Shown here piece after piece: positions 1-48,837 of a stretch of 48,837 nucleotides of DNA. The DNA is from an uncultured Micrococcales bacterium (GTDB lineage Bacteria; Actinomycetota; Actinomycetes; Actinomycetales; Microbacteriaceae). The notes beneath the pieces are model-generated. The model had not been told where the DNA came from, searched no databases, and saw nothing but the letters and a program-made list of their open reading frames with translations. Where the stretch lies: NCBI GenBank assembly GCA_903880095.1, contig CAIRNX010000006.1, forward strand, positions 1 to 48,837, in the 5' to 3' direction. How positions within the stretch are numbered: position 1 is the stretch's first letter; each line of letters opens with the position of its first letter. Made by a program: the position numbers and the translations under genes.

Positions 1-255
1 CGCCTGCTAGAAGCCGAGACTGTAACCGCTTCGGGTCTGGTTATTCCAGACACCGCTAAGGAGCGCCCACAAGAGGCTGAGGTTATTGCCGTAGGCCCAG
101 GTCGCGTAGACGACAACGGTGTTCGCATTCCGGTTGACGTAACCGTTGGCGACAAGGTCATCTTCTCGAAGTACGGCGGCACCGAGCTCAAGTTTGAAGG
201 TCAAGAATTCTTGATTCTTTCGGCTCGCGATGTTTTGGCTGTCGTAGTTCGATAA
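1..255 (+). CDS. groES: Co-chaperonin GroES, C-terminal part
   Basis: The open frame runs in from the left edge, so the start is missing; about 84 residues remain of a protein that is usually near 98. GroES forms the heptameric lid of the GroEL folding chamber in the cytoplasm. The visible part has the mobile-loop end ([16 protein letters not shown]), the VIAVGPGR turn, the [14 protein letters not shown] strand and the terminal [11 protein letters not shown], all characteristic of the family. It is followed at once by a strong terminator, so groES ends its transcription unit here and groEL is not immediately downstream, as is common in actinobacteria. Confidence 0.97.
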
Positions 256-271
256 ACCGGTTTATCGGGAG

Positions 272-305
272 CGCCTCGGGTCTTTGACTCGGGGCGTTTC
301 TCTTT
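272..305 (+). terminator. Rho-independent terminator of groES
   Basis: An 11-bp stem (arms 272-282 and 286-296, two G:U pairs) closes a TTT loop and is followed by TTTCTCTTT. It lies 17 bases after the groES stop codon. Confidence 0.85.
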
Positions 306-322
306 GTGGTTAGGGTTGGTGG

Positions 323-1216
323 GTGAGCTCAAAAAACGTGACCAAGGGTCTAACCTACGGGTTGCTCGCCTATTTTCTTTGGGGCTCGTTTCCGGTATTC
401 ATCAAAATGCTCGGGTTCGCGACTCCTTGGGAGATCGTGGTTTGGCGAGTGGTATTTGGTTGCCTGGCTGGGTTGGTTTTTATTACCGTGGGTAAGTCTT
501 GGAAGACTTTCATCGCGGTAACTAAAGACCGAAGGTTGATGGGCTGGATCGCCTTGGCGGCAGTGCTGATAATGATCAACTGGATAGTTTATGTTTACGG
601 CGTTGCCTCTAACCACATTGTCGAGTCTTCGCTCGGCTATTTCATCAACCCTCTCGTCACGATTGTCTTAGCGATCTTCTTTTTGGGTGAGAAGCTCAGG
701 CGCATGCAGTGGGTGGCCGTTGGCTTTGGTGCTGTTGCTGTGCTGATTCTGAGCTTCGACTATGGGCGTTTGCCTTGGATCGCTCTCACCCTGGCTTTCT
801 CGTTTGGTGTTTATGGGTTGGCGAAGAACAAGATGAGTTCTGGGGTTAGCGCTCTGCACTCTTACACGCTCGAGACTCTGCTATTGATGCCGGTTGCTCT
901 GGGAATGCTGGTTTGGGTGGCGGTCACCGGGCCGGTCGCTTTCGGGTCTTCGGTTATTGGCAGTGCCGGCTTGGCGTTTTACGGAGTCATGACCGCGATT
1001 CCGTTGATTCTGTTTGGTGTTGCCGCAAACCACCTGCCGCTTTCGTGGGTTGGGTTCATGCAATACCTGACACCTTCGATTCAGTTCTTGCTCGCCATTT
1101 TTGTTTTCGGGGAGGTCATGCCCCCGAGCCGTTGGATCGGGTTTGGTTTGGTCTGGTTGGCTCTGGTGTTTCTCTCGGTCGATATGGTTTCTTCGCGCCG
1201 AAAAGCCTTCAAATAG
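323..1216 (+). CDS. rarD: RarD-type EamA family transporter
   Basis: This 297-aa integral membrane protein has about ten hydrophobic segments arranged as two EamA (DMT superfamily) repeats. The opening KGLTYGLLAYFLWGSFPVFIK and the segment with WREIVVWRVVF-like residues (here PWEIVVWRVVFG) match the RarD subgroup, named for a chloramphenicol-sensitivity phenotype; the natural substrate of most members is unknown. The start is GTG at 323, with a purine-rich GGTTGGTGG stretch just before it, and this gives a normal N-terminus. It stands alone between the groES terminator and the long livK leader. The family call is firm and the substrate cannot be inferred. Confidence 0.88.
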   Translation: MSSKNVTKGLTYGLLAYFLWGSFPVFIKMLGFATPWEIVVWRVVFGCLAGLVFITVGKSWKTFIAVTKDRRLMGWIALAAVLIMINWIVYVYGVASNHIVESSLGYFINPLVTIVLAIFFLGEKLRRMQWVAVGFGAVAVLILSFDYGRLPWIALTLAFSFGVYGLAKNKMSSGVSALHSYTLETLLLMPVALGMLVWVAVTGPVAFGSSVIGSAGLAFYGVMTAIPLILFGVAANHLPLSWVGFMQYLTPSIQFLLAIFVFGEVMPPSRWIGFGLVWLALVFLSVDMVSSRRKAFK

Positions 1217-1495
1217 CGCGTTTACGCGGATTTGTTCGTATCGAAACAAGATTGTTACACGGGGGTTTTTATTAGATAAATTGCGAAAAACGAGCCGAAA
1301 GGCCTCTCTTTCAACCGAAAACCTACCTAAAAATCATCTTCGCAACGAATTTCTACTTAGGTTTTGCTAAGTCGCGCGTGATTTCGTTGAAATGGTACGT
1401 AATAGGGCTTTATTTGTCTTCGATGCTGGCTATGCTTTTGCCTAGTGGTGCTGGAGTTCCCTCCTGCATCCGCTTCCATTCGAAACGGAGAAAAC
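1217..1495 (+). promoter_or_regulatory. 279-base livK leader with alternative hairpins
   Basis: No gene is seen in this stretch. It holds a GAAAC-N6-GTTAC box (1243-1258), an AT-rich -10-like stretch TTAGATAAAT near 1272, and two overlapping secondary structures. ACTTAG-N6-CTAAGT (1355-1372) is a perfect 6-bp hairpin. AAAACCTA (1318-1325) can instead pair with TAGGTTTT (1358-1365), which uses the same bases. This suggests a long 5' leader with switching potential. I cannot match it to a known riboswitch class. Confidence 0.4.
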
Positions 1496-2761
1496 ATGAA
1501 CAAGAACCTCAAGCGAGGACTCAGCTTTGCTGCTGTTGCAGCAACCGCTGCAATGCTCCTCACCGCTTGCGCGCCAACAAAGTTTGACGCAGCAAGTTGC
1601 AAAGACGCCAAGCTAGCTCTCGGCACCCTACTTCCAACCACCGGTAACCTAGCGTTCCTTGGTGCTCCAGAAATCGCAGGTGTAGACCTTGCTGTTAAGG
1701 AGATCAACGAGAACGGTGGCGTTGGCGGTGCCTGTGTATCTGTCAAGCACACTGACTCAGGCGACACCACCACCAACACTGCATCGCAGTCGGAGGCCGC
1801 ACTAAAGTCGGCTGGTGTTGATGCAATCGTCGGCGCTGCTTCGTCGGGCGTAACCCTTTCGGTTATCGACAAGGTTGTAAAGGACGAAATCGTTCAGGTT
1901 TCGCCTGCTAACACCGCACCGGTACTAAGCACCTACGCAGACAACGGTTTCTACTTCCGTACCGCTCCGTCAGACGTCCTACAGGGACGCGTTCTTGGTA
2001 ACAAGATCCTTGCAGACGGCTACACCAAGGTCGGCTTCCTAACCATCCAGGACCCATACGGTACCGGACTACAGGAGAACGCCGCCAAGTCGATCACTTC
2101 GCAGGGCGGCTCGATTGTCGCTAACGAGGTCTTCCCTTCAGGTGCAAAGAACGTTAACGCTCAGGTAGACAAGGTTCTTGCTGCGAAGCCAGACGCTATC
2201 GCTGTTATCTCGTTCGACGAAGTAAAGGTCATCCTTCCTTACCTTGTAAAGACCAAGGGCTGGGACTCGACTGCACTTTACCTAGTTGACGGAAACACCG
2301 CTGACTTCTCGAAGGACTTCACCGACTTCAACATCGCTGGAGCCCAGGGAACCATCCCAGGTGTCATCGCAACCGACGCATTCAAGAAGCGCCTTGCAAC
2401 CGTAAACAAGGGCCTAACCGTCTTCGCTTACGCCGCTGAGTCATACGACGCCACCATGTTGATCGCTCTAGCTGCAGACACCGCAGTTCAGAACGGTGAA
2501 GATGTAACTGGTTCAACCATCAAGAAGTACATGGTTCAGGTCTCTAAGGGCGGAACCAAGGTCGACTTCTCGAAGGCCAACGGCTACAAGACCGCTCTTG
2601 ACCTAATCAAGGCCGGCAAGGACGTTGACTTCCAGGGTGTATCGGGTCCGATCACCTTCGACGACAACGGTGACCCAACCGAAGCATACGTAGGTACCTA
2701 CCTCTTCGGCACCGACAACAACAACACCCCTGAGGGCGCCGTTTACGGCAAGATTGGCTAA
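1496..2761 (+). CDS. livK: Branched-chain amino-acid ABC transporter substrate-binding lipoprotein
   Basis: This 421-aa protein is the extracytoplasmic solute receptor of the Liv-type importer encoded on the opposite strand just downstream. I chose ATG 1496 because it follows a CGGAG ribosome site and begins a clean lipoprotein signal: basic MNKNLKRG, a hydrophobic stretch, then the lipobox LLTAC with lipidated Cys25. An upstream in-frame start at 1445 would bury that signal. The mature part is a type I periplasmic binding fold (Peripla_BP_6): LGTLLPTTGNLAFLG, GVDLAVKEINENGG, a VDAIVGAASSGVTLSV segment and a Y-PYGTG hinge region. The ligand is probably leucine/isoleucine/valine or another amide/amino acid. 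Heavy use of CTA/CTT leucine and AAG lysine codons suggests high expression. Confidence 0.93.
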   Translation: MNKNLKRGLSFAAVAATAAMLLTACAPTKFDAASCKDAKLALGTLLPTTGNLAFLGAPEIAGVDLAVKEINENGGVGGACVSVKHTDSGDTTTNTASQSEAALKSAGVDAIVGAASSGVTLSVIDKVVKDEIVQVSPANTAPVLSTYADNGFYFRTAPSDVLQGRVLGNKILADGYTKVGFLTIQDPYGTGLQENAAKSITSQGGSIVANEVFPSGAKNVNAQVDKVLAAKPDAIAVISFDEVKVILPYLVKTKGWDSTALYLVDGNTADFSKDFTDFNIAGAQGTIPGVIATDAFKKRLATVNKGLTVFAYAAESYDATMLIALAADTAVQNGEDVTGSTIKKYMVQVSKGGTKVDFSKANGYKTALDLIKAGKDVDFQGVSGPITFDDNGDPTEAYVGTYLFGTDNNNTPEGAVYGKIG

Positions 2762-2778
2762 TAGCTAGTCCCTTAGAA

Positions 2779-2812
2779 GAAAATCCCCCAGCCTTGTGGC
2801 TGGGGGATTTTC
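2779..2812. terminator. Bidirectional terminator between livK and livF
   Basis: A perfect 15-bp stem (arm GAAAATCCCCCAGCC and its complement) closes a TTGT loop, with T-rich sequence on one side and A-rich on the other. It sits between convergent livK and livF and can serve both strands. Confidence 0.92.
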
Positions 2813-2844
2813 TTATGTTCTTCTTAAAAGAAAAACAGCTGAGA

Positions 2845-3579
2845 CTATTTTTGCTCGGCTAGGTTGCCTAGGTAAAGTTCAACCATTTTCGGGTCTGCTA
2901 GCAGCTCGCGGCCGGTGCCTGTGTAGGCGTCCTTGCCCTGGTCGAGAACGTATGCGCGGTCGCAGATTTGAAGGCAGCGTCGGGCGTTCTGTTCGACCAT
3001 GATTACGGTCACTCCGGCCTCGTTAACGCTACGAACATGCAAGAAGGCTTCATCCTGGCGAACTGGCGACAAGCCGGCGCTCGGCTCGTCTAGCAGCAAA
3101 ACCTTGGGGTCAACCATCAAAGCGCGCCCCATGGCCACCATCTGACGTTCACCACCCGAAAGCGATCCGGCTCGCTGGGCACGGCGCTTGCCAAGTTCAG
3201 GAAAAATCGACGTTACGAAGTCGAAGCGCTCCTGGAAGCGCTTCGGCATTTGAAACACGCCCATCTCGAGGTTTTCTTCGATGGTTAGGCTTGGGAACAC
3301 GTTGTTGGTCTGCGGTACGAAAGCGACGCCTTTAGATACGAGCTTGTTGGCCTTGAGACCGGTGATGTCTTCGCCGTTCAAGGTGATTGAACCTTCGCGC
3401 ACGTTCACCAGACCGAAGATTGCCTTCAGCAGTGTCGACTTTCCGGCACCATTCGGCCCGATGATTCCGATTAGCTCACCCTGCTCGACAACGATGTTGC
3501 AGTCGTTCAAGATGTTTACCCCGGGTAGGTAACCCGCGTAGAGGCCTTTGGTTTCGACGACGATGTTTTTGCCAGTCAT
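2845..3579 (-). CDS. livF: Liv-type ABC transporter ATP-binding protein LivF
   Basis: This 244-aa cytoplasmic ATPase powers branched-chain amino-acid (or related) uptake together with LivG. Walker A is GPNGAGKST at residues 41-49, the signature is LSGGERQ near 140, and Walker B is VLLLDEPSAGLSP near 160, followed by the H-loop-region VIMVEQNAR typical of LivF (EQN rather than EHD). Length is normal for the family. It is the last gene of livH-livM-livG-livF; its ATG abuts the livG stop codon with no gap, so translation is probably coupled. It ends just before the shared terminator with livK. Confidence 0.95.
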   Translation of the reverse strand: MTGKNIVVETKGLYAGYLPGVNILNDCNIVVEQGELIGIIGPNGAGKSTLLKAIFGLVNVREGSITLNGEDITGLKANKLVSKGVAFVPQTNNVFPSLTIEENLEMGVFQMPKRFQERFDFVTSIFPELGKRRAQRAGSLSGGERQMVAMGRALMVDPKVLLLDEPSAGLSPVRQDEAFLHVRSVNEAGVTVIMVEQNARRCLQICDRAYVLDQGKDAYTGTGRELLADPKMVELYLGNLAEQK

Positions 3580-4428
3580 TTAGTTGCCCTTCGCAATCTT
3601 GTCGGCGCCGAGGTCGCTGTCGTGATGAGCGCCGAGGTAGGCATCAATTACGGCAGGGTTTTTCATTACCTCATTTGGTGGCCCCTCGGCAACGATCTTG
3701 CCTTCGGCCATAACGATGACCCAGTCTGATATGTTGCGGACCATATGCATGTCGTGTTCCACGAACAGAACCGTCATGCCTTCGGCCTTGAGCCCCTTGA
3801 TGTGTTCGAGGAGGCTCTGGGTTAGGGCAGGATTCACGCCTGCCATTGGTTCGTCAAGCATTACAAGTTTTGGCTTGGTCATTAGCGCGCGAGCCATTTC
3901 TAGAAGCTTGCGCTGGCCACCTGAGAGTGAGGCTGCGAAGTCATCTGCTTTGGCATCAAGCTTGAAGCGGCTTAGGAGTTCACTCGCGGTGATGGTGATA
4001 GTGTCTTCGTTCTTGCGCCAAAGTGGCTTGAAAAGGGCCCTGAGAAGGCTTTCGCCCGGTTGTTTCTGAGCCCCTAGGCGCATGTTCTCCATTACGGTGA
4101 GCATGTTGAGCGACTTGGTGAGCTGGAACGTGCGAACCATGCCCATGCGCGAAACCTTGTATGCAGCAACGCCGGCAAGGTTTTTGCCGTCGAAGCTCCA
4201 TTCGCCAGAGTTTGGCTGGTCGAAACCGGTAAGCAGGTTGAAGAACGTTGTCTTACCGGCGCCGTTTGGGCCGATAAGCGCGGTGATTTTGCCGCGAGGA
4301 ATCTCGACGTGTTCGACGTCAACCGCAACGTTTCCGCCGAACTGGCGACGAACGTTGTTTGCGACGAGAATCGGATCGACCTTTTCGCAGCCAGGGGTTG
4401 CTGGGCCTTTAGCGATGTCATTAGGCAT
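3580..4428 (-). CDS. livG: Liv-type ABC transporter ATP-binding protein LivG
   Basis: This 282-aa ATPase is the partner of LivF. Walker A GPNGAGKTT is at residues 53-61, the signature LSGGQRK follows the FAAS segment, and Walker B is LVMLDEPMAGVNP with the H-loop VLFVEHDM, which is LivG-like. The C-terminal BCA_ABC_TP_C tail (IVAEGPPNEVMKNPAVIDAYLG) is present. The N-terminus carries about 20 residues more than the usual LivG start, but the ATG at 4428 overlaps the end of livM by 8 bases, a normal coupled arrangement. It has no obvious separate promoter. Confidence 0.95.
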   Translation of the reverse strand: MPNDIAKGPATPGCEKVDPILVANNVRRQFGGNVAVDVEHVEIPRGKITALIGPNGAGKTTFFNLLTGFDQPNSGEWSFDGKNLAGVAAYKVSRMGMVRTFQLTKSLNMLTVMENMRLGAQKQPGESLLRALFKPLWRKNEDTITITASELLSRFKLDAKADDFAASLSGGQRKLLEMARALMTKPKLVMLDEPMAGVNPALTQSLLEHIKGLKAEGMTVLFVEHDMHMVRNISDWVIVMAEGKIVAEGPPNEVMKNPAVIDAYLGAHHDSDLGADKIAKGN

Positions 4429-5395
4429 TGAAGTAAAGCTCCTTCTTGTTGCCGAAGATTCCTTGCGGACGGAAGATGACGAGCAGCATCAGCCCGATAC
4501 CGACAAGCATGAAGCGAATGTCACCGATTTGGTTTTGGCTGATGAAGGTGATCACACCGTTGTCTACACCAGCCGAAAGCAGGTCTGAGGTTAGCGAAAG
4601 CAACGACCAGAAGATCATCGCGCCAACGATCGAACCGAGCACGGTTGAGGCGCCACCCAAGAGAAGGATTGTCCAGATGAAGAAGGTCAAAGTCGTGCCG
4701 TAGTTGCCCGGCTGAACCGACGTAGGAAGCACGAAGATGATGCCGGCTACGGTACCCATGAGGCCACCGACAACTAGTGACTGCATCTTGTATGAGTAGA
4801 CGTTTTTACCAAGCGAGCGAACTGCGTCTTCGTCTTCACGAATGCCCTTGATGACTCGCCCCCAAGGGCTACGAACCAAGATTGCGAGCAAGATAGCAAA
4901 ACCAATAACAAGCCCCCACGAGACTGCGCGAGCGAAGATGTCATCTTGCGTGTAATCCCAAACCCAGAACTTGTAGTGGCCAGCAGGAATCGGGTTCATT
5001 GCCCAGAACTCGTTGGAGTACTCGTTTAGCCCTTGAGGGCCGCCGGTGATCGGCTGGGCCGACGTGGTTGAAACGATAAATCTAAACACCTCGGCTGCCG
5101 CGATGGTCACGATGGCTAGGTAGTCGCTTCTAAGCCTCAGTGTGGGTATGCCGAGAATGAAGGCCATGATTACCGATGCAATCAGTGCCACCAGAACCGA
5201 CGGCCAGAAACCGAAGTGCAAAACTTTGACCGAGATTGAGAACCCGTAGGCTCCAACCGCCATGAACACGGCCTGCCCGAAGTTGAGAAGCCCGGTGAAG
5301 CCAAAGTGAAGCGCGATACCGATTGCGGCTAGCGCGTACGCTGCGGTGATTGGCTGAAAAAGCCAGTCGACAGCGTTACCGAAAATGATGTCCAT
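4421..5395 (-). CDS. livM: Liv-type ABC transporter permease LivM
   Basis: This 324-aa inner-membrane permease has about eight to nine hydrophobic segments. It carries family hallmarks: GLLNFGQAVFMAVGAYGF near residue 35, GIPTLRLRSDYLAIVTIAAAE, and the EAA-like coupling loop GRVIKGIREDEDAVRSLGKNV that contacts the ATPases. It pairs with LivH to form the translocation path. The stop overlaps livG by 8 bases, and a 7-base gap separates it from livH, so the four genes are one operon. Confidence 0.95.
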   Translation of the reverse strand: MDIIFGNAVDWLFQPITAAYALAAIGIALHFGFTGLLNFGQAVFMAVGAYGFSISVKVLHFGFWPSVLVALIASVIMAFILGIPTLRLRSDYLAIVTIAAAEVFRFIVSTTSAQPITGGPQGLNEYSNEFWAMNPIPAGHYKFWVWDYTQDDIFARAVSWGLVIGFAILLAILVRSPWGRVIKGIREDEDAVRSLGKNVYSYKMQSLVVGGLMGTVAGIIFVLPTSVQPGNYGTTLTFFIWTILLLGGASTVLGSIVGAMIFWSLLSLTSDLLSAGVDNGVITFISQNQIGDIRFMLVGIGLMLLVIFRPQGIFGNKKELYFNA

Positions 5396-5402
5396 TGGTT
5401 AC

Positions 5403-6740
5403 CTATCCGATTCTCTGCTTCTTGCCCAGAACGCCGTCTGGTTTGACCAACAGAACCAAGATGAGCACGACGAGTGCTGCTGCGATCTTTAGGTCGGCTG
5501 GGATAAACAGGGTTGAAAGCTCGACGAGTAGACCGATGATCATCGCACCAACTGCGGCGCCAGCCGAGGTGCCAAGGCCACCGAGTGTCACGGCTGCGAA
5601 GATCAGCAGGAGGTTGAAGAAGCCCGTGTCCCATGATGCCTGCTGGTAAAGACCGAAGAACACACCTGAGATACCGGTCAGCACAGCGGCGATGATCCAG
5701 ACAATGCGAATGATTCGTTCGACGTCGATGCCTGTTGAGGCGGCAAGCGCCGAGTTGTCGCTTACCGCGCGGGTTGCCTTGCCGATTCGGGTCTTGGTCA
5801 AGAACAGGGTGTAACCAACCAAAACCAGAACCGAAAGTCCGGCGCAAATCACGTTTAGGGCGGGCATGCTTATGCCTGCGATACTCCATGTAGCGCCCTG
5901 AGTCAGCACCTTCGTGTCGCCACCGAAAAGTAACTGCAAGAAGTAGCGAACCACCATCGAGAGGCCGATTGACACAATCATCATCTGGGTTAGTCCGATT
6001 CGCTTTTTGCGAAGTGGTCTCCAAATGAGCGCGTCCTGACCGTACCCGAATACGGTCACAATCGCGATTGCGATGAGTGCCGCAAAAATGAGATCCATTC
6101 CCAAAACCTTGTTGAAGAACCAGGTTGAAAGTGCGCCAACCGAAACCATTTCACCGTGAGCAAAGTTGCTGAGACCTGTGGTGCCGTAGATCAATGACAG
6201 ACCGATCGCCGCCATGGCAAGAACAAGTCCTAGGTTGATTCCGTTGAAGAGGGCGAGCAAGAAGCTGTTCTCTGATTCAGATGGTTTAGTTTGCCCACCA
6301 GCATTTGTGCAGGTTATTGGAACAAACTTGAACGAGGTCGAAGCCGAATTGACCATGTTGAATACAACGGTGCGCTCGGCATTGCCTTTGAGGAGTCGAC
6401 CTTTTGGCAGGCTCGTCTTGTCGAGCGAAACGGTGAACTTGTCTTTCAAGTACTGGGTGGTCGTTGGAACTTGAATAGTCCAGAAACCCTTTTTGTCAGT
6501 GACTAGCTGTGCGTCAGTGCCCGGCCCAGTAACGTGAAGCTTGATTCCTGCGATGCCAACACCGCAGTCAACAATCTTGCCGCTGATGATGAAGGTGGTT
6601 GAAATGTCACCGCCGCCTGGAGCAGGCGTTGCGGCCGATGCAGCTAGCTGTGATCCGCCTAGAAGGAATGCGAACATCAAAGCGAGAATGCCAAGCCACT
6701 TGCGGGCTGGTCGCTGATTTCGCGACATGGACTGGTTCAA
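5403..6740 (-). CDS. livH: LivH-type permease with an N-terminal exported domain
   Basis: The C-terminal ~290 residues are a normal LivH permease: GINLGLVLAMAAIGLSLIYGTTGLSNFAHGE, the coupling loop KTRIGKATRAVSDNSALAASTGID, and the final GVLGKKQRIG. Ahead of it lie about 150 extra residues: a signal-peptide-like hydrophobic segment ending ASAATPAP, then a beta-rich stretch (ISGKIVDCGVGIAGIKLHV, TDKKGFWTIQV) that looks like a carboxypeptidase-regulatory or Ig-like fold with two cysteines. Start choice: TTG at 6740 has GGAGG five bases upstream. ATG 6752 has no ribosome site, and ATG 6728 is too far from it. The extra domain would face outside, perhaps docking LivK; that role is inferred. Confidence 0.88.
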   Translation of the reverse strand: MNQSMSRNQRPARKWLGILALMFAFLLGGSQLAASAATPAPGGGDISTTFIISGKIVDCGVGIAGIKLHVTGPGTDAQLVTDKKGFWTIQVPTTTQYLKDKFTVSLDKTSLPKGRLLKGNAERTVVFNMVNSASTSFKFVPITCTNAGGQTKPSESENSFLLALFNGINLGLVLAMAAIGLSLIYGTTGLSNFAHGEMVSVGALSTWFFNKVLGMDLIFAALIAIAIVTVFGYGQDALIWRPLRKKRIGLTQMMIVSIGLSMVVRYFLQLLFGGDTKVLTQGATWSIAGISMPALNVICAGLSVLVLVGYTLFLTKTRIGKATRAVSDNSALAASTGIDVERIIRIVWIIAAVLTGISGVFFGLYQQASWDTGFFNLLLIFAAVTLGGLGTSAGAAVGAMIIGLLVELSTLFIPADLKIAAALVVLILVLLVKPDGVLGKKQRIG

Positions 6741-8410
<1,670 letters not shown>

Positions 8411-8418
8411 GAGTCGCT

Positions 8419-9537
8419 ATGAGCGAAATGGAAATCGGTCGCGGCAAGCGCGGCACCCGTGCCTGGGCTTTCGACGACGTAGCGGTCGTGCCAAGCCGCC
8501 GCACCCGCGACCCAAAAGACGTGAGCACCTCGTGGAACATCGACGCATACTCCTTTAATCTGCCAGTGCTAGCAGCCCCTATGGACTCGGTGGTTTCACC
8601 AGAAACCGCAATAGCCATCGGCAAGCTCGGTGGCCTCGGCGTGCTAGACCTCGAAGGTCTCTGGACTCGTTACGAAGACCCAACCCAGCAGTTCAACGAG
8701 ATCGCCAAACTAAACCCAGAGCAAGCGACCGCCCGCATGCAGCAGATCTACTCTGAGCCAATCAAGCCAGAACTGATTCGCGACCGGCTCGCCCAGATTC
8801 GCGCAGCTGGGGTAACTGTTGCGGGGGCACTAAGCCCTCAGCGCACCGCAGAGTTTCACAAAACGGTTGTCGCCGCCGGCGTCGACCTATTCGTGATTCG
8901 CGGCACAACCGTCTCAGCAGAGCACGTCTCAAAGACCCAAGAGCCACTAAACCTCAAAGAGTTCATCTATGAACTCGATGTTCCGGTAATCGTTGGCGGA
9001 GCAGCCACCTACACCGCAGCTCTTCACCTAATGCGCACTGGCGCAGCCGGTGTGCTCGTTGGCTTCGGTGGCGGAGCAGCCTCAACAACTCGCAAGGTTC
9101 TTGGAATCCACGCCCCTATGGCAACCGCAGTCGCCGATGTAGCAGGCGCTCGCCGTGACTACATGGACGAATCTGGCGGCCGCTACGTTCACGTAATCGC
9201 CGACGGCGGCCTTGGCACCTCCGGCGACGTCGTCAAGGCAATTGCCTGTGGCGCCGACGCCGTAATGCTCGGCTCTGTTCTAGCCCGCGCCCAAGAGGCA
9301 CCAGGCCAGGGCTGGCACTGGGGCCAGGAGGCCTTCAACGCCGAGCTCCCTCGTGGCAACCGCGTTCACGTTGGCACCGGCGGCTCACTTGAGCAGATCT
9401 TGAACGGCCCATCAAACGACGCCGAAGGCACCTCAAACCTGATCGGTGCCCTCAAGCGCTCAATGGCCACCACCGGCTACTCAGACCTCAAAGAGTTTCA
9501 GCGCGTCGACGTAGTCGTAGCCCCTTACAACTCCTAA
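8419..9537 (+). CDS. guaB3: GuaB3 family IMPDH-related protein
   Basis: This 372-aa TIM-barrel protein is related to IMP dehydrogenase but has no CBS insert, and it sits directly after guaB as in many actinobacteria. It starts at ATG 8419 behind AGGAG. The opening DDVAVVPSRRTRDPKDVSTSW, the barrel segments APMDSVVSPE and VIADGGLGTSGD, and the C-terminus are conserved with the GuaB3 family. The active-site loop reads GGGAASTTRKVLG, so the cysteine that forms the covalent intermediate in IMPDH and GMP reductase is Ser222 here. Normal IMPDH chemistry is therefore doubtful; its role in actinobacteria is, to my knowledge, unsettled. Confidence 0.93.
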   Translation: MSEMEIGRGKRGTRAWAFDDVAVVPSRRTRDPKDVSTSWNIDAYSFNLPVLAAPMDSVVSPETAIAIGKLGGLGVLDLEGLWTRYEDPTQQFNEIAKLNPEQATARMQQIYSEPIKPELIRDRLAQIRAAGVTVAGALSPQRTAEFHKTVVAAGVDLFVIRGTTVSAEHVSKTQEPLNLKEFIYELDVPVIVGGAATYTAALHLMRTGAAGVLVGFGGGAASTTRKVLGIHAPMATAVADVAGARRDYMDESGGRYVHVIADGGLGTSGDVVKAIACGADAVMLGSVLARAQEAPGQGWHWGQEAFNAELPRGNRVHVGTGGSLEQILNGPSNDAEGTSNLIGALKRSMATTGYSDLKEFQRVDVVVAPYNS

Positions 9538-10241
9538 TGCCTCAGAGCTTCGCGAAGGTCGCGCTAACCCCCAAGTGGATTGGCGCGCTCTTCTTGGCTC
9601 TCGCAGTCGCCGCAATCTTTGCCCTGCTAGGGCAATGGCAACTCGGCCGAGCACTGACAACGGTCGGCAATAAACACGCATCGCAACCTGCGGTGCCACT
9701 AGAAGCTCTCACTAAGCCGGGCCAGGGTTTCAAAACCGTCGACACCGCAAGAAAAGTCACTATCGACATCACGAAGGCAGAGTTTCTTGGCAGAGTGGCC
9801 AACCGCAAGCAACACAACAAGACCGGCACATGGCACGTTGCCCTAGCCACCCTAGCCAACGGTGACAGCTTGGTTATTGCCTACGACTTTTCAACCGAGG
9901 CGAACTACTTCGCGTTCGCCCCTGATGGCAAACTTGCCGGTTTCTACCTGCCAAGCGAAGAACCTCAACCCCAGCAAAACCTGCGATTTCAAAGCCTCTC
10001 GGTTGAACAACTAATAAACCAAACAGATGCACCAACCGGCGTTGTCTACCCGGGCTTCGTCGCCATTTCAGATGCCCAAGTCGCCAACCCAATCGTCATC
10101 GAACAGCAGCAACAAAAAACCGAGGTCAATGCCCTTAACGCCTTCTATGCGGTCGAGTGGGCGCTCTTCGCCGGCTTCGCAGTGTTCCTCTGGTGGCGCA
10201 TGGTTCAAGACGAACGCCTTGGCCTCAAAAGCGAAAGGTAA
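9537..10241 (+). CDS. SURF1 family cytochrome oxidase assembly protein
   Basis: The 234-aa protein has a transmembrane helix near residues 12-31 followed by the GQWQLGRA motif that marks SURF1, an extracytoplasmic middle part, and a second transmembrane helix at the end (FYAVEWALFAGFAVFLWWRM). SURF1 proteins help insert heme into aa3-type cytochrome c oxidase. ATG 9537 overlaps the guaB3 stop by one base (TAATG), so it is translated from the guaB operon message. The sequence between the two helices is weakly conserved, so the call rests mainly on GQWQ, topology and length. Confidence 0.85.
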   Translation: MPQSFAKVALTPKWIGALFLALAVAAIFALLGQWQLGRALTTVGNKHASQPAVPLEALTKPGQGFKTVDTARKVTIDITKAEFLGRVANRKQHNKTGTWHVALATLANGDSLVIAYDFSTEANYFAFAPDGKLAGFYLPSEEPQPQQNLRFQSLSVEQLINQTDAPTGVVYPGFVAISDAQVANPIVIEQQQQKTEVNALNAFYAVEWALFAGFAVFLWWRMVQDERLGLKSER

Positions 10242-10244
10242 ACT
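10239..10244 (+). promoter_or_regulatory. -10 element TAAACT for a leaderless DUF3817 transcript
   Basis: TAAACT is separated from ATG 10251 by exactly 6 bases and there is no Shine-Dalgarno sequence. This places the expected transcription start at the A of the start codon. Confidence 0.55.
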
Positions 10245-10250
10245 TGATTC

Positions 10251-10658
10251 ATGTCTAAAGCCCAAATCAGCGCAGTGAAGTATTTTCGCATTACCTCTTA
10301 TATCACCGGCACGTTCTTGATGCTGTTGGTCACCGAGATGGTTGTGCGCTACGGGCTTGGTTATGACTTTTACGCCTTTGGGCCTCACGGTTTGGTGACT
10401 CTAGAGTTGCGTTCGGTTGGAGGCGAGAACGTTGCGCTTTCGAGCGGTTTCAACCTTTCAACCGCGATCTTGATTGTTCACGGTTGGCTCTATGTTGCCT
10501 ATCTCTTCGGTGATTTTAGGCTCTGGACGCTGATGCGATGGAGCTTCACGCGTTTTCTAATAATTGCTGCCGGTGGCGTCGTGCCGATGCTGTCATTCTT
10601 CACCGAGCGCCACTTCAGCAAGGTGGCGAAGGCTCAAATCGAAGGAGAGAGCAATTAA
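10251..10658 (+). CDS. DUF3817 membrane protein
   Basis: This 135-aa protein has three hydrophobic segments (near residues 13-35, 65-85 and 95-112). It begins with [17 protein letters not shown] and contains HGWLYVAYL and a basic RWSFTR loop, the pattern of the actinobacterial DUF3817 family. The C-terminal EIRHF-like ending is here [16 protein letters not shown]. Function is unknown. It sits between SURF1 and guaA, as DUF3817 genes commonly do in Microbacteriaceae and relatives. The ATG lacks a ribosome site and is probably leaderless. The stop codon overlaps the guaA start. Confidence 0.82.
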
Positions 10659-12210
10659 CCAGCCAGTACTAGTCGTCGACTTCGGCGCACAATATGCCCA
10701 GCTGATTGCCCGTCGCGTTCGCGAGGCCGGTGTTTACAGCGAGATTGTTCACCACAACGTCACAGCCGCTGAGGTGGCTGCAAAGAAACCTTTGGCGATC
10801 ATTCTCTCTGGTGGTCCGTCTTCGGTTTATGAGGAGGGCTCGCCACAGCTTGATGCTGGGATCCTCGAATTGGGCGTGCCGGTTTTGGGTATTTGCTACG
10901 GGTTTCAGACTTTGGCTAACGCTCTGGGTGGTCGGGTTGATAAGACCGGTAAGCGCGAATACGGCGCAACCGAGCTGACCGTTCGCGCTGGGGGAGAGAT
11001 TCTTGATGGCCAGCCGGCTTCGCAGATTTGCTGGATGTCGCACGGCGACCAGGTGATGGAGGCTCCGGCAGGGTTTGAGGTTTTGGCTTCGACCGAGACC
11101 ACCCCGGTAGCTGCTTTTGCTGACTCGGCTCGCAAGATTTATGGCGTGCAGTGGCACCCCGAGGTTAAGCACTCTCAGTTTGGCCAAAACGTGCTTGAGA
11201 ACTTCTTGCACAAGGCTGCCGGCATTTCTGCCGACTGGAACTCGGGCAACGTTATTGCCGAGCAGGTTGAGAAGATTCGTGCTCAGGTTGGTTCTGACCG
11301 CGTAATTTGTGGTCTTTCGGGTGGTGTTGACTCTGCAGTTGCTGCCGCTCTGGTTCACAAAGCCGTTGGCGACCAGTTGATCTGTGTGTTTGTGAACCAC
11401 GGTTTGCTGCGTGAAGGCGAGGCCGAGCAGGTTGAGCGCGACTACGTTGCAGCAACCGGTATTCGTTTGGTCGTCGTTGATGCCGAGAAGAAATTCTTGG
11501 ACGCGCTTGACGGCGTGACCGACCCAGAAACCAAGCGCAAGATTATTGGCCGCGAATTCATTCGCACCTTCGAAGAGGCGCAGGCCGCTTTGATTGAGGA
11601 GTCGAAGGCCGACAACCGCCCGATCAAGTTCTTGGTTCAGGGCACGCTCTACCCAGACGTTGTTGAGTCTGGTGGCGGGGCGACTGCTGGAATCAAATCG
11701 CATCACAACGTTGGTGGCTTGCCTGACGACCTCGACTTCGAGTTGGTTGAGCCGCTTCGCACCCTGTTCAAAGACGAGGTTCGTGCGATTGGTGCCGAAC
11801 TTGGTTTGCCTGCCGAGATTGTTCAGCGACAGCCTTTCCCAGGCCCAGGCTTGGGCATTCGAATCGTAGGTGCTGTGAGCAAGGAGCGCCTCGACTTGCT
11901 TCGCAAGGCAGATGCGATTGCTCGCTTTGAGCTAAACGCTGCTGGCCTTGACGGCGAAATCTGGCAGTGCCCGGTTGTCTTGCTTGCCGATGTTCGCTCT
12001 GTTGGAGTCCAAGGCGATGGGCGCTCCTATGGTCACCCGATCGTGTTGCGCCCGGTTTCGTCTGAAGACGCAATGACGGCCGACTGGAGCCGCCTGCCAT
12101 ACGACGTGCTTGCCAAGATTTCTAACCGAATCACCAACGAGGTTGCCGGGGTGAACCGAGTCGTGCTCGACGTGACCTCGAAGCCGCCCGGCACCATTGA
12201 GTGGGAGTAA
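10654..12210 (+). CDS. guaA: GMP synthase (glutamine-hydrolysing), ATT start
   Basis: This 518-aa enzyme converts XMP to GMP using glutamine and ATP. The N-terminal class I amidotransferase carries nucleophile Cys81 in LGICYG and the His in GVQWHPEV. The ATP pyrophosphatase domain has the P-loop [10 protein letters not shown], and the C-terminal dimerisation domain ends [17 protein letters not shown]...PPGTIEWE. The family normally begins a few residues before [11 protein letters not shown]. Here the codon at that place is ATT (10654), 7 bases after AAGGAG, and the preceding codons lack ATG, GTG or TTG back to 10573. The alternative TTG 10564 or GTG 10573 would add about 30 residues inside DUF3817 and has no ribosome site. 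ATT initiation is therefore favoured. Confidence 0.95.
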
Positions 12211-12230
12211 TTAGCGTCGGTTGCTTCGCT

Positions 12231-12236
12231 TAAACT
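12231..12236 (+). promoter_or_regulatory. -10 element TAAACT before pcrA
   Basis: TAAACT lies 8 bases before ATG 12245 and no ribosome binding site is visible, so a leaderless or nearly leaderless transcript is likely. Confidence 0.5.
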
Positions 12237-12244
12237 AGGGGCTT

Positions 12245-14503
12245 ATGCGCGACATCCTCGAAGGCCTAAATCCACAGCAACGCGAAGCGGTTGAATACCG
12301 CGGGCAGGCGTTGCTCATTGTGGCCGGAGCTGGTTCTGGCAAGACCTCGGTGCTGACTCGTCGCATCGCGCACCTCCTGCAGCACAAAGAGGTTTGGCCT
12401 TCGCAGATTCTGGCTATTACCTTTACAAATAAGGCTGCCGGCGAGATGCGCGAGCGTGTGAAGCACATGTTAGGCGAGGGTGCCGATGGCATTTGGCTAA
12501 AGACTTTTCACTCTGCCTGCGTGATGATTTTGCGCCGAGAGTCTGAGCGCCTCGGGCACGACCCAAACTTCACCATTTATGACTCAGGCGATTCGCGCGC
12601 GATTCTCAAGCGCCTGATCAAGGAGTTTGGGGCCGACCTACACAAGCTTTCGCCTGGTGGGGTTGCATCGGCGATTTCGAATGCCAAAAACGAGCTGATT
12701 GGCGCCGACGACTTTGCCAGAAACATCGACCAGAGCGACCCTGCGCAGCGCGCAATTGCCGAAATCTTTACTGCTTATCAGCAGGAGCTGCGCAAGAACA
12801 ATGCTTTTGACTTTGACGACCTGATTGGCGAGACGGTTCACCTGTTCAGGGCTTTCCCAGAGGTGGCTGCCCAATACCAGCGCAAGTTCCGCCAGATTTT
12901 GGTTGACGAATACCAAGACACCAACCACGCGCAATACGCGCTGATTCGCGAACTGACCAAGCCGCTGCCGATCGAGTTTTCTGAGATCGACCCGCGCACC
13001 GGTGAGGTTTTGCCGCCGGCTTCGCTCACTGTGGTTGGCGACAGCGACCAGTCAATCTATGCGTTTCGCGGGGCGAACATTCGCAACATCATTGAGTTCG
13101 AAAAAGACTTTCCGGGCGCGAAGGTGGTTTTGCTAGAGCAGAACTACCGCTCGACCAACAACATCTTGAAGGCCGCGAACGCGGTTATTTCGAACAACTT
13201 TGATCGCCCCGCAAAGAACCTGTGGTCGGCTAAGGGTGACGGCGACAAGATTGTTGGTTACACCGGTTACTCGGGTCACGATGAGGCTCAGTTCATCGCC
13301 GACGAGATAGACAGGCTGCACCGCGAAGGTTTCAGCTACAGCGAGATGGCGGTTTTCTACCGAACCAACGCGCAGACCCGTGCGCTTGAAGAAATCTTTA
13401 TTAGGTCAGCTCTGCCATACCGAGTAATTGGTGGCACAAAGTTCTATGAGCGCCAAGAAATCAAGGACGCGTTTGCTTATTTGGTCGCGATTTCGAACGT
13501 GAAGGATGACCTGGCCGTCCGTCGAATTTTGAACGTGCCAAAGCGCGGCATCGGCGATGCCACCGAGACCCAGTTGGCCAAGTTTGCCGAAGAGCACTCG
13601 ATCTCGGTTCGAGAGTCTCTCTCACATGTTTCTGCAATGCGTTTTGGACCGAAGATCACCGGCGCAATCACCGAGCTCGGCTTCTTGCTAGATGAACTCG
13701 AGGCGCTATCGAAAACCGATACCGTCGACGCTGTTTTGCGAGCCGCCCTTGATCGCTCCGGCTACCGCGAGGCTCTGCGCGCTTCGCGCGACCCGCAAGA
13801 CGAGGCTCGCCTCGAGAACCTCGACGAACTTGTTCAGGTTGCCAAAGAGTTTCAGCGCAACAACCCAGAAGGCAAGCTTGCCGACTTCTTGAACGAGGTT
13901 GCTCTGGTTGCCGCCGCCGACGACATCGTCGACGAGTCTGGCACCGTATCGTTGATGACCCTGCACACCGCGAAGGGTCTCGAGTTCGACGTTGTCTTCT
14001 TGACCGGCATCGAAGAGGGTTTACTGCCGCACAAGATGTCGTTTATTCAGCCTGGCGGCATGGCCGAAGAACGCCGACTCTTCTATGTGGGCATCACGCG
14101 AGCTCGCAAAAAGCTGCACATCTCTTTGGCTTTGGCTCGCTCGATGTTTGGCGACACCGAGCCTTCAACGCCCTCGAGGTATTTGCAGGAGGTGCCGCCA
14201 GAGTTGATCGAATGGCGTGACTCTGGGGCTAAGCGCTCGGAGTTTCGTGCTTCCATCGCCGACACACAAGGTTTCAGATCGGTTGACCGACCAAAGACCG
14301 AGTGGAAGGGCGCGATCTCTTCGGTTCGCAACAACGTCGACATGGTTCTCGAGAAGGGCGACCTCGTTGAGCACGCCGACTTTGGCCGTGGCAAGGTCGT
14401 AAACGTGACCGGTGAAGGCCCGCGCGCAACCGCCGAGATCAATTTTGGGCAAGCTGGCGTCAAGCGCTTGCTGGTTCGAGTAGCACCAATCGAAAAGCTC
14501 TAA
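12245..14503 (+). CDS. pcrA: ATP-dependent DNA helicase PcrA/UvrD
   Basis: This 752-aa superfamily 1A helicase unwinds DNA 3'-5' in nucleotide excision repair and in removal of stalled complexes. All motifs are in order: Q motif LNPQQREAV, motif I AGAGSGKT (near 28-35), Ia [82 protein letters not shown]. The C-terminus ([15 protein letters not shown]...) is the Tudor-like RNA polymerase-interacting domain of PcrA/UvrD1. Length is normal for actinobacterial UvrD1. Confidence 0.97.
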
Positions 14504-14519
14504 ACTAGAGAAACAAAGT

Positions 14520-14533
14520 CCGCCGTCTGGCGG
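14520..14533 (+). other. Small hairpin in the sucC leader
   Basis: CCGCC-GTCT-GGCGG is a perfect 5-bp stem with a 4-base loop, 20 bases before the sucC start. It lacks a T-run, so it is more likely a leader structure than a terminator. Confidence 0.35.
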
Positions 14534-14552
14534 TAGAGAAACGGAATTCAAC

Positions 14553-15710
14553 GTGGATTTGTTTGAGTATCAGGCACGCGACCTGTTCGAAAGTTACAAC
14601 ATTCCGGTGCTTCAAGGCATCGTCGCAGACACCCCAGAAGAGGTTGAGGCTGCAGCCGCAAAGATTGGCGGCACCGTTGTCGTCAAGGCTCAGGTGAAAG
14701 CCGGTGGTCGAGGCAAGGCAGGCGGTGTAAAGGTTGCACACAGCCCAGCCGAGGCTCGCGAGCTGAGCGAAAAGATTTTTGGTCTAGACATCAAGGGCCA
14801 CGTCGTCAAGCGCGTAATGGTTGCCCAGGGTGCTTCGATCGACAAGGAGTACTACTTCAGCGTGCTTTTGGACCGGTCGAACCGCACGTTCCTTGCGCTT
14901 TGCAGCGTTGAGGGCGGCATGGAAATCGAGCAGCTCGCCGAGGAGCGCCCAGAGGCGCTTGCCAAGGTTCCGGTTGACGCCGTTAAGGGCATCGACCTTG
15001 CTCTAGCAACCTCGATTGCCAAGCAGGGCGGCTTCGATGACGCCACCGCAGCGAAGGTTGCTCCGGTAATCGCAAAGCTTTACGAAGTATTCGTTAAAGA
15101 AGACGCAACCCTCGTTGAGGTCAACCCGTTGGTTGAAACCAAGGACGGCCAGATTCTTGCTCTAGATGGCAAGGTCACCCTCGACGACAACGCCGAGTTC
15201 CGTCACGAGCGCACCTCAATGGAGCGCGATGTTCTTGACCCGCTAGAGGCTAAGGCCAAGGCTTGGGATCTGAACTACGTGAAGCTTGACGGCGAGGTCG
15301 GAATCATCGGTAACGGTGCCGGCCTGGTTATGTCGACCCTCGACGTAGTCGCCTACGCGGGCGAGCGCCACGGTGGCGTGAAGCCAGCAAACTTCTTGGA
15401 CATCGGCGGCGGTGCCTCGGCTGAGGTTATGGCCAACGGCCTCGATGTCATTCTTGGTGACCCACAGGTGAAGAGCGTTTTCGTAAACGTCTTCGGTGGA
15501 ATCACCGCTTGCGACGCGGTTGCCAACGGCATCGTCGGCGCACTCGAGAAGCTTGGCGCGTCTGCGTCTAAGCCACTGGTTGTTCGACTAGACGGCAACA
15601 ACGTTGCCGAGGGTCGCCGCATTCTTGCCGAGCGCAACCACCCGCTAGTAACCGTCGTAGAGACCATGGACGAAGCTGCCGATAAGGCCGCCGAGTTGGC
15701 TAACCGCTAG
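14553..15710 (+). CDS. sucC: Succinyl-CoA synthetase (ADP-forming) beta subunit
   Basis: The 385-aa beta subunit binds nucleotide and, with SucD, interconverts succinyl-CoA and succinate with substrate-level phosphorylation in the TCA cycle. It has the ATP-grasp fold: [22 protein letters not shown] at the start, [18 protein letters not shown] (nucleotide binding), LVEVNPLV, and the [12 protein letters not shown] and [10 protein letters not shown] CoA-ligase segments. It starts with GTG 14553; only a weak GGAA ribosome site is present. sucD follows after 21 bases. Confidence 0.98.
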
Positions 15711-15731
15711 AGATTTAGAAGGAAAACAAAA

Positions 15732-16619
15732 ATGGCTATTTTTCTAGATGAAAACTCAAAGATCATCGTTCAGGGCATGACCGGCTCTGAGGGCATGAAG
15801 CACACTGCTCGCATGCTCAAGGGTGGCTCAAACATCGTTGGTGGCGTGAACCCACGCAAAGCCGGCGAAACCGTCGAGATCGACGGCAAGGAGCTACCGG
15901 TGTTTGGCACCGTTGCTGAGGCAATGGCCGCTACCGGCGCAAACGTTTCGGTAATCTTCGTGCCACCAGCTTTTGCAAAGGCAGCAGTGATTGAGGCAAT
16001 TGACGCCGAGATTGGTCTTGCAGTTGTGATCACCGAGGGAATCCCGGTTCACGACAGCGCGACCTTCTGGGCTTACAGCTGCTCGAAGGGCAACAAGACC
16101 AGCATCATCGGTCCAAACTGCCCAGGCATCATCAGCCCAGGAAAATCGAACGCTGGAATCACGCCTTCAGACATCACCGGCGCTGGCCCAATCGGCCTGG
16201 TTTCGAAGTCGGGAACCCTGACCTACCAAATGATGTTCGAACTTCGCGACATCGGAATGTCGACCGCAATCGGCATTGGTGGCGACCCAATCATTGGCAC
16301 CACTCACATCGATGCACTCGAGGCATTCCAGGCCGACCCTGAAACCAAGGCGATTGTTCTTATCGGTGAAATCGGTGGCGACTCTGAAGAGAAGGCCGCC
16401 GCCTACATCAAGGAGCACGTAACCAAGCCGGTAGTGGCTTATGTTGCCGGGTTCACCGCACCAGAGGGCAAGACCATGGGTCACGCTGGTGCAATTGTTT
16501 CTGGTTCAGCCGGAACCGCTCAAGCCAAGAAGGAAGCCTTCGAAGCAGCTGGCGTGAAGGTTGGCAAAACCCCGAGCGAAACCGCAGCGCTTATGCGCGA
16601 GGTTTACGCAGCGCTATAA
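15732..16619 (+). CDS. sucD: Succinyl-CoA synthetase alpha subunit
   Basis: The 295-aa alpha subunit binds CoA and carries the phosphohistidine. It opens [25 protein letters not shown] (CoA-binding Rossmann fold), has [17 protein letters not shown] and [12 protein letters not shown], and the active-site His lies in [18 protein letters not shown]. The ATG follows an AGAAGGA site. The gene is paired with sucC and is followed three bases later by the perM-like gene. Confidence 0.98.
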
Positions 16620-16622
16620 ACG

Positions 16623-17894
16623 TTGGCTAACGAACAGGGCTCTTCGCGCCGCATCAGTTTTCTGACTGGCGCGCTAGATGCCCTGTTCGTTTTAACCGTC
16701 TCAATCGCTTTCTTGGTGCTTTCAAGCACAATCATCTGGTTGATCGAAAACACGGCGAGCACCAAGTGGATCGAAACCTTTAGAGGTGCTTTGGACGTCT
16801 GGTTTGTCGCCCACGGCGTTGGCTTACATGTGGCCGGTGGAGTGATCGAAGGTATCGCGAGCCCAGCATTCAACTTTTCTCTGGCTCCGCTCGGCTTGGT
16901 TGGCTTGATTCTTTTGTTCGGTCGCCGAACCGCACATCGTCTGGTGAACACCACCGAGCTTTGGCCGGCATGGGTTGGCGCAATCGGCGTCTACTGGGCG
17001 GCGGCTTTTATTCTGACCCCGTTGGCATCAACCCCTGGCGTCGCACCTATTTCGGCCGAGGCAGCCTTCTTGCCGCCGCTGGTTTATGGCTCGTCGGTGG
17101 TATTTTCGAGTTTGATCTACAAGGGCCCTCGCACGGCTGTGCCGCTAGTCACGGCTCGCGAACGTGAAGCTTTTAGAAACTGGATTGAAGACTTCAGAGA
17201 CCGCGGCAACTGGTTTATCAGTTCGATTAGTGCCCCCGTGCTTCGCGCGGGTACGGCAATCGTCGCTTCGCTCTTGGCAGTCTCTGCGCTTGCCATCGGG
17301 CTTCTGCTGATATTCAACTGGGTCAACGTGATTCGACTATATGAAGCACTGCAGGCAGGGCTCCTGGGTGGAATCACTTTGACGTTTGGGCAGATGGCTC
17401 TGCTACCAAATATTGCCGTTTATGGCGCGTCATGGCTAACCGGCACGGGTTTCTCTATCGGCACCGGCTCTCACGTCAGCCCTCTGGGAACCGAGCTTGG
17501 GCCAGTGCCCGCGTTCCCAATTTTCGGAGCGCTGCCAGTGGGTAGTTTCGGTTGGGGCATGGTGGCAGTCGCCGTGCCCGTCGTCATTGCCTTCATGGCG
17601 ACACTCGCAATCAAGCGTCACGCCGAAGCCGTGAGATTCAACTTCGCCTCGCCACTTGCCGCGGCGCTCTCGGTTGGCGTTGGTGTTGGCGTCGTCGCCG
17701 GTGTAGAGCTCGGGATCCTTGGTTGGTTGGCTTCTGGCGGCATAGGGCCAGACCGCCTCAGCTTTTTTGGTGTGAACCCTTGGGTCTTAGCGCTGGTTAC
17801 TTTTATTGAGGTCGCTCCTGCGGCAACGCTCGCGGCGTTCTACAGCACCAGACCGCAGAAGGCCAGCCCGATTCCGGAGCATCTGAAAAGGTAA
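16623..17894 (+). CDS. perM: DUF6350 / PerM-like multi-span membrane protein
   Basis: This 423-aa protein has around nine to ten hydrophobic segments and no enzymatic motif. It belongs by content and position to the actinobacterial DUF6350 family, whose Mycobacterium tuberculosis member PerM (Rv0955) lies in the same neighbourhood, sucC-sucD-perM-purN-purH, and is tied to cell division and persistence. The segment GITLTFGQMALLPNIAVYGASWLTGTGFSIG and the later PLGSFGWG-like region (here LPVGSFGWG) are the better-conserved core. The start is TTG 16623, just after the sucD stop and without a clear ribosome site. The name is by family and synteny. Confidence 0.8.
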   Translation: MANEQGSSRRISFLTGALDALFVLTVSIAFLVLSSTIIWLIENTASTKWIETFRGALDVWFVAHGVGLHVAGGVIEGIASPAFNFSLAPLGLVGLILLFGRRTAHRLVNTTELWPAWVGAIGVYWAAAFILTPLASTPGVAPISAEAAFLPPLVYGSSVVFSSLIYKGPRTAVPLVTAREREAFRNWIEDFRDRGNWFISSISAPVLRAGTAIVASLLAVSALAIGLLLIFNWVNVIRLYEALQAGLLGGITLTFGQMALLPNIAVYGASWLTGTGFSIGTGSHVSPLGTELGPVPAFPIFGALPVGSFGWGMVAVAVPVVIAFMATLAIKRHAEAVRFNFASPLAAALSVGVGVGVVAGVELGILGWLASGGIGPDRLSFFGVNPWVLALVTFIEVAPAATLAAFYSTRPQKASPIPEHLKR

Positions 17895-17897
17895 ACT
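17892..17897 (+). promoter_or_regulatory. -10 element TAAACT for leaderless purN
   Basis: TAAACT overlaps the end of the perM-like gene and is separated from GTG 17904 by 6 bases. No ribosome site precedes the GTG. Confidence 0.55.
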
Positions 17898-17903
17898 TTC
17901 AAA

Positions 17904-18494
17904 GTGCTCTCGGTCGTAGTCCTCATCTCAGGTTCAGGTTCAAACCTGCGCGCCCTGCTTGAAGCGACTGAAGACCCTCGCATGCCGATTCGAATCTTGG
18001 CCGTTGGTTCAGACAACGCAGCAACTGGCCTTGAGCATGCCGAACTCTTCGGTATTCCGACCTTCGTCGTTTCGCCGGGCGCGTTTGCCTCGCGCGAAGA
18101 GTGGGCGAAGATGCTGCTCGAAAACATAAAGTTTTGGAACCCCGACCTCGTTGTCTTGGCCGGATTCATGCGCATTTTGCCGCCAGAGTTTGTTGCCGCG
18201 CTTTCGCCAAACCTAATCAACACCCACCCGTCATTGCTGCCGAAGTACCCCGGCGCGCATGCGGTTCGCGACGCACTGGCCGACGGCGCTGCCGTCACCG
18301 GCGTCACCATTCACGTAGTCGACGAAGGAGTCGACACCGGCCCGCACATTGCGCAAGCAGAGGTTGCGGTGCTCCCAGACGAAACCGAGCATGAGCTTCA
18401 CGAGCGCATCAAGGTTGTCGAAAGGGAACTCCTTATCAAGACAGTGGCCGATATCGCCAAGGGGCGAATCGACCTACAAACACTCAAGGGATAA
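17904..18494 (+). CDS. purN: Phosphoribosylglycinamide formyltransferase
   Basis: This 196-aa enzyme transfers a formyl group from 10-formyl-THF to GAR, step 3 of purine synthesis. It starts [16 protein letters not shown] (phosphate loop), and has the formyl-THF site [13 protein letters not shown] and the catalytic [20 protein letters not shown]...[19 protein letters not shown], with the Asn-His-Asp triad in place. Start GTG 17904 is just beyond a TAAACT box, so initiation is probably leaderless. purH begins 3 bases after its stop. Confidence 0.97.
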
Positions 18495-18496
18495 CC

Positions 18497-20149
18497 GTGG
18501 CAGCACACAACGATCACAAGCCGAGCGACTACCGCCACCGCGACCGCGTGCCGGTGAAGCGTGCACTGATTTCGGTGAGCGACAAAACCGGACTTCTCGA
18601 GCTCGCCTCTGGCCTCTATGCAAGCGGTGTCGCAATCGTTTCTACCGGCTCAACGGCCAAGACAATCGCCGAGTCTGGGATTCCGGTTACCGAGGTTTCG
18701 CAAGTCACCGGGTTTCCTGAATCGCTTGACGGGCGCGTCAAGACGCTTCACCCAAAGGTGCACGGCGGCCTGCTTGCCGACCTTCGCCTAGCGGCTCACG
18801 AAGAGCAGCTTGCCGAACTTGGCATCGAGGCATTTGAGCTAGTCGTTGTTAACCTTTACCCGTTTGTTCAGACCGTTGCCTCTGGCGCAAAAGGCGATGC
18901 CGTTGTTGAGCAGATCGACATTGGCGGCCCCGCCATGGTTCGAGCATCGGCAAAAAACCACGCAAACGTGGCCATCGTTGTTGACCCGAGCCGTTACGGC
19001 GAGGTTATCGCTGCGGTCGTCGATGGCGGCACCACGCTTTCTCAGCGCCGCAACCTGGCCGCAGCCGCGTTCGCCCACACAGCGAGTTACGACAAAGCGG
19101 TAGCCGATTGGTTCGCCGGCGAACTTGACGCCGAGTGGCGCCGCGAGGCTGGCCAGAGCACCGAAAACCAGACCAAAAACCCTGGCTTCCCCAGCCACCT
19201 AGTTGTTGAGGGTGACCTCGTCAACGTTCTTCGCTACGGTGAAAACTCGCATCAGGCCGCAGCCCTATACCGCAGCGTTGGTGAAAGTGCAGTTGCCGGC
19301 ATCGCGCAGGCTCGCCTACTAAACGGCAAAGAGATGTCTTACAACAACTACGTCGACGCCGATGCGGCCCTGCGCGCAGCCTTTGACCACGCCGAGGCAG
19401 CCGTAGCCATCGTCAAGCACGCCAACCCTTGCGGCATTGCAGTCGCCGATGCAGACGCTGCCGACCCGATTGCCTCTGCTCACGCCAAGGCGCACGTTTG
19501 TGACCCGGTTTCGGCTTTCGGTGGCGTGGTCGCTGCCAACCGCCCCGTTACTCGCGCAATGGCCGAGCAGGTCAACGGTATTTTCACCGAGGTGATTGTT
19601 GCACCAAGCTATGAGCTTGCGGCACTCGAGATTCTCACCCAGAAGAAGAACCTGCGCGTCCTCGAGTTGCCTGCCAACTTTTCGCGTGAATCGCTTGAGG
19701 CTCGCCAGATCTCGGGCGGCTTGCTGCTTCAAGAGCCAGACAGCTTCGCGAACCTTGCCGTCGCCAACTGGACGCTCGTCTCGGGCGCCAAGGCAGACCC
19801 GCAGACATACGCCGACCTAGAGTTCGCGTGGCGCGCTTGCCGCGCGGTGAAGTCAAACGGCATCTTGCTCGCTAAAGAGGGCGCAAGCGTTGGTATCGGT
19901 ATGGGGCAGGTTAACCGAGTCGACTCTTGCCGGCTAGCGGTCGACCGCGCGACCGTTCGCGCCAAGGGTTCGGTTGCCGCTTCAGACGCATTCTTTCCGT
20001 TCAAAGACGGCGTCGAGATTCTGATCGAGGCCGGCGTTCGTGCCATCGTTCAGCCCGGTGGTTCGATGCGTGACCAAGAGGTCATCGACGCAGCGAAAGA
20101 AGCCGGAATCACCATGTACTTCACCAATGAGCGTCACTTCTACCACTAA
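18497..20149 (+). CDS. purH: Bifunctional AICAR transformylase / IMP cyclohydrolase
   Basis: This 550-aa protein carries out the last two steps of IMP synthesis. The N-terminal MGS-like cyclohydrolase domain begins [16 protein letters not shown] and includes [11 protein letters not shown] and [15 protein letters not shown]. The C-terminal transformylase domain has [19 protein letters not shown] (catalytic Lys-His), [11 protein letters not shown] and the closing FFPFKDGVE...[12 protein letters not shown]. An extra charged tail of about 20 residues precedes the usual start. GTG 18497 is behind an AAGGG site and closely follows purN, so the two form an operon. Confidence 0.97.
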
Positions 20150-20161
20150 ACAAAACGGGTT

Positions 20162-20185
20162 TAGGCTATTACTTAAACCAATTCC
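20162..20185 (+). promoter_or_regulatory. mdh promoter region
   Basis: TAGGCT (20162-20167) in a TAGGCTATTAC context resembles the TAGGCTAATAA before icd. GGTTTA (20159-20164) and TAAACC (20174-20179) form an inverted repeat. The start codon is 34 bases beyond the putative -10. Confidence 0.4.
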
Positions 20186-20200
20186 CAAAAGGAGACCACC

Positions 20201-21157
20201 ATGTCACGTCACGGCAAAGTTTCGGTTATCGGAGCAGGCTTTTACGGCACCACCACAGCCCAGCGTCTAGCTGAGTACGACATATTCGAGACCGTCGTGC
20301 TAACTGACATTCTCGATGGCAAGCCTCAGGGCGTCGCCCTCGACATCAACCAGAGCCGCCCGGTTGAAGGTTTTGAGACCGAAGTTGTTGGCGCAACCAC
20401 TCTTCCTGACGGTTCTGGCTACGAGGCCATCTCCGACAGCGACATCGTAGTGATCACAGCAGGTTTGCCTCGCAAGCCAGGCATGACCCGCATGGACCTA
20501 CTCGAGGTGAACGCGGGCATCGTTGGTGGCGTTGCTAAGAACATTGCAAAGTATGCACCAAACGCCGTGATTCTCGTGGTTTCTAACCCGCTAGACGAGA
20601 TGACCGCGCTAGCGCAGAAGGCTTCGGGGTTCCCTAAGGAGCGCGTCATCGGCCAAGCTGGCGTTCTTGACACCGCCCGCTTCACCAACTTTGTTGCCGA
20701 AGCAACCGGCGCTAAGGTCGGCGACGTCAAGACCCTAACTCTTGGCTCGCACGGCGAGACCATGGTTCCGGTGCCAAGCGTTTCGACTGTAAACGGCAAG
20801 AAGATTGTTGATGTTCTAGGCGCTGAGAAGGTTGCCGAACTTGTCGACCGCACCCGCAATGGTGGCGCAGAGATTGTTGCTCTTCTAAAGACTGGTTCTG
20901 CCTACTACGCACCAAGCGCGGCGGTTGCCCGCATGGCTAAGGCTGTTCACGAAGACTCTGGCGCAACCTTCCCGGTTTGCGCATGGGTTGACGGTGAATT
21001 CGGCATCTCAGGTGTTTATCTGGGTGTCGAAGCGCAGCTGGGTAAGGGCGGCATAAAGCAGGTCGTCGAGACCCCGCTAGACGCAGACGAACTTGCAGCC
21101 CTTAAGGTTGCTGCCGAGGCAGTTCGCGCCAAGCAGGCAGACGTAGAAAACCTCTAA
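20201..21157 (+). CDS. mdh: NAD-dependent malate dehydrogenase (LDH-like type)
   Basis: The 318-aa protein is the TCA-cycle malate/oxaloacetate dehydrogenase of the lactate-dehydrogenase-like group. Visible are the Rossmann motif VIGAGFYGTTTAQ, the cofactor aspartate in VVLTDILDG, the substrate loop GLPRKPGMTRMDLL (Arg at the specificity position indicates malate rather than lactate), VVSNPLDEMT and the catalytic His in LGSHGETMVPVPS. The ATG at 20201 has an AAAAGGAGA site. It is monocistronic, flanked by its own promoter and a terminator hairpin. Confidence 0.95.
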   Translation: MSRHGKVSVIGAGFYGTTTAQRLAEYDIFETVVLTDILDGKPQGVALDINQSRPVEGFETEVVGATTLPDGSGYEAISDSDIVVITAGLPRKPGMTRMDLLEVNAGIVGGVAKNIAKYAPNAVILVVSNPLDEMTALAQKASGFPKERVIGQAGVLDTARFTNFVAEATGAKVGDVKTLTLGSHGETMVPVPSVSTVNGKKIVDVLGAEKVAELVDRTRNGGAEIVALLKTGSAYYAPSAAVARMAKAVHEDSGATFPVCAWVDGEFGISGVYLGVEAQLGKGGIKQVVETPLDADELAALKVAAEAVRAKQADVENL

Positions 21158-21165
21158 AAAACCTA

Positions 21166-21210
21166 AACACGGAAGGCCGCTTGAGAAATAACTCAGTGGC
21201 CTTTCGTGTT
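21166..21210 (+). terminator. Terminator hairpin after mdh
   Basis: A 13-bp stem (arms 21166-21178 and 21198-21210, one G:U pair) is extended inside by TGAG/CTCA. No U-run follows, which is common for actinobacterial terminators. Confidence 0.7.
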
Positions 21211-21281
21211 AGCCTCTAAGGCTGACCTGCTCAGCACTACGTGTTTCACTCGGAAACCGTAATACCGAAAGCTTTAACGAA

Positions 21282-23081
21282 TTGTCAGAGACGACACCAA
21301 AGACCGGAACGATTCGCACACTTTTGCGAATCTTCCCTTACACAAAAGCTGCGCTGCCTCGAATCATTCTGGGCACTTTCGCTGCGCTCGGCGCGCACCT
21401 ACTCGCGCTTCAGATTCCGCAATACCTTCAGTCGCTCGTAAACGCCATTGACCTGAACGGCACCGGTTCGAAGCAGGCTTCGCTTAATGCGCTTTACCCT
21501 GCAGTTTTCTGGGTGCTTATTCTTGGCGTCCTAGAAGCACTAATGGTTTTGGCTCGCCGTTGGCTCGTGCTCACCCCAGGAACCCACGTTGAGGCAAACC
21601 TTCGTCGCACGCTCTACGCAAAGCTTCAGAAGCTCCCGGTTTCGTTTCACGACAAGTGGCCGAGCGGTCAGCTGCTCAGTCGCGCGACTCAAGACCTGGG
21701 ACTTATTCGCCGTTGGCTTTCGTTCGGCATTGTGCTGCTGCTTGCCAACGGAGTCACAATCATCGTGGGCTTGGGCATTCTTTACTCTTACTCGTGGATT
21801 CTCGGCACCATCTTCTTGGTTATCGTCGCCCCACTTTGGGTGATCGGGTTCAGGTTTGAAAAGGGTTACCACGACACAGCTCGCCGCAGCCAAGACCAGG
21901 CTGGAGACCTAGCCACATCGGTAGAACAGAGCGTGCACGGAATTCGCGTGCTCAAGGCTTTCGGCCGTGGCAAGTTCATCACCGAAAAGTTTGTTCGAGA
22001 CGCCACAGAGCTTCGCAAAACCGAACTCGTCAAGGCTCGCATGGTTGCTAGCCTCTGGTGGGCTCTTTCGGTGATTCCAGAAATCGCCCTAGGCGTATCG
22101 CTTTTCGTTGGTGTCTTTTTGGTGCAAAACCACCAGCTGACCATTGGCGGACTCGCCGCCTTTATTCTCACCACGCGCGTGCTTCACTGGCCGATGGACT
22201 CGATCGGCTTCTTGCTCTCGATGACAATCGATGCCCGAACCGCGGTTGAACGCTTCTTTGAGGTTATCGACGAGCCAACCGGCATCGAAGACCCGAACGA
22301 GGCAACCCCAATCGAAAAGGTTGAGGGCCGACTGGTTTTCGAAAACGTGAGCTTCAGATATCAAGACGCGCCAGCTGGCGAAGAAGACCTGCTCCGTGGC
22401 GTAGACCTAGAGTTGCTTCCGGGTGAATCGGTCGCGTTGATCGGTGTTACCGGCTGTGGCAAGACAACGCTCACCGCTCTGGCTACTCGCCTCTATGAGG
22501 TGACCGGCGGCTCGATCAAACTCGACGGCGTCGACATTCGCGAACTCACTGCCGAGGAGCTTCGCAGCCACGTAGCCATGGCTTTCGAAGACGCAACGCT
22601 GTTCTCGGCGAGTATTCGCGACAACGTGCTACTCGGCAACCCAGAGGCGAGCGACGAAGAACTGCATCAGGCTCTCGCAATCGCTCAGGCACAGTTTGCC
22701 TACGACCTGCCAGACGGCCTCGACACCAAGATTGGCGAAGAAGGTCTGTCGCTGTCGGGTGGTCAGCGTCAGCGTCTAGCTCTTGCCCGTGCAGTTGCTG
22801 CAAAACCGGCCGTCCTAGTTTTGGACGACCCGCTCTCGGCCCTAGACGTCGACACAGAGGCGATGGTAGAAGACGCTCTTCGAACAGTGCTTCAGGCGAC
22901 CACCGCACTAATCGTCGCGCACAGGCCGTCCACGGTTCAACTGGCCGACAAGGTTGCTCTAATGCAGGATGGCCGCATCACAGCCTTCGGTAAGCACAGC
23001 GAACTTCTCGCTACCAACCAGCACTACCGTTTCGTGATCAGCAGCCTCGACGCTGCTGGCGCATTGATTGAGGTGAAATAG
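21282..23081 (+). CDS. ABC exporter half, degenerate-site subunit
   Basis: This 599-aa protein has an N-terminal six-helix exporter domain (about residues 20-310) and a C-terminal ATPase domain. Walker A is GVTGCGKTT and the signature LSGGQRQ is canonical, but Walker B reads [12 protein letters not shown], with Asp where the catalytic Glu should be. This is the pattern of the non-catalytic-site subunit in heterodimeric exporters such as TM287/288 or BmrCD. It starts with TTG 21282 (MSETTPKTG); no strong ribosome site is visible. The partner gene begins on the next base after its stop. The substrate is unknown; multidrug or lipid export is plausible. Confidence 0.9.
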
Positions 23082-24887
23082 ATGTCGATGCAGGGCGTAC
23101 AAAACGAAGAAAAGATCGACCTCACCAAAGAGGAGCAAAAGCGCATTCGCGCACGCTCGATGAAGCTACTCGGTTCGATCATCAAACCGGTTCGTCACCG
23201 CCTATGGGTCAGTCTCTTGCTCGTTACCGTTTCGCAGGGTTTGCGCGTTGCACTACCGGGAATGATCGCGATCATTATCGACAAGGCTTATCCGCAGGCC
23301 GTCCAAGGCGATTTTTCGCTTATCTTCTGGCTGGTCGGCGGTTACCTCGCGGCAGCCGTCGTTGCCTCTGCCCTGATCGCGGTGTTCGTTCAATACGCAG
23401 CCAAGATCAACCAAGACATCATGCTTCGACTTCGTCAGCGACTTTTTGCGCACACGCAAAAGCTGAGCATCGACTTTCACGAGACCTACACCTCGGGCCG
23501 AGTCATCTCGCGCCAGACGAACGACCTCGACTCGATCATGGAGTTGCTCAACTCGGGTGGCAACGAGATGATTGCCGGCATGCTGTTCATGATTTTCACG
23601 GCTGCCGCCATGATTGTGCTCGACCCACAGTCGTTCCTCATCGTGTTGATCTCGTTCTTGCCGCTCTACTTCTTGACCAGATGGTTCCAGAAAAACACTC
23701 GCACCAACTACCGCAAGACCCGTGTGGCCTCGGCGAAGTTGATTGTGCACTTCGTTGAGACCATGACTGGAATCCGTGCCGTCAAGGCGTTCCGTAAAGA
23801 AAAGCAGAACCAGACCAAGTACGCCGAATTGGTTGAAGATTACCGCGATGTAAACGCCAAGGTTATTCAGCTGTTCGGTATCTTCGACCCGGGTCTGATC
23901 TTGATTGGTCGCATAACCGCGGCTGCAGTGCTGTTATTCGGCGGCCTACGCGTTGTCGACGGCACTCTAGGCATCGGCGTCCTGCTCTCATGCATCTTGT
24001 ATGTTCGAAGTTTCTACGACCCGATGGAACAGCTTGCGATGTTCTACAACTCGTTCCAGTCGGCAAACTCAGGTCTAGAAAAAATTTCAGGTGTGCTCGA
24101 AGAGGAGCCTTCGGTTCCGGAACCTGAGCATTCGGTTGCGCTCGACGAGCCTCACGGTCACATCGAGTTCAAAGATGTCCAATTCGCGTATTCGAACGGC
24201 GCCGAGATTCTGCCAAACTTTTCGCTCAACATTCCGGCCGGGCAAACGATTGCACTCGTTGGTACGACGGGCGCGGGCAAGTCGACTCTCGCCAAGCTGG
24301 TCTCGCGGTTCTACGACCCGGTTAGGGGCACCGTAAGCCTCGACGACATCGACCTTCGCCTGCTAAGCGACGAAGACCTTCGTCGAGCCGTTGTCATGGT
24401 CACCCAGGAGGCATACCTGTTCTCGGGCACCGTTGCCGACAACATCGCGCTTGGCAAGCCGAATGCAACTCGCGAAGAGATCGAGTCTTCGGCAAAGGCA
24501 GTCGGCGCTCACGAATTCATCAGCGCTTTGCCAGACGGCTACGACACCGACGTCAACAAGCGCGGTGGCCGCGTCAGCGCGGGCCAGCGTCAGTTGATCT
24601 CGTTCGCTAGAGCCTTCATAGCCGACCCAGCTGTCTTGATTCTCGATGAAGCCACCGCTTCGCTCGATATCCCAAGCGAACGAATGGTTCAGCACGGCCT
24701 CAAGACACTGCTAGCCGACCGCACGGCCATAATCATCGCGCACCGACTTTCGACTATTTCGATCGCCGACCGTGTGCTCGTGATGGAGCACGGACGCATA
24801 ATCGAAGACGACGCCCCAGCCGCACTCATCGCAGGCACTGGCAAGTTCTCGAAGATGCATAAGGCTTGGCGCGACTCACTGGTTTAG
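23082..24887 (+). CDS. ABC exporter half, catalytic-site subunit
   Basis: This 601-aa partner of the preceding protein has an N-terminal membrane domain and a C-terminal ATPase. Walker [10 protein letters not shown] and Walker [14 protein letters not shown] with the catalytic Glu are intact, and the H-loop IAHRLSTIS is present. The signature, however, is VSAGQRQ rather than LSGGQ. The two proteins therefore complement each other, giving one competent and one degenerate ATP site. It has an N-terminal charged extension of about 25 residues ([16 protein letters not shown]). ATG 23082 directly abuts the previous stop, so they are co-translated. Confidence 0.92.
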
Positions 24888-24933
24888 TGCTCCTGCTAAA
24901 GTTGCCTAAAAGCGCAACAAGGATGGTTTCACT

Positions 24934-25857
24934 ATGGCTGGCATACCCGTAACCCTGTTTCAGGGCCCAAGAGGTAGTTCTGACGAACGCGCTGCCCTGC
25001 TCTTTGATGGCATCGAACCAACTCAGGTTCTTTCGCTCGACACCCTAGACGAGCTGCTTTTCACCGTCGACACCGTCGATGGCACCTACGGCATCATCCC
25101 TCTAGAGAACAACGTGAATGGTGAGTTCACCGGTGCGCTTTCGCGCCTGATTCTCACCACCGAGCACTGCATGGTGACCCAGGTTCGTACTCTGGAAGAA
25201 GAGATTGGCGCATACGGCCTGGTTGGCAACGTGATTCCGCGCGAAGCGCTGGTTAATGCCGACATCTTGCCGAAGTTTTCAAGCGCGCTTCGCGAACTCG
25301 ACATCGAGGCTCTGCCCGCCGAAACGACTTTCGAAGCCTGCAAGGCCGTTGTCGAGCGCGGCAACCCTGAAATGATCGCTTTCGCTCCGCGAGTGATTGC
25401 CGAGAGCCTCGGGCTCGTGCCGGTTATCGCTCTCGCGCATCACAACCAACTGCTTCGCACCCGCTACGGCTTGCTTCAGCGCGACCCAATTCTTTCAAAC
25501 AAGTCTTCGCGCTCAACCTTCTTGCTCTGGCCTAAAGAAGACTCGGTTGGCACGCTCTCGACCATGCTCGAAGAGTTCAAGGTGAACGGCATCGACATCG
25601 CGTCACTTCGGTCGTTCCTATTTGCGCTCGATGCTTCGCACGCGTTTTTGTTCTCGGTGAACAACGGCCTACTCGACCCGAAGCTTCAGTCGACGCTCAA
25701 GTCGTTGGTAGGTCAGGGTGTGCGGGTGCGCTTGCTAGGCGACTACGCAATCGAAGATCTTCTGCCGATTGACACCACGGTTGAAAAGGTTCGCATGCTT
25801 GACGGCTTGGCCAACTACGAAGCCGAAATCGCGAGACTAAGCGGCGGCAAAGCGTAA
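24934..25857 (+). CDS. Prephenate dehydratase-like protein (first paralogue)
   Basis: This 307-aa protein has the prephenate dehydratase layout, a periplasmic-binding-like catalytic fold followed by an ACT domain (from about residue 195). Motifs are shifted from consensus: GPRGSSDERA for the GPxGTxS loop, IPLENNVNGEF for PIENSxxG, and LLRTRYGLL for the catalytic TRF segment, so the active-site Thr and Arg are kept. The ACT domain lacks the ESRP phenylalanine-binding motif, reading SLRSFLFAL. It has AAGGATG before ATG 24934 and a TAAAGT -10-like box near 24895. The next gene overlaps its stop by one base. It may be a subunit, a divergent enzyme or a regulator. Confidence 0.8.
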   Translation: MAGIPVTLFQGPRGSSDERAALLFDGIEPTQVLSLDTLDELLFTVDTVDGTYGIIPLENNVNGEFTGALSRLILTTEHCMVTQVRTLEEEIGAYGLVGNVIPREALVNADILPKFSSALRELDIEALPAETTFEACKAVVERGNPEMIAFAPRVIAESLGLVPVIALAHHNQLLRTRYGLLQRDPILSNKSSRSTFLLWPKEDSVGTLSTMLEEFKVNGIDIASLRSFLFALDASHAFLFSVNNGLLDPKLQSTLKSLVGQGVRVRLLGDYAIEDLLPIDTTVEKVRMLDGLANYEAEIARLSGGKA

Positions 25858-26783
25858 TGAGCAAGCCGACCTGCCTGTACCTCGGCCCGGCAGGTAGCTT
25901 CTGCCACCAGGCCGCTCTGCGCCTAAACGAAGACTTCGCGCTGAAGCCTGCTGCGAGCGTTTCTGAAATCGTTGTTGCAGTCGAGTCTGGCTCAGCAGAC
26001 TTCGGGCTTGTGCCAATCGAAAACTCTGTCGATGGTGAGGTGACCTCAACCGTTGACAGCATCGTTTTCAACACCGTCGACGTCTTGGTGCGCGATGAGG
26101 TCGTGGTTCCGGTCGAGTTCGATGTTTTTGTGAAGCCCGAAACCACAACCATCGCTCGCGTCATGAGCCACCCCGTGGCATTGGCGCAGTGCGAAAACTT
26201 CATTTCAAGTAACCAGCTCTCTTGCGAGTCGGCGCCGTCGACCAGCGCGGCCGTTCAAGCGGTTGCCGATGGCAACTCCACGGACATTGGCGCCCTAGCC
26301 TCGCCAATCGCAGGCGAGCTCTACGGCCTTGTGCCGCTGGCTAAGGGCGTGCAAGACAACGCCGGCGCGCACACCAAGTTCTACCTCCTCGGCAAAAGCA
26401 TTCACGCGCGCAAACCCGGTCGCGAATACCGAACCTGGGTGGCCGTGATTCCGCCGACTAATCGCACAGGCATTCTCGGCGACATGCTGGCCGAGTTTTC
26501 GTCGCGAGGCATATCATTGACCTCGCTTTCTAGTCGTCCACTTCGCGCAGAAATCGGCGCCTACGCTTTCAATTTCACGATTGAAGGTCACATTGGCGAC
26601 GCGCAAGTTCGCGAAGCCCTCGAGGCGATCATCGCTCTCGGTTCGCGTGTGCGCGTTGTCGGCTCGTTCCCCGAGTGGGAAGGTGACGGCGTGGTCGGTG
26701 CCGTAATTGGGTTGGTTGGTCTCGGAGCCGGCGCAAAACAGTCTTTCGCGAACAACAACCTCGACGTAAAGGTGGGGGAGTAA
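25857..26783 (+). CDS. pheA: Prephenate dehydratase (second paralogue)
   Basis: This 308-aa enzyme would convert prephenate to phenylpyruvate in phenylalanine synthesis. It is closer to consensus than its upstream neighbour: YLGPAGSFCHQAAL, VPIENSVDGEVTSTVD, and an ACT domain with SLSSRPLRAEIGAYAF that retains the SRP of the effector site. The catalytic TRF motif is TKF (AHTKFYLLG), so the usual Arg is replaced by Lys. It overlaps the upstream paralogue (TAATG) and the downstream tyrA by one base each, forming a tight three-gene operon. Confidence 0.88.
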   Translation: MSKPTCLYLGPAGSFCHQAALRLNEDFALKPAASVSEIVVAVESGSADFGLVPIENSVDGEVTSTVDSIVFNTVDVLVRDEVVVPVEFDVFVKPETTTIARVMSHPVALAQCENFISSNQLSCESAPSTSAAVQAVADGNSTDIGALASPIAGELYGLVPLAKGVQDNAGAHTKFYLLGKSIHARKPGREYRTWVAVIPPTNRTGILGDMLAEFSSRGISLTSLSSRPLRAEIGAYAFNFTIEGHIGDAQVREALEAIIALGSRVRVVGSFPEWEGDGVVGAVIGLVGLGAGAKQSFANNNLDVKVGE

Positions 26784-27574
26784 TGCCAAAAACCGGCGTT
26801 CTCGGCATCGGTCTGATCGGCGGTTCAATCGCCAAGAGCCTGCCAAATGATGTCACCGTTTGGGATTCCAACCGCGAATCGCTAGCTGCCGCCGCGTCTC
26901 TTGGCATCCAGATCGCAACCAGCTTGGATGACCTTGTCAAAACCGTCGACGTGCTGGTGATCTCCGTTCCGTTCGCGGGGTTCGATGAAGTGTTTGCTGG
27001 TGTTCAAAAGGCAGCCGTAACACGCGAAAAACCTTTGGTCGTGACCAATGTTCTTTCGGTCTTGAACTCTATTGAGGTGACCGAACCGAACGTGCAATTT
27101 GTTGCTAGCCACCCGATGGCCGGCACTGAGTTTTCTGGGTTCAAAGCCGCAAAGGCGGGGTTGTTCGAGGGAGCCACCTGGGTGCTTGAGAAAGCCCAAC
27201 CTCAAATTGAGGCCCTGATTGCCAGCTTGGGCGCAAAGGTCGTCATAATGCCTGCAGAGATGCACAACGAGGCCGTTTCACGCATGAGTCATCTGCCACA
27301 CGTACTTGCCGCGGCACAGTTGCTGGCAACTCCTGAGCATCGCGAAATCTTTAGTTTGGCTGCGAGTAGTTTTAGGGACTCGACGCGCGTAGCCAGCACC
27401 GCACCAGAACTCACCGCCGGAATGGTCACGAATAATCGTGACGAGGTTCTGCGAGCAATCGAAGCGCTTCAAGTGGTGTTGGCTGAGTTTTCTAAATGCC
27501 TTGAAAACAGAGATGATGACGGTGTTTTAGCGTTATTCGAGCTCGCCAGGCAAAGGCGAGAAGAGCTACTCTAA
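26783..27574 (+). CDS. tyrA: Prephenate dehydrogenase
   Basis: The 263-aa enzyme oxidatively decarboxylates prephenate towards tyrosine (or acts on arogenate). It opens VLGIGLIGGSIAKSL (NAD(P) binding) and has TNVLSVLNSIE at the cofactor/substrate interface, SHPMAGTEFSGF with the catalytic His, and the helical C-terminal PDH domain with SRMSHLPHVLAAA. It has no ACT domain. It is slightly short for the family. It overlaps pheA by one base and ends the operon. Confidence 0.93.
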   Translation: MPKTGVLGIGLIGGSIAKSLPNDVTVWDSNRESLAAAASLGIQIATSLDDLVKTVDVLVISVPFAGFDEVFAGVQKAAVTREKPLVVTNVLSVLNSIEVTEPNVQFVASHPMAGTEFSGFKAAKAGLFEGATWVLEKAQPQIEALIASLGAKVVIMPAEMHNEAVSRMSHLPHVLAAAQLLATPEHREIFSLAASSFRDSTRVASTAPELTAGMVTNNRDEVLRAIEALQVVLAEFSKCLENRDDDGVLALFELARQRREELL

Positions 27575-27599
27575 GGCAATTCGGTTCACCGATTTTCGC

Positions 27600-27635
27600 T
27601 AGGCTAATAAATGGCTAATCGTTCTTGATTAGCCA
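27600..27635 (+). promoter_or_regulatory. icd promoter with repeated GGCTAAT and a perfect hairpin
   Basis: TAGGCT (27600-27605) could be the -10. GGCTAAT occurs at 27602 and 27613, one helical turn apart, and inverted as ATTAGCC at 27628. The last two form TGGCTAATC-N6-GATTAGCCA, a perfect 9-bp stem at 27612-27635, 23 bases before the icd start. It may be an operator or a 5'-UTR stem. Confidence 0.55.
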
Positions 27636-27658
27636 CAACGAAAGAGAGTCACCTGCGC

Positions 27659-28873
27659 ATGTCTAAGATCAAAGTGGTCGGAAAAGTAGTCGAGCTTGAC
27701 GGCGATGAAATGACCCGAATCATCTGGCAGAACATCAAGGATTCCTTGATTCTCCCGTTCCTCGACATCGACCTCGAGTACTACGACCTTTCGATTGAGC
27801 ACCGTGATGCAACCGACGACCAGGTCACTATCGACGCAGCAAACGCAATCAAGCAGCACGGTGTTGGCGTAAAGTGCGCGACAATCACCCCAGACGAGGC
27901 TCGCGTCGAAGAGTTCAAGCTCAAAAAGATGTGGAAGTCGCCAAACGGCACCATTCGTAACATCCTCGACGGCGTTGTTTTTCGCGAACCGATCATCATC
28001 TCAAACGTTCCACGTCTTGTGCCTGGCTGGACTAAGCCGATCGTTATCGGTCGTCACGCACACGGCGACCAATACAAGGCAACAGACTTCAAAGTGCCTG
28101 GCAAGGGCCGCGTAACCATCACCTGGACACCTGAAGAGGGCGAGCCGGTGACCATGACTGTGGCCGACTACCCGGAGCACGGTGGTGTTGCAATGGGTAT
28201 GTATAACTACATGGACTCGATTCGCGACTTCGCTAGAGCGAGCTTTAACTACGGCCTCGCCCGCAACTTTCCGGTTTACCTTTCAACCAAGAACACTATT
28301 CTCAAGGCCTACGATGGTGCCTTCAAAGACGCTTTCCAGGAGGTCTTTGATGCAGAATATGCCGACAAGTTCAAGGCTGCCGGCCTAACCTACGAGCACC
28401 GACTGATTGACGACATGGTCGCATCTGCACTCAAGTGGGAGGGTGGCTACGTCTGGGCTTGCAAGAACTACGACGGTGACGTGCAGAGTGACACCGTAGC
28501 TCAGGGTTTCGGTTCGCTAGGTCTGATGACCTCGGTACTCACCACCCCAGATGGCAAGACTGCGCTCGCCGAGGCCGCCCACGGCACCGTGACTCGTCAC
28601 TACCGCGACTGGCAAGCCGGCAAGAAGACCTCGACCAACCCGATCGCTTCGATATATGCCTGGACTCGTGCCCTAATGCACCGCGCAAAGCTCGACGGCA
28701 CCCCAGAAGTTCAACACTTCGCCGAAACTCTCGAAGACGTGATCATCAAGACCGTCGAGGCTGGCCACATGACCAAGGACCTCGCGGCTCTGGTTGGCAA
28801 CGGCCAGGCTTACCAGACCACCGATGAGTTCATGGCGACTCTTGCCGAGAACCTGAAGGCACGTCTGGCCTAA
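27659..28873 (+). CDS. icd: NADP-dependent isocitrate dehydrogenase (dimeric, eukaryotic-like type)
   Basis: This 404-aa TCA enzyme decarboxylates isocitrate to 2-oxoglutarate. It belongs to the homodimeric subfamily resembling mitochondrial [47 protein letters not shown] (substrate loop), [31 protein letters not shown], the metal-binding DDMVA, and [13 protein letters not shown] for NADP. ATG 27659 follows GAAAGAGAG at a long spacing. It is monocistronic, with a hairpin in the leader and a terminator after it. Confidence 0.97.
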
Positions 28874-28889
28874 TCGGTTTTCTGTGTAT

Positions 28890-28918
28890 AACTCCCGTCA
28901 ACTTTCGGCGGGAGTTTT
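28890..28918 (+). terminator. Rho-independent terminator of icd
   Basis: A 10-bp stem (28890-28899 with 28907-28916, one G:U) closes a 7-base loop and runs into TTTT. The T-run overlaps the -10-like TACATT of the next gene. Confidence 0.88.
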
Positions 28919-28923
28919 ACATT
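28918..28923 (+). promoter_or_regulatory. -10-like TACATT before the surface-protein gene
   Basis: TACATT lies exactly 6 bases before ATG 28930 and there is no ribosome binding site, the same geometry as the TAAACT leaderless promoters in this window. Confidence 0.35.
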
Positions 28924-28929
28924 TCTGGG

Positions 28930-31251
28930 ATGAATCACAGAAAACCTTCACGCCGCTGGCCTCACGTGCTCGTAGCGGCAGCAATCTCAATGGCAACAAT
29001 CGGCCTCACCGCTCAGGTGCAGGCAGCTAGCGCTACGCCGGCACCTGTTTGCAGTAACGGACTCTGCACAATCACGTTCGACTACTCGGGGGACGTCTAT
29101 GTGTATACGCCACCGACGGGTATTAGAACAATGAGTTTTGAGCTGACCGGGGCACAAGGTGGTCGGGTAGGTGGGTTGGGCGGCAAAGTCGCCGGCACAT
29201 TCTCAAATATTCCTTCGACCATGAATATCTATGTTGGTGGGGCGGGCAAGCAGGGCGCCTCCGCCGCTGGCGGGTACAACGGCGGAGGGGCTGCTGGTGG
29301 TAGCCATGGTGACGAAGGCTCCGGCGGTGGTGCTTCAGACATTAGGCTCACAAGTTCGCTTGACGACCGCATCGTTGTTGCCGGCGGTGGCGGTGGTACG
29401 GGCGGTTGGATCGGCATGGCAGGGGGCGCCGGTGGTGGCTTACTTTCAACCTCAGGCACTAACTCAATTGCAACTGGTGGCGGGGGAGGCACCCAGGTCG
29501 CTGGTGGTTCGGGCGGTATCGGCTCGGCGGCCACGTCTGGTTCTGCAGGCGCCAAAGGCGTTGGTGGCGTCGGCGGCATCGGTGCTGCTGGAGGTGGCGG
29601 AGGCGGCGGAGGTGGCCTCTTCGGTGGCGGTGGCGGTGGCGCCGACGGAGTTATCGCTGGAACCGATGGGGCAGGTGGTGGTGGCGGGTCTTCTTTTGCG
29701 AGCGCAAACTACACAAAATCGATTACCCACTCGGCCGGCATTCGTTCAGGCAATGGCCAGGTAATCCTGACCTATGCTTACGCGCCAGCGGTTTCAGCTT
29801 TTGCGCCAGCAAGCACGAGCAGTAACCAAAGCTCGGTGCCTTTTAACCTCACCCTCACCCAAAATGTCGTCGGTCTTGAAACAACTGACTTCGGCTTTGC
29901 CGGCACCGCTGGTGGCTGCTTTGTTTCGGCGTTAACTGGCTCGGGCTCGGCCTACACGGCGACCATTTCGGGTTGCTCAGACGGCACGGTTGGCCTAACA
30001 CTAGCAACCGACTCGATAACCGGTGCGACTCTCGGCCCGATTGCTCAAGCCGCATCAACTCTCGTGACCTTGGATCGCAAAAATCCCGGCTTCACGATCG
30101 TTTCGCCTACTTCGCCGAGCAACCAGGCGTCGATTCCCTTTACCGTGAGTTCTGACGAACCTGTCACCGGTTTGAGTGCGTCCTCGTTTAGTGCCTCAGG
30201 AACAGGGTGCTCTGTTGGATCCGTCTCTGGCGCAGGGCAAGTTTTCACCGTGAACGTTGTTGGTTGTGCCTCAGGCGCGACGGCAGTGCTTACCCTCAAA
30301 GCAAACTCTGCCAACGACCTCAACCTAAATGCTGGCCCCATCTCTGCCTTCGTGGCTTCGGGGGTGTTACTCGACCTAGATGTGCCAACGCCCATAGCTT
30401 TCGCCAAAAGCGCTTCGACGCGTGCGGGATTGGTTGGCTTTGAACTTTCCTTTGCCGAACCGGTAACCGGTCTGACCACTCAATCTTTCACGATTCACGG
30501 TGACGGATGCGCGATCACAAAACTTTCTGGCTCTAAAGATTCGTACGCATTGTGGTTGACCGACTGCGCACAAGGCACTGCAGTGTCAGCAACTTTGAAA
30601 GCTGGAGCAGCACAAGATGTCGCAGGCAACCTCGGCCCAGCAGTGCCAGTTGACTCGACCGTGGTTTCGATCGATGACGTTGCTCCAACCGCGACGCTTA
30701 CGGTAATCACTCGCTCCCCGCAGCCGGTTTTTGAGGCTTCTTTCAGCGAGCCGGTTCAGGGGATCATCATCGACTCTTTCTCGCATTCTGGAACCGCGAC
30801 GGGTTGCCATTTTGCTTTGAGTTCGGTGCTCATCGGTCTGACTTATCGGGTTTCGGCAAGCAATTGCTCGTCTGGCACCATCAAGCTCGTTCTGCCCGCT
30901 CAAGTAGCGGTTGATGCAACCGGAAATCTTGGCCCTGCTGTTTCAGTTAGCTCCGACGCCGTGACTCTCGAGCGGTCTGCTACCCAAGGTGGTGCATCGC
31001 CTGCACACCTGCATTCTTTTCGATTGGCTAGAAAGAATTCGAGCGAAAGAACTGATTCGAATCGGGCACCAACCACGCATCAGACGAAAAAGGTCAATCG
31101 GATCATGCCCCATCGAAACAAACTCGTACCCGTCACTACCAAGTCGAGCGATTTCGAGGTGGAGCCAGTGAATCGAACCCTTGGTTTCGCGGCTCTAGCG
31201 CTCGCGGGGTTGTTGCTCGGATCGTTTGCGATTAGAAGACTTCGTCGCTAG
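28930..31251 (+). CDS. Glycine-rich, Ig-repeat cell-surface protein
   Basis: This 773-aa exported protein has a signal peptide with a basic start, a hydrophobic run and cleavage near VQA-AS (about residue 33). Residues about 45-280 form a glycine-rich domain with GGxGG runs and the GSGGGASDIRL motif of the Gly_rich family (PF12810-like). About four repeats of around 100 residues follow (about 283-690), each with a PFxVxxxEPVxGL-type strand and a pair of cysteines, resembling bacterial Ig-like (Big_12-type) domains. A basic linker leads to a C-terminal membrane helix and RRLRR. No LPxTG is seen. It is likely an adhesin or envelope stalk; the function is inferred from architecture. Its stop overlaps the convergent purU stop in a shared CTAG. 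Confidence 0.8.
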   Translation: MNHRKPSRRWPHVLVAAAISMATIGLTAQVQAASATPAPVCSNGLCTITFDYSGDVYVYTPPTGIRTMSFELTGAQGGRVGGLGGKVAGTFSNIPSTMNIYVGGAGKQGASAAGGYNGGGAAGGSHGDEGSGGGASDIRLTSSLDDRIVVAGGGGGTGGWIGMAGGAGGGLLSTSGTNSIATGGGGGTQVAGGSGGIGSAATSGSAGAKGVGGVGGIGAAGGGGGGGGGLFGGGGGGADGVIAGTDGAGGGGGSSFASANYTKSITHSAGIRSGNGQVILTYAYAPAVSAFAPASTSSNQSSVPFNLTLTQNVVGLETTDFGFAGTAGGCFVSALTGSGSAYTATISGCSDGTVGLTLATDSITGATLGPIAQAASTLVTLDRKNPGFTIVSPTSPSNQASIPFTVSSDEPVTGLSASSFSASGTGCSVGSVSGAGQVFTVNVVGCASGATAVLTLKANSANDLNLNAGPISAFVASGVLLDLDVPTPIAFAKSASTRAGLVGFELSFAEPVTGLTTQSFTIHGDGCAITKLSGSKDSYALWLTDCAQGTAVSATLKAGAAQDVAGNLGPAVPVDSTVVSIDDVAPTATLTVITRSPQPVFEASFSEPVQGIIIDSFSHSGTATGCHFALSSVLIGLTYRVSASNCSSGTIKLVLPAQVAVDATGNLGPAVSVSSDAVTLERSATQGGASPAHLHSFRLARKNSSERTDSNRAPTTHQTKKVNRIMPHRNKLVPVTTKSSDFEVEPVNRTLGFAALALAGLLLGSFAIRRLRR

Positions 31252-32081
31252 CCGAAGATGATTGTGCGTTCACCGTCTAAGAGCACCCTATGCTCGGCGA
31301 ACCAGCGAATAGCTTGGGTCAGCGTCTTGGATTCGACGTCTTGACCCATCGACACCAGCTCTGCCTTCGAGTCGCCGTGGTCAACGCGAACCACGTTTTG
31401 CTCGATGATCGGGCCTTCGTCGAGGTCTGCGGTGACAAAGTGGGCGGTGGCGCCAATCAACTTGACACCTCGGGCGTGAGCCTGCGCATAAGGGTTGGCG
31501 CCCTTGAAGCCCGGCAAGAAGGAGTGGTGAATGTTGATGATTCGACCGGCAAACTCGGCGACGAATTCTGGCGAAAGAATTTGCATGAAGCGGGCGAGAA
31601 CGATGAGCTCTATGCCAGCCGACTTGATGTAGTCGCGAAGCATGTGCTCAAAAGCCGCACCGAACTCTTGCGATTCGAATGGGATTCCATAAAACTCGGC
31701 CAGCGAGGCTAGGTCTGCGTGGTTGCTGAAAACGGCTGGAATCTCGATCGGCAATTGGCCCGCCCTTTGGCGAAAAAGTATGTCGTTGAGACAGTGGGCG
31801 CTTTTTGAAACCAGGACGAGCGTCTTAAGTTTTCGACCAACCTCATCGAGCTCAAACTCCATGTCGTACTGTTCGGCTACCGGCCGAAGGTTTGCTTCGA
31901 GATGGGTGCGCGGTGAGTTCGATTCGATCTGTAGACGCATGAAGAAGCGCCCTGTGTCGTCTGAAGAGAACTGAGAAGACTCGGTGATATTGCCGTTTGC
32001 GGCAACGATTGCACCGGTTACGGCATGCACGATTCCGGGCTGGTCTTTGCAGATGATGGTTAGTACCCAGTGCGCGTTCAT
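31248..32081 (-). CDS. purU: Formyltetrahydrofolate deformylase
   Basis: The 277-aa enzyme hydrolyses 10-formyl-THF to THF and formate, which balances one-carbon pools and feeds purine synthesis. It has an N-terminal ACT domain (WVLTIICKDQPGIVHAVTGAI) and a C-terminal formyltransferase fold with LARFMQILSPEFV, INIHHSFLPGFKGANPY and GATAHFVTADLDEGPIIEQ. I chose ATG 32081 because it gives the normal ACT start; the longer frame to 32231 reads through the upstream small gene. TAAACT lies 7 bases upstream with no ribosome site. Confidence 0.95.
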   Translation of the reverse strand: MNAHWVLTIICKDQPGIVHAVTGAIVAANGNITESSQFSSDDTGRFFMRLQIESNSPRTHLEANLRPVAEQYDMEFELDEVGRKLKTLVLVSKSAHCLNDILFRQRAGQLPIEIPAVFSNHADLASLAEFYGIPFESQEFGAAFEHMLRDYIKSAGIELIVLARFMQILSPEFVAEFAGRIINIHHSFLPGFKGANPYAQAHARGVKLIGATAHFVTADLDEGPIIEQNVVRVDHGDSKAELVSMGQDVESKTLTQAIRWFAEHRVLLDGERTIIFG

Positions 32082-32088
32082 GCGCTCA

Positions 32089-32094
32089 AGTTTA
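32089..32094 (-). promoter_or_regulatory. -10 element TAAACT for leaderless purU
   Basis: On the minus strand TAAACT is followed by 7 bases and then the purU ATG; no Shine-Dalgarno sequence is present. Confidence 0.55.
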
Positions 32095-32095
32095 A

Positions 32096-32215
32096 CTAGT
32101 CTTCGCTTCTGCGGCGCTCTTCTTTGCGCTGGTGCAAAACGGTGTAGGCAATCCAGCCAGCAAGTGCAAGCCCGGCGACAATCATGGCAAGGCCGATGAT
32201 TACTGGTGTAGCCAT
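32096..32215 (-). CDS. 39-aa single-span membrane protein
   Basis: The frame MATPVIIGLAMIVAGLALAG... encodes one transmembrane helix (about residues 4-27) followed by a strongly charged tail HQRKEERRRSED, so the C-terminus is probably cytoplasmic. The ATG at 32215 has GGGAGAG about 8 bases upstream; longer in-frame starts lack one. It ends 14 bases before the purU ATG, on the same strand. I do not recognise a family. Similar one-helix charged-tail miniproteins are common in Microbacteriaceae and are usually unannotated. The function is unknown. Confidence 0.6.
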   Translation of the reverse strand: MATPVIIGLAMIVAGLALAGWIAYTVLHQRKEERRRSED

Positions 32216-32262
32216 TGTTTTTCTCTCCCAAGTTCGCTTTTGCGAAGTTCTTAATAGATTAC

Positions 32263-32273
32263 TGACAGTGTCA
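32263..32273. repeat. Palindrome TGACA-N-TGTCA between purU and glyA units
   Basis: A perfect 5-bp inverted repeat with a single central base lies in the divergent region; on the minus strand it includes a consensus TTGACA -35 hexamer. It could be an operator. Confidence 0.4.
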
Positions 32274-32333
32274 ATATTTCTTCGCATTGATCAGCTTTTG
32301 GGACTGCAAATCGTGTCGCCAATGGCGATTCGC

Positions 32334-32339
32334 TAGAAT
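32334..32339 (+). promoter_or_regulatory. -10 element TAGAAT of glyA
   Basis: TAGAAT predicts transcription starting near 32346, exactly at the beginning of the ZTP aptamer. The -35 is weak. Confidence 0.5.
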
Positions 32340-32344
32340 TGAGG

Positions 32345-32413
32345 CATCGCAACTGGCGCTAAAGATGGGTTTCCATCGGGGAGCGATAGGTATTTTGGTC
32401 GTGCGCCTGGGCC
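32345..32413 (+). ncRNA. ZTP (pfl) riboswitch upstream of glyA
   Basis: The sequence carries the pfl-motif core in order: TCGC-AACTGGCG (32347-32358), a hairpin GATGG/CCATC (32364-32377), CGGGGAGCGA closing P1 (GCGA 32383-32386 with TCGC 32347-32350), and the distal CGCCTGGGC (32404-32412), whose CGCC can pair with GGCG 32355-32358 as the pseudoknot. ZTP riboswitches sense ZMP/ZTP, which accumulates when 10-formyl-THF is short, and turn on folate and purine genes. Being just ahead of glyA-folD is the expected setting. No clear terminator follows, so control may act on translation. Confidence 0.85.
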
Positions 32414-32445
32414 GAATAACAACCAAAAACGAGGAGCCCCGAAAA

Positions 32446-33726
32446 ATGTCTAAGTTGCCAACCAGCTTCAACTTGCCGCTGAGCGAAACTGACCCAGAGA
32501 TCGCAGCCGTACTAGACGCTGAGCTAGACCGCCAGCGCCACACACTCGAGATGATTGCCAGCGAAAACTTTGTTAGCCGCGGCGTTCTCGAGGCGCAGGG
32601 TTCTGTGCTGACCAACAAATACGCCGAGGGCTACCCTGGCAAGCGCTACTACGGTGGTTGCGAAGCCGTTGACATCGCCGAAAACCTGGCCCGCGACCGC
32701 GCTAAGGCCCTTTTTGGTGCAGAGCACGCAAACGTTCAGCCACACTCTGGTGCGAGCGCAAACGCCGCCGTGCTGATGGCTCTAGCCAACCCGGGCGACA
32801 AGATTCTAGGTCTTGAACTCGCACACGGTGGCCACCTAACCCACGGCATGCGCCTCAACTTTTCGGGCAAGATGTACGAGGCTCACGCCTACGGCCTAAA
32901 CCCAGAAACCTTCTTGATCGACATGGACATCGTGCGTCAACGAGCCCACGAGGTCAAGCCTCAGGTGCTTATCGCCGGTTGGTCGGCATACAGCCGCCAC
33001 CTCGACTTCGCCGAGTTCCGCAAGATTGCCGACGAAGTCGGTGCAAAGCTTTGGGTTGACATGGCTCACTTCGCCGGCCTGGTTGCTGCAGGTCTTCACC
33101 CGAACCCGGTTCCGTTTGCCGACGTCGTCTCGACCACAGTTCACAAGACCCTTGCTGGCCCTCGCTCGGGCCTAATTCTCTGCAAAGAGGAATACGCCAA
33201 GAAGATCGACTCGTCGGTGTTCCCAGGTCAGCAGGGCGGCCCGCTGATGCACGTGGTTGCTGCCAAGGCGGTTGCCTTCAAGGCCGCAATGGGCCCTGAG
33301 TTCAAGGATCGCCAGCAGCGCACCCTCGACGGCGCGCGCCTAATCGCTGAGCGTCTAACCCAGGCCGACGTAGCCGGCAATGGCGTTCAGGTTCTCACCG
33401 GCGGCACCGAGGTTCACCTCGTGCTCGTCGACCTTCGCAACGCACCGATCAACGGCCAAGAGACAGAAGACCTGCTGCACGAGGTTGGCATCACCGTGAA
33501 CCGCAACTCGGTGCCAAACGACCCGCGCCCACCAATGGTCACCTCTGGTGTTCGTATCGGCACCCCAGCACTTGCCACCCGTGGCTTTGGCGCCGACGAG
33601 TTCACCGAGGTCGCTGACATCATCGCCCACGTTCTAATGCCAAACCCAGACGTAGCTGCCCTGCAGGCTCGTGTGCGCAAGCTGACCGAATCGTTCCCGC
33701 TCTACTCTGGCCTCGAGAACTGGTAA
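32446..33726 (+). CDS. glyA: Serine hydroxymethyltransferase
   Basis: This 426-aa PLP enzyme converts serine and THF to glycine and 5,10-methylene-THF, the main one-carbon source. It shows [56 protein letters not shown] and the PLP lysine in [16 protein letters not shown] 32446 has GAGGAG upstream; the frame extends further up but that part is the riboswitch. folD overlaps its stop by one base. Confidence 0.97.
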
Positions 33727-34595
33727 TGACAGCAATCAAGCTCGATGGCTTGGCGGTTGCCAAGAGCATCAAAGCTGAACTTGCCGAACGTGTTGTCGCG
33801 CTAAAGCAGCGCGGCATCACGCCCGGCCTTGGCACCCTTCTCGTGGGAGACGACCCCGGCAGTCACTCATACGTTGCCGGTAAGCACCGCGACTGCGCTC
33901 AGGTGGGGGTGCACTCGATTCGCATCGACCTACCCAACACGGCAAGCGCAGCTGATGTTCGTGCCGCAATTCGTGACCTAAACGATGCCAAAGACGTCAC
34001 CGGCTACATCGTTCAGTTGCCGCTACCTTTTGGTATCGACGCCAACGCAATGCTTGAACTCATCGACCCTGCCAAAGACGCGGACGGCCTTCACCCAACC
34101 AACCTTGGCAAGCTAGTGCTCGGTGTGAACCAAGAGCTCGTCTCACCATTGCCGTGCACGCCCGCTGGCATCGTCGAACTCTTGAACCGTTACGACATCG
34201 CGACCAAGGGTGCCGAGGTGGCAATCATCGGTCGCGGTATTACCGTCGGACGCCCGCTCGGGCTTTTGATGACCCGCAAGGGCATCGATTCAACCGTCAC
34301 ACTGATTCACTCGGCAACCAAAGACCCAGAGCACATCATCAAGCGAGCCGACATCGTCATTGCGGCCGTCGGTGTTGCACACTTTGTGCAACCGGACTGG
34401 ATCAAGCCGGGTGCTGCCGTGCTCGACGTTGGTGTCACCAGAGTCGAAACCGCCGATGGCGCGACCCTGCTTGGCGATGTTCACCCAGACGTCGCTAGCG
34501 TCGCTGGCTACCTGAGCCCAAACCCAGGCGGTGTTGGCCCGATGACTAGAGCGATGCTCGTGAAGAACGTGGTTGACAGTGCTAGCCGTATTTGA
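33726..34595 (+). CDS. folD: Methylene-THF dehydrogenase / methenyl-THF cyclohydrolase
   Basis: This 289-aa bifunctional enzyme makes 10-formyl-THF from methylene-THF, the formyl donor for PurN and PurH encoded nearby. Catalytic Tyr and Lys are in [17 protein letters not shown] (YxxxK), followed by [35 protein letters not shown] and the NADP fold [16 protein letters not shown]. It overlaps glyA (TAATG) and is co-controlled by the ZTP element. Confidence 0.97.
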
Positions 34596-35187
34596 GGTCT
34601 TAGGTGTCCTAGCCTTCGCGGCGGCTGGAATCATCGAAGCCGCTCGCAAGCGCCTTGACGTTTTTGGTGTCGTTCTAATCGCAGCCATCACCGCTTTTGG
34701 TGGCGGAACACTGCGCGATGTTCTTCTGGGTAACAAGACCTTCTTTTGGGTTCAGCACGAAGAGCTGGTGTGGGCGATCATCGGCATCGGTGTAATAACC
34801 CCGCTTTTTTTTAGGGCAAGGCACATCGAAATTACCCAACGCGCAATCGAGTGGCCTGATGCGATTGGCCTTGGGTTGTTCGCAACCTCGGGCGCGCAGA
34901 TGGCGCTAGACAAAGGCTTCTCGCCGCTAATGGCAGCCCTGATGGCGGTAATCACTACCGTTTTCGGCGGCATCATTCGCGACGTTCTGGTAAACGAGAT
35001 CCCTAGAGCCGTAAACGACCACCAGCCCTACGCGCTTTTCGCTTTCGGCGGTGCTTGGTTGATGTGGGGTGTTGAGCAGCTCGGGGTAGATCAGAACGTA
35101 GCAATTCCAGCCACGGCTGCGGCAATAATAGCGGTGCGTTTTTTGGCCATAGTCTTCAAATGGAAGTTGCCGGCCTGGCGCCTCTAG
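34573..35187 (+). CDS. Trimeric intracellular cation channel family protein (UPF0126)
   Basis: This 204-aa membrane protein consists of two repeats of the TRIC-type domain, each with the GGG(T/I)xRD signature: [13 protein letters not shown] near residue 42 and [14 protein letters not shown] near 128. Bacterial members are potassium-permeable trimeric channels; some YicG-like relatives have been linked to glycine. The start is TTG 34573 or GTG 34579, both within the end of folD (overlap 17-23 bases), so it probably belongs to the glyA-folD unit. Its neighbour glyA makes glycine, so a glycine role is attractive but unproven. Confidence 0.85.
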
Positions 35188-36468
35188 CTAATTCTTGTTG
35201 CCGATAATTGATGGTGCGGTTTGGTTGGGCAACTGTGAATCCAAACCGAACATCGATGTCGCCTTGAGTAGGAATTCAATGGCTCGGTCTTTATCACCGC
35301 GGTTTTTGTAAATCTCTGCGAGCTTGCGGTAGATGATCGCCGTGGTTCGGCTAGCCCCGCTCATTTCAAGAGCCTTGGCGCAAGATTCGGCTTCGTTCTG
35401 GGCTTCGGCGTCTAGACCCAGCGCGTTGTAGACCTCAATGGCGGTCATCGAAAATTTTGAATAGTCAATCGAATACTCAATGTTGGTTAGCTCGCGGGCA
35501 ACCTCGAGTTGGCCAAGCGCACTTTCGCGTTTGCCCTGTTTGGCGAGCACTAAAGCTCGAGACATGGCTGTGCCAACCTTGTTGCCGTCATATTGTTCGT
35601 GCAATTCATCTGCGGCGTCTAAGTCTGTGAGAATCTGGTCGAAGTTTGGCTTGTCGGCCATGAGTTCGTTCAAAACGCGATTCTCTAATAGCGTCGCAGT
35701 CATGCGAGGCTGATCGGCAAGTCGGGCCCACACCAGAGCTTCTCGAGTCAAAAGTTCTGCCTCGATGAAGTCACCTTCTTCGTTTGCGAGGTTGGCTTTA
35801 GTCCACAGGTGCATCGCTTTGGCGCGCGGTGAAGGTAGTTTATTGAGCTCAAGGTCATTGAGCTCGGCAGCCTGGTGAAGGTCTCCGGTTTCTAGGTAAG
35901 CACCCGCGATAGTGCCACGTAGCCCAACGACTGCATCGGTTAGCTCATCGCTGTAACCACGCCATTCTTCGAGGGCGTGCTCCCCAATCGAAATAGCGTG
36001 CTGCAGATGCCCCATTTCACGCAAAACACGGCAACGGGCAAGTGCAACGCTCATCTTTGTTACTGGTGAAACGAATGGAGCCTCGAAGGCACGCTTAAGG
36101 TATCCGGCAGCCTTGGTGAGATCGTTCTGCTGTTCGGCATCAAGGCCAAGTAACAGCAGAGCCTCGGGGGCGTTGTCCATGCGGTCAATAAACTTCTTGG
36201 CGGCCTTCAAGCCACCGGCTCGGTAGGCCATTTCGGCGCGATCAGCTAGTGGGTGAACGCCTGCGGTGATTAGGGGTGCCGGGAGTTTGATCTCCATGCG
36301 GGCAGCGAGCTCGCGCGCCATGCGCGGGTTTGCGTTGCGCTTGCCCGACTCGATAAGTGAAAGGTAACTGATCGAGCAAATGCCATCACACGCCTCGGCA
36401 AGGCTTAAGCCCGCGTTACGTCGTGCGGTGCGAAGTTGCTCTGCGAAAACAATATCAATCTCAACCAT
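35188..36468 (-). CDS. HTH-TPR transcriptional regulator (RRNPP-like)
   Basis: This 426-aa cytoplasmic regulator has an XRE-type helix-turn-helix at about residues 8-65 (FAEQLRTARRNAGLSLAEAC...ISYLSLIESGKRNANPRMARELA). The rest of the chain is alpha-helical tetratricopeptide-like repeats with alternating A/L/Y/G positions (for example ALLLGLDAEQQNDLTKAAGYLKRAF and ALGLDAEAQNEAESCAKAL). Length and layout match NprR/PlcR/Rgg-type receptors that bind short imported peptides. It is divergent from a 35-aa exported peptide gene, with a palindrome between them. The promoter TTGGAA-N17-TATCAT ends 6 bases before ATG, so the gene is leaderless. Peptide sensing is inferred from architecture and context. 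Confidence 0.85.
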   Translation of the reverse strand: MVEIDIVFAEQLRTARRNAGLSLAEACDGICSISYLSLIESGKRNANPRMARELAARMEIKLPAPLITAGVHPLADRAEMAYRAGGLKAAKKFIDRMDNAPEALLLLGLDAEQQNDLTKAAGYLKRAFEAPFVSPVTKMSVALARCRVLREMGHLQHAISIGEHALEEWRGYSDELTDAVVGLRGTIAGAYLETGDLHQAAELNDLELNKLPSPRAKAMHLWTKANLANEEGDFIEAELLTREALVWARLADQPRMTATLLENRVLNELMADKPNFDQILTDLDAADELHEQYDGNKVGTAMSRALVLAKQGKRESALGQLEVARELTNIEYSIDYSKFSMTAIEVYNALGLDAEAQNEAESCAKALEMSGASRTTAIIYRKLAEIYKNRGDKDRAIEFLLKATSMFGLDSQLPNQTAPSIIGNKN

Positions 36469-36474
36469 ATTTGA

Positions 36475-36503
36475 ATGATAATTGACACTTTTTGACTTTC
36501 CAA
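36475..36503 (-). promoter_or_regulatory. Leaderless promoter of the HTH-TPR regulator
   Basis: On the minus strand -35 TTGGAA (36498-36503) and -10 TATCAT (36475-36480) are 17 bases apart, and the -10 is 6 bases from the ATG. The -35 lies inside the palindrome at 36492-36508. Confidence 0.6.
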
Positions 36504-36508
36504 GTCAA
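36482..36508. promoter_or_regulatory. Probable operator: TTGACTT-TCC-AAGTCAA plus a TTGACA half-site
   Basis: A perfect 7-bp inverted repeat (36492-36498, 36502-36508) with a 3-base centre lies midway between the divergent regulator and peptide genes. An extra TTGACA at 36482 is exactly 10 bases from TTGACT at 36492. The repeat covers the regulator -35, fitting autoregulation, and is well placed to control the peptide gene. Confidence 0.6.
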
Positions 36509-36532
36509 TACACTCCAAAAGGAGGTGATTAT

Positions 36533-36640
36533 ATGAAAAAGTTTCTAAGAATTCTTTTGGCAACGACTCTTGTGTTCGCAACAGTCCAGGTTGGTGTGAG
36601 CGCACTTGGCACTGGTTACAAGTGTTGCGAGATAGCCTAA
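36533..36640 (+). CDS. 35-aa exported peptide (candidate signalling propeptide)
   Basis: The frame begins MKKFLRILLATTL, continues with a hydrophobic core to GVSA, and ends LGTGYKCCEIA. It reads as a Sec signal peptide with a V-S-A cleavage site after residue 24, releasing an 11-residue peptide with adjacent cysteines at 31-32. Its ribosome site AAGGAGGTGATT (36519-36530) is almost the full anti-SD complement, the strongest in the window, which argues for real and heavy translation. It is divergent from an HTH-TPR regulator across a palindrome and its stop overlaps the convergent kynA stop by 4 bases. I recognise no family. PapR, NprX or SHP-like pheromone precursor is the best analogy; a small toxin or bacteriocin is the alternative. 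Confidence 0.7.
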   Translation: MKKFLRILLATTLVFATVQVGVSALGTGYKCCEIA

Positions 36641-37458
36641 AAGCGCGATCGAATCGCCCAGAGGTCGGGGAATACCGGGCGGAACAGCGTGGAGGCGAGA
36701 TACCCGACTCCGCTTGAGCCGCCCGTCCCGATCTTCTGGCCGATTGTGCGTTCGACCATCTTCACGTGGCGGTAGCGCCACTCCTGAAGGCCTTCGTCAA
36801 GGTCAACGAGGCGCTCGCAAACAGCCGCGGCGTCTGGGTCTCCGTGGTGAACCCTTAGCAACACTTCTTGCAACTCTTCATTAGCCTCGTAAGGTGCGGT
36901 TACATCGCGCCCCAGCAAACTTTTTGGTACTTTGTGCCCACGGCCTGCTAGATATGCCAGCATGCTGTCCCACAGGGCGGGGCGGGCCATCGCGGCTTCG
37001 ACGCTTGCTCTTGCGGGCGAGCCTTCAATCAAGTGCTCGGCCATGCCCATGCCCGATTGCTTGGATGCATCACTGCCTGCGTAGTCGCGACGACCCAAAA
37101 CGGCCTCGAACTCTCTGAACTGCGCGCTCTGAAAACCGCTGCTAGAAGACAGGCGACCCCTGAACGAGTTGAACTGCAGGGGTGTCATGGTTTCGAGAAT
37201 GTCAATCTGACCAACGCAGGTTTTCATGATTGTGCGCACGCGTCCAAGCAGCGCCAAGGCTCGGTGGGTCTCTCCTGTCTCAAGTGCAAGCTGAAGAGCC
37301 GCAACTTCGTGGAGCATCTGCTTGAACCACAGTTCGTATGTTTGGTGAATGATGATGAACAGCATCTCGTCGTGTTCGCCATCGCTCAACGGTCGCTGTA
37401 GTTCAAGAAGTTCGTCGACCTTTAGGTAAGAAATGTAAGTGACTGCTTTATCGCTCAT
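36637..37458 (-). CDS. kynA: Tryptophan 2,3-dioxygenase
   Basis: The 273-aa heme enzyme opens the indole ring of tryptophan to N-formylkynurenine. It starts YISYLKVDELLELQRPLS, has the substrate helix FIIIHQTYELWFKQMLHEV, SFRGRLSSSSGFQSAQFREFE, and the heme-ligand His in EWRYRHVKMVERTIG followed by GTGGSSGVGYL. Length is near the family norm. Its ATG overlaps the kynU stop (ATGA), so the two genes form one operon with kynU first. No formamidase (kynB) is visible in this window. Confidence 0.96.
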   Translation of the reverse strand: MSDKAVTYISYLKVDELLELQRPLSDGEHDEMLFIIIHQTYELWFKQMLHEVAALQLALETGETHRALALLGRVRTIMKTCVGQIDILETMTPLQFNSFRGRLSSSSGFQSAQFREFEAVLGRRDYAGSDASKQSGMGMAEHLIEGSPARASVEAAMARPALWDSMLAYLAGRGHKVPKSLLGRDVTAPYEANEELQEVLLRVHHGDPDAAAVCERLVDLDEGLQEWRYRHVKMVERTIGQKIGTGGSSGVGYLASTLFRPVFPDLWAIRSRF

Positions 37459-38780
37459 GTGACACGGCTTCCGTTATCTTCGATCTGCTTGTAGTCCTCG
37501 CGCTCTACCGACTCTTTGATTCGCAAGAAGCCGTCGTAAACCTCTGTGTAGCTGGTGGGGAGTGGAGCAATTGCAAGGCGAATGCCGTTCGGCACCCTGT
37601 AGTCGGGCACAACGCCGGCAAACTTGCGAAGAGCTGCCGCAATGCGCTTGGCCTCTGGGTGAGTCACGGTGATGTGACCGCCACGTTTGTGAGCTTCACG
37701 CGGCGTGATGAGCCCAAAGCCAAGAGGTGCAAGCCAGGCGTCGTAGAGCTTCAACATCAGCTCGGTGCCGAGAGCTGCCTTTTCAGCGATGGCCTTTATG
37801 CCGGCCTCTTCGATCATTTCGAAACTTGCCTGAACCCCGCGAAGGCCGATGATGCTTGGGCTCGCGATCTGAAAGCGGCGAATTGTGTCGGTCGGTTCGA
37901 AGTCCGGGCCCATCTCAAACTGCTTGTCTTGAGCAAACCACCCCTGAATCGGCACGCGCAACTGGCTCTGGAGGTCTTTGCGAACATAGAGCCAAGCGGG
38001 TGAGCCTGGGCCGGCATTGCCGTATTTATAGGTGCAGCCAACCGCGAGGTCGACACCGTTGGCGTCAAAGTCAAGTTCGATTGCGCCGGCCGCGTGGCTG
38101 GCGTCCCAAACTACAAGAATTCCGTATCGTCGGCAGAGGTCGGTGATTCCCTTGATATCTGGGCGTGACCCCGAGCGATAGTGAATTGCTTGCAGGGTAA
38201 CAAGCGCCACATCTTCGCTCAAGAACGGCTCAAGCGCCTCGGGGGTAATGAGCTCATGTTCGTTGGCTATGGTTTGGGCGTTTGGCCCGCCGGAGCCGTC
38301 GTTGTCTAAAGTCACAAGGTTTAGCCCACGAGCCTCAGCGATGCCGGCGAGCAGGTAGCGGTCGGTCGGGAAGTTGCTTGAGTCGATGATCACGGTCTTT
38401 CGGCCAGGCCTTGCGGTGATCGCAGCATTGCACAACTGGTAGAAGTTCACGCTCGTGGTGTCTTGCACCACAACCTGGCCGGGGCCAGCGCCCAGAACTG
38501 CCCTGCCGAGGAGGTCGCCGGTTGGCGAGGCTTCGTCGATCCAGTGGCTCCAGCCATCAACGAGTTCGCGACCCCACTCTTCGGTTAAAAATGAGTTGAT
38601 TCGGCGAACCGTATCGAGCGGCATTCGACCGAGCGAGTTGCCGTCTAGGTAACACAGTTCGGGGTCGCTGATTTGGAAAAGCGACTTGTATTTGGCCAGC
38701 GGGTCAGTCGAATCAAGGGCGAGGGCATCCTCGCGGGTTGGCGTGCTCAAACTGGGCCTTTCGTCATCGAAACGCTTCAA
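37455..38780 (-). CDS. kynU: Kynureninase
   Basis: This 441-aa PLP enzyme cleaves kynurenine to anthranilate and alanine. It contains YLDGNSLGRMP, DTTSVNFYQL, DSSNFPTDRYL, WDASHAAGAIELDF (cofactor Asp), the Schiff-base lysine in GCTYKYGNAGPGSPAWLYV, and QGWFAQ. The start is TTG 38780 behind GAGGAG. It is divergent from a lipoprotein gene; an inverted repeat with arms AAACGCTTCAA and TTGAAACGTTT flanks its ribosome site. Together with kynA it makes a tryptophan-to-anthranilate route. Confidence 0.95.
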   Translation of the reverse strand: MKRFDDERPSLSTPTREDALALDSTDPLAKYKSLFQISDPELCYLDGNSLGRMPLDTVRRINSFLTEEWGRELVDGWSHWIDEASPTGDLLGRAVLGAGPGQVVVQDTTSVNFYQLCNAAITARPGRKTVIIDSSNFPTDRYLLAGIAEARGLNLVTLDNDGSGGPNAQTIANEHELITPEALEPFLSEDVALVTLQAIHYRSGSRPDIKGITDLCRRYGILVVWDASHAAGAIELDFDANGVDLAVGCTYKYGNAGPGSPAWLYVRKDLQSQLRVPIQGWFAQDKQFEMGPDFEPTDTIRRFQIASPSIIGLRGVQASFEMIEEAGIKAIAEKAALGTELMLKLYDAWLAPLGFGLITPREAHKRGGHITVTHPEAKRIAAALRKFAGVVPDYRVPNGIRLAIAPLPTSYTEVYDGFLRIKESVEREDYKQIEDNGSRVT

Positions 38781-38812
38781 GACTACTCCTCGCTTGTATT
38801 CTTGAAACGTTT
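38770..38812. repeat. Inverted repeat between kynU and the lipoprotein gene
   Basis: Arms 38770-38780 and 38802-38812 are 11 bases long with one mismatch, centred 32 bases apart (three helical turns). The left arm includes the kynU start codon; the right arm contains AAACGTTT. It is a candidate operator. Confidence 0.45.
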
Positions 38813-38825
38813 ACGAAAGGCCATC

Positions 38826-39284
38826 ATGCTCAAGATAATCAGCCTCGCCGCCGCGGCGCTTCTTCTCGCCGGTTGCTCGAGCACACCCTCGGCTAAACCA
38901 GTAAACGTTGTTGAAGGTCTAACCATTGCCACCGGCGGTCTCACCGTAGGCCAGTGCCTCACCGAGGAGGCAGCGACCGGCCCTGTCGGACTAGCTCAGG
39001 CAACCGACTGCGCGAAGCCACACTTCGGAGAAGTTATGTCAGCAGGCAAAATAAGCCTCAAAGGCGATGTTTTCAACGACCCAAAGATTGCCGAACTTTC
39101 AAACAACTTCTGTATTACCTCTTTTGAGACATTTGATGGTATTCGTTACGACAAGTCAAAGTTACAGATGTTCCCACTTGTGCCAACCGAAAAGTCTTGG
39201 AAGGGCGGCGACAGAACAGTCACCTGCATCGTCTACGACGAAACCGCACTCACCACAGGCAGCCTAAAAGGCTCAAACCGCTAG
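38826..39284 (+). CDS. Septum-formation-type lipoprotein
   Basis: This 152-aa protein has a lipoprotein signal MLKIISLAAAALLLAGCSS with the lipid-bearing Cys at residue 17. The mature part shows the VGQCL...V..ATDCAKPHFGEVMSAG pattern of the actinobacterial Septum_form domain (PF13845-like) and has further cysteines (NFCITS, TVTCIVY) that may form disulfides. I chose ATG 38826 for its AAAGG site and lipobox; the upstream extension lies in kynU. A TATTCT -10-like box is at 38797. The stop overlaps the convergent exporter gene by 4 bases (CTAG). The exact role is unknown. Confidence 0.8.
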   Translation: MLKIISLAAAALLLAGCSSTPSAKPVNVVEGLTIATGGLTVGQCLTEEAATGPVGLAQATDCAKPHFGEVMSAGKISLKGDVFNDPKIAELSNNFCITSFETFDGIRYDKSKLQMFPLVPTEKSWKGGDRTVTCIVYDETALTTGSLKGSNR

Positions 39285-41068
39285 TCGAGCATCTGCGTGG
39301 CGGCAAGTTCTTTGTAAAGCGGTGTGCTCTTCAAGAGTTGCTTGTGGGTGCCAGAACCGATGACCTTGCCCTTTTCTAGGACGATGATCTGGTCGCTGTC
39401 TACGACGGTAGAAAGTCGGTGAGCGATAACGATCATGGTGCGGTTCTTTGCTACTGCATCAATTGCCTCGCGCATACGTTGCTCGTTCAGCCCGTCGAGG
39501 CTCGAGGTTGACTCGTCTAGTAACAGAATCGGGGGAGCGGCAAGTAGCGCGCGGGCTATAGCCAGGCGCTGGCGCTCGCCGCCAGAAAGCATGATTCCTT
39601 GTTCGCCAACCTCGGCATCTAGGCCGCTCTTGTGACGCTTCAAAACCTCAGTGAGGTTCACTTCTGCAAGAACGGCTTTGAGTTCTTTATCGGTTGCTTC
39701 TGGCGCGCCAATGAGTAGGTTTTCGCGAATCGAACCTGCAAGCACCGGGGCGTCCTGCTCAACATAACCAATCTGCTCACGTAGCGAGTCGCGGCTCATA
39801 GAGTGAACGGTTTGGCCGTCTAGCAGAATCTCACCAGAAGTTGGTTCGTAGAAGCGTTCGATGAGCGAGAAGGTTGTCGACTTGCCAGAACCGCTTGGGC
39901 CAACGATTGCAACTCGGGTGCCCCGCTCGATCTTGAATGAGATGCCTTGCAAGACCTCCGGTGACCTCTCGCCGCCCTGCTCCGCATAAGAGAACTTGAC
40001 CTTTTTGAACTCGATTGCAGTCTTATTCGATGCCTTGCGAGCTGTAGCTTCTGTGCGGTCTTCGTCGGTCTCTTCAACAGGAATGTCCAAGATTTCTTGA
40101 ATACGGGCAAGAGCTCCGAGGGCGCTCTGAACGCTAGAGTAAGCGCCGAAGGCTTGGCCAACAGGGCGAATCATCAGAAACATCAGCAAGATGAAGGTGA
40201 TCAGAGAGGCAACGTCGGTTGTTCCGGCGGCAACGCGGTAGCCACCAACGCCGAGGACGACCATGAATGCCGCGTTGGCGGCCAGGCCACCAATCGGCGT
40301 CACGTAGGCGTTGAGCTTGGCAATCTTGACGCCCTGCTCATAGGCCTGGGTTGCGTCGTTCACGATGGCCTCCGTTTCGCGAATCTCGGCGCGAGCCGCA
40401 CGAATCGTTCTTACAGCGCCTAGGGCACGCTCAACCGAAGCGGCCATATCGCCGACTCGGGTCTGGGCCTTAGTTGTGGCACTTCGAATTCGCCGAGCAG
40501 TGAAACCAATTGAGCCAACGGCCACAGAGATCATCAAGAGGGTTAGACCAAGTAGCAGAGGGTCGATTATGGCCATGGCAATAACCGAACCCACGAAGAT
40601 GATCACTCCACCTGCGGCATCAATTAGGCCCTGGGTAAGGGCTGCGCGAAGCAGAGTGGTGTCTGAACCCACGCGTGAAACGAGGTCGCCGGTGCGGCGA
40701 AGGTCGTACTCCTTAATGGGGAGCCTGAGTAGGCGGTGGGCCAGCTTTTGGCGAGCTGAGAGAACAACACCCTCACCAGATTTCGCGAGAACGTAATACA
40801 TGAGCCCCCCGGCAATTGCCGAGACCAGAGTTATCACGATCAGGCTTACGATGATCCCGGTCAAGCTTTCGTGTTTCTTCACCGCGGTAATTACGTTTCC
40901 GACAACCATCGGTTGCGCGAGGCTAGCACCGGCACCGATCAGGCTGAGAATCACTGCGAGGCTGAGCGCTCCTTTGTGTTCTTTCAGATAGGGCACCAGT
41001 TGCGAGAACTTAGCCTTCGGTCCGTCGTCTTTTTTGTTTGGGCGCCCGCGCCCACCTTGCATGCTCAT
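39281..41068 (-). CDS. MsbA/LmrA-like ABC exporter
   Basis: This 595-aa full half-transporter has six membrane helices (about residues 30-320) and an ATPase domain. Walker A GPSGSGKST, Q-loop GYVEQDAPVLAGSIRENL, signature MLSGGERQ, Walker B ILLLDESTSSLDG with the catalytic Glu, and H-loop IAHRLSTV are all canonical, so it can act as a homodimer, unlike the pair at 21282-24887. A soluble N-terminal lead (GGRGRPNKKDDGPKAK) precedes the first helix. The substrate is unknown. Confidence 0.9.
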   Translation of the reverse strand: MSMQGGRGRPNKKDDGPKAKFSQLVPYLKEHKGALSLAVILSLIGAGASLAQPMVVGNVITAVKKHESLTGIIVSLIVITLVSAIAGGLMYYVLAKSGEGVVLSARQKLAHRLLRLPIKEYDLRRTGDLVSRVGSDTTLLRAALTQGLIDAAGGVIIFVGSVIAMAIIDPLLLGLTLLMISVAVGSIGFTARRIRSATTKAQTRVGDMAASVERALGAVRTIRAARAEIRETEAIVNDATQAYEQGVKIAKLNAYVTPIGGLAANAAFMVVLGVGGYRVAAGTTDVASLITFILLMFLMIRPVGQAFGAYSSVQSALGALARIQEILDIPVEETDEDRTEATARKASNKTAIEFKKVKFSYAEQGGERSPEVLQGISFKIERGTRVAIVGPSGSGKSTTFSLIERFYEPTSGEILLDGQTVHSMSRDSLREQIGYVEQDAPVLAGSIRENLLIGAPEATDKELKAVLAEVNLTEVLKRHKSGLDAEVGEQGIMLSGGERQRLAIARALLAAPPILLLDESTSSLDGLNEQRMREAIDAVAKNRTMIVIAHRLSTVVDSDQIIVLEKGKVIGSGTHKQLLKSTPLYKELAATQMLD

Positions 41069-41075
41069 AAGACTT

Positions 41076-41933
41076 CTAACCTACTTCTTCTTGCTGTGAA
41101 TCCCCGAGGATTATTTCGTTGAGCAAGAAGTTGATCTCTTGCAGCGACAGAGCCTCGGTGTATGCGGTGTTTTTGTAGAAACGTGAAAAGTCAGCTTTCT
41201 GCAGTGCCTTCAAGGCGCTCGGGTGGTTGAGTTTCAAAAACATCTGGGTTGAGTTTGGTTTGCGCTCAAACTCTGTCTTCACGCGCCCGCAGTTGAAGCC
41301 AAAAACAGTAAGCGCCACATCAGCGAGGTCTGGCGTTGTTTTTGTGATTAATCCGTTGTCGACGACGCGGACGAGTGGCCGAATCGAATCGGTTCGTCGC
41401 CAGATTTGAAAGCAGGTATTAAGGCGATTCTGAATCACAAGTCGGTTGCCATCTTCGTCAACATAATCGATTTGTAGATCTTCGTCGTGAACTAACTCGA
41501 AACGGCGATCGAGGCGGTTGATCACAGACCACTTGCGCCAAGAGCGCGGCACGATGAAGCAGATGAATTCGCTGTAATCGGCGGCTCGGTTGAAAAACGG
41601 GATGCTCAAGCTATTGTTGCGCCCGAATGGCGGGTTCGAGATGGTAATCGCGTTGTGTTCTGGCACTACGTGTTCTAAGAAGTCAGCCCGCGAAACCTTT
41701 TCGTGTTTCGGCTCGATATCGATACTCAGAATCTTTGCCGCGCCAGCCCTTTCGGCGGCGTCCACGAAGGCACCCGTGCCGCCGGCCGGCTCAAGAATAG
41801 TTCTGGTTTTGAAATCTGGTACTCGCGAAACAACCTCAGAAACTAGCCTGTCGGCAAGCGCGGTAGGCGTATAAAACTGCTCTTTACCCGTAACTCTCTT
41901 GTTGCCGGGCTTCGGCTTCTTCGAGGTAGGCAT
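41076..41933 (-). CDS. Orphan SAM-dependent adenine-type methyltransferase
   Basis: This 285-aa protein starts with a basic tail and then GKEQFYTPTALADRLV, resembling the QFxTP entry of N6-adenine DNA methylases. The SAM motif is ILEPAGGTGAFVDAAERAG with the acidic loop SIDIEP, and motif IV is SNPPFG, the NPPF signature for amino-group methylation. No restriction endonuclease or specificity gene is adjacent. The target could be DNA or rRNA. TATCCT lies 7 bases before the ATG with no ribosome site, suggesting a leaderless transcript. Confidence 0.8.
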   Translation of the reverse strand: MPTSKKPKPGNKRVTGKEQFYTPTALADRLVSEVVSRVPDFKTRTILEPAGGTGAFVDAAERAGAAKILSIDIEPKHEKVSRADFLEHVVPEHNAITISNPPFGRNNSLSIPFFNRAADYSEFICFIVPRSWRKWSVINRLDRRFELVHDEDLQIDYVDEDGNRLVIQNRLNTCFQIWRRTDSIRPLVRVVDNGLITKTTPDLADVALTVFGFNCGRVKTEFERKPNSTQMFLKLNHPSALKALQKADFSRFYKNTAYTEALSLQEINFLLNEIILGDSQQEEVG

Positions 41934-41940
41934 GGTTACA

Positions 41941-41946
41941 AGGATA
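41941..41946 (-). promoter_or_regulatory. -10-like TATCCT for the methyltransferase gene
   Basis: TATCCT on the minus strand is followed by 7 bases and the ATG at 41933; no Shine-Dalgarno sequence is seen. Confidence 0.4.
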
Positions 41947-42001
41947 TCGGCTATTTTCGGTTAGTCTGAGATGCTGCCCAGAACTTACTTGAGGAACAAC
42001 T

Positions 42002-42940
42002 GTGTCTGAAATCAAAGAAGAGATCATGATTCGAGCCAAAGGTCTGCGAAAGACCTATGGTGATTTCGTTGCCGTAGACGGCATCGACTTCGAGGTCAAG
42101 AAGGGTGAATCCTTCGGTTTGCTAGGCCCGAACGGAGCCGGCAAGTCGACAACCATGCGCATGATCTCCTCAACGAGCCTGCGCTCGGGCGGCGAGCTCG
42201 AGATTCTTGGCAAAGACCCAAACCTTTTCGGGCCAGAGATTCGCGCACACCTGGGCGTTGTGCCGCAGCAAGACAACCTCGACCGCGAGCTAAAGGTTTG
42301 GGAAAACCTGATGACCTACGGCCGCTTCTTTGGGCTGAAAGGAAAATGGCTCAAGGCCAAAGTAGACGAACTGCTTGAATTCGCCCAGCTAGAAGAGAAG
42401 CGCAACACCAAGACCGATGAACTCTCTGGTGGAATGAAGCGCAGGCTGACTATTGCTAGAGGTCTAGTGAACGAGCCAGAGATTTTCATGCTGGACGAAC
42501 CGACTACCGGTCTCGACCCGCAGGCTCGCCACATTCTCTGGGACCGCTTATTTAGGCTCAAAGAGGTTGGCGTGACCCTCGTGATCACCACCCACTATAT
42601 GGACGAAGCCGAGCAGCTTTGCGACCGTCTAGTTGTCATGGACAAAGGAAAGATCATGGCTGAGGGCAGCCCAGCAGACCTAATCAAGCGCTACTCGAGC
42701 AAAGAGGTTCTCGAGGTGCGTTTTGGTAGCGAAAACAACAAGTCAGCGGCCGAACAACTTAAGGGTGTCGGCGATCGCCTCGAAGTGTTACCAGACCGCA
42801 TCTTGGTTTACTCAGCGAACGGCGAAAAGGCTCTCGAATACATCACAAAGCTTGGTCTTCACCCGATCACCTCGCTGGTGCGACGCTCGAGCCTCGAGGA
42901 CGTGTTCCTTCGCCTCACCGGAAGAACCCTGGTCGACTAA
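42002..42940 (+). CDS. ABC-2 exporter ATP-binding protein (NodI/DrrA type)
   Basis: This 312-aa ATPase has Walker A GPNGAGKST at residues 42-50, VVPQQDNLDRELKVWENL after the Q-loop (a NodI-like feature), the signature LSGGMKRRLTIARGL, Walker B IFMLDEPTTGLDPQAR and H-loop VITTHYMDEAEQL. The C-terminal DrrA-type domain follows. It starts at GTG 42002 behind GAGGA. The next gene, a permease, overlaps its stop by one base. The substrate is unknown; NodIJ-like systems export lipo-oligosaccharides or other lipophilic compounds. Confidence 0.92.
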   Translation: MSEIKEEIMIRAKGLRKTYGDFVAVDGIDFEVKKGESFGLLGPNGAGKSTTMRMISSTSLRSGGELEILGKDPNLFGPEIRAHLGVVPQQDNLDRELKVWENLMTYGRFFGLKGKWLKAKVDELLEFAQLEEKRNTKTDELSGGMKRRLTIARGLVNEPEIFMLDEPTTGLDPQARHILWDRLFRLKEVGVTLVITTHYMDEAEQLCDRLVVMDKGKIMAEGSPADLIKRYSSKEVLEVRFGSENNKSAAEQLKGVGDRLEVLPDRILVYSANGEKALEYITKLGLHPITSLVRRSSLEDVFLRLTGRTLVD

Positions 42941-43767
42941 TGTCAGCCGTTCAAAACAACTGGACCGGCGCCAAGACTCTGGTCGACCCGCGGGTCCCGA
43001 TTCGCTGGGGAGCTTTTTATGTTGCCGAGTTTCGTATTCGCAACATGCTCAAGTGGCTTTCTGCGATCATCGCGTTCGGTCTCGGCAACCCGGTTTTGTA
43101 TCTTCTATCGATCGGCGTCGGCATCGGTTCGATGGTCAAACAGCAGATTGACGGAGTGCCTTACCTTACCTTCCTCGCCCCCGCACTGCTGGCAACCGCA
43201 GCGATCCAAGGTGCAATGGACGAAGTCACGTTCCCGACCATCGAAGGTTTCGTTTGGACTCGAGTCTTCTATTCGATGAACAACACGGCTATCAGCAGCA
43301 AGCAAATCGTTGACGGCGTCATGATTTCCGCCATTACCAGGTGCTTCTTGCAAGTGCTGCTCTACGAACTGATTTTGGCGCTGTTTGGCGCTGTGCCGCT
43401 TGGCAGCATCGCAGTGCTAACCATCGCAAGTTTGCTTGCCGGCTGGGGCTTCGCTGCGCTAATGCTTTCGGTGACCGTGTTCATCAAAGATGATGATGGT
43501 TTCTTTGCAATAGTTGGCCGATTCATCTTGACCCCGATGTTCATGTTTTCTGGCACGTACTTTCCGCTGACCGCTCTGCCGATCTGGTTGCAGTGGATCG
43601 GTTGGATTTCACCCGTTTGGCACGCAACCGACCTTGGCCGTGCACTTAGCTACGGGCACAAAATCGAACCCTGGCTGCTCGTCGTCCACGTGGTTTATCT
43701 CGCCGTACTTGGCGTAATCGGAATGCTCACCGCATACCCCCAGTTCAAGAAGAGGTTGGCCGAATGA
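42940..43767 (+). CDS. ABC-2 type permease (NodJ-like), first subunit
   Basis: This 275-aa membrane protein has six hydrophobic segments and the ABC-2 signature region, with MFMFSGTYFPLTALPIWLQWIGWISPVWHATDLGRAL near residues 195-240. It contains the family pattern LTFLAPALLATAAIQGAMDE. It overlaps the ATPase gene upstream (TAATG) and the second permease downstream by 4 bases, forming a three-gene operon. It pairs with the next gene to form a heterodimeric channel. Confidence 0.88.
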   Translation: MSAVQNNWTGAKTLVDPRVPIRWGAFYVAEFRIRNMLKWLSAIIAFGLGNPVLYLLSIGVGIGSMVKQQIDGVPYLTFLAPALLATAAIQGAMDEVTFPTIEGFVWTRVFYSMNNTAISSKQIVDGVMISAITRCFLQVLLYELILALFGAVPLGSIAVLTIASLLAGWGFAALMLSVTVFIKDDDGFFAIVGRFILTPMFMFSGTYFPLTALPIWLQWIGWISPVWHATDLGRALSYGHKIEPWLLVVHVVYLAVLGVIGMLTAYPQFKKRLAE

Positions 43768-44609
43768 GTCTGATCAACGCCAGCATCGACACAGCCATTT
43801 CGATAGCCGAACGTCGCCGCGGAAAACTCGGGTCTGCGCTTTCAGCTGGCCGGCCACAAGCGGTTTTCATGCGAAACGTTTATGCCCTAAAGTCGAGCAA
43901 CTGGTTGGTTGTGCTCAGTGGTTTCGTTGAGCCCGTCTTCTATCTATTGGCGTTTGGCTACGGCATGGGAAAGTTGATTGGCAACATCCCATTGCCAGAT
44001 GGCACCCTGATTCCCTATGCCGCCTACATCGCACCTGCGCTACTGGCCACGAGTGCCATGAACGGGGCGATCTACGACTCGACCTGGAATGTTTTCTTCA
44101 AGATGCACTTCGGAAAGATCTATCAGGCGATGCTCTCAACCTCCCTTGGCCCGCTAGACGTGGCGATGGGTGAGATTGGCTGGGCTTTGGTTCGAGGCTT
44201 CGTTTATGCCCTCGGATTCATGGCCGTTGTTGCACCAATGGGCTTGATTCACAGTTGGTGGGGGTTGCTCGCGATTCCTGCCGCGGTGTTGATTGCTTTC
44301 GGTTTCGCTTCGGTCGGCATGGGCATCACCAGCTACCTGAAGAATTTTCACCAGATGGATTGGGTCAACTTTTTCATGTTGCCGATGTTCCTCTTTTCGG
44401 GAACCTTCTACTCGCTTAGGGTCTACCCAGACTGGCTCAGAACCGTCATCGAAGCCTTGCCCTTGTATCAGGCTATCGCGATGATTCGTGGTTTCACGCT
44501 TGGCGTCATCGACGGTGCGCTATTTGGCCATATCGTGTATTTCATCATGATGATCGTTCTCGGTCTAACATTCACCACGCGAAGGCTCAGGTCGCTGTTT
44601 CTTAAATAA
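43764..44609 (+). CDS. ABC-2 type permease (NodJ-like), second subunit
   Basis: This 281-aa permease is homologous to the previous protein: AAYIAPALLATSAMNGAIYDSTWN, then FFMLPMFLFSGTFYSLRVYPDWLRTVIEALPLYQAIAMIRG. It has six hydrophobic segments and an N-terminal cytoplasmic stretch. ATG 43764 overlaps the preceding stop (ATGA). A strong terminator follows directly, ending the operon. Confidence 0.88.
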   Translation: MSLINASIDTAISIAERRRGKLGSALSAGRPQAVFMRNVYALKSSNWLVVLSGFVEPVFYLLAFGYGMGKLIGNIPLPDGTLIPYAAYIAPALLATSAMNGAIYDSTWNVFFKMHFGKIYQAMLSTSLGPLDVAMGEIGWALVRGFVYALGFMAVVAPMGLIHSWWGLLAIPAAVLIAFGFASVGMGITSYLKNFHQMDWVNFFMLPMFLFSGTFYSLRVYPDWLRTVIEALPLYQAIAMIRGFTLGVIDGALFGHIVYFIMMIVLGLTFTTRRLRSLFLK

Positions 44610-44612
44610 GTA

Positions 44613-44639
44613 AAGGCCCCGAGAAGTTCTCGGGGCCTT
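44613..44639. terminator. Bidirectional terminator
   Basis: AAGGCCCCGAG (44613-44623) pairs perfectly with CTCGGGGCCTT (44629-44639) around a 5-base loop. It separates the convergent ABC-2 operon and riboflavin operon. Confidence 0.92.
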
Positions 44640-44653
44640 CGCTTTATTGCAAG

Positions 44654-45022
44654 TTACTTTGACTGAACGATCGGGCCGACCACTGCGACGATTATGTTGA
44701 TGGTGGTGAGACCTGCGATTGCTGGCACAACCCACTTCGGCGTTACTTCTTTCTTGTTGAAAGAGTAGGCAACGAAGAAGATTACGGTGATTACAACGGC
44801 CTTGATCGCGAGAGCGAAAGGGTTGATGGTTTCTTCACCCATTGCCGGCACCAAGCCTGCAAGAGCAAAACCGGTGATTAGCTGAAGCCACGCGCCGTGC
44901 AGAATGCCGGCGTTGACCTTCATGCCCTTGCCCCAGTCTTTTAGCTGGTAGAAGAAGCCGCTAAGCAGTGCTCCGATACCGATCAGGTGCAGGATCAAAG
45001 AAATTTTTACTGCGATGTCCAA
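44654..45022 (-). CDS. Four-helix membrane protein at the end of the rib operon
   Basis: This 122-aa protein has four hydrophobic segments (about 5-25, 43-60, 68-88, 97-117). It contains HLIGIGALLSGFFYQ, LHGAWLQLITGFALAG and KAVVITVIFFVAYSFNKKE. I do not recognise a family with confidence. It starts with TTG 45022, 7 bases after AAAGG, and only 20 bases after the ribH stop, with no terminator between, so it is probably co-transcribed with the riboflavin genes under the FMN riboswitch. This might suggest flavin handling, but a chance operon passenger is equally possible. Confidence 0.75.
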   Translation of the reverse strand: MDIAVKISLILHLIGIGALLSGFFYQLKDWGKGMKVNAGILHGAWLQLITGFALAGLVPAMGEETINPFALAIKAVVITVIFFVAYSFNKKEVTPKWVVPAIAGLTTINIIVAVVGPIVQSK

Positions 45023-45042
45023 AGTCGTACCTTTCTTGAGGT

Positions 45043-45504
45043 TTACGGCTTCAGTCTAGCCATGACGATTGCAGCTTCTACTGCTTCGGCACCCTTGTCT
45101 TCTTTAGAGTTTTCGAGCCCGGCACGATCAAGAGCCTGCTTTTCGTCGTCAACTGTGAGCACTCCAAAGCCAACTGGGATTCCGGTATCGAGTTGAACTC
45201 GGGTTAGGCCGTCGGTGACGGCGTTGCAAACGTATTCGAAGTGGGGGGTTCCGCCGCGAATTACAACACCGAGAGCAATAACTACCTCGGCGCCGTCTTC
45301 GATTGCGTACTGGGCCGCGAGAGGCAACTCGAAGGCGCCAGGCACGCGCATGATCGAGTAGGTGTTGTTTCCTGCTGCCTGAAGTGCGCGCTCGGCGCCG
45401 GCAAGCAAACCGCCAGTGATTTCGGTGTGCCACGATGTCACGCAAATCGTGACGGCTAGGCCACTTGCGTCCACGGTTAGTTTCGGTGCTCCTGCGCCGC
45501 TCAT
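45043..45504 (-). CDS. ribH: 6,7-dimethyl-8-ribityllumazine synthase
   Basis: The 153-aa enzyme condenses the ribityl-pyrimidine with dihydroxybutanone phosphate, the penultimate step of riboflavin synthesis; the family forms icosahedral capsids. It has VRVPGAFELPLAAQ (here MRVPGAFELP), ALGVVIRGGTPHFEYVCN with the catalytic His, and GIPVGFGVLTVDDEKQALDRAG. I chose ATG 45504, which overlaps the ribBA stop by one base; the longer frame upstream lies inside ribBA. Confidence 0.96.
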   Translation of the reverse strand: MSGAGAPKLTVDASGLAVTICVTSWHTEITGGLLAGAERALQAAGNNTYSIMRVPGAFELPLAAQYAIEDGAEVVIALGVVIRGGTPHFEYVCNAVTDGLTRVQLDTGIPVGFGVLTVDDEKQALDRAGLENSKEDKGAEAVEAAIVMARLKP

Positions 45505-46739
45505 TATTTTGTTCCTTCTGGGATCAGGTGACCCATCTTTTCGCGCTTGGTTTCTAGGTAGCCGGCGTTTTCTGCGGCCTGACCCACGATTACCGGAACA
45601 TACTCGGTAACCGGGATTCCGGCTGCATTCAAGAAACCACTCTTGGCTGGGTTGTTGGTCATTAGGCGGACGCTTTTGACTCCAAGGTCGCGCAAAATGC
45701 TCACGGCAGCGCCGTATTCGCGGTTCTCTGAAGGCAAGCCGAGTGCAAGGTTTGCCTCGACGGTGTCGAGACCCTGCTCCTGAAGTGCATAGGCCTTGAG
45801 CTTGTTGAGTAGGCCAATGCCACGACCCTCCTGACCTCGAAGGTAAATCACGATTCCACCTTTCGGGTCTTTCGCAATCATGTCTAGCGCGTAGTCCAGC
45901 TGAGGGCCACACTCGCACTTGAGTGAGCCAAAAGCTTCACCGGTGATGCACTCGGAGTGCATGCGAACCAGAACGTCTTCGCCAGTTGGGTGACCAGAAA
46001 TGATGGCGACGTGGTCTGCGGTTGTCTTGGTGTCGTAGTAACCGCGGAGTCTGAAATTGCCATGAGTTGTTGGCACGTTGGCCTCCGCCTCAAAGCGAAT
46101 GCGGTTTACCGGGTTGTGAACATGCTCGATGTGGTGTTCGTCAAGGTAACGAACAATCTGCTCAACGGTGATCACTGGCAGCTCTTCGCGAAGACCAACG
46201 ACCTTAAGTTCTGGCAGTCGCATCATCGAACCATCTGCCGAAACCATCTCGCCGATAACGGCAACCGGCTGAAGGCCGGCAAGTTTCAACAAATCAACGG
46301 CTGCCTCGGTGTGGCCGCGGCGGCCTTTCACGCCGTGCGGGTGTGCGCGTAACGGAACCATGTGGCCAGGGCGAATAACGTCGGTTGGGCCCGATGACGG
46401 GCTCGCAAGCACGTTTGCCGTGTTGGCGCGTTCTGCCGCCGAAACTCCGGTTGCCGTGCGGTTTGTTGCGTCAACCGACACCGTGTAGCTGGTGACGTGT
46501 GGGTCTTGGTTGTTGGTGGTCATCAAAGGCAGTTCGAGCTCGTTGGCACGAGCCTCCTCCATTGGCACGCAAAGGAACCCTGTGGTGTTGCGAACGATCC
46601 AGGCCATCCACTTTTCGTTGACTAGCTCGGCCGCGATGATCGCGTCGCCTTCGTTTTCGCGACCTTCGTCGTCGGCAACTAGAACCGGCTTGCCGGCTTT
46701 GAGAGCCTCAAGCGCCTGTTCGATTGTTGATAGTGCCAT
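45504..46739 (-). CDS. ribBA: Bifunctional DHBP synthase / GTP cyclohydrolase II
   Basis: This 411-aa fusion makes both precursors of lumazine. RibB (about 1-200) has the acidic VADDEGRENEGDAI loop, FLCVPM, RTATGVSAAERANT and RPGHMVPLRA..GRRGHTEAAVDL. RibA (about 205-411) has HPTGEDVLVRMHSECITGEAFGSLKCECGPQLDYAL, with the zinc cysteines, then YLRGQEGRGIGLLNKLKAY and LMTNNPAKSGFL. It overlaps ribE upstream and ribH downstream by one base each. Confidence 0.97.
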   Translation of the reverse strand: MALSTIEQALEALKAGKPVLVADDEGRENEGDAIIAAELVNEKWMAWIVRNTTGFLCVPMEEARANELELPLMTTNNQDPHVTSYTVSVDATNRTATGVSAAERANTANVLASPSSGPTDVIRPGHMVPLRAHPHGVKGRRGHTEAAVDLLKLAGLQPVAVIGEMVSADGSMMRLPELKVVGLREELPVITVEQIVRYLDEHHIEHVHNPVNRIRFEAEANVPTTHGNFRLRGYYDTKTTADHVAIISGHPTGEDVLVRMHSECITGEAFGSLKCECGPQLDYALDMIAKDPKGGIVIYLRGQEGRGIGLLNKLKAYALQEQGLDTVEANLALGLPSENREYGAAVSILRDLGVKSVRLMTNNPAKSGFLNAAGIPVTEYVPVIVGQAAENAGYLETKREKMGHLIPEGTK

Positions 46740-47332
46740 TAGTTTCTGCCTTCCATTAGGCGTTCAATGTGCTTGGCCATGATGTCTACCTCGATGTTGA
46801 CTTTGTCTTCAACCTGCTTTGAGCCGAGGGTGGTTAGGCGCATGGTTTCTGGAATCAACGAAAGACCGATGAAGTCGTCGCCGATTTCGTTGACGGTTAG
46901 CGAAACACCATCAACAGTGATTGAGCCTTTGAGTACGATGTAGCGCATGAGTGGCGTGGGAATCGAAACGCGAACCCACTCCCAGTGCTCCGAGAAGGTG
47001 CGGCTCATGATTTCACCTAAGCCGTCTACGTGGCCTAGAACCATGTGGCCGCCGAAGCGGGTGCTCGCGTTCATTGCGCGCTCAAGGTTCACGGTGTCGC
47101 CAACTTTTGCGTGGCCGAGGGCGGTGACCTTTAGGGTTTCGTCCATAACGTCGGCTGTGAAGCTGTCGCCAACGAGCTCGACAGCGGTTAGGCAGGCGCC
47201 AGAAACCGAGATCGAGTCTCCGCGCTTGATGTCTGAGGTGACCAGCGAACCCTTGATGGTGATGCGCTTGGCATCTTTCTGCTTCTCAATGTGAGTGATG
47301 GTGCCAAGTTCTTCGATGATTCCGGTGAACAT
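46739..47332 (-). CDS. ribE: Riboflavin synthase alpha subunit
   Basis: This 197-aa enzyme dismutates two lumazines to riboflavin. Two lumazine-binding repeats are visible: MFTGIIEELGTI...SISVSGACLTAVEL...VNLERAM, and GGHMVLGHVDGLGEI...GSITVDGVSLTVNEIGDDFIGLSLIPET. Length is standard. ATG 47332 overlaps the ribD stop by one base. Confidence 0.97.
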   Translation of the reverse strand: MFTGIIEELGTITHIEKQKDAKRITIKGSLVTSDIKRGDSISVSGACLTAVELVGDSFTADVMDETLKVTALGHAKVGDTVNLERAMNASTRFGGHMVLGHVDGLGEIMSRTFSEHWEWVRVSIPTPLMRYIVLKGSITVDGVSLTVNEIGDDFIGLSLIPETMRLTTLGSKQVEDKVNIEVDIMAKHIERLMEGRN

Positions 47333-48339
47333 TACTTACCCCTTGCCCTAATCAAAATGTCGTCTCCCAAACGGGTGACCGACTCAAAACGTAGTTCTAC
47401 CGAGTCAGGCATGCTGCCAACCCCGACATCTTGCAGAGCGACCCTAGAGCCGCCCAAAACCTTTGGCGCCAAATACACCAAGTACTCGTTGACCAAACCT
47501 GACTCAACAAACTTCGAAGCAACCGTCGGCCCGCCCTCAACCCAAAGCTCCTTGACGCCCCGAGCGCCCAACGTCTCAAGAACTAAAGCCAGGTCGTGAG
47601 TGTTCAAAACCAAGGTCTCGGCAGAGTCATTGAAAACACGAGCGTCAGAAGGCAAAGAGGACGCACCAATAACCACCCGAAGCGGCTGGTGCGAATAAAG
47701 CGACCCATCTGGCTTTCGAGCCGTCAACTCGGGGTCATCGGTCAAAACCGTTCCGGTGCCAACCATGATTGCATCGGCGTTTGAGCGGCGAAGGTGTGAC
47801 TCGGCGCGAGACTCTAGGCCGCTGATCCACTTAGATGTTCCGTCGTTAGCAGCAGCGCGACCATCAAGCGAAGAAGCCCACTTCAAAGTCACCCAAGGGG
47901 TGCCGTGAGAGGCAAACCACATCCACTTTTCAATCAAAGAAAGACCCTCGGCCTCAAGCAAACCCGAAACAACCTCAACCCCAGCGGCCTTCAACGTTTC
48001 AGAACCGCCAGACGAAGCCTGACCCGGGTCGGTCACGGCATAAACAACCTTAGAAACACCGGCATCAACCAAGGCTTGAGCGCAAGGCCCAGTCTTGCCC
48101 GTGTGGTTGCAAGGCTCCAAAGTAACAACAGCGGTTGCGCCAGCTGGAACAACAGAAAGCTTTGAAAGGGCATCGACCTCGGCGTGGGCAGTGCCTGCCC
48201 CGCGGTGGTAGCCCTCGGCAATGATCGAACCAGAGGCATCAAGAATCACGGCACCAACCTGCGGGTTCACGCCCCAAGCCGGCCCGATCAGCGCAAGTTC
48301 GAGCGCGCGACGCATCGCGTTCTCATAAACCTGGTTCAT
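47332..48339 (-). CDS. ribD: Bifunctional riboflavin deaminase/reductase
   Basis: The 335-aa protein deaminates and then reduces the early pyrimidine intermediate. The deaminase part has GVNPQVGAVIL, GTAHAEVDAL and the zinc site VTLEPCNHTGKTGPCAQAL. The reductase part has VTLKWASSLDGRAA, SRAESHLRRSNADAIMVGTGTVLTDDP and LWVEGGPTVASKFVESGLV. I chose ATG 48339 behind GAGGAG; the longer frame runs back into the riboswitch. It is the first gene of ribD-ribE-ribBA-ribH. Confidence 0.96.
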   Translation of the reverse strand: MNQVYENAMRRALELALIGPAWGVNPQVGAVILDASGSIIAEGYHRGAGTAHAEVDALSKLSVVPAGATAVVTLEPCNHTGKTGPCAQALVDAGVSKVVYAVTDPGQASSGGSETLKAAGVEVVSGLLEAEGLSLIEKWMWFASHGTPWVTLKWASSLDGRAAANDGTSKWISGLESRAESHLRRSNADAIMVGTGTVLTDDPELTARKPDGSLYSHQPLRVVIGASSLPSDARVFNDSAETLVLNTHDLALVLETLGARGVKELWVEGGPTVASKFVESGLVNEYLVYLAPKVLGGSRVALQDVGVGSMPDSVELRFESVTRLGDDILIRARGK

Positions 48340-48410
48340 AGCCACTCCTCGAATCGTCTTCGGGGTGGCAGGCGTAAGGCCCAGCCGTAGCGCGAACGCG
48401 CGGCGGCTTC
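48340..48410 (-). promoter_or_regulatory. Expression platform between the FMN aptamer and ribD
   Basis: On the minus strand this segment has a GC-rich stem-loop near 48378-48405 (AGCCG/CGGCT with internal GCGCG/CGCGC) and GGCCTTACGCC, then the ribD ribosome site. No U-run follows the stem, so translational control is more likely than termination. Confidence 0.45.
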
Positions 48411-48533
48411 GTTCTTCTCCCATCCGGACTTTAACCGTCGGTACTGGAGTTTCACCAGTTCAACCGCCGTGAAGTAAAACCACGTCGGGTCGCGGACTAT
48501 AACCGCCGGCTCAGATTTTCACTGACCCCGAAG
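48411..48533 (-). ncRNA. FMN riboswitch (RFN element)
   Basis: On the minus strand the element starts TTCGGGGTCAGTGAAAATC and carries GAGCCGGCGGTTATAGTCCGCGA, then CTGGTGAAACTCCAG, and closes with ACCGACGGTTAAAGTCCGGATGGGAGAAG-type sequence, split here as ACCGACGGTTAAAGTCCG and GATGGGAGAAGAAC. These are the conserved RFN arms. It represses riboflavin synthesis when FMN is abundant and heads the ribD operon. Confidence 0.95.
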
Positions 48534-48787
48534 AACTTGTATTGCTTATCAATCATCCCAGAAAACAATGGTTTATTTGCTGGTATTCCTTGTCACAGAA
48601 AATTATCATCTCCAAATATTAGTTATCCACATAGTTATGCACAGGCCAACGGGTTGCAAGCCAATAAACTCGCGGGTTCTCAGTTAGCGAGTCAGATTTG
48701 CGGGCGCTCATTCGGGACTTTATTCGGAAACGATGTCTGACTCATTAGATAACGTGATTCTAAGAAGAAATCATAGGAGGTGAAATT
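48534..48787. promoter_or_regulatory. AT-rich intergenic region with two DnaA boxes
   Basis: About 250 bases hold no convincing gene. They contain the perfect DnaA box TTATCCACA (48623-48631) and a second, TTATGCACA (48635-48643), in the same direction 12 bases apart. The rib-operon promoter must lie at its left side (minus strand). A TTCGGA-N17-TAGATA promoter-like pair (-10 near 48745) precedes the ORF at 48788. Confidence 0.6.
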
Positions 48788-48837
48788 ATGGGACATGGAA
48801 GTGGAGGCGGATACTCGGCATCTACTGGCAGCCTTAG
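48788..48837 (+). CDS. Start of an unknown glycine-rich ORF, truncated by the window
   Basis: ATG 48788 follows AGGAGGTGA (48775-48783) at a 4-base spacing, a near-ideal ribosome site. The visible residues are MGHGSGGGYSASTGSL, too few to identify a family. The frame is open to the window edge. The strong ribosome site and dedicated AT-rich upstream region support a real gene. Confidence 0.55.
   Translation, partial: MGHGSGGGYSASTGSL

Follow-up and report, generated by a model that had tools for sequence, protein, structure and literature searches.

A two-gene cassette in actinobacteria that looks like a peptide-signalling system of the type described in Firmicutes

Introduction

In the Bacillus cereus group, the regulator PlcR is paired with the small precursor PapR, which carries a Sec signal. 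PlcR combines an HTH and a TPR domain and is activated by a small exported peptide that is re-imported through Opp, as described in the excerpted text of PMC4873490. Peptides of the RRNPP type are treated as a matter of the Firmicutes in the excerpt of PMC13220807, and the systematic RRNPP survey in PMC10075063, as its excerpted text presents it, covered Firmicutes and viruses only. The same excerpt gives small molecules made by enzymes as the typical quorum-sensing signals of actinobacteria. In a table within the excerpt of PMC4748050, TPR appears among genes predicted to act in quorum sensing in several genera of actinobacteria, including Rhodococcus, Saccharopolyspora, and Thermobifida. In the open-licence PMC literature, we found no RRNPP system described in Actinomycetota.

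Here, we describe a two-gene cassette, recurrent in many actinobacteria, whose features suggest cell-to-cell signalling of a kind so far described in Firmicutes. It resembles PlcR-PapR in joining an HTH-TPR regulator to a small, putatively exported peptide. In a profile search of the PDB, PlcR (2qfc) was the best natural protein, with an E value of 2.2e-19 over the HTH and the first TPRs and four engineered TPR proteins ahead of it, and Foldseek placed PlcR (3u3w) at rank 3 with an E value of 1.2e-5. Descent from a common ancestor with the Firmicute receptors could be read from the profile match, yet HTH and TPR domains are common and other TPR proteins match equally. The cassette differs from PlcR-PapR in phylum, in the longer TPR part of its regulator (426 aa, against a PlcR chain of 293 residues), and in the tails of its peptide family, which carry Cys-Cys (CC) or Trp-Pro (WP). 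NprR-NprX and Rap-Phr are also unlike it, since the identity of the fold matches is 11 to 16% and unrelated TPR proteins match as well, and we know of no Cys-Cys signature in NprX or Phr peptides. The FxSxx-COOH system likewise has a peptide partner, and its TPR protein (NF040586) is the best NCBIfam match of our regulator; this match, however, falls at 24 bits below the cut-off of 300 and spans the TPR part only, which leaves the regulator outside that family.

Results

The window analyzed is the whole stretch of 48,837 nucleotides from an uncultured Micrococcales bacterium, whose closest named relatives in a genome scan are Microbacteriaceae and Rhodoluna assemblies. The earlier note on this DNA had described a 426-aa HTH-TPR regulator, a 35-aa ORF that diverges from it and carries a Sec-like signal, and a gap of 64 bp between them, a layout that proved exact to the base. 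The regulator (or putative receptor) gene lies on the minus strand at positions 35188 to 36468; its product matches Pfam HTH_31 and HTH_3 at the N terminus and TPR_12 and TPR_2 at the C terminus, all above cut-off, and was modelled by AlphaFold2 with a pLDDT of 93.6. The small ORF (MKKFLRILLATTLVFATVQVGVSALGTGYKCCEIA) runs on the plus strand from an ATG at 36533 to a stop codon at 36638 to 36640. We regard this 35-aa reading frame (36533 to 36640) as a peptide precursor gene on the basis of its sequence and of the similar ORFs that adjoin close receptor homologues, as detailed below. A predicted Sec-type signal peptide (MKKFLRILLATTLVFATVQVGVSA, 36533 to 36604, from sequence and hydropathy) ends at a cleavage site placed by eye and by hydropathy. 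The predicted secreted tail that follows, LGTGYKCCEIA (36605 to 36637), is the candidate pheromone, being the faster-evolving part in homologues, and includes the Cys-Cys codons (TGT TGC, 36623 to 36628) that form the family signature. The 64-bp intergenic region (36469 to 36532) contains a strong Shine-Dalgarno sequence for the peptide gene (AAAAGGAGGTGAT, 36517 to 36529), which, like the signal, tail, and Cys-Cys codons, is on the plus strand.

On the strand opposite to the peptide gene, positions 36637 to 38780 hold genes for tryptophan 2,3-dioxygenase and kynureninase, the former overlapping the peptide stop codon. The gene pair of the closest relative (G039, locus L002) likewise adjoins a tryptophan 2,3-dioxygenase gene.

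The 35-aa peptide had a sole Pfam match, to DUF6203 (E value of 0.28, below cut-off). No Pfam model reached its cut-off for the three precursors tested, and no NCBIfam model did so for the five receptors and four precursors tested. Against PHROGs, the receptor of the window had a single weak HTH match, and another receptor had several in the HTH region. We considered and rejected a phage origin, as a scan of the viral_contigs collection yielded no relative and the phages collection yielded one 35% match, to an unverified fecal contig on which no CC or WP ORF was found.

The palindrome that had been claimed between the divergent genes is present and perfect (TTGACTTTCCAAGTCAA, 36492 to 36508), and we treat it as a candidate operator; it is retained in the closest relative, where it reads TTGACTAGACAAGTCAA. 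Across the family, palindromes are only mildly enriched, and the effect is modest, with arms of at least 6 at 49% of 133 family loci against 26% expected. The whole genome has one other exact TTGACTN5AGTCAA site (G000:C31:5668), which by eye is flanked by TTTACT/AGTAAA repeats and lies beside another small HTH-like gene, and whose counterpart in G039 has one arm altered. For these reasons, it is probably the operator of another regulator, and we rejected it as a target of ours. The operator search of the genome returned no convincing target gene.

Homologues of the receptor were gathered by receptor similarity alone, in collections drawn from 15 of 99 genomes, from the best 80 of 184 scan loci, and from 100 of 394 class genomes at E values of 1e-20 or lower. 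ORFs were called signal-like by a hydropathy test rather than by a dedicated predictor. Within the genus, the receptor was found in 7 of 60 genomes, and at all seven loci (L001 to L007) it is accompanied by a short signal-like ORF in which Cys-Cys stands near the C terminus, the window's own being included in both counts. Among the best 80 of the 184 scan loci, a CC-type ORF was present at 78 when both strands and both sides were searched. In the divergent 430 bp alone, Cys-Cys stood near the ORF end at 75 of these 80 loci, against 4 of 1676 control windows drawn from the same loci, and formed the last two residues at 68, against 0 of the 1676. Loci L128 to L229, a redundant series that includes distant receptors, had a CC-type ORF at 54 of 102.

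As the homologue collections overlap, the main count is carried by a non-redundant set of 118 receptors with less than 80% identity. In this set, a CC-ended signal-like ORF lies near 81 of the 101 receptors with a profile E value below 1e-60 and near 1 of the 17 at 1e-60 or above (Fisher 4e-9; the cut was set post hoc, after the results had been seen, and 33 of the 118 receptors had served to build the profile). Controls gave a CC-ended ORF at 1 of 27 other XRE genes, that one unconvincing, and in 0 of 110 flank windows. The small ORF therefore accompanies the regulator in most close homologues, as the earlier note had asked to be checked. In 66 cases the two genes diverge; elsewhere the peptide gene sits downstream in convergent orientation (9 cases) or upstream on the receptor's own strand (3), or the placement is mixed (4). 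That the pairing survives these changes of position argues for a functional linkage. On a quick receptor tree, the CC rows span 14 family labels (whole-genome loci), and the label is clustered, with 13 changes against a shuffled mean of 31.

Twenty of the 101 close homologues lack a CC-ended ORF. Six of these have a similar signal peptide followed by a W..P tail, two lie at contig edges, one (L144) has a similar signal peptide with a different tail, and one (L009) has Cys-Cys further inside, with the remaining 10 unexplained.

Other arrangements were seen at individual loci. At L157, L159, L161, and L167 (f38), an extra CC-ended ORF of the secreted type lies convergent downstream, besides the divergent one. 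A TPR-only paralogue, from which the HTH part of the profile is absent, directly follows the HTH-TPR receptor at L230:3766-4855 (G164). On the Streptomyces plasmid pADI95-16a, a CC-ended precursor downstream of the receptor (L248:4036-4251) is annotated as the hypothetical protein WP_123083198.1.

The two adjacent cysteines of the tail, which the earlier note thought odd, are real but far from exceptional, being the commonest signature of the family. We counted 142 distinct CC precursors, 117 of them with an exact CC end, and among CC precursors both Cys codons alternate between TGC and TGT. Signal and tail were compared alike by global alignment, on pairs that are not independent of one another. 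At 85 to 95% receptor identity (76 pairs), mean identity was 0.78 for the signal and 0.50 for the tail, the tail being lower in 69 pairs; at 75 to 85% (157 pairs), the means were 0.66 and 0.29, with the tail lower in 153. Values of dN/dS were 0.41 for the signal and 0.66 for the tail, and the receptor gave 0.20 over 104 pairs whose signals were at least 60% identical. The proposal that the tail would vary while the signal is kept is borne out by these figures. The zero nonsynonymous changes at the Cys-Cys codons are a selection effect, since Cys-Cys was required for inclusion. In one pair, L043 (Microbispora amethystogenes) and L130, the receptors are 95% identical and none of the 8 tail residues before Cys-Cys are common.

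Tails of other types were found as well. In a Streptosporangiaceae-type subgroup, the signal peptide is retained but followed by tails like GWNHPG, GWVYPG, and GPWGYPI. Beside some distant homologues, precursors have repeated cores, with three copies of IGNWPDPM at L220 (G064), two of TGNWPDPM at L219 (G082), two of DIEWP at L206 and of DIGWP at L221 (both f37), and three of TVGGSWPT at L225 (G738); for the majority of distant receptors, no such precursor was seen. Outside the class, the divergent ORF at 12 of 21 loci consists of a signal peptide and a very short WP/CC tail (e.g., NWPKH, NWPHH, FPWPK, PWPPCC, and PWPHCC), a pattern defined post hoc on the same 21 loci and present in 0 of 282 control windows. 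Trp-Pro lies within the last 12 residues of 7 of the 142 CC peptides, and single tails that combine both motifs include DWPGMCC besides the PWPPCC and PWPHCC just named.

The AlphaFold2 model of the regulator consists of an HTH (about residues 6 to 57) and a TPR superhelix of nine TPR-like hairpins (about residues 75 to 406, in a register assigned by hand). Its fold matches include peptide-bound structures of Rap, NprR, and PlcR, and also unrelated TPR proteins; eukaryotic TPR proteins and MalT exceed Rap and NprR in Z. Residues R147 and W222, assigned to the groove through the TPR register, are kept in 79 and 81, respectively, of 82 CC-type receptors. In the clade of L201, L203, L210, L236, and L237, R147 is replaced in 4 of 5 and W222 in 5 of 5, and no WP/CC peptide was found; this clade may sense something else. 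Nine of the 10 unexplained CC-less close homologues were checked and all 9 keep both residues, so that these do not track the adjacent peptide gene. Among the 11 receptors of the f37/f53 clade, each groove residue is kept in 10, yet WP precursors were identified for 3 of them. Most receptors of other classes have M or V in place of W222, and several of these have a peptide. We also considered coevolution of tail and receptor within the groove and rejected it, as the concave side held 15% of receptor differences in 65 tail-switched pairs and 11% in 47 similar-tail pairs (raw percentages), which is only a weak shift.

The statement that no Opp system is visible holds for the window but not for the genome, which has an Opp-type operon elsewhere, on G000:C31. 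This cluster encodes two SBP_bac_5 proteins, two BPD_transp_1 permeases, of which one carries OppC_N, and a double ABC_tran protein that also has oligo_HPY.

Discussion

Taken together, we think it probable, judging from sequence, that this locus encodes a minimal peptide-pheromone system, RRNPP-like in its working, in an actinobacterium. Of the features by which an RRNPP system is recognized, we find an N-terminal XRE-type HTH and a C-terminal TPR superhelix (by Pfam and the model), an adjacent gene for a small, apparently exported propeptide (81 of 101, with signals judged by hydropathy), and an available oligopeptide importer (the Opp-type cluster, from its sequence). The sequence checks that were run, on co-conservation and on tail against signal divergence, support the RRNPP-type reading that had been suggested for this pair. 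The reading is based on the conserved pairing, the precursor architecture, the faster evolution of the tail, the predicted TPR fold, and the presence of Opp.

In such a system, the 35-aa precursor would leave the cell by the Sec route, and cleavage after VSA would yield a Cys-Cys-bearing tail of about 11 residues, perhaps trimmed further. The tail would then re-enter the cell through the Opp oligopeptide importer, whose genes lie outside the window, and, once in the cytoplasm, would bind the concave TPR groove of the divergently encoded regulator. The bound tail would alter the action of the regulator at the intergenic palindrome and probably also at unlinked target genes. Cleavage, import, binding, and response, together with the direction of regulation, density sensing, and target genes, are the parts of this scheme that we infer.

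Alternatively, the secreted CC peptide might itself be an effector, such as a small bacteriocin or a metal- or redox-binding peptide, with the HTH-TPR protein as its repressor, responding to something else. A regulator that is close and divergent, with a palindrome in between, would suit this arrangement, a strong Shine-Dalgarno sequence suggests high output, and Cys-Cys could bind metal. We nevertheless consider it unlikely, because the tails vary strongly save for CC/WP, and related precursors have repeated cores or tails of about 5 residues, which fits a receptor ligand better than an effector. In addition, a search for shared neighbours, covering 10 proteins from 9 loci (of 12 picked, a small sample), found none in common; 4 of the proteins belong to unrelated Pfam families and 6 to none, and no immunity, modification, or export gene recurs among them.

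The peptide could also act within the producer cell or its membrane, as in secretion or membrane self-sensing or a toxin-antitoxin-like pair, with neither release nor re-import. The precursors are indeed short and hydrophobic, and toxin-antitoxin loci often have HTH regulators too, but the faster evolution of the tail relative to the signal part, the repeated cores, and the presence of an Opp importer make this quite improbable. The small ORF is short and matches no Pfam or NCBIfam model at cut-off, but a chance reading frame is scarcely credible here: the control windows (0 of 1676, 0 of 110, and 0 of 282) contradict this, and the alternation of both Cys codons between TGC and TGT among CC precursors and the strong Shine-Dalgarno sequence also speak against it.

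Building on the peptide-pheromone reading that we prefer, a broader proposal, for which we see the case as evenly balanced, is that of a phylum-wide family of ribosomal pheromones in Actinomycetota. Its members would end in Cys-Cys or Trp-Pro, or combine the two like PWPHCC and DWPGMCC, with lineage-specific tails and one family of HTH-TPR receptors. The Cys-Cys pair may form a vicinal disulfide outside the cell and be reduced inside, so that only the imported peptide would be recognized.

If this is true, a peptide language would be encoded beside its receptor in many actinobacterial families, including those of Nonomuraea and Microbispora, which are antibiotic producers. Such communication would be testable with synthetic peptides of 5 to 12 residues and might switch silent pathways.
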